Source: Oscillospiraceae bacterium
GTDB lineage: Bacteria > Bacillota > Clostridia > Oscillospirales > Oscillospiraceae
DNA length: 46,575 bases
Reading direction: 5' to 3'
Assembly: GCA_031290515.1 (NCBI GenBank)
Contig: JAITNK010000020.1
Location: forward strand, 1 to 46,575
Below are positions 1 to 46,575 of the stretch, piece by piece. The position numbers and the translations under genes are program-made. The stretch's first letter is position 1; every line of letters begins with the position of its first letter. The notes beneath the pieces were generated by a model. That model was given only the letters and a program-made list of their open reading frames with translations. It did not search any database and was not told the origin of the DNA.

Positions 1-330
1 TTGGTCGGGCAAAGCCCTCCCGCGCTCTGTGCTCGCAGGCTCGCACGGGGAACGCGTCTGCGGACGCGGTGCCGCTTGGTCGGCAGAGTCCGTTGTTAGC
101 CGCTCCGCACGGCAAAGCCGTGCTGTCGCTCAACATTTTTCGCACTCTGCGGAGTGCTCAAAAACGCCGCTGCCGTTCCGTATGGCTCGCGTCGCGCCGC
201 TCGCTGACGGAACGTTACCCGCGGCGGAGCCGTCTGCGACGGCGTATTTACCGCTTGCCGGAAATGAATTCCGGCTTCGCTCCGTGCTCGCAGGCTCGCA
301 CGGGGAACGCGACTGCGGTCGCGGTATTCA
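1..330. repeat. Cluster of dispersed GC-rich intergenic repeats (motifs 'gctcgcaggctcgcacggggaacgcg' and 'ccgcttgccggaaatgaattccggc')
   Basis: 'gctcgcaggctcgcacggggaacgcg' occurs twice here (near 32 and 287); related copies at 11377-11460, 30515-30592, 42355-42432 and 42704-42780. No convincing CDS. Confidence 0.7.
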
Positions 331-422
331 GCCGGAACGCCTGACTTTCGGAGTGAGAGTCCGCCGCCGCTTCGCCGCACAGTTTATCACCGCGCACTCG
401 AATTGTCAAGCGCGGAGCCGCG

Positions 423-1604
423 CTATAACGCGAGCCGCCGGCACTCCAAACAGAAACGCTTGTCAAGCGCGTGACCAATCGAAAACGACTTTTTCGGGAA
501 CACGCCGCTCTTGCGCACCGTCTCAAAGAAGTCGGATTTGCTCATTGCCGGCATATAAACGCCGGCGGCTTTGCCGCTCATCACAAGCACCGACAGTTCG
601 AATTCGTCGTGGATATAGTCAACTTCCGCCGCGAGGATTTCGAGCGCGTTCTCAACCCGCGCGATGATTTCGCCGAGCGGCTTCTCGTAGCAGCGGAAAA
701 ACGTCGCGCCGGATTTCGACGAAATCCCGATTTCATAGTCGCCCTGCCCGCCGACAGCCGAATATACCGCCGCGGTCAGCGCGTCCGAATCCGCGCCGAA
801 CGCCGCGCGGTGAATCGGGAAAAATTCCACGCCGCGGTCGTACACGTTGCACAGCTCCGCGAGCGCGAAGCGCAGCGGGTGAGTCTCGCGCTCCGCCGCG
901 CCGAGCGTCGGTTTTATTTGCTCCCACAGCGTTTTTGCGGCGGCGAGAGAGTGGTTGCCGTCGCCGATAATAATCTTAGTGCCGCCCGGGAGCGCGTCGA
1001 TTTTACGCGACAGTGCCGCCGCGGAGTCTCCGGTGACGCGCCAGCCGCGAAGCGTTCCCGCGTCGGACGGCAGCGCGAAATCGTACAGCTTTTCGAACTT
1101 CGTTTCGTCGGCTGACTCGATAATGCCGCGCTCGCGGTCGTCAATCAGCGCGAGAACGTGCGATGTCTCGACGGACTGCCGTTCGCGCACCTCGCGCCTC
1201 GCGGGAAGCCGCTCCGCGACAGTGCGCTCGCTCGCCGCGACCGGAGCGTCGCGCTCGTAGTCGTACGCCTCAAGGTCGATTACGCCGACAAGCCCGCGGC
1301 GCGTCCCGCCAGTAGTGAGTACGCGCTCCGTGAGTATGAACGAGTCCGGATACTCCTCAAAAACGCCGCTTTCGAGGTACCTGCGCGAGTTTTTTTCGAT
1401 TGCGTCAAGGCGAGGTCCGCGTTCCTCCGCGAGATACGCCTCCGGAAATATCAGCTTCATTGCGGACGGCGCGCCGCCGACGGCGCGGTAACGCCCGTCC
1501 CAGTATGAAACGTCCGAGGTGAACTGGTCGCAGGCGAGCGAGACGAACGTCTCAAAATCGCGCTTCGGCAGCAGGATATTCGCCGCGCGGAAAATGTTCT
1601 GCAT
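423..1604 (-). CDS. DUF1015 family protein
   Basis: 393 aa ORF; MQNIFRAANILLPKRDFETFVSLACDQFTSDVSYWD and GDGNHSLAAAK typical of the DUF1015 family. Confidence 0.85.
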   Translation of the reverse strand: MQNIFRAANILLPKRDFETFVSLACDQFTSDVSYWDGRYRAVGGAPSAMKLIFPEAYLAEERGPRLDAIEKNSRRYLESGVFEEYPDSFILTERVLTTGGTRRGLVGVIDLEAYDYERDAPVAASERTVAERLPARREVRERQSVETSHVLALIDDRERGIIESADETKFEKLYDFALPSDAGTLRGWRVTGDSAAALSRKIDALPGGTKIIIGDGNHSLAAAKTLWEQIKPTLGAAERETHPLRFALAELCNVYDRGVEFFPIHRAAFGADSDALTAAVYSAVGGQGDYEIGISSKSGATFFRCYEKPLGEIIARVENALEILAAEVDYIHDEFELSVLVMSGKAAGVYMPAMSKSDFFETVRKSGVFPKKSFSIGHALDKRFCLECRRLAL

Positions 1605-1632
1605 TATTATCGCTCCGGAAAATTCAGTATTG

Positions 1633-2466
1633 TCAGACTAAGGCGCGCCGCAGCGCGTCGATGAACGCCGGCGTGGTGCCGCAGCAGCCGCCGACGAATT
1701 TCGCGCCGGCGGCGACGAACGGGCGCATACCCTCCGCGAAATCCTCCGGCGACGCGTCGTACTCGCCGAACGAATTCGGCAGTCCCGCGTTCGGCTTCGC
1801 GATGAGCGGAAGTTTCGTAAGTCCCGCGAGCGTCCGGAATATCGGGAAAACCTCGTCCGGTCCGAGCGAGCAGTTCAGCCCGAGCGCGACGGCTCCGAGC
1901 TTTTCCGCGGCGGCGGCGAAGTCTTCCGGAGTCGCGCCGGAAAAGGTTCGCCCGGTCTCGTCGAAAGTCATTGTGACGAGCACGGGGAGCTTTGCGGCGT
2001 CGCGCGCGGCGGCGAGCGCGATTCCGACCTCGAGCAGGTCGTACTGCGTCTCGACGACGATGTAGTCCGCGCCGTTTTCCGCACCGAGCGCGACCTGCTC
2101 CGCGTACAGGTTGTACGCCGCGTCGAACGAAAGCTCGCCGTCCTCCGGTTTTTCCTCCGGCGGCGCGATAACCGCGCCGAGCGGACCCACGTCGAGCGCG
2201 ACCTTTACGTCGCCGGCTTTATGCGCGAGCTCTATGCCGGACGCGATAACCTCGCGCACGGAAAGTCCGGAGCCGCGCAGGTTCAGCGCGTTTGCGCAGA
2301 GCGTATTCGTGTAGAGCATACGCGCGCCCGCCTCGGCGTAAGCGCGGTGTATTTTCAGAACGGCTTTCGGGTTTCTGATATTCATAACCTCGGAGGTTTC
2401 CCCGGGCTTCAGCCCCGCTTGCTGAAGCATTGTACCCATTGCGCCGTCGAGCAGTATGATTGCCAT
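1633..2466 (-). CDS. Homocysteine S-methyltransferase family protein
   Basis: MAIILLDGAMGTMLQQAG start; zinc-site motifs GLNCS and GGCCGTTP; start trimmed from the ORF at 2505. Confidence 0.88.
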   Translation of the reverse strand: MAIILLDGAMGTMLQQAGLKPGETSEVMNIRNPKAVLKIHRAYAEAGARMLYTNTLCANALNLRGSGLSVREVIASGIELAHKAGDVKVALDVGPLGAVIAPPEEKPEDGELSFDAAYNLYAEQVALGAENGADYIVVETQYDLLEVGIALAAARDAAKLPVLVTMTFDETGRTFSGATPEDFAAAAEKLGAVALGLNCSLGPDEVFPIFRTLAGLTKLPLIAKPNAGLPNSFGEYDASPEDFAEGMRPFVAAGAKFVGGCCGTTPAFIDALRRALV

Positions 2467-2513
2467 AATGAATTTCCTTTCGCGCCGCGAAAAATTTTGC
2501 CGCAAATTTTTTG

Positions 2514-2549
2514 TTGCTCTATTTTAGCATAAGTGGTACAATAAAGCAA
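2514..2549. promoter_or_regulatory. Overlapping divergent sigma70-type promoters
   Basis: Plus: TTGCTC (2514-2519) -17- TACAAT (2537-2542). Minus: TTGCTT (2549-2544) -17- TAAAAT (2526-2521). The two interlock between divergent genes. Confidence 0.6.
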
Positions 2550-2605
2550 GCGTTAACTCGGAATAACGCGCAGGAATACCCGAATAAATGCTCGGAGGTA
2601 AATAA

Positions 2606-3235
2606 ATGGACTTCAGATACATCGTCGCGATTTCGCGGCAGTACGGAAGCGCGGGGCGCGGAATCGGCAAAAAGCTCGCAGACACGCTCGGGGTCGGCTG
2701 CTACGACAAGGAGCTTATCGCGCTCACAGCCGAGAAAAGCGGTATGAGTCACGGATACGTCGAACAGCGCGAGGAGCGCGTCGATATCGGCTTCCTGTCG
2801 AATATGAGCTTTACGGCGAACCACGGCTTCGACTCCGTCGGCTTCTACGAAACGCCTATGACAGACAAAATGTTCATCACGCAGTCCGCCGTAATCAAGG
2901 AAATCGCGGCGCAGGGTCCGTGTATCGTCATCGGCCGCTGCGCGGACTATATTCTGCGGAACGAGCCGGGACTTTTCCGCGTCTTTATCCGCGCGGAGAA
3001 CGAGGAGCGCGTCCAGCGGGCAATCGAGGAGTACAAACTGCCGCGCAAAAACGCCGTGCAGTACGTCAAAAAAACCGACAAAAACCGCGGCAACTACTAC
3101 AAGTTCTACACCAACCGCGCCTGGGGCGACCCGGAACACGAGGACCTGATTATCAACTCAACGTTCACCGGAACGGACGGCGCGGTGGACCTGATAATAA
3201 CCGCCCTGCGGAACAAGGGATACCTCGGCAATTAG
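2606..3235 (+). CDS. Cytidylate kinase-like family protein
   Basis: IVAISRQYGSAGRGIGKKLADTLGVGCYDKELI; RBS-like cggaggtaa upstream. Confidence 0.88.
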   Translation: MDFRYIVAISRQYGSAGRGIGKKLADTLGVGCYDKELIALTAEKSGMSHGYVEQREERVDIGFLSNMSFTANHGFDSVGFYETPMTDKMFITQSAVIKEIAAQGPCIVIGRCADYILRNEPGLFRVFIRAENEERVQRAIEEYKLPRKNAVQYVKKTDKNRGNYYKFYTNRAWGDPEHEDLIINSTFTGTDGAVDLIITALRNKGYLGN

Positions 3236-3312
3236 AGCGCGTCCGCCGCGCGTCCCGGCGCAACCCCGCGTCACTCACGTTGCGCGCAGCCGCGGCATAT
3301 AATGCTGCGGTG

Positions 3313-3783
3313 GTGATTTGTGTGAGCTATAACGCCGGAGAGGCAATCGCGTACGCGCACGAGTGGGCGCATTCGAGAAATCCGCGCTACTATAATTTCA
3401 CCGGAATCGGGGGAGACTGCACGAACTTCATTTCGCAGTGTCTTTTCGCCGGTTCCGGGACGATGAACTACGCCGGCGGCGGCTGGTACTACCGCGCGCC
3501 GTCCGACCGCGCGCCGAGCTGGACGTCGGTCGAACTGCTATACGGTTTTCTTACGCGGAGCGGAAACGGACCGGGACCGCGCGGGGCTGCGGTGCGTCTC
3601 GGAGACGCCGCGCCGGGCGACGTTATACAGCTGTCGTTCGACGGCGAGAAGTTTTCACATTCGCTGCTCGTCGTAGACCGTGCGGACGGCGGCGTACTCA
3701 TTGCGGCGCACAGCGACGACAGCGACTACCGCCCTCTCGAAACCTACGGCTTCGCGGGACTTCGGTGCCTGCGAATCTGCTGA
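3313..3783 (+). CDS. Amidase-domain (NlpC/P60-like putative amidase) protein
   Basis: In-frame GTG start; AIAYAHEWAHSRNPRYYNFTGIGGDCTNFISQCLFAG typical of the putative amidase domain; GDVIQL and HSLLVV. Confidence 0.75.
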   Translation: MICVSYNAGEAIAYAHEWAHSRNPRYYNFTGIGGDCTNFISQCLFAGSGTMNYAGGGWYYRAPSDRAPSWTSVELLYGFLTRSGNGPGPRGAAVRLGDAAPGDVIQLSFDGEKFSHSLLVVDRADGGVLIAAHSDDSDYRPLETYGFAGLRCLRIC

Positions 3784-3948
3784 CGACGCGGAGACGCTCC
3801 GGATACGGGGACGCGCGCTTGCCGGATAATAAGCGGCGGCGCGTCTTTGCCGTGCCGGGATATAAACAGAAAAAAGCCGCAAGAAAGCGGAGCCCGCTGA
3901 TTTTAGTTCGCGGGAATACAGGCGGAAACGTTGCGGGGCGGGGAATCT

Positions 3949-4833
3949 ATGCAAAGCTGCACGGCTTGTCCGAGATATTGCGGCGCGGAGCGCGGTACGG
4001 CGGAGGGCGGGGGAGTCTGCGCCTCCGGTACGCTGCCGCGCGTCGCGCGAGCCGCGCTCCACTTCGGGGAGGAGCCGTGTATAACGGGCGCGCGCGGTTC
4101 GGGGACGGTGTTTTTCTCCGGCTGCGCACTGCGCTGCGAATTCTGCCAGAACGCGAAAATCAGTCTCTCCGGCTTCGGAGAGACCGTTACGGTCGAGCGG
4201 CTTCGAGAAATATACGCGGAGCTGACCGCTCTCGGCGCGGAGAACATAAACCTCGTAACCGCGTCGCACTTCACGGAAGCGGTCGCGGAGTCGCTCGGAC
4301 CGGGACCGGAAATCCCGGTCGTCTGGAATTCCTCCGGCTACGAATCGGTCGAGACGCTGCGGCTGCTCTCCGGCAGGGTAAACGTCTATATGCCGGACTT
4401 CAAGTACGCATTGACGAAGCCCGCCGCCGACTATTCAAACGCGCCGGACTATCCGCGCGCCGCGGAGGACGCGATACTCGAAATGCACCGCCAAGTCGGG
4501 GACTGCAAAATTTCCCCGGACGGCGTACTCGAAAGCGGACTTCTGGTGCGCCACCTCGTACTGCCCGGAAACCTTGAAAACACATTCCGGGTTATCGACC
4601 GGTTCGCGGAGCTGTTCGCGCCCGGGGAGGCGTTATTTTCGCTGATGACGCAGTACACGCCGGTGCGGGAGTCGCGCTTTCCGGAGCTTAACCGCAAACT
4701 TTCGCGCGCGGAGTACGAAGCCGCGGTCGCGTACCTCGAAGACTCGGGAATCGGGGACGGATACTATCAGGACGAGCCTGACGGTTCGGAAGCGGACTGG
4801 ATACCGGATTTCGACCTAACGGGAGTCCCGTGA
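3949..4833 (+). CDS. Radical SAM protein, PflA-like
   Basis: FFSGCALRCEFCQN radical SAM cysteine motif; MQSCTACPRYCGAER N-terminal Cys cluster; start may be 3931. Confidence 0.85.
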   Translation: MQSCTACPRYCGAERGTAEGGGVCASGTLPRVARAALHFGEEPCITGARGSGTVFFSGCALRCEFCQNAKISLSGFGETVTVERLREIYAELTALGAENINLVTASHFTEAVAESLGPGPEIPVVWNSSGYESVETLRLLSGRVNVYMPDFKYALTKPAADYSNAPDYPRAAEDAILEMHRQVGDCKISPDGVLESGLLVRHLVLPGNLENTFRVIDRFAELFAPGEALFSLMTQYTPVRESRFPELNRKLSRAEYEAAVAYLEDSGIGDGYYQDEPDGSEADWIPDFDLTGVP

Positions 4834-5805
4834 CTCGCTCTCCGCGGTGCTTACTATGCTCCGCGTCACCGACCGCGCGTCGGCGAGCGACTCGATTTTT
4901 GAGGTAAGTCCGCGCCAGTAAGCCGCGTGCGGTATGCCGCGCAGGTACCACGAATAGTGCCGACGCGCTTCGAGACAGGCGACTTTCTCGCCGCGCAGCT
5001 CCGCGGAGCGCGTTATCTGCCGCAGCGCGGTCTCCGCGATTTCGCGTACCGCCGGTCGCGCGGGAACCGGAAGTCCGGCGAGCGCGGCGGCAGTTTCGCG
5101 GAACAGCCACGGATTGCCGAGAACCCCGCGGGCGAGCATAACGCCGTCCGCGCAGGTGTGCGCGAGAATTTTCACCGCATCTTCGGCGGCGAAAACGTCG
5201 CCGTTTGCGGCGACCGGGATTCTCACGGCGCGCTTCACCTCGGCGATGCAGTCCCAGTCGGCGGCGCCGGAGTACATCTGAACGCGCGTGCGTCCGTGCA
5301 CCGCGACGGCGGACGCGCCGGAATCCTCGCACATTTTCGCGAACTCGGCGGCGTTCAGGTGCGCGCGGTCAAAGCCGCGCCGGAACTTCACCGTAACCGG
5401 GACGTTTACCGCGCGGACGACCGCGGCAATAATGCGCGACGCTTTTTCCGGTTCGAGCATAAGTGCGGAACCCTCTCCGTTTTTGACGATTTTGCCGACG
5501 GGACAACCCATATTTATGTCGATAATATCCGCGCCGGAGTGTTCGAGCGCGAGCGCGGCGCCGCGCGCCGTATCGTCCGGGTCGGAGCCGAAAATCTGCG
5601 CCGCGAACGGTCTGTCGGCACCGGAGGACTCGAGCAGAGCCCTGGTTTTCCCGTCGCCGTACACGAGGGCTTTCGCGCTCACCATTTCCGTGACCGTAAG
5701 TCCCGCGCCGAACCCGCGGCACAGCTCGCGGAACGCGAGGTCGGTAACGCCCGCCATAGGCGCGAGTATGAGCCGCGAGGGAAGCGCGACGTCTCCGATT
5801 TTCAT
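4816..5805 (-). CDS. dusB: tRNA-dihydrouridine synthase
   Basis: LAPMAGVTDLAFRELCRGFGA, DINMGCPVGKIVKNGEGSALM, VAVHGRTRVQMYSG. Confidence 0.93.
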   Translation of the reverse strand: MKIGDVALPSRLILAPMAGVTDLAFRELCRGFGAGLTVTEMVSAKALVYGDGKTRALLESSGADRPFAAQIFGSDPDDTARGAALALEHSGADIIDINMGCPVGKIVKNGEGSALMLEPEKASRIIAAVVRAVNVPVTVKFRRGFDRAHLNAAEFAKMCEDSGASAVAVHGRTRVQMYSGAADWDCIAEVKRAVRIPVAANGDVFAAEDAVKILAHTCADGVMLARGVLGNPWLFRETAAALAGLPVPARPAVREIAETALRQITRSAELRGEKVACLEARRHYSWYLRGIPHAAYWRGLTSKIESLADARSVTRSIVSTAESESRDSR

Positions 5806-5823
5806 TCCATCATCTCCAACGAG

Positions 5824-5971
5824 TAGTATACCGCAGGCACGAAGTGCCGCCGCTGTATATCAGCTTAGATAAGGTTACTATCCGCTTGCCGATAGTATAC
5901 CGCAGGCGTTTACGCCGTTGTGGTATACAAGCTTAAACGAGGTTACTATCCACAGCTTGGATAGTATACCA
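5824..5971. repeat. Two tandem 69-bp hairpin repeat units
   Basis: 'tagtataccgcaggc...' begins at 5824, 5893 and 5962 (69-bp spacing); inner hairpins GGCAC/GTGCC and GGCG/CGCC. Confidence 0.8.
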
Positions 5972-5992
5972 TAAAAACAGTATTTTCCGCAA
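5963..5992 (-). promoter_or_regulatory. Candidate promoter upstream of the hairpin array and dusB
   Basis: Minus: TTGCGG (5992-5987) -18- TATACT (5968-5963). Confidence 0.4.
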
Positions 5993-6044
5993 CGGCGACA
6001 TTTCCGCGCATACGGCTGTATTAAAAACAGAGAGGTTCGAGCTT

Positions 6045-6536
6045 TTGAACACACCCGACGCGTATCAGACCGATTCAACCGGTGAAATCTACCGCCGCCG
6101 CGCGGATATGGTTTACCGCGTTTGTTACTCGTACCTGCGTTCCCCGTACGACGCGGAGGACGCGGCCGCCGACACTTTCGTGAACCTTATGCGCTACCGC
6201 CCGCAGTTTCAGAGCGAGGAACACGAGAAAGCCTGGCTTATCCGCGCCGCGATAAACATATCGAAAAATATGCTGAAACGCTCGTCGCGGCGCGACCTGC
6301 CGCTCGGCGAGTTTGAAACTCTCGCGTCGCCGCCCGAGCCGTCAAACGAAGTGCTGGGCGCGGTGCTCGCGCTGCCGGAAAAGTACCGGATTGTCATATA
6401 TCTGCACTATTACGAGGGGTACAAGACCGCCGAAATCGCGAAGCTGCTGCGATGTCCGGACTCGACGGTGCGGAACAGGCTTTCCGACGCGCGGCAAATC
6501 CTGAAGCTGAAACTGGGGGACGGATTCGATGAGTAA
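6045..6536 (+). CDS. ECF-type RNA polymerase sigma factor
   Basis: sigma-2 (YLRSPYDAEDAAADTFVNLMR) and sigma-4 HTH (LHYYEGYKTAEIAKLLRCPDSTVRNRLSDAR); TTG start. Confidence 0.88.
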   Translation: MNTPDAYQTDSTGEIYRRRADMVYRVCYSYLRSPYDAEDAAADTFVNLMRYRPQFQSEEHEKAWLIRAAINISKNMLKRSSRRDLPLGEFETLASPPEPSNEVLGAVLALPEKYRIVIYLHYYEGYKTAEIAKLLRCPDSTVRNRLSDARQILKLKLGDGFDE

Positions 6537-7353
6537 AATAACCGACGCGTTCGACGAAGTCCGGCTCACACCGGAATCGCGCGAGCGGATTCTGCGCAGG
6601 CTGAACCGCCGCCCCGCGGAAGCCCGCCGGCGTTCGCGGCTTATTCCCGCGCTGACCGCAGCCGCGGTCATAATTGTACTCCTGCCCGCGATATTCGCGC
6701 TCTTCATCGGAGGGCACAAAGCCGGAAGCGCGGATATGTCCGCGCCCCAAGACACGCAAGACGGGGTCTACGGCGCGGGCAAAGCCGACCAGACCGAGTC
6801 CGTCGACGGCGGTCCCGAAGCCGCGGAGGAGGACGTCGGGGTACCGCCGTATGTTCTCGCGCCGAATCCGAATCCGCAGGATTCGTCGGGCGTCGAGTCC
6901 GCGGACGCACCGGATTACTCAGGAGAACCGACCGGTATGGGCGGCGCGGTCAATACGGACATTTCGCGTGACGGCTTCCGGAAACTCGCGCAGCTCGGCG
7001 CGAATGCGTACGTATTCGCCGAGGTCGAGTCGGTAGAATACGGTTCGGACGGGCGGCAGACAGTCGAATTCTCGTTGCTGCACATAATTTACCCCGAGCG
7101 CACCTGGGTTTCGGAATCGTTCACGCTCGACGTATCCGTAGCCGTACGCAGCTTCGCACCGAACGCGGTGTTTATGCTGCCGCTGAAAGTCACGCGCGAC
7201 TCCGTCGAACTTGTCGGCGCGGAATTCGTCGCCTTTGAGATTGCGGACGACGATACGGTGTACACCGCAGAGGACTCGGAATTGTTCGGCGGCTGGTACG
7301 GAAAGAGCGGAGTTGAGCTTGAAGACGCCGTTTTGGAGTTTACGGAGGGGTAA
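6529..7353 (+). CDS. Single-pass membrane protein, putative anti-sigma factor
   Basis: Overlaps the sigma gene stop by 8 nt; one TM segment LIPALTAAAVIIVLLPAIFALFIGG. Confidence 0.6.
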   Translation: MSKITDAFDEVRLTPESRERILRRLNRRPAEARRRSRLIPALTAAAVIIVLLPAIFALFIGGHKAGSADMSAPQDTQDGVYGAGKADQTESVDGGPEAAEEDVGVPPYVLAPNPNPQDSSGVESADAPDYSGEPTGMGGAVNTDISRDGFRKLAQLGANAYVFAEVESVEYGSDGRQTVEFSLLHIIYPERTWVSESFTLDVSVAVRSFAPNAVFMLPLKVTRDSVELVGAEFVAFEIADDDTVYTAEDSELFGGWYGKSGVELEDAVLEFTEG

Positions 7354-7362
7354 GGTAATACT

Positions 7363-8370
7363 ATGAAAGAATTTTCGGTGGGGAAAAACGACGGCGGGGC
7401 GAGGCTCGACCGCTTCGTGTCGAAGTGCGTGCCGCTGCTGCCGCCGTCTCTCGCGCAGAAATATATCCGGCTCGGACGCATAAAAGTCGGAGGGCGCAAG
7501 GCTCCGCGCGATACGCGGCTCGCTCCCGGCGACACTGTGCAGATGTACGTCAACGACGAATTTTTCAGCGAGGCGCGCGAGGACGCCGCATATCTGCGCG
7601 TCACAGACCCCGGGCTTGATATTGTGTACGAGGACGCGAATATCCTGCTCGTCAACAAGCCCGCGGGCGTACTGTGTCACTCCGGCGGGGGATTCGACTA
7701 CGCGACGCTTATCGCGCGGATTCAGGCGTATCTCTACGCGCGCCGCGAGTGGAACCCGCGCGGCGAGAACTCGTTCGCGCCCGCGCTGTGCAACCGCATC
7801 GACCGCAACACGCAGGGCATCGTTATCGCGGCGAAAACCGCCGAGACTCTGCGGATAGTCAACGAGAAAATCAAAACGCGCGAGATTGACAAGTACTATC
7901 TCGCCGTCGCCGAGGGAGAGCCGCGCCCGAAGTCCGGGGAACTGCGCGGGTACCTGTTCAAAGACGCGGTGAAAAATATGGTTTTCGTGTCGGACGAGCC
8001 GCGGCGAGGCGCGCAGCTTGCCGTTACCGAATACAAAACGCTCGCGTCAAAGTCCGGGCTGTCGCTGCTCGAGTGCAGACTTCACACCGGGAGAACGCAC
8101 CAAATCCGCGCGCAGCTCGCGCACATCGGCTGCCCGATTCTCGGCGACGGCAAGTACGGCAGCGAGAAATCCCGCCGTAAGTACGGCGAGAGCGGTCAGC
8201 TTCTGTGTTCCTACAAGCTCACGTTTTCGTTCCGGAGCGACGCGGGCGCGCTCGGCTATCTGAACGGCAAGACCTGCGCGCTCGGGAGCGTAGGGTTCGC
8301 GGATAAATATTTTCCGGGAATCAGTTACAGTTCTGTAACCGTTTTTCCTGAATTTGACACCGTAATTTAA
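7363..8370 (+). CDS. RluA family pseudouridine synthase
   Basis: S4-like N-terminus; NRIDRNTQGIVIAAKT; CRLHTGRTHQIRAQLAHIGCPILGD. Confidence 0.92.
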   Translation: MKEFSVGKNDGGARLDRFVSKCVPLLPPSLAQKYIRLGRIKVGGRKAPRDTRLAPGDTVQMYVNDEFFSEAREDAAYLRVTDPGLDIVYEDANILLVNKPAGVLCHSGGGFDYATLIARIQAYLYARREWNPRGENSFAPALCNRIDRNTQGIVIAAKTAETLRIVNEKIKTREIDKYYLAVAEGEPRPKSGELRGYLFKDAVKNMVFVSDEPRRGAQLAVTEYKTLASKSGLSLLECRLHTGRTHQIRAQLAHIGCPILGDGKYGSEKSRRKYGESGQLLCSYKLTFSFRSDAGALGYLNGKTCALGSVGFADKYFPGISYSSVTVFPEFDTVI

Positions 8371-8381
8371 CCGATTTGTAG

Positions 8382-8410
8382 TTGCATTGAAATTAAATGT
8401 GTAGTATTAT
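8382..8410 (+). promoter_or_regulatory. Candidate promoter for an intergenic sRNA
   Basis: TTGCAT (8382-8387) -17- TATTAT (8405-8410). Confidence 0.5.
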
Positions 8411-8416
8411 ACATCT

Positions 8417-8604
8417 GCGAGGCGGACGGAGCATTGATAAATGGCTTCCCGCTTCCATCCCCTCAAACGGCAGTCGGTGAGCGCGGCACTTATGAGTGTC
8501 ACACCCTGTCATTCTTTTCATTGTTTTCATCAGCATCCTTTCTCTATCGACGGACGTTTCGGCGTCCGGTTCGCCCCTCAACATTGTTGAGGGGCATTTT
8601 TTTT
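8417..8604 (+). ncRNA. Candidate ~187-nt intergenic structured RNA of unknown class
   Basis: Promoter-like box followed ~160 nt later by a strong intrinsic terminator; no convincing ORF; several internal hairpins. Confidence 0.45.
8573..8604 (+). terminator. Intrinsic terminator
   Basis: GCCCCTCAAC-atT-GTTGAGGGGC followed by ATTTTTTTT. Confidence 0.85.
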
Positions 8605-8671
8605 GCGCCGCGGACGCGAAAGAGCGCGGCGTTTCACCGCCGCGCTCCGCATATATCCGCGCTTTGCCGCG

Positions 8672-9169
8672 CTACTTTTTCGCGTTCGCGAACTCGTCCG
8701 CAAGCTCCATTATCTCCTCGTAGGTGTACACGACTTCACCGTCCGCGAACTGAACGACCACGCCGTAAAACGGTTCGTACGGCGGCAGCGTCAGAATGTC
8801 CGAGTACGACCTGTACCGCCCCTTGCTCGTAAACGTCGGTTTCAGAGTCATTCGCAGTTTTTTAACTCCGCTGTCGTCGAATACCGCCTTTTTTTCGCTG
8901 TATGACACCACAAATAAACGTCCGTCCGCAGTTTTCGGCATAATTCCCACCCTGTATTTTATTATCGCGCCGTCAACCGACTCAATCCAGACGTTCGTTC
9001 CCATTTCCGCCTGCTTCGCGGCGCGAGGCAGTGTGGGATATATCACAAAAACAGAAAAAAGCGCGAGTCCAACGATTACAAAGCCGATGATTGCAACGGT
9101 TCTGACCTTCTTGCCGCGCCCGTCGTTTTCGGATACTTTTCTGAATATGCGGCTAAGCAGATATTTCAT
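8672..9169 (-). CDS. Hypothetical membrane-anchored protein
   Basis: 165 aa; N-terminal TM segment TVAIIGFVIVGLALFSVFVIYPTL. Confidence 0.6.
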   Translation of the reverse strand: MKYLLSRIFRKVSENDGRGKKVRTVAIIGFVIVGLALFSVFVIYPTLPRAAKQAEMGTNVWIESVDGAIIKYRVGIMPKTADGRLFVVSYSEKKAVFDDSGVKKLRMTLKPTFTSKGRYRSYSDILTLPPYEPFYGVVVQFADGEVVYTYEEIMELADEFANAKK

Positions 9170-9417
9170 AGTAAGACCTCCCTGCTGTGGTTTTTGGGTA
9201 TTCCGCTCAGCTAAACAAGATTATTTTACCATAAATTTCAACAAATTGCAATAGTGAGTTCCCACAATCTTTTGCGTTCGCGTTTTTGCGGTTATCGCCG
9301 TACCGCAACGCATTTTCGAGATTGCACCGTTATAAATACTGTGCATACTGCACAAATCAGGCATTTTGACTCTGCTGAAGAATTATATAATATGCCTAAT
9401 GCTTTCACCGCGAGGTT

Positions 9418-9446
9418 GACTATCGCGGCACAATGATATATACTGT
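9418..9446 (+). promoter_or_regulatory. Candidate sigma70 promoter
   Basis: TTGACT-17-TATACT upstream of the SLOG gene at 9473. Confidence 0.5.
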
Positions 9447-9472
9447 GCGGAAGCGGGGGGAGGCGTCTGAAA

Positions 9473-9985
9473 ATGGAAATAAATATCGCGGAGCGTCCGG
9501 TTACCTGCTGTTTTTCGGGTTATCGTCCGGAGAAGCTGCCGTGGACTTTTGACGAGGACGACCCGCGCTGCGAGGAACTTAAGCGCAAAATCGCGGACGT
9601 TATAGAGTCGCTGTACGATTCGGGCGTGCGCAAATTCGTCTGCGGTATGGCGCGCGGAGCCGATATGTACTTCGCGGAAGCCGTAATCGCGCTGCGCGAG
9701 ACGCGCGCCGGAGTGACGCTCGAAGCCGCGATTCCCTGCGAGGAGCAGGCGGCGCGGTGGAGCGAGCGCGAGCGTGCGCGGTACTTCCGGCTTCTGTCGC
9801 AGTGCGACACGGAGACTTTCGTCTCGCGGCGGTACACAGACGACTGTATGCGCCGCCGCAACCGCTATATGGCGGACAAGTCGAGCGTTATTATCACCGT
9901 GTTCGACGGCAAGGTCGGCGGCACGATGTACACCCGCGCTTACGCCGCGCGCCGGGGACTCGAGGTCATCGACCTCAAGCCGTAG
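9473..9985 (+). CDS. SLOG / DUF1273 (YpsA-like) family protein
   Basis: TCCFSGYRPEKLPW, FVCGMARGADMYFAEAVI. Confidence 0.85.
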   Translation: MEINIAERPVTCCFSGYRPEKLPWTFDEDDPRCEELKRKIADVIESLYDSGVRKFVCGMARGADMYFAEAVIALRETRAGVTLEAAIPCEEQAARWSERERARYFRLLSQCDTETFVSRRYTDDCMRRRNRYMADKSSVIITVFDGKVGGTMYTRAYAARRGLEVIDLKP

Positions 9986-9987
9986 CG

Positions 9988-11337
9988 TCAGCGTTCAAGC
10001 AGCGCGGCGCACTCGATATGCGCGGTGCGCGGGAACATATCGAACATCTTGACGTTACGGAGCGAAAATCCGCGCTCCGCGAACAGTTTTACATCCCGCG
10101 CGAGCGTTGCGGGGTCGCAGGAAACATAGACGACGCGTCCGGTCATCGCGGCAATCTCCGCGACCGTGCCGGGCGCGAGTCCCTTGCGCGGCGGATCGAC
10201 GACTACGGTTTTCGGCGGGATTCGCTCGCCAGCGAACCGTGCGGCGGCGTCTTCCGCGTCCGCGCAGACGAACGCGGCGTTCGCCGCGCCGTTGCGCTCC
10301 GCGTTTTCCCGCGCGTTGAGCACAGCTTCCGGTACGATTTCGGCTCCGTAAACCGACGCGCCGGATTTCGCGAGCGCGAGCGTGATAGTTCCCGCGCCGC
10401 AGTACATATCGAGCGCGGTATCGCCCGGGCGCAGGTCGGCGAACGCGACCGCGCAGTCATAAAGCCGCTCCGCCTGGAGCCGGTTCACCTGATAAAACGC
10501 GGTAGGCGACAGCCGGAACACGCTGCCGCACAGTGTGTCCTCGAAGTAATCCGCGCCGTACAGTACGGAAAATCCTCCCGCGAGCGCGACGTTCGACTCG
10601 CCGCGGCTTACGCACAGCATAACGCTCGTCGCGCCCGGCACATATTCGCGCACCGCGGCGGTGAATTCGGCGGTGTTCCGCGGCTTGTTCCGCGCCTCGA
10701 GTACGACCTGAACGCCGCGCTCGCCGCTCCTGACGAACAGCCGGCGCGCCGAAGCGTCGCCGTGTTTGTCCGACCAGGCGCGCAGAGCTTCGGCGGCGGA
10801 GTTCGCCGCGCCGGATTGCAGCAGACAGCGTTCGCACGGTACTATGTCGTGACTGTTTTTGCGGTAAAACCCGGTTACGCATTCGCCGGAAGCCGTTTTG
10901 CCGACCTCGAACACCGCCTTGTTGCGGTACTTCTCAGTCAGCGGAGACGGATTGACGGCGGCAAGCTCCGGCTCCGCGCCCGCGAACTTGCGGAACGCGT
11001 CCGCGACACGCGTGCGCTTGGCGCGAAGCTCCTCGGCGTACGACATATGCCCGAAGTCGCAGCCGCCGCACTTTCCGTAAACCGGACACAGCGGAACGAT
11101 ACGCTCGGCGGACGCTTCAAGTACCGCTTCGACCTTTGCGAACGCGGCGTTTTTTCCTGTTTTGAGTATCCGCGCCGAAACGGTTTCTCCGGAAACCGCG
11201 CCCTTAATGAACACGACGCGTCCGTCCGCCCGCGCGACGCCCTGCCCCTCGGACGAGTAGCCGCCGGTTGTGAGCGTCAGTATATCGTTTTTTTGAAGCT
11301 CCGCCATATGCGTTTCCTTTGCGGGCGTCTGTGACAT
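9988..11337 (-). CDS. rlmD: 23S rRNA (uracil-5-)-methyltransferase, RlmD/RumA family
   Basis: TRAM-like N-terminus, CPVYGKCGGCDFGHM Fe-S motif, DMYCGAGTITLALA, VDPPRKGL; start may be 11307. Confidence 0.9.
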   Translation of the reverse strand: MSQTPAKETHMAELQKNDILTLTTGGYSSEGQGVARADGRVVFIKGAVSGETVSARILKTGKNAAFAKVEAVLEASAERIVPLCPVYGKCGGCDFGHMSYAEELRAKRTRVADAFRKFAGAEPELAAVNPSPLTEKYRNKAVFEVGKTASGECVTGFYRKNSHDIVPCERCLLQSGAANSAAEALRAWSDKHGDASARRLFVRSGERGVQVVLEARNKPRNTAEFTAAVREYVPGATSVMLCVSRGESNVALAGGFSVLYGADYFEDTLCGSVFRLSPTAFYQVNRLQAERLYDCAVAFADLRPGDTALDMYCGAGTITLALAKSGASVYGAEIVPEAVLNARENAERNGAANAAFVCADAEDAAARFAGERIPPKTVVVDPPRKGLAPGTVAEIAAMTGRVVYVSCDPATLARDVKLFAERGFSLRNVKMFDMFPRTAHIECAALLER

Positions 11338-11376
11338 TTATTTTGAACGATAACCACAGGCACTTTGTGTGATGGG

Positions 11377-11460
11377 GGAAAGGCTCCGCGACCGCAGACG
11401 CGTTCCCCGTGCGAGCTTGCGAGGCACAGAGCGACGGAAGGCTCCGCCGACCGAGCGGAC
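11377..11460 (-). repeat. Dispersed GC-rich hairpin repeat copy
   Basis: 'cgaccgcagacgcgttccccgtgcgagcttgcgaggca...ccgaccgagcgg' is the inverse of the copy at 1-83. Confidence 0.75.
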
Positions 11461-11502
11461 AAATGATAAAATGAATAAACAAATCGTAAGGAGCATAATT
11501 CA

Positions 11503-12279
11503 ATGCCGAATCAAACAGAAATTCTTGCGGAAATCCTGCGCGGCGGCGGCATAGTGTTTTTCGGCGGAGCCGGAGTCTCGACGGAGAGCGGCATTCCCGA
11601 CTTCCGGAGCGAAACCGGACTGTACTCCGCGCGCGAGGTATACGGATACCCGCCGGAGGAACTGCTGTCGCACACGTTTTTCAAACAGCGCGCCGAACTG
11701 TTTTTCCGCTATTACAGGGAAAATCTCGTCGCGCTCTCGGCGAAGCCGAACAGGGCGCATCTCGCGCTCGCGCAGCTCGAGTCGCGCGGACTGCTCGACG
11801 CGGTGGTCACGCAGAACATTGACGGACTGCACCAGGCGGCGGGGAGCCGCACCGTGTACGAGCTGCACGGCTCGAACCTGCGGCAGTACTGCGAGCGTTG
11901 CGGCAAGAAGTTTACGCTCGAATATGTGATGCGGTCGCCGGACGCGGTACCCAAGTGCGACGGGCATATCGGCAAAGGCGCGTCCGGTCGGGACAACGGC
12001 AAATGCGGCGGAACGGTAAGACCGGATGTCGTGCTGTACGAGGAGGGGCTTGACGACGAAACGGTGTCGAACGCCGTCCGCGCAATATCGCGGGCGAGGA
12101 CGCTTATCGTCGGCGGCACGTCGCTCGCGGTGTATCCCGCGGCGGGACTTCTGCGCTATTTTAAGGGCGGAAAGCTCGTGCTTATCAATAAATCCGCGAC
12201 TTCGTACGACGATAAGGCGGACTTGCTGATCCGAGAGCCGATCGGCGAAACGCTCGGCGCGGCGGCGGAGCTGCTTTAG
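11503..12279 (+). CDS. cobB: NAD-dependent protein deacylase (Sir2 family)
   Basis: FFGGAGVSTESGIPDFRS, TQNIDGLHQAAGS, ELHGS, CERCGKKF zinc motif. Confidence 0.92.
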   Translation: MPNQTEILAEILRGGGIVFFGGAGVSTESGIPDFRSETGLYSAREVYGYPPEELLSHTFFKQRAELFFRYYRENLVALSAKPNRAHLALAQLESRGLLDAVVTQNIDGLHQAAGSRTVYELHGSNLRQYCERCGKKFTLEYVMRSPDAVPKCDGHIGKGASGRDNGKCGGTVRPDVVLYEEGLDDETVSNAVRAISRARTLIVGGTSLAVYPAAGLLRYFKGGKLVLINKSATSYDDKADLLIREPIGETLGAAAELL

Positions 12280-12280
12280 C

Positions 12281-12979
12281 CTAAAGTCCCCCGCCGACCT
12301 CAAGCACCTGCCCGGTGATATACTCCGCGCGGCCGGAGCAGAGGAACGCAACCGCGTCCGCAACGTCGCGCGCCGTGCCGAGCCGTCCGAGCGGCACGCG
12401 GGCGCGCAGCTCCGCGAGGTCGGACTGCCCGAAAGCGTCCGTCGTCATACCCGCTCCGATTATGCCCGGAGCGACGCAGTTGACGCGGATTCCGCTCGGC
12501 GCAAGCTCCGCCGCGAGCGACTTCGCGAGTCCGGCGACCGCAGCCTTGCTTGCCGCGTATATGCTCTCGCACGACGCGCCGCGCAGTCCCCACACGGAGG
12601 AGACTACGACAATTGCGCCGTGCTTTTCGCGCAGAAAATACGGAAGCGCGGCGCGGATTACATTGACCGCGCCGCCGAAATTTACGTCAAATACCTCGCG
12701 CCAGCGTTCCGCCGCGTCCTGAAACACGCCGTAGTCCGCGACCGCGGCGTTGCACACGAGCGCGGAAACTCCGCCGAGCCGCTCAAACATTCCGGACACG
12801 GCGGCAAAGTCGGAAACGTCCGCGCGTACGGCAACGGATCCGGTTTCCGAAGCGAGCGCGGCGGCTTCGGCTTCGCTGCGGTTAAAGTTCACCGCGACGC
12901 GATAGCCGTCCGCGGCGAGAGCGCGGCAGATTTCCGCGCCGATTCCGCGCGCCCCGCCGGTCACGAGCGCGGTTTTCAC
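12281..12979 (-). CDS. SDR family oxidoreductase (FabG-like)
   Basis: VTGGARGIGAEICRAL; YAASKAA; VNCVAPG. Confidence 0.88.
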   Translation of the reverse strand: MKTALVTGGARGIGAEICRALAADGYRVAVNFNRSEAEAAALASETGSVAVRADVSDFAAVSGMFERLGGVSALVCNAAVADYGVFQDAAERWREVFDVNFGGAVNVIRAALPYFLREKHGAIVVVSSVWGLRGASCESIYAASKAAVAGLAKSLAAELAPSGIRVNCVAPGIIGAGMTTDAFGQSDLAELRARVPLGRLGTARDVADAVAFLCSGRAEYITGQVLEVGGGL

Positions 12980-13686
12980 AGCGCGGACGCGTCAGGTTTG
13001 CAGATTTTGCGCGCGAGATAGATAAACGGCGTGTCCGCGAGACTTGTGACGACGTATATCACATACGTCGCGATGATAATCTGCACAAGCATACCGCTGC
13101 TGTAGCCCTCCGCTCCGGCGAACGCGGCGGCGTTGAACAGCGTCGCGTTCACGAGCTGCGAGACGAGCGTCGAACCGTTGTTGCGGAGCCACAGCCCGCG
13201 TCGCGAGTCGCCGAACCGCCGCTCCGTAAAGCTCCACCACTTGTGATACAGCCACACGTCGAGCCGCTGCGATACGGCGTAGACGGCAAGGCTCGCGCCG
13301 ACGAGCCGCGGCTGGTTCGAGAAAATCGCGGCGATGCTCCCGCCCGCCCAGTCGTTTTCGGAGACCGTGTAGAGCAGCCACGACTGCGAGATAATCAGAA
13401 ACGCGGCGGAAGCGAACACGCCGATATACACCGCGCGCGCGGCGGCTTTTTTACCGTACAGCTCGGACAGTATGTCCGTCGCGAGAAAGGTTGACGCGAA
13501 TATGACGTTGCCGAGCGTCTGTTCCATACCGAACGCGCGGACGAGCAGCAGCACCTCGATGTTCGCGAGCAGCGTCGCAATGCACGTCCAGGCGACGAGT
13601 CCGCGCTCGCCGAAGAGCTTCGCCGAAAGCACGGTCAGCGAGAATATGACGAGTACGGACAGGACGAGCAGTAATTCGTTACGCAT
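12976..13686 (-). CDS. Queuosine precursor transporter (YhhQ/VUT family)
   Basis: Multi-TM; GNVIFASTFLATDILSELYGKKAARAVYIG. Confidence 0.88.
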   Translation of the reverse strand: MRNELLLVLSVLVIFSLTVLSAKLFGERGLVAWTCIATLLANIEVLLLVRAFGMEQTLGNVIFASTFLATDILSELYGKKAAARAVYIGVFASAAFLIISQSWLLYTVSENDWAGGSIAAIFSNQPRLVGASLAVYAVSQRLDVWLYHKWWSFTERRFGDSRRGLWLRNNGSTLVSQLVNATLFNAAAFAGAEGYSSGMLVQIIIATYVIYVVTSLADTPFIYLARKICKPDASAL

Positions 13687-13694
13687 AAATTTTC

Positions 13695-14822
13695 CTACCT
13701 GTGAACAAGTTTTTTTGAGATTTCAAGCAGCGTTTCCGCGAAAAGCTCCGCTTCCGCCTCGGTGTTTTGTCTGCCGAAGCTGACGCGCAGCGCGCCGTCG
13801 GTAACGTCCGGCGGGAGCTTCATCGCGGTCAGAACGCGGCTTCGCTGTCCGCGTCTGCAGGCGGACGAGCGCGACAGGCAGAACCCGGCTTCTTCGAGGC
13901 AGTTCATAAGCGTTTCGCTGCGGTACCCGGGAAGCGATATGCTCAGAATGTGCGGAATACCGTCCGCGATAACAGTGAAGCGCGGGATTTCGCCGAGCTT
14001 TTCCGTGACTATACGGCGCAGCCGCGCCGCGTGGTTCATACCGTCCGCAAGCTCCGCGACCGCAAGCCCGGCGGCAGCTCCGAAAGCCATAATCGCCGGC
14101 AAAGCCTCGGTTCCGGAGCGCGCGCCCGCCTCCTGTTCGCCGCCGAAGAGAAGCGGCGGCAGAGCCGCGCCCGAAGCGCAGTAGAGCGCGCCCGCGCCCT
14201 TGACCGCGTAAATCTTGTGCGCCGAGATTGAAATCAAATCCGCGCCGAGCGATTTTACCGAAAACGGCGTCTTGCCGAAAGCCTGCACCGCGTCAACGTG
14301 AAACAGCGCGCGGGGAGCTTTTGCGCGAATCAGCTTCCCGTACTCGTACGCCGGGGAAACCGCGCCGGTCTCGTTGTTGACGAGCATCAGCGACACGAGC
14401 GTCGTGTCCGGACGGAGTGCGTCCGCGAGCGCGTCGGGGGAGACCGCGCCCGTTCGCGCCGGTTCCAGATATGTGACCTCGTACCCTAACTTTTCAAGTC
14501 GTTTGAACGCGTTCAGCACCGCCGAATGTTCCGCGAGCGACGTAATAAGATGCTTCCCGTGCCGTGAGCGAAGCTGCGCCCCGCCGAAAATCGCGAGGTT
14601 GTCCGCCTCTGTGCCGCCGGAGGTGAACACGATATTTTCAGGCTTCGCGCCGAGCGCGTCGGCGACGCTTTTCCTCGCGGCGGAAAGCTCCGCGTTCGCC
14701 GAGCGTCCGGCGGGGTGGTTGGACGACGGGTTGCCCCAGACCTCCGTCATTCCGCGAAGCGCGGCGGCGACAGCCTCCGCGCGCGGAGCCGTCGTCGCCG
14801 CGTTGTCAAAATACACGGTCAT
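13695..14822 (-). CDS. Cysteine desulfurase family protein (NifS/IscS-like)
   Basis: YFDNAATTAPRAEAV, SGGTEADNLAI, SISAHKIYAVKGAGALY, SRSSACRRG. Confidence 0.92.
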   Translation of the reverse strand: MTVYFDNAATTAPRAEAVAAALRGMTEVWGNPSSNHPAGRSANAELSAARKSVADALGAKPENIVFTSGGTEADNLAIFGGAQLRSRHGKHLITSLAEHSAVLNAFKRLEKLGYEVTYLEPARTGAVSPDALADALRPDTTLVSLMLVNNETGAVSPAYEYGKLIRAKAPRALFHVDAVQAFGKTPFSVKSLGADLISISAHKIYAVKGAGALYCASGAALPPLLFGGEQEAGARSGTEALPAIMAFGAAAGLAVAELADGMNHAARLRRIVTEKLGEIPRFTVIADGIPHILSISLPGYRSETLMNCLEEAGFCLSRSSACRRGQRSRVLTAMKLPPDVTDGALRVSFGRQNTEAEAELFAETLLEISKKLVHR

Positions 14823-14828
14823 CGCCGG

Positions 14829-15806
14829 TTACGAGTTAAGCTCCGCGTAACCCTCGCGGGCGATAAGCTCCGCCGCCTGCGCGCCCGTGAGCCATTCGCA
14901 GAGAATCCGCGCGGGGGAGTCTGCGGGTTCGTCAGCTCTTATGACGGCGAAAAAGTCGTTGACGAACGGATATTCGCCGGACTTAATCGTCTCGCGGTTC
15001 GGAGCCGCGCCGTCTATCGTGAGGATTTTTACGTTGGGGTCGGGCTTCATATTCTGCACATAATACCAGACGTTGTATCCGATTGCGGAGACGCCGTTGT
15101 CGTAGGACGCGATTGCCTCGATAAGCCCGCCCATATCGGCGGAGACGAGTCCCGCCGGCGCGTTGACGAGCGGCAAATCGCGCATAACGAGCTTCGTGAA
15201 CATCGTCTGGCTGCCGGAGGTCTGCGGACGCTGATACGGCAGAATCTCGCCGGGCGTACCGCCGAGCTGCGACCAGTCGGTGTACTCGCCGGTGTATATT
15301 TTCTGAAGCTGCTCCGTCGTTAGATTTGAAATCGGGTTCGACGCGTTGACGAGGAACACGAGCGCGTCGCGCCCGATTGCGGTCATCTCGACGGAGTCGC
15401 CGAACTGTCCGAGAGTTTCCGCGGGCGGCTCGTACACTATCAGAACGTCCGCGGCGTACGCGCCGGTGTTGCCGTCGCCGGGTGCCGCCGCGAGCGCGAA
15501 GAACGCGTTATTTGTGCCGGAAAAGTTAATATACGCCGCCGCGTCCCCGCGCGGTATGCCGAGAACCGCCGCGACGACGGCTTCGCCGAGCGGTATAGTC
15601 GCCGTCGAGCCGTCAAGCCGCGGGAAGTTCTCCGCGGTGAGCAGCGTCTGAGGCGGCGCGGCGGACGGCGGCGGCGTATCCGGAGAGCCGGACGGTTCGT
15701 AGGACGCGGTCGTACCCGGGCTTGCAGCGGGATTTTTCCCGGCGGAACACGCGGCGAGCGAGACGGTTACGGCGAGAGCGAGCAGCGCGCAAAGCGTTTT
15801 TTTCAT
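14829..15806 (-). CDS. Phosphate ABC transporter substrate-binding (PstS-like) lipoprotein
   Basis: Lipobox MKKTLCALLALAVTVSLAACSAG; NPISNLTTEQLQKIYTGEYTDWSQLGG; start at the internal Met. Confidence 0.85.
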   Translation of the reverse strand: MKKTLCALLALAVTVSLAACSAGKNPAASPGTTASYEPSGSPDTPPPSAAPPQTLLTAENFPRLDGSTATIPLGEAVVAAVLGIPRGDAAAYINFSGTNNAFFALAAAPGDGNTGAYAADVLIVYEPPAETLGQFGDSVEMTAIGRDALVFLVNASNPISNLTTEQLQKIYTGEYTDWSQLGGTPGEILPYQRPQTSGSQTMFTKLVMRDLPLVNAPAGLVSADMGGLIEAIASYDNGVSAIGYNVWYYVQNMKPDPNVKILTIDGAAPNRETIKSGEYPFVNDFFAVIRADEPADSPARILCEWLTGAQAAELIAREGYAELNS

Positions 15807-16028
15807 CGGAAACCTCACTTTCGGGCAGTAGTTGCGGAACGCCATATAATACCACAGGCGCGTATGTATTGTCAAGCTGCGCGTTATTAACCGCGCGTCC
15901 GGCGGGCGTCGCGCCGCTTAGCCGTGACGGCTGCCGCCGGGACCGCAGCCGCGGACAAACTTTAGCTTGACGCATTCCGTAATATGTTATATAATTACAG
16001 AAAATACAGTAAAACAGGAGGAATCACA

Positions 16029-16532
16029 ATGTCATTCACAGATCTCGCGAAAGAACGCTTCTCGGTGCGCCAGTTCAATCCCGACAAACCGGTCGAGCAG
16101 GAGAAACTCGACGCGATTCTCGAAATGGTGACGGTTGCGCCGACGGCGGCGAATATGCAGCCGCAGCTCGTCAAGGTGCTGCAAACCCCGGAGGAACTCG
16201 CGCAGGCGGACGTTATCTCGCGCTGCCGTTACGGCGCGCCGCTCGCGTTCCTCATCTGTTATAACAACTCCGTAACTATCAAACGCGCAGGACTCGACGC
16301 CGGAGTCATAGATTGCAGCATTATCACGACGCATATGATGCTGCAAGCCTGGGAACTCGGACTCGGCTCCTGCTGGTGTCTCGCGTTTGACGCGGACAAG
16401 GCGCGCGAAACGTTCGGGCTGGCGGAAAACATCGTTCCCGTGGCGTTCCTGCCGGTGGGATACGCGGCGGAAGGCGCGGCTCCGCACCCGTTCCACACGA
16501 CGACGAAGCCGCTCGCGGACTTGCTGCTGTAA
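16029..16532 (+). CDS. Nitroreductase family protein
   Basis: MSFTDLAKERFSVRQF, APTAANMQPQL; promoter TTGACG-17-TATAAT and RBS aggaggaa upstream. Confidence 0.9.
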   Translation: MSFTDLAKERFSVRQFNPDKPVEQEKLDAILEMVTVAPTAANMQPQLVKVLQTPEELAQADVISRCRYGAPLAFLICYNNSVTIKRAGLDAGVIDCSIITTHMMLQAWELGLGSCWCLAFDADKARETFGLAENIVPVAFLPVGYAAEGAAPHPFHTTTKPLADLLL

Positions 16533-16609
16533 GGCGCGCGGGGGTTGGACGCGCGTCCCGGGCGCACCCCGCTGCGGAGCGGTAAAATAAACTTAAAGAG
16601 GGTCATATT

Positions 16610-17743
16610 ATGGCTGACTATACACCGACGCTGACGCTTAGTCCGGAGGAGCCGAAAGCTCCCGCCGCCGTCCTGACTATGAGCGCGTCCGCCGCCGCAC
16701 ACGCGGAACCGTCGAAGCTCGACCTGTCGCAGCTCTCGGAAGCGGAGCGGAAAATCGTACTCGACTTCTCCGACAAAATCGACGTGACCGACACGAACGC
16801 CGTGCTGACGTACGGCGCGGCGGCGCAGAAAAACATCGCGGATTTCTCCGGCACGACGCTCGACAGCGTCCGCACGAAAGATATGGGCGAGGTCGGCGAT
16901 ATGCTCTCGAAGCTCGTCGTACAGCTCAAAGGCTTCGGAGCGGAGGACGGCAAAAAGCAGGGGCTTTTCAAGAAAAGCCGCAACCGCATCGCGACGATGA
17001 AAGCGGCGTACGACAGCTGCGAGGCGAACGTGGACGAAATCGCGAACCTGCTCGAGAAACACCAGGTCGTGCTGTTGAAAGACGCGGCGATGCTCGACCA
17101 GATGTACGACCTCAACCAGGCGTACTTCAAAGAACTTACGATGTATATCCTCGCGGGTAAGCGCAGACTCGAACAGTGCCGCGCGGAGGAGCTGCCGAAA
17201 CTTCAGCAAAAGGCGGAAGAATCCAAACTGCCGGAGGACGCGCAAAAGGTTCAGGACTACGCGAATATGCTGAACCGCTTTGAAAAGAAGATGTACGACC
17301 TCGAGATTACGCGTATGATTAGCATACAGATGGCTCCGCAGATTCGTCTGCTGCAAAACAACGACAGTATGATGGTGGAGAAAATCCAGACCTCTATCGT
17401 CAACACGATTCCGCTGTGGAAGTCGCAGATGGTGCTCGCGCTCGGTATGTTCCACTCGAACCAGGCGATGGAAGCGCAGCGCGAAGTGTCGAATATGACG
17501 AACGAACTTTTGAAAAAGAACGCGGAGGCTCTGAAAATGGGTACAATCGAAATCGCGAAAGAGTCCGAGCGCGGCATTGCCGACGTCGAGACGCTCGTCG
17601 CGACAAACCACACGCTTATCGACACGCTCGAACAGGTGCGCGTGATTCAGCAGGAGGGCTCCAGAAAACGCGCGGAAGCGGAGATTGAACTCGGACGCAT
17701 AGAGGGCGAGCTGAAAGCTAAGCTGCTCGACCTCAGAAAGTAA
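16610..17743 (+). CDS. Toxic anion resistance protein TelA family
   Basis: Coiled-coil helical protein with DAAMLDQMYDLNQAYFKELTMYILAGKRRL and NTIPLWKSQMVLALG. Confidence 0.88.
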   Translation: MADYTPTLTLSPEEPKAPAAVLTMSASAAAHAEPSKLDLSQLSEAERKIVLDFSDKIDVTDTNAVLTYGAAAQKNIADFSGTTLDSVRTKDMGEVGDMLSKLVVQLKGFGAEDGKKQGLFKKSRNRIATMKAAYDSCEANVDEIANLLEKHQVVLLKDAAMLDQMYDLNQAYFKELTMYILAGKRRLEQCRAEELPKLQQKAEESKLPEDAQKVQDYANMLNRFEKKMYDLEITRMISIQMAPQIRLLQNNDSMMVEKIQTSIVNTIPLWKSQMVLALGMFHSNQAMEAQREVSNMTNELLKKNAEALKMGTIEIAKESERGIADVETLVATNHTLIDTLEQVRVIQQEGSRKRAEAEIELGRIEGELKAKLLDLRK

Positions 17744-17756
17744 GCGCGGTAAACGC

Positions 17757-17791
17757 AAAACACGCGGGTCAGCCGACCCGCGTGTTTCTTT
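17757..17791. terminator. Bidirectional intrinsic terminator
   Basis: AAACACGCGGGTC-agc-CGACCCGCGTGTTT with A-rich and T-rich flanks, between convergent genes. Confidence 0.8.
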
Positions 17792-17793
17792 TG

Positions 17794-18879
17794 CTATGCA
17801 GTTTCAGACCTCGGACGCCGAATCAGCGCGACGGCGCGCTGCCGCACATATTCCGTCAGCAGAGACAGCGCGGCGCAGGCGAGCCAGCGCGCGGCGAGTC
17901 CCGGGATATACGGCGGATTCCAGCCGAAGTGCAGAACAAAGAAATTCGTAAGGTATACATAAAACATATGGATTAGGTACGCGCCGTAAGTCAGCGACGC
18001 GGTTTTGTTGACGGCGCGGCTGCTGAAACCGAGCTTCGTGAAAAAGACGAACACCGCGACGGATTCGGCAATCAGCAGGAGGTTCCGCGAATCGAGAAAC
18101 GGTCCGACGTATGTGTCAAACGGATACTCCAGTCCCTTGTGAAACAGCATAAACGGACTCCACCGCGAACACCAGAGCGCGTTCATCGCCGGTACGGCGA
18201 GCGCGGAAGCCGCAGCGAGCAGCCCCGCGGTGCCGGTTTTCATTCGCACCGGGTACTTCCTGAAGTACGCGCCGATGAAGTACATCGTCACGAACGTCGC
18301 CGCCTCCGAGCTGTAAAGTCCCTGCTGGAAAATGTACAGGTCCGTCGCGGCGTTCACCGTCGGCAGCAGCGAGAAAAACACGAGCATTACGGCGATTCCG
18401 AGCAAGTGCGTCCGCCGGGAGATATTGTCAATCGCCGCCTTGAGCAGCGGGCTTAACAGCGTTACTATCAGCAGGCATTGTATGTACCAGAAAATTCCGA
18501 CCATTCCGCCGTTGTTCAGCAGATTCTGCACGAGCTGTTTCAGAGGCTGTACATAACTGCGCAGTTCGTAATCGCGGACAAGCAGATACAGATAGTACAG
18601 CGGCAGGTACGCAAGCACCGGCAGCAGTATTTTCCTGACTTTCGCCTTTATGTTGACGCTCTCATAAAAGTACCCGGTTATCAGCATAAAACAACCGACC
18701 GCACCCTGCGCGATACCCGACAGCGTGTTCGCGAATATCCAGTTCAGGTCGCCGATTACGGTATTGACGTGCCGGTACCAGCCCACGGAGTGCATCGCCG
18801 CAATCATCACGAACGACGCGATTCGCAGCAGCTCGATATTCGACTGCCGGGGTTTGCCCGGGCTTTGCAACGCTTGCAT
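17794..18879 (-). CDS. Acyltransferase 3 family membrane protein
   Basis: RQSNIELLRIASFVMIAAMHS, multiple TM segments; TTGACA-17-CATAAT promoter upstream. Confidence 0.85.
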   Translation of the reverse strand: MQALQSPGKPRQSNIELLRIASFVMIAAMHSVGWYRHVNTVIGDLNWIFANTLSGIAQGAVGCFMLITGYFYESVNIKAKVRKILLPVLAYLPLYYLYLLVRDYELRSYVQPLKQLVQNLLNNGGMVGIFWYIQCLLIVTLLSPLLKAAIDNISRRTHLLGIAVMLVFFSLLPTVNAATDLYIFQQGLYSSEAATFVTMYFIGAYFRKYPVRMKTGTAGLLAAASALAVPAMNALWCSRWSPFMLFHKGLEYPFDTYVGPFLDSRNLLLIAESVAVFVFFTKLGFSSRAVNKTASLTYGAYLIHMFYVYLTNFFVLHFGWNPPYIPGLAARWLACAALSLLTEYVRQRAVALIRRPRSETA

Positions 18880-18988
18880 TTTGTCCCTCCAGGCGTTAGT
18901 ATACGAGAGCGATTATGCCACATATTTCCGCGTTTGTCAAGCGGAAGCGGCGACGCCCCGCGCGTTAAGAGCGGGGCGTCGTCAGTGC

Positions 18989-20692
18989 CTACTTGTCTAT
19001 AGCCGCGTCGTCCGTCTTTGCGAGCGCGCGGTGCAGGTCGGCGCACACGTTTTTCAGCACGTCCGCATCGAACGGCGAGCGCAGCCCCGCGATTTCGACG
19101 AGCTTTACGAACGTCTCGGAGCCGCCGGTTTTGCAGAGTTCGAGATAGTCGCCCCAGGCGTTCTTGTCGCCGTTTTCAAAGCGCAGGAAGAATTGCACGG
19201 CGCAGTTCTGCGCGAGCGTGTAGTCGATATAGTAGAACGGCGACGAGAAAATGTGCGACTGCCGCTGCCAGCGTCTGCCGCTCTCAAGATACGCATCGCC
19301 GTCGTAGTCGAGCCACGGCATATACCCGCGCTCAAGCGTCAGCCAAGCGGCGGCGCGTTCGTCCGGCGACTCCGACGGGTTGCGGTAGACGTGGTGCTGG
19401 AAGTCGTCCACAAGGCAGCCGTAGGGTATGAAGTTCAGTATGTCCTCAAGCTGCAAATAGAGGAACTTTTCGGTATCCGCGCCGAAAAAGCCGTTCATCC
19501 ACGGACGCGTTATAAGCTCCATAGACATCGAGTGGATTTCGCAGGACTCGTACGTCGGCCACCAGTAGAGCGGCACATCGATTTCGCGCATCGACAGGTA
19601 GACCTGAAACGCGTGTCCGGCTTCGTGCGTGAGCACGTCCACGTCGTCTTTCGTGCCGTTGAAGTTCGAGAAAATGAACGGCGTTTTGTACTTCGGGAAC
19701 GCCGTGCAGAAGCCGCCGGGAGCCTTGCCGGGCTTCGCGAGCAGGTCCATCATACCGCCCTCAAGCATAAAGTCGAAGAACTCGCCGGTCTCGGGCGACA
19801 GCTCGTGATACATCTTTTTCGCGTGCGCGACCATTTCGTCGGGCGTGCCGAACGGCTTCGGGTTGCCGGACTTGAAATAGTAGTCGTTGTCATACATACG
19901 CAGTTTATCGACGCCGATGCGCTTTTGCTGACGCAGTTTAAGCTCCGAAACGAGCGGCACAAGATACTTCTTGACGTCGTCGCGGTAGGTCTTGACCATA
20001 GCCTCGTCGTAGTCGAACCGCTGCATTTTCGCGTAGCCGTATTCGACGCCGCTCGCGAAGCCGAGGTTTTTCGCGATTTCGTCGCGCAGAACCGTGAGCT
20101 TCGCGAACAGTTCGTCAAACTCCGCCTGCCGCGCCGCGAACCAGCCGAAGTACGCCGCCGTCGCCGACTTGCGAACCGCGCGGTCGGACGACTGCCGGTA
20201 CGGTCCGAGCTGCGAGAGATTCAGCGTCTTGCCGTCAAACTCGATTTCCGCGCCGCCGAGCAGTTCCGAATACTTCGAGGTGAGCTTGTTCTCCTCCCGC
20301 ATAAGCGGAACGGAGGCTTCGTTAAGCAGTTTGCGGCGGTTTTCAAACATACGGAACATCAGCGAGCCGAATTTGTCCTCAAGTCCGCCGCGCAGCGGAC
20401 TGTCGAGCAGAGCGTCCGTGACGCGCTTTTCGTCGAGCTGCATCGCGGGGGAATTCTCGTCGTAGTAGTCGTTTTCGGCTTTGTAAAATTCGTCTTTCGT
20501 GTTGATTTCATAGCGAACCTGCGCGAGCGACATATTGGTTTCGGTCTCCGTGCTGAGCGCGAAGTAGCCGCGGAGCAGCTCCGCGGCGGCTTCGGCGGTA
20601 CCCGCCGAAGCGAAGTCCGACAGAAACTTTTCGATTGCGGCGTGCGTGTCCTCAAGCGTTACGCGGGAATACGGGAGTTCGGTGAACTTCAT
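18989..20692 (-). CDS. M3 family oligoendopeptidase (PepF-like)
   Basis: VLTHEAGHAFQ zinc protease motif; 567 aa. Confidence 0.92.
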   Translation of the reverse strand: MKFTELPYSRVTLEDTHAAIEKFLSDFASAGTAEAAAELLRGYFALSTETETNMSLAQVRYEINTKDEFYKAENDYYDENSPAMQLDEKRVTDALLDSPLRGGLEDKFGSLMFRMFENRRKLLNEASVPLMREENKLTSKYSELLGGAEIEFDGKTLNLSQLGPYRQSSDRAVRKSATAAYFGWFAARQAEFDELFAKLTVLRDEIAKNLGFASGVEYGYAKMQRFDYDEAMVKTYRDDVKKYLVPLVSELKLRQQKRIGVDKLRMYDNDYYFKSGNPKPFGTPDEMVAHAKKMYHELSPETGEFFDFMLEGGMMDLLAKPGKAPGGFCTAFPKYKTPFIFSNFNGTKDDVDVLTHEAGHAFQVYLSMREIDVPLYWWPTYESCEIHSMSMELITRPWMNGFFGADTEKFLYLQLEDILNFIPYGCLVDDFQHHVYRNPSESPDERAAAWLTLERGYMPWLDYDGDAYLESGRRWQRQSHIFSSPFYYIDYTLAQNCAVQFFLRFENGDKNAWGDYLELCKTGGSETFVKLVEIAGLRSPFDADVLKNVCADLHRALAKTDDAAIDK

Positions 20693-20729
20693 ATATGCTC
20701 TCCTTAAAAATATAGTTACGGCGTTGCGG

Positions 20730-21515
20730 TTACTTGCCGAATTTCGCGAAAAACTTCTCGGGATACATAAGCTCGTCGGCGTTTGCGGCGATTTCGCCGT
20801 CGCTCCAGTCCCACCAGCGCACGCGCAGCAGCGTTTCGATTTGCTCCGGAGTATAGCGGTACTTCAGCACGCGCGCCGGCACCCCGCCGACGACCGCGTA
20901 CGGCGGCACGTCCGCGTTAACGATTGCGCCCGCCGCGATAACCGCGCCGTCGCCGATACTGCGGCACTTCGACGTATTTATAAACGCATTCGCGCCGATC
21001 CATACGTCGCTGCCGATAACGATTTTCTCGGAAGGATTGGCGAGAGCCGGGTCCTCTTTGACGCGGCGGAAGTATTCCATTTGTTTTTCCTGACTAAAAA
21101 GCTGCTGAAACCTGCCGGTGCCGACCATATTGAGCGGGTGGTTATGGTGAAAGCGCGCCGAGTCGTTAATCGACGTGAACCGTCCGACGGACTCGAAGAA
21201 AATCCCCGCCGCGAAAGCGAAGCCGTCAGACAGCCAGAATGTGCATTTGCCGATTTTCGCCTGCCCGAACTGCCAGTCCACGGTAAGCCCCCACTGGTTG
21301 GACGCGTTTTTGTCCCAGTAATCGACGTAGTTTCTGAACCCGAGAGCCGCGAGCTTTCCCGCGGTTTCCCAGGTGTTGACGAATGTTCCGGGTTCGGCTT
21401 TTTCGATTACGATGTAGTGCTTTGCGACGTCGGTGGTTTCGATTTCGCCGTATTTGACGACCTCGCGCCCGTTCGGGAAAGTTTGGAGCACATAAGGCTC
21501 CGCGTATGCAGTCAT
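20730..21515 (-). CDS. CatB-related O-acetyltransferase (left-handed beta-helix)
   Basis: [57 protein letters not shown]. Confidence 0.87.
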
Positions 21516-21554
21516 AGCGGTAGATACCTTTCGTTTATGTATTAGCGGGCGTTT

Positions 21555-21600
21555 AGGCGCGCGCTTTTTCGCGGAAAAGCTGCAAAAAGCAGAGTTTGCC
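21555..21600. repeat. Dispersed 'gcgcttttt-cgcgaaaagctgcaaaaagc' repeat
   Basis: Shares gcgcgcttttcgcg(g)aaaagctgcaaaa(a/g)gc with 22593-22633; related to 34955-35010 and 41715-41775. Confidence 0.65.
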
Positions 21601-21691
21601 GGCTATAGCTCGTGGGAGTACAGATTTGATTGCGCTCAATCCCGCACCGGCGGGCGCATATGCCGCGAAGCGGCTCCGTCGTTCTTAATTG

Positions 21692-22537
21692 TTAATCCGC
21701 ACGGAGAAGCCGTGCGTACCCGTGCGCGGCGGCGCAGGAAAAATGGATTATCGGGCGCGACATTTCCGGGACTATAAGCGGACCGTGGCGCACGCCGCCG
21801 GGGATATATATCAGCGTCGGCTTCGTGAGCGTCACGCGCTCGCCTTCAATGTAGAAGTCCACGGACGCGCCAAGCTCCGACGGCGAACCTGCGTCCGTCC
21901 CCGCGAAGCCGATAATCTCGGCGAACGGGTGCGCGTGCTGCGGCGGACCGGTGTCGTTTTTAGTCAGAAACCACATCGACTCCAGGTACGGCGCGCCGGA
22001 AAGCCGTGCGCCGTCGAGGAACAGCAGGAGTTCGAGGAAGCCGTCCGGGGCTTCCGGCAGTACGCCGGACGGCGGCGCGTACCGCGTTATGACGTTCGCG
22101 GCGTACGCCCCGCGCGGAGCCGAGGCTTCCGCCGGACGCGACGCGTAAGCGTCCGACGAAGTGTGCCACATCAGCATAAGCACCGGTTTTCCGAGCGACG
22201 CGACGCTCATTCCGCCGTGCGCCGCGCCGCGCGGGATAAACACACAGCAGGTCTCGCGCAGCGTCAGCGCGTCGTTCTCAAGCCGGAACGAGATTTCGGC
22301 GTTCAGGCTTTCGGGATTTGCCGGGTCAAGCCCGATAAACATATAAAGCTCGTCCGAATCGTGCGCCGACAGCCCGGCGTCGGGATTTGAGAACGCTTCG
22401 GTGAGATACCCGAGTTCCGCGAGCATACAGCCGGGGAAAACCGCGTCCGACATTCGGGTAAGCGGAACGTACCCGCTGAAACCGGGCGGAGTATCCCGCG
22501 GCGCGTTACCGGTCGCGTAGTACTTCAGTGTGTTCAT
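21692..22537 (-). CDS. Bicupin-like hypothetical protein
   Basis: Two cupin-like halves (VFIPRGAAHGGM; IYIPGGVRHGPL); start trimmed to 22537 after RBS caggaggc. Confidence 0.65.
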   Translation of the reverse strand: MNTLKYYATGNAPRDTPPGFSGYVPLTRMSDAVFPGCMLAELGYLTEAFSNPDAGLSAHDSDELYMFIGLDPANPESLNAEISFRLENDALTLRETCCVFIPRGAAHGGMSVASLGKPVLMLMWHTSSDAYASRPAEASAPRGAYAANVITRYAPPSGVLPEAPDGFLELLLFLDGARLSGAPYLESMWFLTKNDTGPPQHAHPFAEIIGFAGTDAGSPSELGASVDFYIEGERVTLTKPTLIYIPGGVRHGPLIVPEMSRPIIHFSCAAAHGYARLLRAD

Positions 22538-22592
22538 TTGCGGTGCCTCCTGTTTACGAAAGTAGGATACGCCGGGGTGCGCGAGAGGTTTT

Positions 22593-22738
22593 GGCGCGCG
22601 CTTTTCGCGAAAAGCTGCAAAAGGCAAAGTTTGATGATTCAAATTCGCGGGAGTACGGGCGGAGTTGCGGATATACTCACGCGGAATATAAAGCTGAAGC
22701 TATCGCTTTTTTGCAGCTTTTTTCCGGAAAAAAGCGCG
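22593..22738. repeat. Inverted-repeat-bounded element (MITE-like) of the 'gctgcaaaag' family
   Basis: Left arm gcgcgcttttcgcgaaaagctgcaaaa (from 22593) is approximately inverted at 22705-22738 (cttttttgcagcttttttccggaaaaaagcgcg). Confidence 0.6.
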
Positions 22739-22762
22739 TCCCGCCGTAACTCGCGTCCGAGC

Positions 22763-24721
22763 CTACAGGTCGAGCGCGGCGAAGTAGCCCTGCCGCACCG
22801 CCTCGCGGATATTGCGCGGCGAAACGCAGTCGCCAATCATATGGAACTCCGGCGCAACGTCGTAAAGCGACTGCGCCGCCGCGCTTCGCGGAGACTGACC
22901 GACCGCGCAGATTACCGTGTCGGCGGGGAAGACTATGACCTCGCCGCCGCGCTCCGCCTCGACACCGGACGCGGTGATTTTAACCGCGCGCGTGGACAGC
23001 GACAGCGTCACGCCGACCTCGCGCAGCTTAAGATCGAGCGCGAGACCGTGAAGCTCGTTGCCGCCGTCCGACAGGCGCGGCAGCATTTCGAGTACCGTGA
23101 CCGACCTGCCTTGCTGCGCCAGGAAAATCGCAAGCTCGACGCCGACGAGACCGCCGCCGAGAATCGCGACCGTTTTGCCCGCCAAGTCAGAGTCGCGGTA
23201 AACGTCCTCGGCGAGTATGGCGCGCCCGATGCCGTCGATTTTCGGAATCAGCGGCTCCGCGCCGAGCGCGGCGATTATCGCGTCGGGTTTTTCGTCCGCG
23301 GCAAGCTCCCGCGTGACTTCCGTATTGAGCCGCAGGTCGATTCCCGAACCGAGGACGCGCCGTTCCTGCTGGTCGAGGTACGCCGAGAGCTTTGACTTGA
23401 ACGGCACGTTCTCCTCGCAGCGCAGCGTTCCGCCGAGCCGGTCTGACTTCTCACACAGCGTAACGTCGTGACCGCGCGCCGCCGCGGTGAGTGCCGCCTC
23501 GATTCCCGCGACTCCGCCGCCCGCGACGAGGACTTTCTTTCTCCGTTCCGGCGGCTCGTTGCGCGCCGCAACCGTTTCCGCGCCGATTTCCGGGTTGACG
23601 GCGCAGCAGAACGTGCGGTTCGTAATAACGCTCGAAAAACAGGTGAAGCACCGCAGACAGCGCGTGACGTCGGCTTCGCGCCCGGCGCGCGCCTTGTTCG
23701 GCATATCGGGGTCCGCAATCAGCTCGCGCGCGACGGCGATTACGTCCGCGCCGCCGGTTCGCAGGGTTTCTTCCATAAGCTCCGGTTCTGTGAAGCCGCC
23801 GACCGCCGCGACCGGGGTTTTGACGTGTTTCTTGATTTCCCGCGCGAGATATGCGTTGACTCCGTCCTCCGCGAACAGGCTCGGGTGAGTGACGACGAAC
23901 GCGGCGCGCACTTCGTGGTGTCCGGCGGAGCAATGTATCAAATCGGCTTTGCCGTCAAGCGCGACGGCGATTTTGACGCCCTCGTCGAGTCCGTAGCCGT
24001 CCGGGTTCGCTTCCGTAGCGGAGATGCGGAACTCCACCGGGAACCGCGCGCCGCACTTTTCCTTAATGCGTTTTATTATCGCGAGCGGCAGACGGACGCG
24101 GTTTTCGAGACTCCCGCCCCAGTCGTCGCGCCGGACGTTGATTTGCGGCGACAAAAACTGCGACAGCAGCCAGCCGTGTCCGCCGTGGATGAGCACCATA
24201 CCGAAGCCGCACTTCCGCGCGAACGCCGCAGCGTCCGCATATGCCTCGATTGTCTCGTAAATCACGCGCTCGGGCATTTCGAGTACCGCGCCGCCGCCGT
24301 CCGCGTGCACGATTCCGCCGACCGCGCGTTCGCGGGCGACGGGACCATAGATTACGTTGCCGCGCCGCGCGGATTCCTCCGCGAACATACCCGCGTGCTG
24401 AAGCTCCGCCACCGCGACGGCTCCGCGGCGCGAGATACCCTCGGCGAGCCGCGTCAGAGACGGCGCGGCGCTCGGGTTGTCGAGCGGAATCGCGACCTCC
24501 GCGCCCTGTCCGCGCCGCGTATCGACAGCCATTTCGCCGACCGTGACCGTCGCCGCGCCGCCGCGCGCCTTTCGCTCGTAGTACGCCGCGCACTCCGGAG
24601 AGGGAAAGCACTCTCCGGACAGGTCCTGCCAGCCGGTCGGCGAGCCGAATATGCGGTTGCGGAACACGCGCCCCGCGAGCGTCAGCGGCTGAAACAAAAG
24701 CGGATATTTTAGGTTTCCCAT
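22763..24721 (-). CDS. NADH:flavin oxidoreductase / FAD-dependent oxidoreductase (2,4-dienoyl-CoA reductase / BaiCD-BaiH-like)
   Basis: N-terminal OYE-like barrel (IHGGHGWLLSQFLSPQINVRRDDWGGSLENR), CLRCFTCFSSV...FCCAVNP cluster, VAGGGVAGIEAA FAD motif. Confidence 0.88.
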   Translation of the reverse strand: MGNLKYPLLFQPLTLAGRVFRNRIFGSPTGWQDLSGECFPSPECAAYYERKARGGAATVTVGEMAVDTRRGQGAEVAIPLDNPSAAPSLTRLAEGISRRGAVAVAELQHAGMFAEESARRGNVIYGPVARERAVGGIVHADGGGAVLEMPERVIYETIEAYADAAAFARKCGFGMVLIHGGHGWLLSQFLSPQINVRRDDWGGSLENRVRLPLAIIKRIKEKCGARFPVEFRISATEANPDGYGLDEGVKIAVALDGKADLIHCSAGHHEVRAAFVVTHPSLFAEDGVNAYLAREIKKHVKTPVAAVGGFTEPELMEETLRTGGADVIAVARELIADPDMPNKARAGREADVTRCLRCFTCFSSVITNRTFCCAVNPEIGAETVAARNEPPERRKKVLVAGGGVAGIEAALTAAARGHDVTLCEKSDRLGGTLRCEENVPFKSKLSAYLDQQERRVLGSGIDLRLNTEVTRELAADEKPDAIIAALGAEPLIPKIDGIGRAILAEDVYRDSDLAGKTVAILGGGLVGVELAIFLAQQGRSVTVLEMLPRLSDGGNELHGLALDLKLREVGVTLSLSTRAVKITASGVEAERGGEVIVFPADTVICAVGQSPRSAAAQSLYDVAPEFHMIGDCVSPRNIREAVRQGYFAALDL

Positions 24722-24978
24722 AGTTTAAGTTGTCCTCCGTTCCGCTTGCCGGAAATGAATTCCGGCTGCGCTCCGATGTTCCGGCGTAACGCCGCTTGCG
24801 CGCGACGCGGCTGCCGTAACCGCACAGGAACGCGCTTGCGGATACTATACAAATAACAGAATACATTACAAACAAGGAAATGTCAAACGAAATAATGCGG
24901 GCGGAGCGAAAGTTTTTCTTTATTTTTATGCGCGTCGGTGATATAATACGTTTATGTATTCTGCAAGGAGGGTGTGTT

Positions 24979-25632
24979 GTGAGAATTATCGGGCTGAACG
25001 GGTCTCCGCGCGCGCAGTGGAACACCGCGCAAATGGTGGAATCCGCGCTTGACGGCGCGCGCGACGCGGGTGCGCAGACGAAGAAATACGATCTTTACAA
25101 GCTGACATTTAAGGGCTGTTCCTCCTGTTTCGAGTGTAAGCGGCTCGATTACCCGAGCTTCGGCAAGTGCGCTATGGAGGACGCGCTGACCCCGGTGCTG
25201 AACGATGTGCTGTCCGCCGACGGAATAGTTCTCGGCTCGCCGATTTATTTCGGGGATCTGACCGCCTGCGTCCGCGCGTTTCTTGAAAGGCTGTGGTTCG
25301 CGGGACTCGCGTATAATTCAGATTATACGGCGGTCTATGAGAGGCGTATTCCAGTCCGGCTGATCTTTACGATGAACGCGCCGATTGAGAATTTCCACAG
25401 ACAGCTCAACGAGAGCGTAGCCTCGACTATGCGGAACTTCATCGGCGAAACCGAAATACTCGAAGCGACCGACACGCTCCAGTTCGACGACTACGCGCGT
25501 TACGAGACGAGCGTGTTCAACGTCGCGGCGAAGCTGCGCCGCCATATGAACGTGTTTCCAGAAGACCTTAAAAAAGCATATAAAGTGGGACGCGACCTTG
25601 TGTCCGTCGCGAGAAAGGAAAATCCGGTTTGA
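24979..25632 (+). CDS. Flavodoxin family / NADPH-dependent FMN reductase-like protein
   Basis: RIIGLNGSPRAQWNT; GCSSCFECK; GIVLGSPIYFGDLTACVRAFLERL; GTG start after aaggaggg. Confidence 0.87.
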   Translation: MRIIGLNGSPRAQWNTAQMVESALDGARDAGAQTKKYDLYKLTFKGCSSCFECKRLDYPSFGKCAMEDALTPVLNDVLSADGIVLGSPIYFGDLTACVRAFLERLWFAGLAYNSDYTAVYERRIPVRLIFTMNAPIENFHRQLNESVASTMRNFIGETEILEATDTLQFDDYARYETSVFNVAAKLRRHMNVFPEDLKKAYKVGRDLVSVARKENPV

Positions 25633-27230
25633 TCACAGTAAGCAATCTCGGTCTGCAATACGGCGGAACGCCGCTCTTTTCGCGCGTCGATTTACAGTTT
25701 CTCGCCGGAAACTGCTACGGAGTTATCGGAGCGAACGGCGCGGGTAAATCGACATTTCTGAAAATACTTTCCGGAGAGCTTGAATCCTCGTCCGGAAGCG
25801 TGGACGTTAAAAACGGCGTGCGTATGTCGGTTCTGAAGCAGGACCAGAATATGTACGACGACTACAACGTGCTCGAAACCGTCGTCACCGGCAATCAGGA
25901 ACTTATCGCAATCGGACGCGAGAAAGACGGGCTTTACGCCAAGGAGGACTTCACGGAAGCTGACGGCGTGCGCGCGGCGGAGCTTGAGGAGCGGTTCGCG
26001 GAACTCGGCGGCTGGGAGGCGGAGTCCGACGCGGCGCAGCTTCTGACCGGACTCGGAATCCCCGTCGCGCTGCACGATAAGCGTATGACGGAAATCGAGC
26101 CGCGGCAGAAAGTAAAAGTTCTGCTCGCGCAGGCACTGTTCGGCAGTCCGGACATAATCCTGCTCGACGAGCCGACGAACAATCTCGACGTGAACTCAGT
26201 CGTGTGGCTCGAGGACTTCCTTATGGACTACGCCGGAACGGTCATCGTCGTGTCGCACGACAGGTACTTCCTGAACAACGTCTGTACGCACATCGTGGAC
26301 ATCGACTTCGGCAAAATCAGAATGTACGTCGGAAACTACGACTTCTGGTACGACGCGAGCCAGCTTATGCAGCGGCTTCAGAAAGAGCAGAACAAGAAAA
26401 ACGAAGACCGCGCGCACGAGCTTGAGGAGTTCATACGACGGTTCTCGGCGAACAAGTCCAAGTCGCGTCAGGCGACGAGCCGCCGCAAGCTGCTCGATAA
26501 AATCACGCTCGACGAGTTCCCGCAGTCGAGCCGCAAGTATCCGTGGGTCGGCTTTCAGATGTCGCGCGAGCCGGGCAAGGACAGGCTTTTCGTCACCGAC
26601 GTTACCAAAACGGCGGACGGAGAGACCGCGCTCGACGGCTTGTCGTTCATTATGAACAAAGGCGACAAAATCGCGTTCGTCGGAGCCGACGAAAACGCGA
26701 TTACGCTGATGTTCAAAATACTCGCTCTCGAAGCCGAGCCGGATTCCGGCTCCGTCAAGTGGGGCGTTTCCACCTCGCAGGCGTACTTCCCGAAAGACAA
26801 CTCGGAGTTTTTCGACGGCGTTGACCTGCCGCTTATGGAATGGATTCGCCAGTTCTCCGCCGAGGACAAGCGCGAGTCATACCTGCGCACGTTCCTCGGA
26901 CGTATGCTGTTCTCCGGAGACGACGTGTACAAGCAGGTGAAAGTGCTGTCCGGCGGCGAGAAAGTGCGCTGTATGCTGTCGAAGATGATGCTGTCCGGCG
27001 CGTCGGTGCTGCTGTTCGACCAGCCGACGAACCATCTCGACCTCGAGTCGATTGCCGCGCTTAACAACGGAATGTCGGACTTTCAGGGTAACATAATATT
27101 CACGACGCACGACCACCAGCTGATTCAGACCGTCGCGAACCGCATAATCGAGTTCTCCGGCGGCAAAATCCGCGACTACCCGATGACGTACGACGAATAC
27201 CTCGAAAAGCAGCGTCAGGCGGCGGACTGA
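25629..27230 (+). CDS. ABC-F family ATP-binding cassette protein (YbiT/Uup-like)
   Basis: Two ABC domains (GANGAGKST; LSGGEKVRCMLSKMML; LLDEPTNNLD; LFDQPTNHLD); TTG start overlaps the upstream stop. Confidence 0.92.
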   Translation: MITVSNLGLQYGGTPLFSRVDLQFLAGNCYGVIGANGAGKSTFLKILSGELESSSGSVDVKNGVRMSVLKQDQNMYDDYNVLETVVTGNQELIAIGREKDGLYAKEDFTEADGVRAAELEERFAELGGWEAESDAAQLLTGLGIPVALHDKRMTEIEPRQKVKVLLAQALFGSPDIILLDEPTNNLDVNSVVWLEDFLMDYAGTVIVVSHDRYFLNNVCTHIVDIDFGKIRMYVGNYDFWYDASQLMQRLQKEQNKKNEDRAHELEEFIRRFSANKSKSRQATSRRKLLDKITLDEFPQSSRKYPWVGFQMSREPGKDRLFVTDVTKTADGETALDGLSFIMNKGDKIAFVGADENAITLMFKILALEAEPDSGSVKWGVSTSQAYFPKDNSEFFDGVDLPLMEWIRQFSAEDKRESYLRTFLGRMLFSGDDVYKQVKVLSGGEKVRCMLSKMMLSGASVLLFDQPTNHLDLESIAALNNGMSDFQGNIIFTTHDHQLIQTVANRIIEFSGGKIRDYPMTYDEYLEKQRQAAD

Positions 27231-27246
27231 TTACCCGGCAAATAAA

Positions 27247-27284
27247 CAGCGGCGCGAGGCTTATGCCCCGCGCCGTTGCTTATT
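27247..27284. terminator. Bidirectional intrinsic terminator
   Basis: CAGCGGCGCGaGGC-ttat-GCCcCGCGCCGTTG followed by CTTATTTT, between convergent genes. Confidence 0.7.
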
Positions 27285-27302
27285 TTGAAATATGCTTCCG
27301 GG

Positions 27303-28154
27303 TTATCCTTTACTGAACCGTCCGAGCGCGAGACCCGCCGCGACCGCGGCGTCTGCGTCCGCGTCAGTGACAAGGGAGAGTCCGCCGCCGAGCCGCAGGT
27401 GCAGAAAGAACTCGACCGTACCGGAGTTTCCGGTCACGGGGCTGTGCGTCGCGCCGAGCGCGGCAAAGCCCGCGGTCTCCGCAAACGCGCACAGTCCCGT
27501 GAGAATTTTGCGGTATTCGCCGTCGTCGATTTTGCCGAGCCTCCGCGCTTCCGGCGACTCCGTCTCGAACAGCGGCTTGACGAGCGCGACGACCTCGCCG
27601 CCGGGCGCGAGTATCTCCGCCGCGACCGGCAGCGCGCCGCGCAGCGACAGGTACGACAGGTCGAGCGTAATCAGCTCCGGCTTCGGGTCGAGCCGCGTAA
27701 GCGCGCCGTCCGACAGGTTGACGCGCTCCATATTGACGACGCGCGGGTCGAGAGCGAGTTTTCCGGCGAGCTGACCCGCGCCGACATCCACGGCGTAGAC
27801 AAGACCCGCGCCGAAAGCGAGCAGACAGTCGGTGAACCCGCCGGTAGAGGCTCCGCAGTCAAGCGTCGTTTTGCCGGAGACGGCGACCGCGAACGCGGTC
27901 AGCGCGTGTTCGAGCTTAAGTCCGCCCTTGCCGGCGTATTTCGTCTTATAATACTCGCGGACGCGTATCTCCGCGTCCGCGCCGACTTTTTCCGAGAGAC
28001 TGTGAACCGGTCTGCCGTCCGCGAGTACGCGCCCCGCCATTACGAACGCGGTCATCTCGCGCTCGTCCGAGAACCAGCCGTCCGCGGTCAGACGCTCGCG
28101 GAGCGTCACGCGCTTTTGCTTACCGCGGACACTGTTATTCTGCGCGGCGGTCAA
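27303..28154 (-). CDS. TlyA family rRNA 2'-O-methyltransferase paralog 1
   Basis: S4 domain then LDCGASTGGFTDCLLAFGAGLVYAVDVGAGQLAGKL; TTG start overlaps the HK stop. Confidence 0.88.
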   Translation of the reverse strand: MTAAQNNSVRGKQKRVTLRERLTADGWFSDEREMTAFVMAGRVLADGRPVHSLSEKVGADAEIRVREYYKTKYAGKGGLKLEHALTAFAVAVSGKTTLDCGASTGGFTDCLLAFGAGLVYAVDVGAGQLAGKLALDPRVVNMERVNLSDGALTRLDPKPELITLDLSYLSLRGALPVAAEILAPGGEVVALVKPLFETESPEARRLGKIDDGEYRKILTGLCAFAETAGFAALGATHSPVTGNSGTVEFFLHLRLGGGLSLVTDADADAAVAAGLALGRFSKG

Positions 28155-30292
28155 TCCGTACGGTTCCGCTTCGCGGAACTCGAGACGGACGGCAGGTAAC
28201 GCCGCAGCTTTCCGCGCACGTCGTTAATGTCTATAGGCTTGCCGACGTGGTCGTTCATACCCGATTCGAGGCACTTTTCCACGTCTTCGCGGAAAACGTT
28301 CGCGGTCATCGCGATAATCGGAATGGTCTTGGCGCAAGGTGCGTCGAGCGCGCGGATTTGCCGCGTCGCGCCGTAGCCGTCAAGCTCCGGCATCTGCACG
28401 TCCATAAATATCATATCGTACAGTTCCGGGTCGTCCCGGAAAGTCTCAAAGGCGATAAGTCCGTTTTCGGCGCAGTCGATTCGGAGGTTTGTCGGCTCGA
28501 GCAGCGTCATAACAATCTCGCGGTTAATCTCAATATCCTCGGCGATCAGTATGCGGTACCCGGTGAAGTCGTCGCCCTCGACGGAGTCCTCTCCGCCGCC
28601 GTATCCGGCGAGACATTCGTTTATGCAGTCGATGACGTTCGCGGCAAACAGCGGTTTCGGCAGAAAGCGGTTAACGCCCGCCGCGGTCGCGTCTTCGGCG
28701 ATTTGCTGCCACTCCGCGGAGGAAATCATTATGACGACCGACTCGTCGGGGGAGAGGAGCCGAATCTCGCGCGTAAGCTCGATACCGTCAACGTCCGGCA
28801 TTTTCCAGTCGATGAAGTAGAAGTCGTATTTTCCGTGTTCGCGAATCCGGCGGAGCGCGTCCGGCGCGGAGGAAACGGTCTCGCAGTTCAGCCCGATTTC
28901 GTTCGCGATTGTGAGAAAATGTTCGAGCGCGTCCGAGACGTCGTCCACGACGAGTGCCGTCGCGTTTGCGAGATTTGTGCCGGGCGCGAGATACTTTTTG
29001 CGGTCGGAGTCATCGACGCGGACGAGTCTTACGGTGAACGAGAACGTCGAACCCTCGCCCGGCTCCGACCGGATCCAGATACTGCCGCCCATCATTTCGA
29101 CTATGCGCTTGGAGATTGCGAGACCGAGACCGGTGCCGCCGAATTTGCGCGACGTGGACGAGTCCGCCTGCTGAAACGAGGAAAAGAGCTTAGCCTTCTG
29201 CTCGTCCGAAATGCCGATGCCGGTGTCCGTAACGTCTACCTGTATGCAGCAGCTGCCCGCGTCCTCGAACAGAAGCACGGCGTTCATCTCGATATTCCCG
29301 CCCTCCGGAGTAAACTTGACCGCGTTCGACAGCAGATTCATAATGACCTGCGAAAGACGCTGTTCATCGCCGTATATGACGGAGGGAATCGCCGGGTCAA
29401 ACCAAACTTTGAGCGTCTGCTTCTTGTCGTCCGCCTTGAAGCCGACGGAACCGGCGGTTTTCGCCAGCATTCGCTCGAACGTGAAGTTCGTAGGCGACAG
29501 CTCGAGCTTGTTCGCCTCGATTTTCGACATATCGAGTATGTCGTTTATTACGCCGAGCAGGTGCGTCGAAGCGTCCTCGATTTTGCCGAGGCAGTACAGC
29601 ATACGCTCCGGGTCGGCGGACTGCCGCGCGATTGCGGTCATACCGATGACGGCGTTGAGCGGCGTTCTCATTTCGTGCGACATATTCGCGAGAAAATCCG
29701 ACTTCGCGATACTCGCGCGGACGGCTTCGGACCGAGCAGCCTCCGACGCGAGCCGAGCGAGATAGAGGTCGGTCGTGTCGTACATCAGTACCATTGCGCC
29801 CTCGGACGCGCCGCTTTGGTCGAGCATCGGGGAGACCTGCATCTTGAAATAGCGTATTTGATCCGCGCTGTTTTTTACCGTGAGGTCAAGCTCGGAGAGC
29901 TGCGCCCCGGCGAGCGAGGAGAGAATCGCGGAGTTTGCGTGGCGGAGCGAGTCGCCGCTGAGAAATGTCTCGAAAACGTCTGTACACGCGTTTCCGCGTA
30001 TCTCGCCGACGGAGATTGCGCCGCAAACGGAGAGGAACGACGCGCTCGCGAACAGCAGCTTCGCGGAGGTGTCGAAAATCAGGACGACGTCAGTGCTGTT
30101 GGAGAGCAGCAGGTTCATATATTTCTCAAGCCGCGACTTTTCCGCGGACAGAATGTTGCCGAGATTTGTGTTTATCGTCGCGCGAACCCTGTTGCGGTTG
30201 TTCAGCGAACGCTCCCGCTCAATCTCGCGGGAGAGCTTTTTATTCGCCGACGTGAGAGTACGAACCTGCTCGAGCAGTTCATCATCAGTCAT
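28151..30292 (-). CDS. Hybrid sensor histidine kinase with PAS and two receiver domains
   Basis: H-box FLANMSHEMRTPLNAVIGM; HATPase motifs GTGLGLAI; REC domains with IDWKMPDVDG and MDVQMPELDG. Confidence 0.93.
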   Translation of the reverse strand: MTDDELLEQVRTLTSANKKLSREIERERSLNNRNRVRATINTNLGNILSAEKSRLEKYMNLLLSNSTDVVLIFDTSAKLLFASASFLSVCGAISVGEIRGNACTDVFETFLSGDSLRHANSAILSSLAGAQLSELDLTVKNSADQIRYFKMQVSPMLDQSGASEGAMVLMYDTTDLYLARLASEAARSEAVRASIAKSDFLANMSHEMRTPLNAVIGMTAIARQSADPERMLYCLGKIEDASTHLLGVINDILDMSKIEANKLELSPTNFTFERMLAKTAGSVGFKADDKKQTLKVWFDPAIPSVIYGDEQRLSQVIMNLLSNAVKFTPEGGNIEMNAVLLFEDAGSCCIQVDVTDTGIGISDEQKAKLFSSFQQADSSTSRKFGGTGLGLAISKRIVEMMGGSIWIRSEPGEGSTFSFTVRLVRVDDSDRKKYLAPGTNLANATALVVDDVSDALEHFLTIANEIGLNCETVSSAPDALRRIREHGKYDFYFIDWKMPDVDGIELTREIRLLSPDESVVIMISSAEWQQIAEDATAAGVNRFLPKPLFAANVIDCINECLAGYGGGEDSVEGDDFTGYRILIAEDIEINREIVMTLLEPTNLRIDCAENGLIAFETFRDDPELYDMIFMDVQMPELDGYGATRQIRALDAPCAKTIPIIAMTANVFREDVEKCLESGMNDHVGKPIDINDVRGKLRRYLPSVSSSAKRNRTD

Positions 30293-30448
30293 CTCAGTCT
30301 CCTCCGGTAGTCTGAATCAGTTCAAGCGTATAAGAGAGCTTTGCCCGCTTATAAACGGTCAAAACCGCGTACCGCGCTGACAGCGGTTGATTGCACAGGC
30401 ATTTCGGCAAAGGCGCGGCTCACGGAAGCGGCGTTTTGCCGAAACACC

Positions 30449-30592
30449 GGAGCGCAGCCGGAATTCACTTCCGGCAAGCGCAACGAGCGCAGGGAGACTA
30501 CGCCGACCAAGCGGTTCCGCGTCCGCAGACGCGTTCCCCGTGCGAGCCTGCGAGCAACGAGCGCAGGGAGGCTACGCCGACCAAGCGGTTAA
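30449..30592. repeat. Dispersed repeat cluster (ggaattc-hairpin plus GC-rich element)
   Basis: 'gcagccggaattcacttccggcaagcg' is inverse of 251-282; 'ccgcagacgcgttccccgtgcgagcctgcgagc' is inverse of 32-68. Confidence 0.75.
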
Positions 30593-30599
30593 TTACGGG

Positions 30600-31772
30600 C
30601 TATATGGCGCAGACAATCAGCGTGTCGTTGTGGTTGCGGTTTGAGAGCGTCGTGCCGCCGAGCTTTTCCGGAACCGGGCAAAGCTCGCCGCCGGCGTACG
30701 CCAGGTGGTAGGAGAGACCCGCCGCGCCGAGAACGTCACGCACAGTCTCCGCCTCACGCTCCGGATCGTACCCGAGGCAGTTCTGCCGCCCGACGCAGGC
30801 GTATACCAGCAGAAACGAAAACCCTCCGGCGAGGACGGCTTCGGAAACGACGAGCTTCGATTCGGACACTACGTCGTCGCCGTCAATGCGACCGATAGCA
30901 ATGGTAGAGCCGACCGGGAACGTCCCGCCGCAGGCGGCGTAGCCCTCCGGAGTAATCGCGATTGCCATACGGATGACCGGAACCGAGCCGTCGTTATTGT
31001 CAACGATGAACGGGTACGTATTCATACCGTAGTACGACTCGCCCTCTTTCGAGACGAGTCCGTACTTGCCGAGATAGTCGAGGACGGGCATACCGTCAAC
31101 CTCGATAAGCTGGTTGCCGCGCGATTTCGTCACGACGGCGCGCTCGTCGTCGATTTTATCCGGGGGAACCGACGCGCGGAAAAATTTCGGCTCGATTTCG
31201 CCGCAGACGAGAATGAGCGCGGCGCGGTTCGCATAGCCCTTGCCGCCGGAAATGACGCGCGACGCGGAGAACGGATCGGAGTGACCGATACAGAGCGAAC
31301 CGAACACGGGAACGCCGCCGGAAGCCTCGTCGAGCGCAGAGACGAAAGTGTCCCCCGCGGCGTTCAGCAGCAACGGCGCGTGCGCGATAATGAGCTTCGG
31401 CGCGGACGGCAGTTTCGCGGCGGCTTCGCCGTACGCGAGCTTGAGCGGATCGGAGCTTCCGCCGAGGATTTCGCCGGACAGCGCGGTCGCGAAACGCACG
31501 TCGTCGCTTGTGAAAACGGTGATCGCGAGCGTCAGATGACCGATGTATCCGTCAATCGAGGAAAGAGTGGTCGTTATGCCGGAAAGCTCAAACGGAAGAG
31601 CCGCGGCGAGAGCCTCAATAACGCCCGAGTCGAGAAACTCGGGATAGCAGGACAAGATTCCGACGGAATTTGAGAGCAGACTGTTTTCGGGATCGAGCTG
31701 CGACAGAATCTCCGCGACGGCGGTTTCAACGTCGTCGATTTCGTCGGTGCGGGCTGTGACGGTTTTTATCAT
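30600..31772 (-). CDS. FIST N/C domain sensory protein
   Basis: FIST_N-like N-terminus (MIKTVTARTDEIDDVETAVAEILSQL) and FIST_C-like C-terminus; start trimmed to 31772. Confidence 0.85.
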   Translation of the reverse strand: MIKTVTARTDEIDDVETAVAEILSQLDPENSLLSNSVGILSCYPEFLDSGVIEALAAALPFELSGITTTLSSIDGYIGHLTLAITVFTSDDVRFATALSGEILGGSSDPLKLAYGEAAAKLPSAPKLIIAHAPLLLNAAGDTFVSALDEASGGVPVFGSLCIGHSDPFSASRVISGGKGYANRAALILVCGEIEPKFFRASVPPDKIDDERAVVTKSRGNQLIEVDGMPVLDYLGKYGLVSKEGESYYGMNTYPFIVDNNDGSVPVIRMAIAITPEGYAACGGTFPVGSTIAIGRIDGDDVVSESKLVVSEAVLAGGFSFLLVYACVGRQNCLGYDPEREAETVRDVLGAAGLSYHLAYAGGELCPVPEKLGGTTLSNRNHNDTLIVCAI

Positions 31773-31824
31773 TAGGTGCGCCTCCCGTACGCGGCTGTCG
31801 TGCAGCCACGATAACATAGATATA

Positions 31825-31862
31825 GTGTGACTATTGTACCACAGCCGGGTAACGGTTGTCAA
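31825..31862 (-). promoter_or_regulatory. Candidate sigma70 promoter for the FIST gene
   Basis: Minus: TTGACA-18-TACAAT. Confidence 0.55.
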
Positions 31863-31998
31863 GACAGTAAACGTATATCGCGGAGCCTGCGATAAATGTT
31901 TTTCGCAATCGCGCGAATTGTTATTGCCGATTCCGCCGAAGTTTGATATAATAGGATTCAAGAAACGAAAAAACGACAAAGGTAATAGGTAGCTGTAT

Positions 31999-33627
31999 AT
32001 GGCAAGGCATATATTCGTCACGGGGGGCGTGGTCTCCGGACTCGGGAAAGGCATCTGCGCCGCAAGTCTCGGCAGACTGCTGAAACAGCGCGGACTCAAA
32101 GTCACGATACAGAAGTTCGACCCGTATTTCAATGTCGATCCGGGAACGATGAACCCGTATCAGCACGGCGAGGTTTTCGTTACGGACGACGGCTCGGAGA
32201 CCGACCTCGACCTCGGACACTACGAACGGTTCGTGGACGAAAGTCTGACGGAGAACTCGTCCGTCTCGTCCGGAAAGATATACTGGAACGTGCTGAACCG
32301 CGAGCGGAGCGGCGACTATCTCGGGCGCACCGTGCAGATTATCCCGCACATTACGGACGAGATTAAGGCGCGCGTCTATGTACTCGACGACGGCGAAACC
32401 GACGTTATCATCACCGAACTCGGCGGTACTGTCGGCGACATCGAAAGCCAGCCGTATCTCGAGGCGATTCGTCAGGTCGCGCGCGAGCGCGGACGCGACA
32501 ACTGTCTGTTTATCCACGTTTCTCTGATTGTCGCGATTCCCGGGTCGGACGAGCAGAAGTCGAAGCCGACGCAGCACAGCGTCAAGGAACTGCTTTCCGT
32601 CGGTATCCAGCCGGACATTCTCGTATGCCGCAGCGACGGGCGCATTTCAATGGACGTGCGCAACAAAATCGCGCTGTTCTGCAACGTGCCTCCGGACTGC
32701 GTCATACCGAACGTAACGGCGCAGTGTCTGTACGAGGTGCCGCTGTTAATGGCGCAGGAACGGCTCGACGAGGTCGCCTGCCGCAAGCTCGGACTCGACG
32801 TGCCGGAGCCTGACCTGCGCGAGTGGCGGGCAATGGTCGAGCGCACTAAAAACGCGTCGCGCACGGTCGAAATCGCGCTCGTCGGGAAGTACGTTCAGCT
32901 GCACGACGCGTATCTGTCAATCGTCGAGGCGTTTGCCCACGCCGGAACGGAGAACGACGCGGTAGTGAAAATCCGCTGGGTCGATTCGGACGGACTGTCC
33001 GACGCGGCGGCGGACGACGCGCTTGACGGCGTTTCCGGCGTACTCGTGCCCGGAGGCTTCGGCGACCGCGGAATTGAGGGCAAGATTTCCGCGGTACGCT
33101 GGGCGCGCGAAAACCGCGTGCCGTTTTTCGGAATCTGTCTCGGAATGCAAATGGCTGTCGTCGAGTTCGCGCGCAGCGTCGCCGGACTCGAGGGCGCGAA
33201 CTCCACCGAGATGAACGAGCGTACGCAGTATCCGGTCATCGACCTTATGCCGGACCAGATAGGCATTACGAAAAAAGGCGGCACAATGCGTCTCGGGAAG
33301 TATCCGTGCGTACTCGAAAAAGACTCGCGCGCCGGCGCGGCATACGGCGAAGCGGAAATTTCCGAACGTCACCGTCACCGCTACGAGTTCAACAACGAAT
33401 TCCGCGAAAAGCTGTCCGAAAAGGGACTGCGTCTCGTCGGGTTGTCGCCGAACGGAAACCTCGTCGAGGTAGTCGAGCTGCCGGACCACCCGTGGTTCGT
33501 CGGAGTGCAGTTTCACCCGTGCCTTAAGTCCCGCCCGAACCGCGCGCACCCGCTGTTCCGCGCGTTCGTCGCGGCGTCGCTGCGGCAAGCCGAGCAAATA
33601 AAGAAATATGAATTAAGCAACGAATAA
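31999..33627 (+). CDS. pyrG: CTP synthase
   Basis: [34 protein letters not shown] glutaminase; preceded by TTGCCG-17-TATAAT. Confidence 0.97.
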
Positions 33628-33655
33628 CCGGCGGTACGGCGAGACGCGTATGCCG

Positions 33656-33687
33656 CAAAAAAGCAAGCCGGAAGGCTTGCTTTTTTG
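33656..33687. terminator. Bidirectional intrinsic terminator (pyrG/tyrS)
   Basis: AAAAAAGCAAGCC-ggaa-GGCTTGCTTTTTT between convergent genes. Confidence 0.9.
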
Positions 33688-33690
33688 CGT

Positions 33691-34911
33691 CTATTCCAGA
33701 ACCACCCTGCGGTAGCTCTTTTTGCCGCGCCGCACCACAATACCGGCGCGCAGCCCGTCCGCTCCGAACGTGCGCGCGGTATCCGTGATTTTCACGCCGT
33801 CAGCCTCAACCCCGCCCTGCTCGACCGCGCGCCGCGCTTCGGACCGCGAAGCGCACAGCCCGGACTTTGCGAGCAGTCCGAGAATATCGACCGCGCCGTC
33901 CGTCAGGTCGGATTCCGAGAGCGTCGTCGTCGGCATCTCCGCGGCTCCGCCGGAGGAGAACAGCGCGCGCGCCGTCTCAAGCGACTGCCGCGCCGCGTCG
34001 TCGCCGTGAACCTGTCCCGTGACCTCGAACGCGAGCGTCTCTTTTGCGGCGTTCAGCTGCGCGTCGCGCCACGACTCCATTTCCGAAATCTGTTCGAGCG
34101 GCAGAAAAGTCAGCATTTTGAGGCACTTAATCACGTCCGCGTCGCCGACGTTGCGCCAGTACTGGAAGAACTCGTAGGGCGAAGTTTTGTTCGCGTCGAG
34201 CCAGAGCGCGTTGCCCGCGGTCTTGCCCATTTTCACGCCGTTCGAGTCGGTGAGCAGCGTTATCGTCAGGCAGTGCGCGTCCTTTTGCAGCTTGCGGCGG
34301 ATAAGCTCCGTCCCCGCGAGCATATTCGACCACTGGTCGTCGCCGCCGCACTGGAGCGTACAGCCGTAACGCAGGAACAGCTCGTAAAAGTCGTACGCCT
34401 GCATAATCATATAGTTGAATTCGAGAAACGTCAGCCCTTTTTCCATACGGTTTTTGTAGCAGTCCGCCGTAAGCATACGGTTTACCGAGAAGTGCGCCCC
34501 GAAGTCGCGCAGAAAGTCGAGATAATTGAGGTTTCGCAGCCACTCTGCGTTGTTGGCGAGCAGTCCTTTCCCCTCGCCGAACTCGATGAACCGCGAGATT
34601 TGTTCGCGGATACGCTCGCAGTTTCCGTCGATGCGCTCGACCGTCATCATTGTACGCAGGTCCTGCCGCCCGGACGGGTCGCCGACCATTCCGGTGCCGC
34701 CGCCGGCGAGCGCAATCGCGGTGTTGCCCGCGGACTGCAAACGCTTCATAAGCGTCAGCGTGACGTAGTGCCCGGCGGTCAGGCTGTCCGCCGTCGGGTC
34801 GTAGCCGATGTAGAACGTCGCCCTGCCGTTGTCGATAAGTTCGCGGATTTGTGATTCGTCGCTCGTCTGCGCAACGAGTCCGCGAGCCTGAAGCTCTTCA
34901 AAAAGTGTCAT
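33691..34911 (-). CDS. tyrS: Tyrosine--tRNA ligase
   Basis: YIGYDPTADSLTAGHYVTL; MGKTAGNALWLD; start trimmed to 34911 downstream of aaaggag RBS. Confidence 0.96.
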   Translation of the reverse strand: MTLFEELQARGLVAQTSDESQIRELIDNGRATFYIGYDPTADSLTAGHYVTLTLMKRLQSAGNTAIALAGGGTGMVGDPSGRQDLRTMMTVERIDGNCERIREQISRFIEFGEGKGLLANNAEWLRNLNYLDFLRDFGAHFSVNRMLTADCYKNRMEKGLTFLEFNYMIMQAYDFYELFLRYGCTLQCGGDDQWSNMLAGTELIRRKLQKDAHCLTITLLTDSNGVKMGKTAGNALWLDANKTSPYEFFQYWRNVGDADVIKCLKMLTFLPLEQISEMESWRDAQLNAAKETLAFEVTGQVHGDDAARQSLETARALFSSGGAAEMPTTTLSESDLTDGAVDILGLLAKSGLCASRSEARRAVEQGGVEADGVKITDTARTFGADGLRAGIVVRRGKKSYRRVVLE

Positions 34912-34939
34912 TGTATGCTCCTTTTGTGGTTGAATTACG

Positions 34940-35012
34940 GGGCGGCGCGAGGAACGCGGTAACGCGCTTTTTTCGGGAAAATCCGCCGGTGGGACAGCTG
35001 CGAAAAGGCAGG
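34940..35012. repeat. Dispersed 'gcgcttttttcgggaaaa...gctgcgaaaaggc' repeat copy
   Basis: Resembles 41701-41775 (ttacg...gcttttttcgggaaa...gggaca...gcaaaaagcg). Confidence 0.55.
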
Positions 35013-35099
35013 TCTCGTCGCAGCGCGGTACGCAGCTGAGGATACATAGTACGCACACCGGCGAACGGAGTGCGGGAGGCTGGGCCGAACGGCGGATAA

Positions 35100-35364
35100 A
35101 TATAAAACGCCCGCGGGATATTATCCCGAGGACGCTTGTCAGCGCGGTACCACCTCAGTTTCGCGTTTCTTCGCAGAAACACGCTCGGCGGGTTAAGTGT
35201 GACCACTCTAACCCTTGCGCTGTAACGGGCGCAACCGTCGGAGCGTTTCCTCTCCGCCGCTCTTCGGACGTATTCGCGCGCGGTCAGCATACCGGCTTTC
35301 ACCGACCGCCGGCTCTCTGAATGCTGATACCGCAAGCTACTTTTTCCGCTTCGTCGCGTTTATT
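35100..35364 (-). promoter_or_regulatory. T-box leader upstream of tyrS
   Basis: Minus strand AGGTGGTACCGCG (35155-35143), terminator CGTCCTCGGGATaatATCCCGCGGGCGTTTTAT, AGAGAG and GGTGAAAG stem I-like motifs, possible UAC (Tyr) specifier at 35272-35270. Confidence 0.93.
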
Positions 35365-35370
35365 TACAGG

Positions 35371-35399
35371 ATTATAGCACGTTTTAAGCGCGCTGTCAA
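35371..35399 (-). promoter_or_regulatory. sigma70 promoter for the tyrS T-box transcript
   Basis: Minus: consensus TTGACA (35399-35394) -17- TATAAT (35376-35371). Confidence 0.85.
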
Positions 35400-35406
35400 G
35401 CGGAAG

Positions 35407-37110
35407 TTACGCGTTCCGTTTGCGCTTTTCGGCGGCGTTTATCATTTCCTCCGCGCTCGCGAGCGTCGTATCGGTGACGTTCTCGCCGCCGGTGAGCCGC
35501 GCGATTTCCGCGATACTGCCGAGCCGCTCGAGCCGCGTCACCTCGGTGTACGTCCTAAGTTCGCCGTTCACGGAGCGGGACGACTTGGAAATCTCGAAAT
35601 GCGTGTCCGCCATTGCCGCGATTTGCGGCAGGTGCGTAACGCACAGTACCTGACCTGCGCGCGAAATCGCCGACAGCTTTTCGCCGACGCGCTGCGCCGC
35701 AATGCCGGACACTCCCGCGTCGATTTCATCGTAGACCGAAACGCCGCGCGGCGTAATCTCCGAGAACACGGTCAAAAACGCGAGCATTATGCGTGAAAGC
35801 TCTCCGCCGGACGCGATTTTCGCGATTCGGCCCGGAGTTTCGCCCGCGTTCGCGGAAATCAGAAAGCGCACGTCCTCCGCGCCGTTTTCGGTGAGTGCGG
35901 CGTTTTTGACAAGCTCTGTCTCGAACCGCACATTCGGCATAGACAGCGCGGACAGCTCGCGCACCATACGGACGCGCAGTTCGTTCCCGGCTTCGGTTTT
36001 CGCCGCGGTGTAGTCCGCGGCGGCTTCCTCCGCGGCGGTAAGCAGCTCGCCGCGCCGCGCTTCGAGTTCGACCCGCCGCTCGTCGGACGTGTCAAGCTCC
36101 AGAAGCTCGTTTTTCGCGCTTTCGAGAAACGCGAGAGCCTCGGTCTCGTCGCCGTACTTCAGCGCGAGTTTGTTAAGCCGCTGCGCCCGAAGCTCCGCCG
36201 CGTCAAGCTCCTCCGGCGTGAAGTCGAACTCGGAGCGTATGCCGCGAAGCTCCTCGGCTACGTCCTCGGTTTCGAGCCGCACGTCGGTAAGCCGCCGCGC
36301 GAGAACCGCGAACCGCTCCGAATAGGCGGAAACGCCGCCGAGCGACGACTCCGCGTTCCGCAGCAGAGCCGCCGCGCCGTCCGAATCCTCGCCGCCGTAC
36401 AGCTCGAGGTACGCGCCGTCGAACGCGCCGGACAGCCGCGAGACGTTGCGGAGTATTTGCAGACGCTCGTCGAGCGCGGCGGACTCGCCGGGCGACGGCG
36501 CGGCGGACTCGATTTCGTCTATCTGCGAGCGGAGCAGGTCGGCGCGGAACCGTTTGTCGCGCTCGCCGCTTTTGATTTTTTCGAGTGCGCGTTCGTTTTC
36601 GCGAAGCGCGGCGAAAGACTCGCGGTAACGCTTTGCGCGCGCCGCGTAGCCTTCGGAGAAGCGTCCGCCGAAGCTGTCGAGCGCGCCGCCGTGAGCCGAC
36701 TCGTCAACGAGCCAGCCGCTGTCGTGCTGACCGTGTACGGCGATGAGCCGCGACGCGAGACTGCGGAGCTGCGTCACGGTAACGGGTACGCCGTTCACGC
36801 GCACCGTACTCTTGCCGTCCGCCGTGAGTCTGCGCGACAGCACGATTGTGCTGTCCTCGTCGATTTCGCTGTTCCGGAACCAGTCCGAAACGGAGGAATC
36901 GGAGGTGAACTCCGCCGTGACCGAGAGCGCGTCCTCGCCCTGCCGCACAAGGTCTTTCGAGACGCGTCCGCCCGCGACGCATATAATCGCGTCCACGACT
37001 ATGGATTTTCCGGCTCCGGTCTCGCCCGTAAGGACGTTCAGACCGCGCCCGAAGTCAATCTCCGCCTTGTCGATGAGCGCGAGATTGCGAATAGTAAGTG
37101 TTTCAAGCAT
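35407..37110 (-). CDS. recN: DNA repair protein RecN
   Basis: MLETLTIRNLALIDKAEIDFGRGLNVLTGETGAGKSIVVDA; DEIDAGVSG. Confidence 0.95.
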   Translation of the reverse strand: MLETLTIRNLALIDKAEIDFGRGLNVLTGETGAGKSIVVDAIICVAGGRVSKDLVRQGEDALSVTAEFTSDSSVSDWFRNSEIDEDSTIVLSRRLTADGKSTVRVNGVPVTVTQLRSLASRLIAVHGQHDSGWLVDESAHGGALDSFGGRFSEGYAARAKRYRESFAALRENERALEKIKSGERDKRFRADLLRSQIDEIESAAPSPGESAALDERLQILRNVSRLSGAFDGAYLELYGGEDSDGAAALLRNAESSLGGVSAYSERFAVLARRLTDVRLETEDVAEELRGIRSEFDFTPEELDAAELRAQRLNKLALKYGDETEALAFLESAKNELLELDTSDERRVELEARRGELLTAAEEAAADYTAAKTEAGNELRVRMVRELSALSMPNVRFETELVKNAALTENGAEDVRFLISANAGETPGRIAKIASGGELSRIMLAFLTVFSEITPRGVSVYDEIDAGVSGIAAQRVGEKLSAISRAGQVLCVTHLPQIAAMADTHFEISKSSRSVNGELRTYTEVTRLERLGSIAEIARLTGGENVTDTTLASAEEMINAAEKRKRNA

Positions 37111-37562
37111 TATCGCAGCAGATTCTCAATATCCGCGCAGAAGCGTTCGGCGGTCTCTTCGTCTTTCATCGCGAGGAACACGGTGTCGTCGCCGGCGACG
37201 GAGCCGACGAAGCCGGGGATTCCCATACCGTCGATTGCGGAGCTTGCAGCTCCCGCGAGTCCCGGCAGCGTCTTGACGACGACGAGGTTCCGCGCCGACG
37301 CGCTCGAAGTCACGCATTCGCGGAAGATACTGCGGAGCCGCGCCGTATTGTTGCGGTCTTCCGCGTTCATAACGGCGGCGTAACGGTACGAGCCTTTCGC
37401 GGTAAGCTCTTTTACAAGCCCGAGTTCTTTAATATCGCGCGAAACCGTCGCCTGCGTGGCGGCGAAGCCCGCGTCCCGGAGCGATTCGATAAGTCCGTGT
37501 TGGGTGACTATCTCGCGGTCTCCGATTATTTTAAGAATAGCGTCGTGTCTGCTCTGCTTCAT
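37110..37562 (-). CDS. argR: Arginine repressor
   Basis: MKQSRHDAILKIIGDREIVTQHGLIESLRDAGFAATQATVSRDIKELGLVK. Confidence 0.93.
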   Translation of the reverse strand: MKQSRHDAILKIIGDREIVTQHGLIESLRDAGFAATQATVSRDIKELGLVKELTAKGSYRYAAVMNAEDRNNTARLRSIFRECVTSSASARNLVVVKTLPGLAGAASSAIDGMGIPGFVGSVAGDDTVFLAMKDEETAERFCADIENLLR

Positions 37563-37645
37563 TCTCTGTCTGCCTTTCCATATACCTGAGCCCGTAGGCG
37601 GCGCGGCGGTACTTTTGTTTGAGCGGCGGCTGTCCGCGCGCGTCG

Positions 37646-38485
37646 TCAGAATTCCCGGCTCAGCTTGTCGCTGACTCTTTTGTGGAAATTTCCGTCTTTC
37701 AGATGCACGAAAAGGACGGATTTCGCGGAACGTCCGATTTCAATAATATCCCCGGTAAGCAGCTCGACCGCGTCGCGTCCGTCAACGGACAGACACGCGG
37801 GATTGCGTTTCCTGTCCCCGATTTCGACCGTGACTCGACGCCCCTCTGACAGGACGCAGGGCTTCGCCTCGAGTATATGCGGGCATATCGGAGTGACTAT
37901 TATGCTCCGCACGGTCGGTTCCACGAGCGGACCGCCCGCCGAGAGGGAGTACGCGGTGCTGCCGGTCGGCGTCGCGACGACCACGCCGTCGCCGATGAAG
38001 CGCATTATCCTGTTGCCGTTGCTGAACACCGCGAGGTCGAGAACCTTTGTCGTGCCGTGTATCACCGCGTCGTTAAGCGCGCTGTCGCGGTGGACGACCG
38101 CGCCGCCGCGAATGAGCGACACGTCGATGAGCATACGCGTCGTGGTGTTGTACTCGCCGCGGAAAATCGTCTCGAGAGAGGGCAGCTCGTCCGGTTCAAG
38201 CTCGGTAAGAAAGCCCTTCCCGCCGAGATTGACTCCGATAACGGCGGTGCGCGCGTCCGACACGAGCCGTGCGGCGCGGAGCATAGTCCCGTCGCCGCCG
38301 AGGACTATCACAAGCTCGGCTCCGGCGGCGTATTCCGTGATTTCGGCGGAGCCGGACGCGTCGTCGCGCAGAAGCGGAATAATCTTCGCGGTATAGCCCG
38401 CCTTTTCCGTAAGCTCCGCGACGCGCCGGGTGATTTCGTTTCCCGCGTCGCGGGCGGGATTGGGACAGATAAGCACCGTTTTCAT
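37646..38485 (-). CDS. nadK: NAD(+)/NADH kinase
   Basis: VIVLGGDGTMLRAAR; GDGVVVATPTGSTAYSLSAGGPLV. Confidence 0.95.
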   Translation of the reverse strand: MKTVLICPNPARDAGNEITRRVAELTEKAGYTAKIIPLLRDDASGSAEITEYAAGAELVIVLGGDGTMLRAARLVSDARTAVIGVNLGGKGFLTELEPDELPSLETIFRGEYNTTTRMLIDVSLIRGGAVVHRDSALNDAVIHGTTKVLDLAVFSNGNRIMRFIGDGVVVATPTGSTAYSLSAGGPLVEPTVRSIIVTPICPHILEAKPCVLSEGRRVTVEIGDRKRNPACLSVDGRDAVELLTGDIIEIGRSAKSVLFVHLKDGNFHKRVSDKLSREF

Positions 38486-39285
38486 ACCGTTTCTCCTTCA
38501 AACGCGCTGTGCGCCGCGTTTACGACCGATTCCGCGGAGACTTCGGAAGCGCCCGGCGCGAAGCCGAGTTTCCCGAGAAATTCTATATTGCCCTCCGGAC
38601 CGCGAATCGGCGAGAACGTAAGTCCGGTAACAAAAAAACCGTTTTCCTCCGCGCCGCCGGTAAACGAGCGAAGCACGTCAATGTGCGTTTCCGCGTCGCG
38701 CACCACGCCGTTTTTACCGACGCGCCCGCGTCCGGCTTCAAACTGCGGCTTGACGAGACACACGCACAGCCCGCCCGGTTTCAGTATGCGCCGCACGGTC
38801 GGCAGAATCAGGCGGAGCGAGATAAACGACACGTCGGCGGTAACGAAGTCAACCGCCTCGCCGAGCGTTTCCGGCGGCATCGTACGCGCGTTAACGCGCT
38901 CGAGCGTGACGACGCGCGGGTCGGTCCGCAGACTCCAGGCGAGCTGTCCGTAGCCCACGTCAACGGCGTAGACCTTTGCCGCGCCGCGCTTCAGCATACA
39001 GTCAGTGAAGCCTCCGGTACTCGCGCCGATGTCCGCGCAGACGAGGTTTTCGACCGTCACACCGAATTCGACGAGAGCTTTTTCGAGCTTAAAGCCGCCG
39101 CGGCTGACGTATTTCATACCGCCGCGCACTTCCGGCTCCGCGTCCGCCGGAACCTGCTCGCCGGGCTTATCGACGCGCCGCCCTCCGATATAGACAAGCC
39201 CCGCCATAACGTACGCTTTCGCCCTTTCGCGGCTTTCGGCGAGTCCGCGTTCAAAGATGAGCGCGTCGATTCTCATTTTAGCCAT
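38482..39285 (-). CDS. tlyA: TlyA family rRNA 2'-O-methyltransferase paralog 2
   Basis: MRIDALIFERGLAESRERAKAYVMAGLVYI S4 domain; ADIGASTGGFTDCMLKRGAAKVYAVDVGYGQLAW. Confidence 0.93.
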   Translation of the reverse strand: MAKMRIDALIFERGLAESRERAKAYVMAGLVYIGGRRVDKPGEQVPADAEPEVRGGMKYVSRGGFKLEKALVEFGVTVENLVCADIGASTGGFTDCMLKRGAAKVYAVDVGYGQLAWSLRTDPRVVTLERVNARTMPPETLGEAVDFVTADVSFISLRLILPTVRRILKPGGLCVCLVKPQFEAGRGRVGKNGVVRDAETHIDVLRSFTGGAEENGFFVTGLTFSPIRGPEGNIEFLGKLGFAPGASEVSAESVVNAAHSAFEGETV

Positions 39286-41128
39286 TCGGCTCACCGGATA
39301 CGCCACATATCGCGTCCGCGACGCTTTCCGCGTCGATTTTGCAGTGCCGCCGCAGTTCCGCGACGCTGCCGCACGGTACCGGATTATCGCCGCAGTTCAG
39401 CAGTATCACGCGCTCCGGAAGCGTGCCGCGCACCGCGAGCGCCGCCGCGAGACGTTCGCCGACGCACCCCGCAGCCGCAACGTCCTCAAGTACGAGAAGT
39501 CCGCCGGTTTTCGACGCGGACTGCTCCGCGAGCGACGCGTCGAGCGGCGTGATTCGCAGCAGTTTCACGATTTCAATCTCAATGCCGCGCGCCGACAAAA
39601 GTTCCGCGGCTTCAAGCGCGACTTCCGTCATCGCGCCGTAAGTGACGACCGTGAAGCCGTTCCCGGAGCGGATAACCGCGTCCGAAACGCAGTCGCCGCC
39701 GAACGGAGCCGCGCCTTTAGGATAGCGAATCGCGACCGCGCCGCAGTCATTCGTAACGGCGTCGGAAAGCAGCCGCCGAAGCTCGCCGAAGCTCGCCGGA
39801 GCGTAAACGGACAGTCCGGGGACCGTCGCGAGGTAGGCGACGTCGTAAATCCCCTGATGCGTTTCGCCGTCGCCGGGGACAAGTCCCGCGCGGTCAATTG
39901 CGAAAACGGCTTTCGCGCCGGACAGCGCAATATCGTGTATCAGCATATCGTAGCCGCGCTGCAAAAACGTCGAATATACGGCGAAAACCGGAGTAACGCC
40001 GCCCGCGGCGAGTCCGGCGGCAAGCGTCACGGCGTGACCCTCCGAGATTCCGACGTCGAAGAAGCGGTCGGGGAAGCGTTCGGCGAAGCCGGAAAGCCCG
40101 GTGCCGGAAGCCATCGCCGCCGTAATTGCGGCAATGTTGCACCCGCCCTCCCGGAGCTTCGTAACCGTGTCGCCGAACACGGCGGAAAAAGTCTCCGCGG
40201 CGGGCTTCATTTTGCCGGAACCGAAGTCGGAAGGCGACACGCCGTGGTATTTGTCCGGCTCGGTTTCGCTCGGCGTATAGCCGCGCCCTTTCTGCGTCTT
40301 GACGTGCAGCAGGACCGGTTTACCCAGTTCGCGCGCCCAGCTTAAAACGCGGCACAGGCGCGGCACGTCGTGTCCGTCCACCGGACCGATGTACTCGAAG
40401 CCGAGTTCCTCAAACATACTGCAATGCAGCAGCGTGCGGCGCACGGCGGCTTTAATCCTGTGCGTCAGCGAGTAGATGAACCGCCCGCCGGGGAGCTTCG
40501 CCATAAGCGCGCGGTAACGTTTCTTGAAACGTATGTAGCTCGGTCGTATGCGCTCGCGCGAGAGGTACCGAGCGACGCCGCCGACGTTGCCGGAGATTGA
40601 CATTCCGTTGTCGTTCAGCACGACTATTATCGGTTCGCCGGACGCGCCCGCGTCGGACAACGCCTCGTACGCGAGACCTCCGGTGAGCGCGCCGTCGCCT
40701 ATAAGCGCGACGACGCTGTGCGTTCCGCCGGAGAGCGTCCGCGCCCTCGCGAGTCCGAGCGCGGCGGAGACCGAGCCGGAGGCGTGTCCCGCCGGGAACG
40801 CGTCGTACACGCTCTCCGAAGGCTTCGGGAAGCCGGACAGACCGCCGTATTTGCGGAGCGTGCCGAACCCGGGAAGTCTGCCGGTAAGCATTTTGTGCGC
40901 GTAGCTCTGGTGTCCCACGTCGAAAACGAGCCTGTCGCGCGAGAAGTCGAACACCCGGTGCAGCGCGACGGTAAGCTCCACCGCGCCGAGGTTCGACGCG
41001 AGATGTCCGCCGTTTTTCGATACCGCGGAGATTATCTCCCGGCGCAGCTCCGCGCACAGTTCGTCGATCTGCGCCGGCGGCATAGCCGCAAGCTCTTTCG
41101 CGGAGGAAAGCTCTTTCAGTACGCTCAT
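39278..41128 (-). CDS. dxs: 1-deoxy-D-xylulose-5-phosphate synthase
   Basis: SKNGGHLASNLGAVELTVALH; FDVGHQSYAHKMLTGR; start trimmed to 41128, overlapping oapA stop by 4 nt. Confidence 0.96.
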   Translation of the reverse strand: MSVLKELSSAKELAAMPPAQIDELCAELRREIISAVSKNGGHLASNLGAVELTVALHRVFDFSRDRLVFDVGHQSYAHKMLTGRLPGFGTLRKYGGLSGFPKPSESVYDAFPAGHASGSVSAALGLARARTLSGGTHSVVALIGDGALTGGLAYEALSDAGASGEPIIVVLNDNGMSISGNVGGVARYLSRERIRPSYIRFKKRYRALMAKLPGGRFIYSLTHRIKAAVRRTLLHCSMFEELGFEYIGPVDGHDVPRLCRVLSWARELGKPVLLHVKTQKGRGYTPSETEPDKYHGVSPSDFGSGKMKPAAETFSAVFGDTVTKLREGGCNIAAITAAMASGTGLSGFAERFPDRFFDVGISEGHAVTLAAGLAAGGVTPVFAVYSTFLQRGYDMLIHDIALSGAKAVFAIDRAGLVPGDGETHQGIYDVAYLATVPGLSVYAPASFGELRRLLSDAVTNDCGAVAIRYPKGAAPFGGDCVSDAVIRSGNGFTVVTYGAMTEVALEAAELLSARGIEIEIVKLLRITPLDASLAEQSASKTGGLLVLEDVAAAGCVGERLAAALAVRGTLPERVILLNCGDNPVPCGSVAELRRHCKIDAESVADAICGVSGEPNG

Positions 41129-41676
41129 TTGCGTTTCTTTCGCGGCGAGACGAAACGTATAATCCTGCCCACGCCGAGGATAATGAACCGCGACTTCTTC
41201 AGCGCAACGGACTTGCAGGCGGCTTTCCCGCCGATTGTCAGCCCCGTGACCGCGCCGGACACTATAAGCGCGACGGCGAGCTGACTGAACGCAAGGTTCG
41301 CCGACAGCCGCTCCGTGACTATCGCCGCCGTAGTGCCGGAGACTATTCCGGCGATGTCGCCCACAACGTCGTTGCAGACGCTCGAAACCTTTCCGGCGTT
41401 TCTGACGAGAGAAATCGCCTCGCGCGCGCCGCGCTCCCGGTGAGCCGCCATAGCGTGAAACGGAGCTTCTTTCGCGGACGTGACCGCTACGCCGACCATA
41501 TCGAACAGTACGCCCACCGAGATGAAGAGCAGCAGTATCAGGAACGCGACGGCGTACCCCGCGCGGGAGACGGCGCGCGTCGAAAACAAAGTAAACACGG
41601 TTGACAGAGCAACCGAGAACAGTACGATTTTGATAATCCAAGAGTTTCGCAATAGCTTGTTACCTATAGAAATCAA
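41125..41676 (-). CDS. oapA: Small multi-TM membrane protein, probable OLE-associated protein A
   Basis: 183 aa, several TM segments, FDMVGVAVTSAKEAPFHAMAAHRERGAREA; located between the OLE-like segment and dxs. TTG start is uncertain. Confidence 0.75.
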   Translation of the reverse strand: MISIGNKLLRNSWIIKIVLFSVALSTVFTLFSTRAVSRAGYAVAFLILLLFISVGVLFDMVGVAVTSAKEAPFHAMAAHRERGAREAISLVRNAGKVSSVCNDVVGDIAGIVSGTTAAIVTERLSANLAFSQLAVALIVSGAVTGLTIGGKAACKSVALKKSRFIILGVGRIIRFVSPRKKRK

Positions 41677-41700
41677 AAGTGAGAGAGCTGATTTTCGGGC

Positions 41701-41775
41701 GCGGGGTTACGCGGGACGCTTTTTTTCGGGAAACCCGCGGACGGGACAATCCGCAAAAAGCGGAGACTTGCCCGA
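41701..41775. repeat. Dispersed 'gcttttttcgggaaa...gcaaaaagcg' repeat copy
   Basis: Resembles 34940-35012 and 21555-21600; lies between the OLE-like segment and oapA. Confidence 0.55.
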
Positions 41776-41789
41776 CCGGGCGGTAAATC

Positions 41790-41834
41790 CTGTCGCCGAA
41801 TGTAATCAACTTTGTTGATTACATTCGGCGACAG
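41790..41834. other. Perfect 21-bp inverted repeat hairpin with 3-nt loop at the 3' end of the OLE-like segment
   Basis: ctgtcgccgaatgtaatcaac-ttt-gttgattacattcggcgacag; no T-run on the minus-strand exit side. Confidence 0.95.
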
Positions 41835-42354
41835 CGGACGAAGTAAATCTTACGGCTTAGGTCTGGCAGGTTTCCCCCGGGTTAACCCATCGTTGCCGAC
41901 TGGGCGGTTTCCCTTTAATCTCCCGTCCGGCGCATTGCTGACGCCGTCGCCCGATCACCACTTAGTCCGTACTGCAATCCATCGTCCGCCTGAGCGCAAG
42001 CTCAACAGCCTAGTCGTTTTCCGAAACAGTCCGTCCGTTCCTTTATCCTCTTTTGCAAGACGTATTTCAAGAAGCAATCGGCTGCGCCCCGCCGTACGCG
42101 CGGGACGCGGCTTAAGTTCTCCTATCCGCACGCCTCACTCAAGGCAGGCTACTCCGCGCACAGCTCGCATAAAGCGTTTGCACCGCAACGCGGGTTTCAC
42201 AGACCGTTTAAGCGGTCTGTCCTGACACGTAAGCAATCCGAAAAATCTGTCGCCCACGAAATCAGGTCTCCGCACGGGCAGGGTCGGGGTCCCTATGCCA
42301 TTAGGAATCGCCCTACTCCGCGCAGGTATTACGCAGCAATATCTGCAAGATATA

Positions 42355-42432
42355 ATCGCTCGGTCGCGCAAAGCGACTCCCGCCGCTGCGTGTCCGCAAG
42401 CTCGCGCGGTGAACGCATCTGCGGGTGCGTAG
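42355..42432 (+). repeat. Dispersed GC-rich repeat copy located inside the OLE-like segment
   Basis: cgctcggtcgcgcaaagcgactcccgccgctgcgtgtccgcaagctcgcgcggtgaacgcatctgcgggtgcg aligns by eye along its length with the copy at 1-72. Confidence 0.7.
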
Positions 42433-42654
42433 CCGGTGCGCCCGCTCTCCGCGCTGTCGGAGGGCAGGGATGAAAATCCTGCTGATATTGCCGCGCAATA
42501 CCTCCCCCCAGCAACCACCCCGGACTGGGCGTCCAAAGCAGACACAAGGGGCTTCATCGGTGTGCCGAACAGAGGATTTTTAGGCCCTCCCTCGGGAACG
42601 GGGGATCTGACTGAGGATACTGCGTCGCCGAATGGGGTTGGGGTTATCAGCCGT

Positions 42655-42780
42655 TTGGTCGGGCGAAGACTCCCGCGCGGGGGAACGCGCCTGCGGTTTA
42701 TTAGCCGCTTGGTCGGCAAAGCCGCCCTGCGCTCCGTGCTCAAAAGCTCGCACGTGGAACGCGCCTGCGGGCGCGGTGCC
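42655..42780 (+). repeat. Two partial or complete copies of the dispersed GC-rich repeat, immediately upstream of the OLE-like segment
   Basis: gtttggtcgggcgaagactcccgcgcgggggaacgcgcctgcgg and gcttggtcggcaaagccgccctgcgctccgtgctcaaaagctcgcacgtggaacgcgcctgcgggcgcggtg. Confidence 0.75.
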
Positions 42781-42794
42781 GTGACTTGCCGCTC

Positions 42795-43106
42795 GCGGAC
42801 AATACCGCAGGCGCGAAGTGCCGTGGTGGTATATAGTCTTGAGCAGACCCGAAGGGCTTTGCCCGGCGGTCTGCGGACAATACCGCAGGCACGAAGTGCC
42901 GTTGTGGTATAAAGTCTTGAGCAGACCCGAAGGGCTTCGCCCGGCGGTCTGCGGACAATACCGCAGGCACGAAGTGCCGTTGTGGTATAAAGTCCTGAGC
43001 AGACCCGAAGGGCTTCGCCCGGCGGTCTGCGGACAATACCGCAGGCACGGAGTGCCGTTGCGGTATATAATCTTGAGCAGACCCAAAGGGCTTCGCCCGA
43101 CGGTCT
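42795..43106. repeat. Four tandem 78-bp units, each with two hairpins
   Basis: 'gcggac' unit boundaries at 42795, 42873, 42951, 43029, 43107 (exactly 78 bp each); hairpins ATACCgcaGGCACgaaGTGCCgttgtGGTAT and CAGACCcgaaGGGCttcGCCCggcGGTCTG. Confidence 0.95.
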
Positions 43107-43112
43107 GCGGAC

Positions 43113-43140
43113 ATTATATCATAAATATTCATAATTGCAA
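43113..43140 (-). promoter_or_regulatory. Candidate promoter reading into the 78-bp array and the OLE-like segment
   Basis: Minus: TTGCAA (43140-43135) -16- TATAAT (43118-43113) in an AT-rich patch. Confidence 0.6.
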
Positions 43141-43162
43141 CACGAAAAATGAATATCATTAA

Positions 43163-43195
43163 CCGCTTGCCGGAAATGAATTCCGGCTGCGCTCG
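43163..43195 (+). repeat. Dispersed 'ccgcttgccggaaatgaattccggctgcgctc' hairpin repeat
   Basis: Near-identical to 251-282 and 24742-24773; inverse at 30449-30480. Confidence 0.8.
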
Positions 43196-43273
43196 GGTTC
43201 CGGCAAAACGCCGCCTGCGGATTACCGCGCCGCAGGACTTCCTGTATGCGCGGGAACGCGTATACAGGAAGTC

Positions 43274-44161
43274 CTAATTCTGCCTGTTTGCGAGCGTGTT
43301 CGCGATATACGTCAGCATCCCGCCGTCGTCGAACACGCCGCGCACCGTTTCGCGCGCGGTATACGTCTGCTCCGCGATGAATTTTTCGCACTCTTCGCGC
43401 GGCAGAACCGACGCGAACGTCGCTTTATTGTTCCGCGCGTCCGCGCCGGACGCTTTCCCGAGCGGCGCGGCGGAACCGTACCTGTCGAGCAAATCGTCGC
43501 GAATCTGAAACGCGAGTCCGACACACTGCGCGTAAATCCTCGCGGCGCGCTCACGCTCCGGCGAAGCCCCGCCCGCGACCGCGCCGATGAGGCACGCCGC
43601 CTCGATAAGCGACGCGGTTTTCATATGGTGAAGCCGGTACAAGTCCTGCAATTCCGGATTATTGTTTGATTCAAGCTCCATATCGAGCGTCTGCCCGCCG
43701 CAGATTCCGGCGGGACCCGCCGCCTCCGCGAGAATCCGTCCCGCGCGCACGGCTATACCGGCGGGGAGACCCGAGCCGAGCAGCTTCTCAAACGCGAGCG
43801 CCTGAAGCGCGTCGCCTGCGAGTACGGCTTTCCACTCGCCGAAACGCTTGTGGTTAGACGGCTGTCCGCGACGCTCGTCGCCGTCGTCCATACAGGGGAG
43901 GTCGTCGTGAATCAGCGAATAAGTGTGCAGAAGCTCGACGGCGCAGGCGGCGTCAAGCACGCCGTCCTCGCCGCCGCCGACGGCGGAGCAAAACGTCAGC
44001 GTCAGCAGCGGACGGATTCGCTTGCCGCCGGCGGCGACGCTGTACCGCATCGCTTCGTAGAGCGAAACGTCGCTCCGCTTGTCGAAATACGACGCGAGCC
44101 GCGCCTCGACGAGCTTCGTCAGACGCTTTGCGTTTTTTTCGCAGTCAATCGTTTTTTCCAC
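43274..44161 (-). CDS. ispA: Polyprenyl synthetase (farnesyl/geranylgeranyl diphosphate synthase family)
   Basis: HDDLPCMDDGDERRGQPSNHKRFGE and FQIRDDLLD aspartate-rich motifs; GTG start at 44161. Confidence 0.94.
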   Translation of the reverse strand: MEKTIDCEKNAKRLTKLVEARLASYFDKRSDVSLYEAMRYSVAAGGKRIRPLLTLTFCSAVGGGEDGVLDAACAVELLHTYSLIHDDLPCMDDGDERRGQPSNHKRFGEWKAVLAGDALQALAFEKLLGSGLPAGIAVRAGRILAEAAGPAGICGGQTLDMELESNNNPELQDLYRLHHMKTASLIEAACLIGAVAGGASPERERAARIYAQCVGLAFQIRDDLLDRYGSAAPLGKASGADARNNKATFASVLPREECEKFIAEQTYTARETVRGVFDDGGMLTYIANTLANRQN

Positions 44162-44163
44162 CG

Positions 44164-44415
44164 CTATTCCCCGAGAGCGAACTGCTCTTCGACGGGTTCG
44201 GAGTCCCCGCCTTTCGAGAGCCGCACGACTTTCTGTTCGGCGGATACGAGCTGCTCGCGGCACGTTTTGACGAGTCCCGCGCCCTCTTCAAAAAGCGCGA
44301 GCGAAACGTCGAGCGCGGCGGAGCCGGACTCGAGTGCGCGGACTATTTCCTCCAGCCGGAGCATCTTTTCCTCAAACGCGGGGGATTTTGCGGATTCCTT
44401 TTTCGTCGCCATCAT
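44164..44415 (-). CDS. xseB: Exodeoxyribonuclease VII small subunit
   Basis: SPAFEEKMLRLEEIVRALESGSAALDVSLALFEEGAGLVKTCREQL. Confidence 0.93.
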   Translation of the reverse strand: MMATKKESAKSPAFEEKMLRLEEIVRALESGSAALDVSLALFEEGAGLVKTCREQLVSAEQKVVRLSKGGDSEPVEEQFALGE

Positions 44416-44509
44416 ATCACCTCTTTAACTGTTCATAAAGCCTGTTTTTACGATTCACAACTTCGTTTTTCGCCGGTGGCAATGACGCCCGTATGCCGCT
44501 CGGACATAC

Positions 44510-45730
44510 TCATCGTATGTCTTCGACGACGCAGTCCAGCTCGTTCTTCGCGAGCCTCACCGTGACGCGTCCGCCGACGGTAATGTCCGCGCCCGAACGC
44601 ACGACGGTGCCGTCGGGCTTGCGGGTTATCGCGTAGCCGCGCCCGAGTACGCGCAGGGGAGACAGCGCGTCAAGCGACGCGGCAAGCCGCGACAAGCTCT
44701 CACGCTTCGCGCCGGAGCCGCGCAGAGCCGCGAAGCCGAGCCGTTCCGACAGCCGTTCGAGCGCGCTGCGCCGCAGTTCCACATAGCCCTGCGGCGAAGT
44801 CAGCACCTTTTTCGCCGCTATATCGTCGAGCCGTTGATTCAGGCTTTCGAGCCGCCGCGTGACGGAGTACGTCAGCCGCGACCCGGCTTCCGAGAGAAAC
44901 GCGAGTGCCTCGCTCATATCCGGAACCGCGATTTCCGCGGCGTTCGACGGCGTGGACGCGCGCCGGTCGGCGACAAAGTCCGCAATCGTAACGTCCGGCT
45001 CGTGCCCGACGGCGGAGATAACCGGCAGCTCCGATTCGTATATCGCGCGGGCGACGCGTTCGTCGTTGAACGCCCACAGGTCTTCGATTGAGCCGCCGCC
45101 GCGCCCGGTGATTATGACGTCCGCGACGCGGTGTAAATTCGCGTATTTAATCGCGGACACGATTTCGCGCGGGGCTTCCTCGCCCTGAACGCGCACGGGG
45201 AGAATGACCACTTTCGCGGGACTCCACCGCGAGCGCAGAATTCTGATAATATCGTGCACCGCCGCGCCCGCGCCGCTCGTGACGACCGCGATTGCGCCGG
45301 GAATCCGCGGGAGCGGCTTTTTGTGAGCCTCGTCGAACAGTCCCTCGGATTCGAGCTTTTGTTTCAGCCGCTCGAACTCCGCGTACAGGTCGCCGACTCC
45401 GTCCGCGGTCATCTCGGAGACATACAGCTGATACGCGCCGTCCCGCGGGTATACGCTTATTCTGCCGGAAGCGAGGACTTTCATACCGCTGTCCGGCGTA
45501 AAACGAAGCTTGTCCGCCGCGGACTTGAACATCACGCACTTGAGCGACGACTCCGCGTCCTTAAGCGTGAAATAACGGTGTCCGGACGGATAGGACTTGT
45601 AATTTGAAACCTCGCCGCGCACGAGTATGTTCGCAAGCAGCGGGTCGCCGTCGAGCAGCAGTTTTATATGTTCGTTAAGCTCCGTGACCTCAAGCGCGCG
45701 TCTTTCGGCGCGGCTACTCATTATCGCCAA
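44510..45730 (-). CDS. xseA: Exodeoxyribonuclease VII large subunit
   Basis: VTELNEHIKLLLDGDPLLANILVRGEVSNYKSYPSGHRYFTLKD; ITGRGGGSIEDLWAFNDERVARAI. Confidence 0.96.
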   Translation of the reverse strand: MAIMSSRAERRALEVTELNEHIKLLLDGDPLLANILVRGEVSNYKSYPSGHRYFTLKDAESSLKCVMFKSAADKLRFTPDSGMKVLASGRISVYPRDGAYQLYVSEMTADGVGDLYAEFERLKQKLESEGLFDEAHKKPLPRIPGAIAVVTSGAGAAVHDIIRILRSRWSPAKVVILPVRVQGEEAPREIVSAIKYANLHRVADVIITGRGGGSIEDLWAFNDERVARAIYESELPVISAVGHEPDVTIADFVADRRASTPSNAAEIAVPDMSEALAFLSEAGSRLTYSVTRRLESLNQRLDDIAAKKVLTSPQGYVELRRSALERLSERLGFAALRGSGAKRESLSRLAASLDALSPLRVLGRGYAITRKPDGTVVRSGADITVGGRVTVRLAKNELDCVVEDIR

Positions 45731-46169
45731 GCTCCGCGCGCGAGAACGTGCCGAGTACGCCGTTCACAAACTTCGCGGTCTCGTCCGAGTCGTACTTCTT
45801 GACGAGGTCGATGACGGCGTTGATTGACGCGCGCGGCGGAATCACATCGCGCATATACATCGTCTCGTACATCGCGACGCGCATTGCGGCGAGCGCGACG
45901 GCGGAAATCCGGGAGAACTCCCAACCTTTAGCGTACTTTTCGATATACGAATCAAGCTCCGCGCCGTGTTCCGAGGTTCCGGCGACGAGGCGGAGCAGAT
46001 ATTCGCGCGACTCCGGGTCAATGTCGGCGCGGAACAGCTCGTCCTCTTCCGCGAGCGACACGAACCGCTCGCCGAGCATTTCCGTAAGGAAATCGTCTCC
46101 GTGAGCCGGGTTTTCAAACATAGCGAACACGAGCTGCATAGCGTATTCGCGGGCGGCGACTCTTGTCAT
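45714..46169 (-). CDS. nusB: Transcription antitermination factor NusB
   Basis: REYAMQLVFAMFE; PPRASINAVIDLVKKYDSDETAKFVNGVLG. Confidence 0.93.
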   Translation of the reverse strand: MTRVAAREYAMQLVFAMFENPAHGDDFLTEMLGERFVSLAEEDELFRADIDPESREYLLRLVAGTSEHGAELDSYIEKYAKGWEFSRISAVALAAMRVAMYETMYMRDVIPPRASINAVIDLVKKYDSDETAKFVNGVLGTFSRAELGDNE

Positions 46170-46534
46170 CAGCGGAGCGCGATTCCCGCGATGCGGACGT
46201 TCACCGCGAGCGGGGTTATCCCGCAGACGGAGTCGAGCGCGGCGGCGACGGCTTCCTGCACGGCGGCGCCGGTATTCCCTACCTCGCCGCCGAGACGGAC
46301 GACGACGGACAGCGCGACCGTAACGCCCTCGTCGGTAATCGTGACATTCGCGCCCCTGAAGAGACGCTTATCCGCCGGCGTCCGGAGCAGCTCGCGCCCG
46401 TGTGGCGGCTGAAGCCCCGCGACTCCCTCGACGCTCCGCGCGGCGGCGGCGGCGACCTTTTGAATTACGTCCTCGGAAATCGCGACTTTGCCCGCGTCGC
46501 CCGACGTGACGTAGCTTTGCTTTGTTTCGCTCAT
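46169..46534 (-). CDS. Asp23/Gls24 family envelope stress response protein
   Basis: GKVAISEDVIQKVAAAAARSVEGVAGL; VALSVVVRLGGEVGNTGAAVQEAVAAALDSVCGI. Confidence 0.93.
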   Translation of the reverse strand: MSETKQSYVTSGDAGKVAISEDVIQKVAAAAARSVEGVAGLQPPHGRELLRTPADKRLFRGANVTITDEGVTVALSVVVRLGGEVGNTGAAVQEAVAAALDSVCGITPLAVNVRIAGIALR

Positions 46535-46575
46535 TTCATTTACTCCTTAATTTAACGCTCGGTCGGCAGAGCCTC

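Follow-up and report, generated by a model that had tools for sequence, protein, structure and literature searches.

The segment at positions 41812-42644 on the minus strand of a 46,575-nucleotide stretch from an Oscillospiraceae bacterium (here called the window, meaning the whole of the DNA that was analysed) is a genuine OLE RNA, as a first-pass annotation had interpreted it. It is a variant worth recording for its J5/6 helix subtype, for its length of 833 nt with a repeat inside, and because OapC is probably absent from the genome. We are nearly certain that it is a functional OLE RNA, working as OLEs are thought to, with a J5/6 helix that absorbed a genomic repeat.

Identity and gene neighbourhood

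With cmscan, the Rfam OLE model RF01071 matches the minus strand from 42644 to 41812 at 316.6 bits (E=2e-89; gathering cut-off 50 bits). The alignment covers the full length of the model (1-616), and a score of this size over the whole model is a structure signal far beyond chance. The first-pass annotation had called an OLE RNA gene from the letters and had pointed to this same minus-strand search, whose significant result bears it out. Its span of 41790-42640 was a few bases off that of the model; the bases 41790-41811 lie outside the model and belong to a perfect 21-bp inverted repeat, of which they form the distal arm. It had also seen no credible coding sequence, and the open reading frames across the segment indeed have no Pfam match (202 aa at 42135-42743 and 168 aa at 42580-43086), which together with the RNA match rules out a protein-coding segment. 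A second OLE copy is excluded as well, with one RF01071 match in the whole genome as searched (1.96 Mb, 164 contigs, 95.6% complete). None of 14 control genomes matched the model.

Most relatives have an OLE of 620-700 nt. In the sample of the same family 43 of 151 genomes carry OLE, so that membership here is ordinary; the named OLE-bearing relatives are mostly Oscillospiraceae, including Papillibacter, Sporobacter and Oscillibacter. The Bacillota of GTDB have already been surveyed for OLE (PMC11332333), and given that survey and the 43 genomes the host range seen here is not new.

The surroundings are as had been described, with a segment of about 800 nt between ispA and a gene for a small membrane protein followed by dxs, all on the minus strand. 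The main features are:

43274-44263, minus strand: ispA, polyprenyl synthetase (polyprenyl_synt, E 1e-55)
41812-42644, minus strand: OLE RNA, full-length RF01071 match, single copy in the genome
41125-41676, minus strand: oapA, 183 aa, TTG start as listed (weak CNNM-like match and orthologues in relatives)
39278-41164, minus strand: dxs, 1-deoxy-D-xylulose-5-phosphate synthase (DXP_synthase_N, E 6e-107)
37110-37562, minus strand: argR (Arg_repressor_C, E 3e-22)

The ispA coordinates are those of the longest open reading frame, and the true start is probably inside it. In order of transcription the genes on this strand are nusB, xseA, xseB, ispA, a repeat-filled gap, OLE, oapA, dxs, an FtsJ-like rRNA methyltransferase with an S4 domain (TlyA-like), NAD kinase, argR and recN. 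It is worth noting that argR belongs to the same cluster as OLE and lies five genes downstream of it; ArgR is named as an unpublished OLE-binding partner in PMC12054373, and for this reason the argR-containing neighbourhood may be functional. Apart from OLE, Rfam finds a single feature in the window, a T-box leader (35125-35363, minus strand, 121 bits, E 2e-26) adjoining a downstream open reading frame at 33691-35058, the sequence of which reads as a tyrosyl-tRNA synthetase, an ordinary arrangement.

An extra helix in J5/6

The spacings between anchors along the RNA match those of relatives except in the segment after the P5.1 loop, and anchors C to D are 262 nt apart compared with commonly 80-105 nt in relatives. 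In the cmscan alignments of relatives the additional bases fall between P5 and P6, which puts them in J5/6, and window folds agree. They form the following feature:

42324-42503, minus strand: extra J5/6 hairpin, 180 nt, defined by anchors, cmscan insert, folds and covariation of the outer 6 bp

The hairpin (fold z -5.6) is an insert in RF01071 and absent from the Rfam consensus. A hairpin is found at this place in 89 of 104 loci examined, where it is mostly shorter, and the other 15 have a plain J5/6 of 14 nt (GGGUUAAGG...). Its edges are constant, with the boundary GG(G/A)-A...U-GC, and in its edges the base of the hairpin here (AGGUAUU/AAUACCU) agrees with relatives.

The outer six pairs of the hairpin covary across relatives; at pair 2, for example, 35 of 72 sequences have A-U and 33 have G-C. 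Compared with 1000 shuffles, which do not correct for relatedness, 95% of cells are standard-paired (shuffle maximum 83%) and there are 80 two-sided changes (shuffle maximum 37). Restricting the comparison to the 34 distinct stems gives 93% standard pairs (shuffle maximum 80%) and 44 two-sided changes (shuffle maximum 23), and several independent pair types remain. On the OapA tree, the state without a helix requires 4 changes compared with 14.2 when shuffled, and a single gain of the helix was rejected, since that state is clustered and yet shows 4 changes and not one event. The available text of the OLE literature, figures aside, makes no mention of an extra J5/6 helix. We give roughly even chances to the idea that the Oscillospiraceae OLE is a structural subtype with an added, covarying J5/6 helix, in which J5/6 accepts insertions of up to 180 nt, dispersed repeats included, and keeps the conserved core, and that the particle of the present lineage manages with no YbxF-type OapC.

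Some other loci in the sample are also unusual. Another long OLE (L034:1-841) has 841 nt and is truncated at the contig start; its extra length is mostly elsewhere, in inserted hairpins between anchors D and E (243 nt) and between H and I. For three loci (L042, L043 and L044, on contigs C51 and C227 of genome G048 and contig C265 of G143) the OLE matches are split over contigs or pieces, and these are probably assembly breaks in two low-completeness genomes.

Dispersed repeats in and upstream of the RNA

The middle of the J5/6 hairpin is a copy of a dispersed repeat, and the gap between OLE and ispA is filled with repeats:

42357-42435, minus strand: dispersed-repeat copy inside the J5/6 hairpin (core), 45 genome matches including itself
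42646-42780, minus strand: further copies of the same repeat family, one truncated, abutting the OLE 5' end
42795-43113, minus strand: 78-nt tandem array, 4.1 copies, 95% (TRF score 561)

The ~80-nt repeat within the RNA has 44 other matches in its own genome at E<=0.01, of which 15 copies were aligned, and some other copies align over 42350-42460. A genome of the same genus, the nearest relative, has a J5/6 hairpin of 20 nt with no repeat, from which it appears that the repeat either entered the hairpin here or enlarged it.

The region between ispA and OLE has 53 matches in the genome, and the 78-nt unit is found, as such or in related copies, about 50 times. Some copies of the 78-nt repeat begin at a TGATATAATG edge, and this repeat may therefore carry a promoter-like -10 element. 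A native OLE promoter displaced by repeats was also considered. There is a TTGCAA-16-TATAAT arrangement at 43140-43113, the -10 of which sits at the repeat edge; other repeat copies start at about the same base, so that an assignment as the OLE promoter is not justified.

The terminal helix and the 3' end

The two ends of the RNA are complementary over 11 nt, exactly as had been noticed in the first pass, and this complementarity is helix P1. Its sequence here differs from that of relatives, and its 3' arm overlaps a strong hairpin:

42624-42634, minus strand: P1 5' arm CATTCGGCGAC, 11-nt exact complement to 41822-41832
41822-41832, minus strand: P1 3' arm GTCGCCGAATG, pairing with 42634-42624
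41790-41834, minus strand: perfect 21-bp inverted repeat with a 3-nt loop, overlapping the P1 3' arm

The inverted repeat folds at -36.3 kcal/mol (z -10.5). As the P1 3' arm is the first half of it, P1 and the hairpin are mutually exclusive. It is probably a 3'-end or processing hairpin, either a terminator or an RNase III site; it has no U-tract, which makes cutting by RNase III as likely as termination. A dispersed element was rejected here, as a genome search for a second full copy of the palindrome returned only itself. Terminator-like hairpins are found at the same place in eight relatives (L016, L036, L054, L057, L060, L067, L085 and L087), several of them 10-19 bp long and overlapping P1 or just after it. 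In one of these (L016), some 10-55 bases beyond the conserved GATTTAC near the 3' end of OLE, the P1 3' arm is part of a 19-bp stem with a U-tract behind it, and P1 formation and termination would compete there as is suspected in the window.

A draft assembly of 164 contigs from a repeat-rich genome might be thought to have produced both the insert and the palindrome, the more so as the palindrome is perfect. The insert, however, occupies only the tip of its hairpin, and the base is an exact match to relatives, an arrangement not expected from a mis-join. The genes on either side are continuous, and other hairpins occupy the same 3' site in relatives, so that we regard artefacts of assembly as extremely improbable.

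Protein partners

The gene next to OLE encodes OapA, by family comparison and by motif, in agreement with the first-pass annotation. The protein has a weak match to the CNNM domain (E 9e-4), a likeness described for OapA in PMC11332333. Its DxxxD motif is NDVVGD (residues 102-107), D103 and D107 are invariant in 113 sequences, and oapA orthologues adjoin OLE in relatives. A predicted fold of OapA has reportedly been published already.

The first pass had also proposed looking for OapB and OapC, and of these OapB was found, elsewhere in the genome, and OapC was not. The Pfam KOW model returned only NusG and L24, and OapB was therefore sought by gene order and confirmed against PDB. It is a protein of 120 aa at L134:6913-7275, between map and infA, to which Pfam and NCBIfam assign no name; the top PDB match is OapB itself (7k9b, E 4e-5 over 79 residues), followed by one with E 0.6. 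The genome also encodes bS21. No CNNM/MpfA protein was found in the genome at E 0.001, as expected given that the transporter MpfA is reported to be anticorrelated with OLE (PMC11332333).

In the case of OapC, a YbxF-type L7Ae protein, there is no PF01248 match in the genome at E<=0.001. The sole weaker match (E 0.0013) is a protein beside nusA and a YlxR-type gene, and this position makes it YlxQ-type. No L7Ae gene precedes rpsL, where recR is found instead. OapC is thus probably missing, going by the sequence of an assembly that is 95.6% complete, at which level absence is not proven. OapC is a typical OLE partner and not a strictly defining one, though it is essential for OLE function in H. 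halodurans.

An independent function of the J5/6 hairpin was also considered, for instance that in lineages lacking OapC it takes the place of the OapC-stabilised k-turn and keeps the junction rigid. Its outer helix is conserved in boundary and covaries, J5/6 is among the strands proposed for the OapC k-turn in H. halodurans (PMC9723947), and no YbxF-type OapC was found in this genome. Against this, the k-turn in the cryo-EM work lies between J4a/5 and J6/7 and not at J5/6 (PMC12286853). Most relatives that bear the helix also have an L7Ae-family protein, although the PF01248 search mixes YbxF and YlxQ. On balance a role of this kind is unlikely.

Constraint and decay

Among 95 relatives there are 174 columns that are at least 99% conserved, and all 174 are kept here, which makes the RNA look functional, diverged but constrained, and not decayed. 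The loops that form the dimer contacts in cryo-EM work (L4, L5.1 and L6; PMC12286853 and PMC12265935) are all present, with an A-rich L4, GACGCCCAGTC in L5.1 and AATGGCAT in L6. At columns at least 95% conserved, 13 of 256 are changed, the second most in the comparison (rank 95 of 96), and the bit score is the lowest among the full-length OLE matches in the family sample. With these two observations some relaxation is possible.

A stronger version of this would be an OLE on its way to becoming a pseudogene, with repeats invading both promoter region and RNA and OapC lost. Repeats do fill the ispA-OLE gap and occur within the RNA, OapC was not found in the genome, and the low score and the changed columns point the same way. 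The near-invariant columns are nevertheless intact, P1 retains 11 exact pairs, oapA is intact including its invariant residues, and OapB and bS21 are present. At the 95% columns the OLE of the same genus, which has no repeat, is changed almost as often (10), and the changes thus look like divergence of the lineage. Decay is accordingly rated as very unlikely, and a functional RNA remains the preferred reading.

Comparison with known OLE RNAs

Compared with the full-length OLE of Halalkalibacterium halodurans and Clostridium acetobutylicum, the RNA has the same full-length model match, the same conserved loops and junctions, the P1 to P13 region and the same ispA-ole-oapA-dxs neighbourhood, and OapA, OapB and bS21 are present and MpfA absent. 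It differs in having 833 nt instead of about 600, in the extra 180-nt J5/6 hairpin with a dispersed repeat, and in the negative search for OapC. PMC11332333 describes two sub-types, OLE variant 1 (TANB77) and variant 2 (RF39), that differ in stem length and in missing Oap proteins; they are shortened, with P7-P9 reduced or P7-P8 lost, whereas the OLE here is lengthened at J5/6. The features of the shortened variants, with P7-P9 reduced or missing and a changed P13 end, were not found here: the distal regions and the P13 loop (CGGCAACG) are present, and the spacing of anchors E to J is within the range of relatives. Other Oscillospiraceae OLEs (G105/L032, L045-L049, Sporobacter, Oscillibacter) have the same J5/6 helix boundary and covarying outer pairs, but their helix is usually about 15-30 nt and at the longest about 60-105 nt, compared with 180 nt here.

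Dispersed repeats in structured RNAs are known from the Rickettsia palindromic elements. As in those, a functional RNA tolerates a short dispersed repeat in one of its peripheral hairpins, although both the repeat and the class of RNA are different. We know of no OLE example with an internal dispersed repeat.

How the particle may work

The 5' domain (P3-P9) would fold and dimerise, OapA from the gene next door would anchor the particle at the membrane, OapB would bind P13, and the particle would tune growth under stress. Dimerisation, the place at the membrane and the role in stress are carried over from other species. The extra J5/6 helix would sit at the multi-helix junction, on the outer side of the 5' domain and clear of the dimer contacts. 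According to PMC12286853 the helices come together at their outer ends in a five-way junction, which lies apart from the dimer interface, and from this position the helix would point outward. It would then tolerate changes in length, which would explain why it varies so widely in the family, and here it would have absorbed the dispersed ~80-nt repeat, presumably a neutral passenger. The 21-bp hairpin would set the 3' end of OLE by termination or by RNase III and so separate OLE from the oapA-dxs mRNA.

OLE is, to our knowledge, among the largest conserved bacterial RNAs for which no biochemical activity is known. The covarying J5/6 helix and the natural 180-nt insertion mark a permissive site on the OLE particle, which could take tags or aptamers for use in pull-down, imaging or cryo-EM. 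As this lineage apparently retains OLE together with OapA and OapB but not OapC, it also bears on the question of which partners are required.
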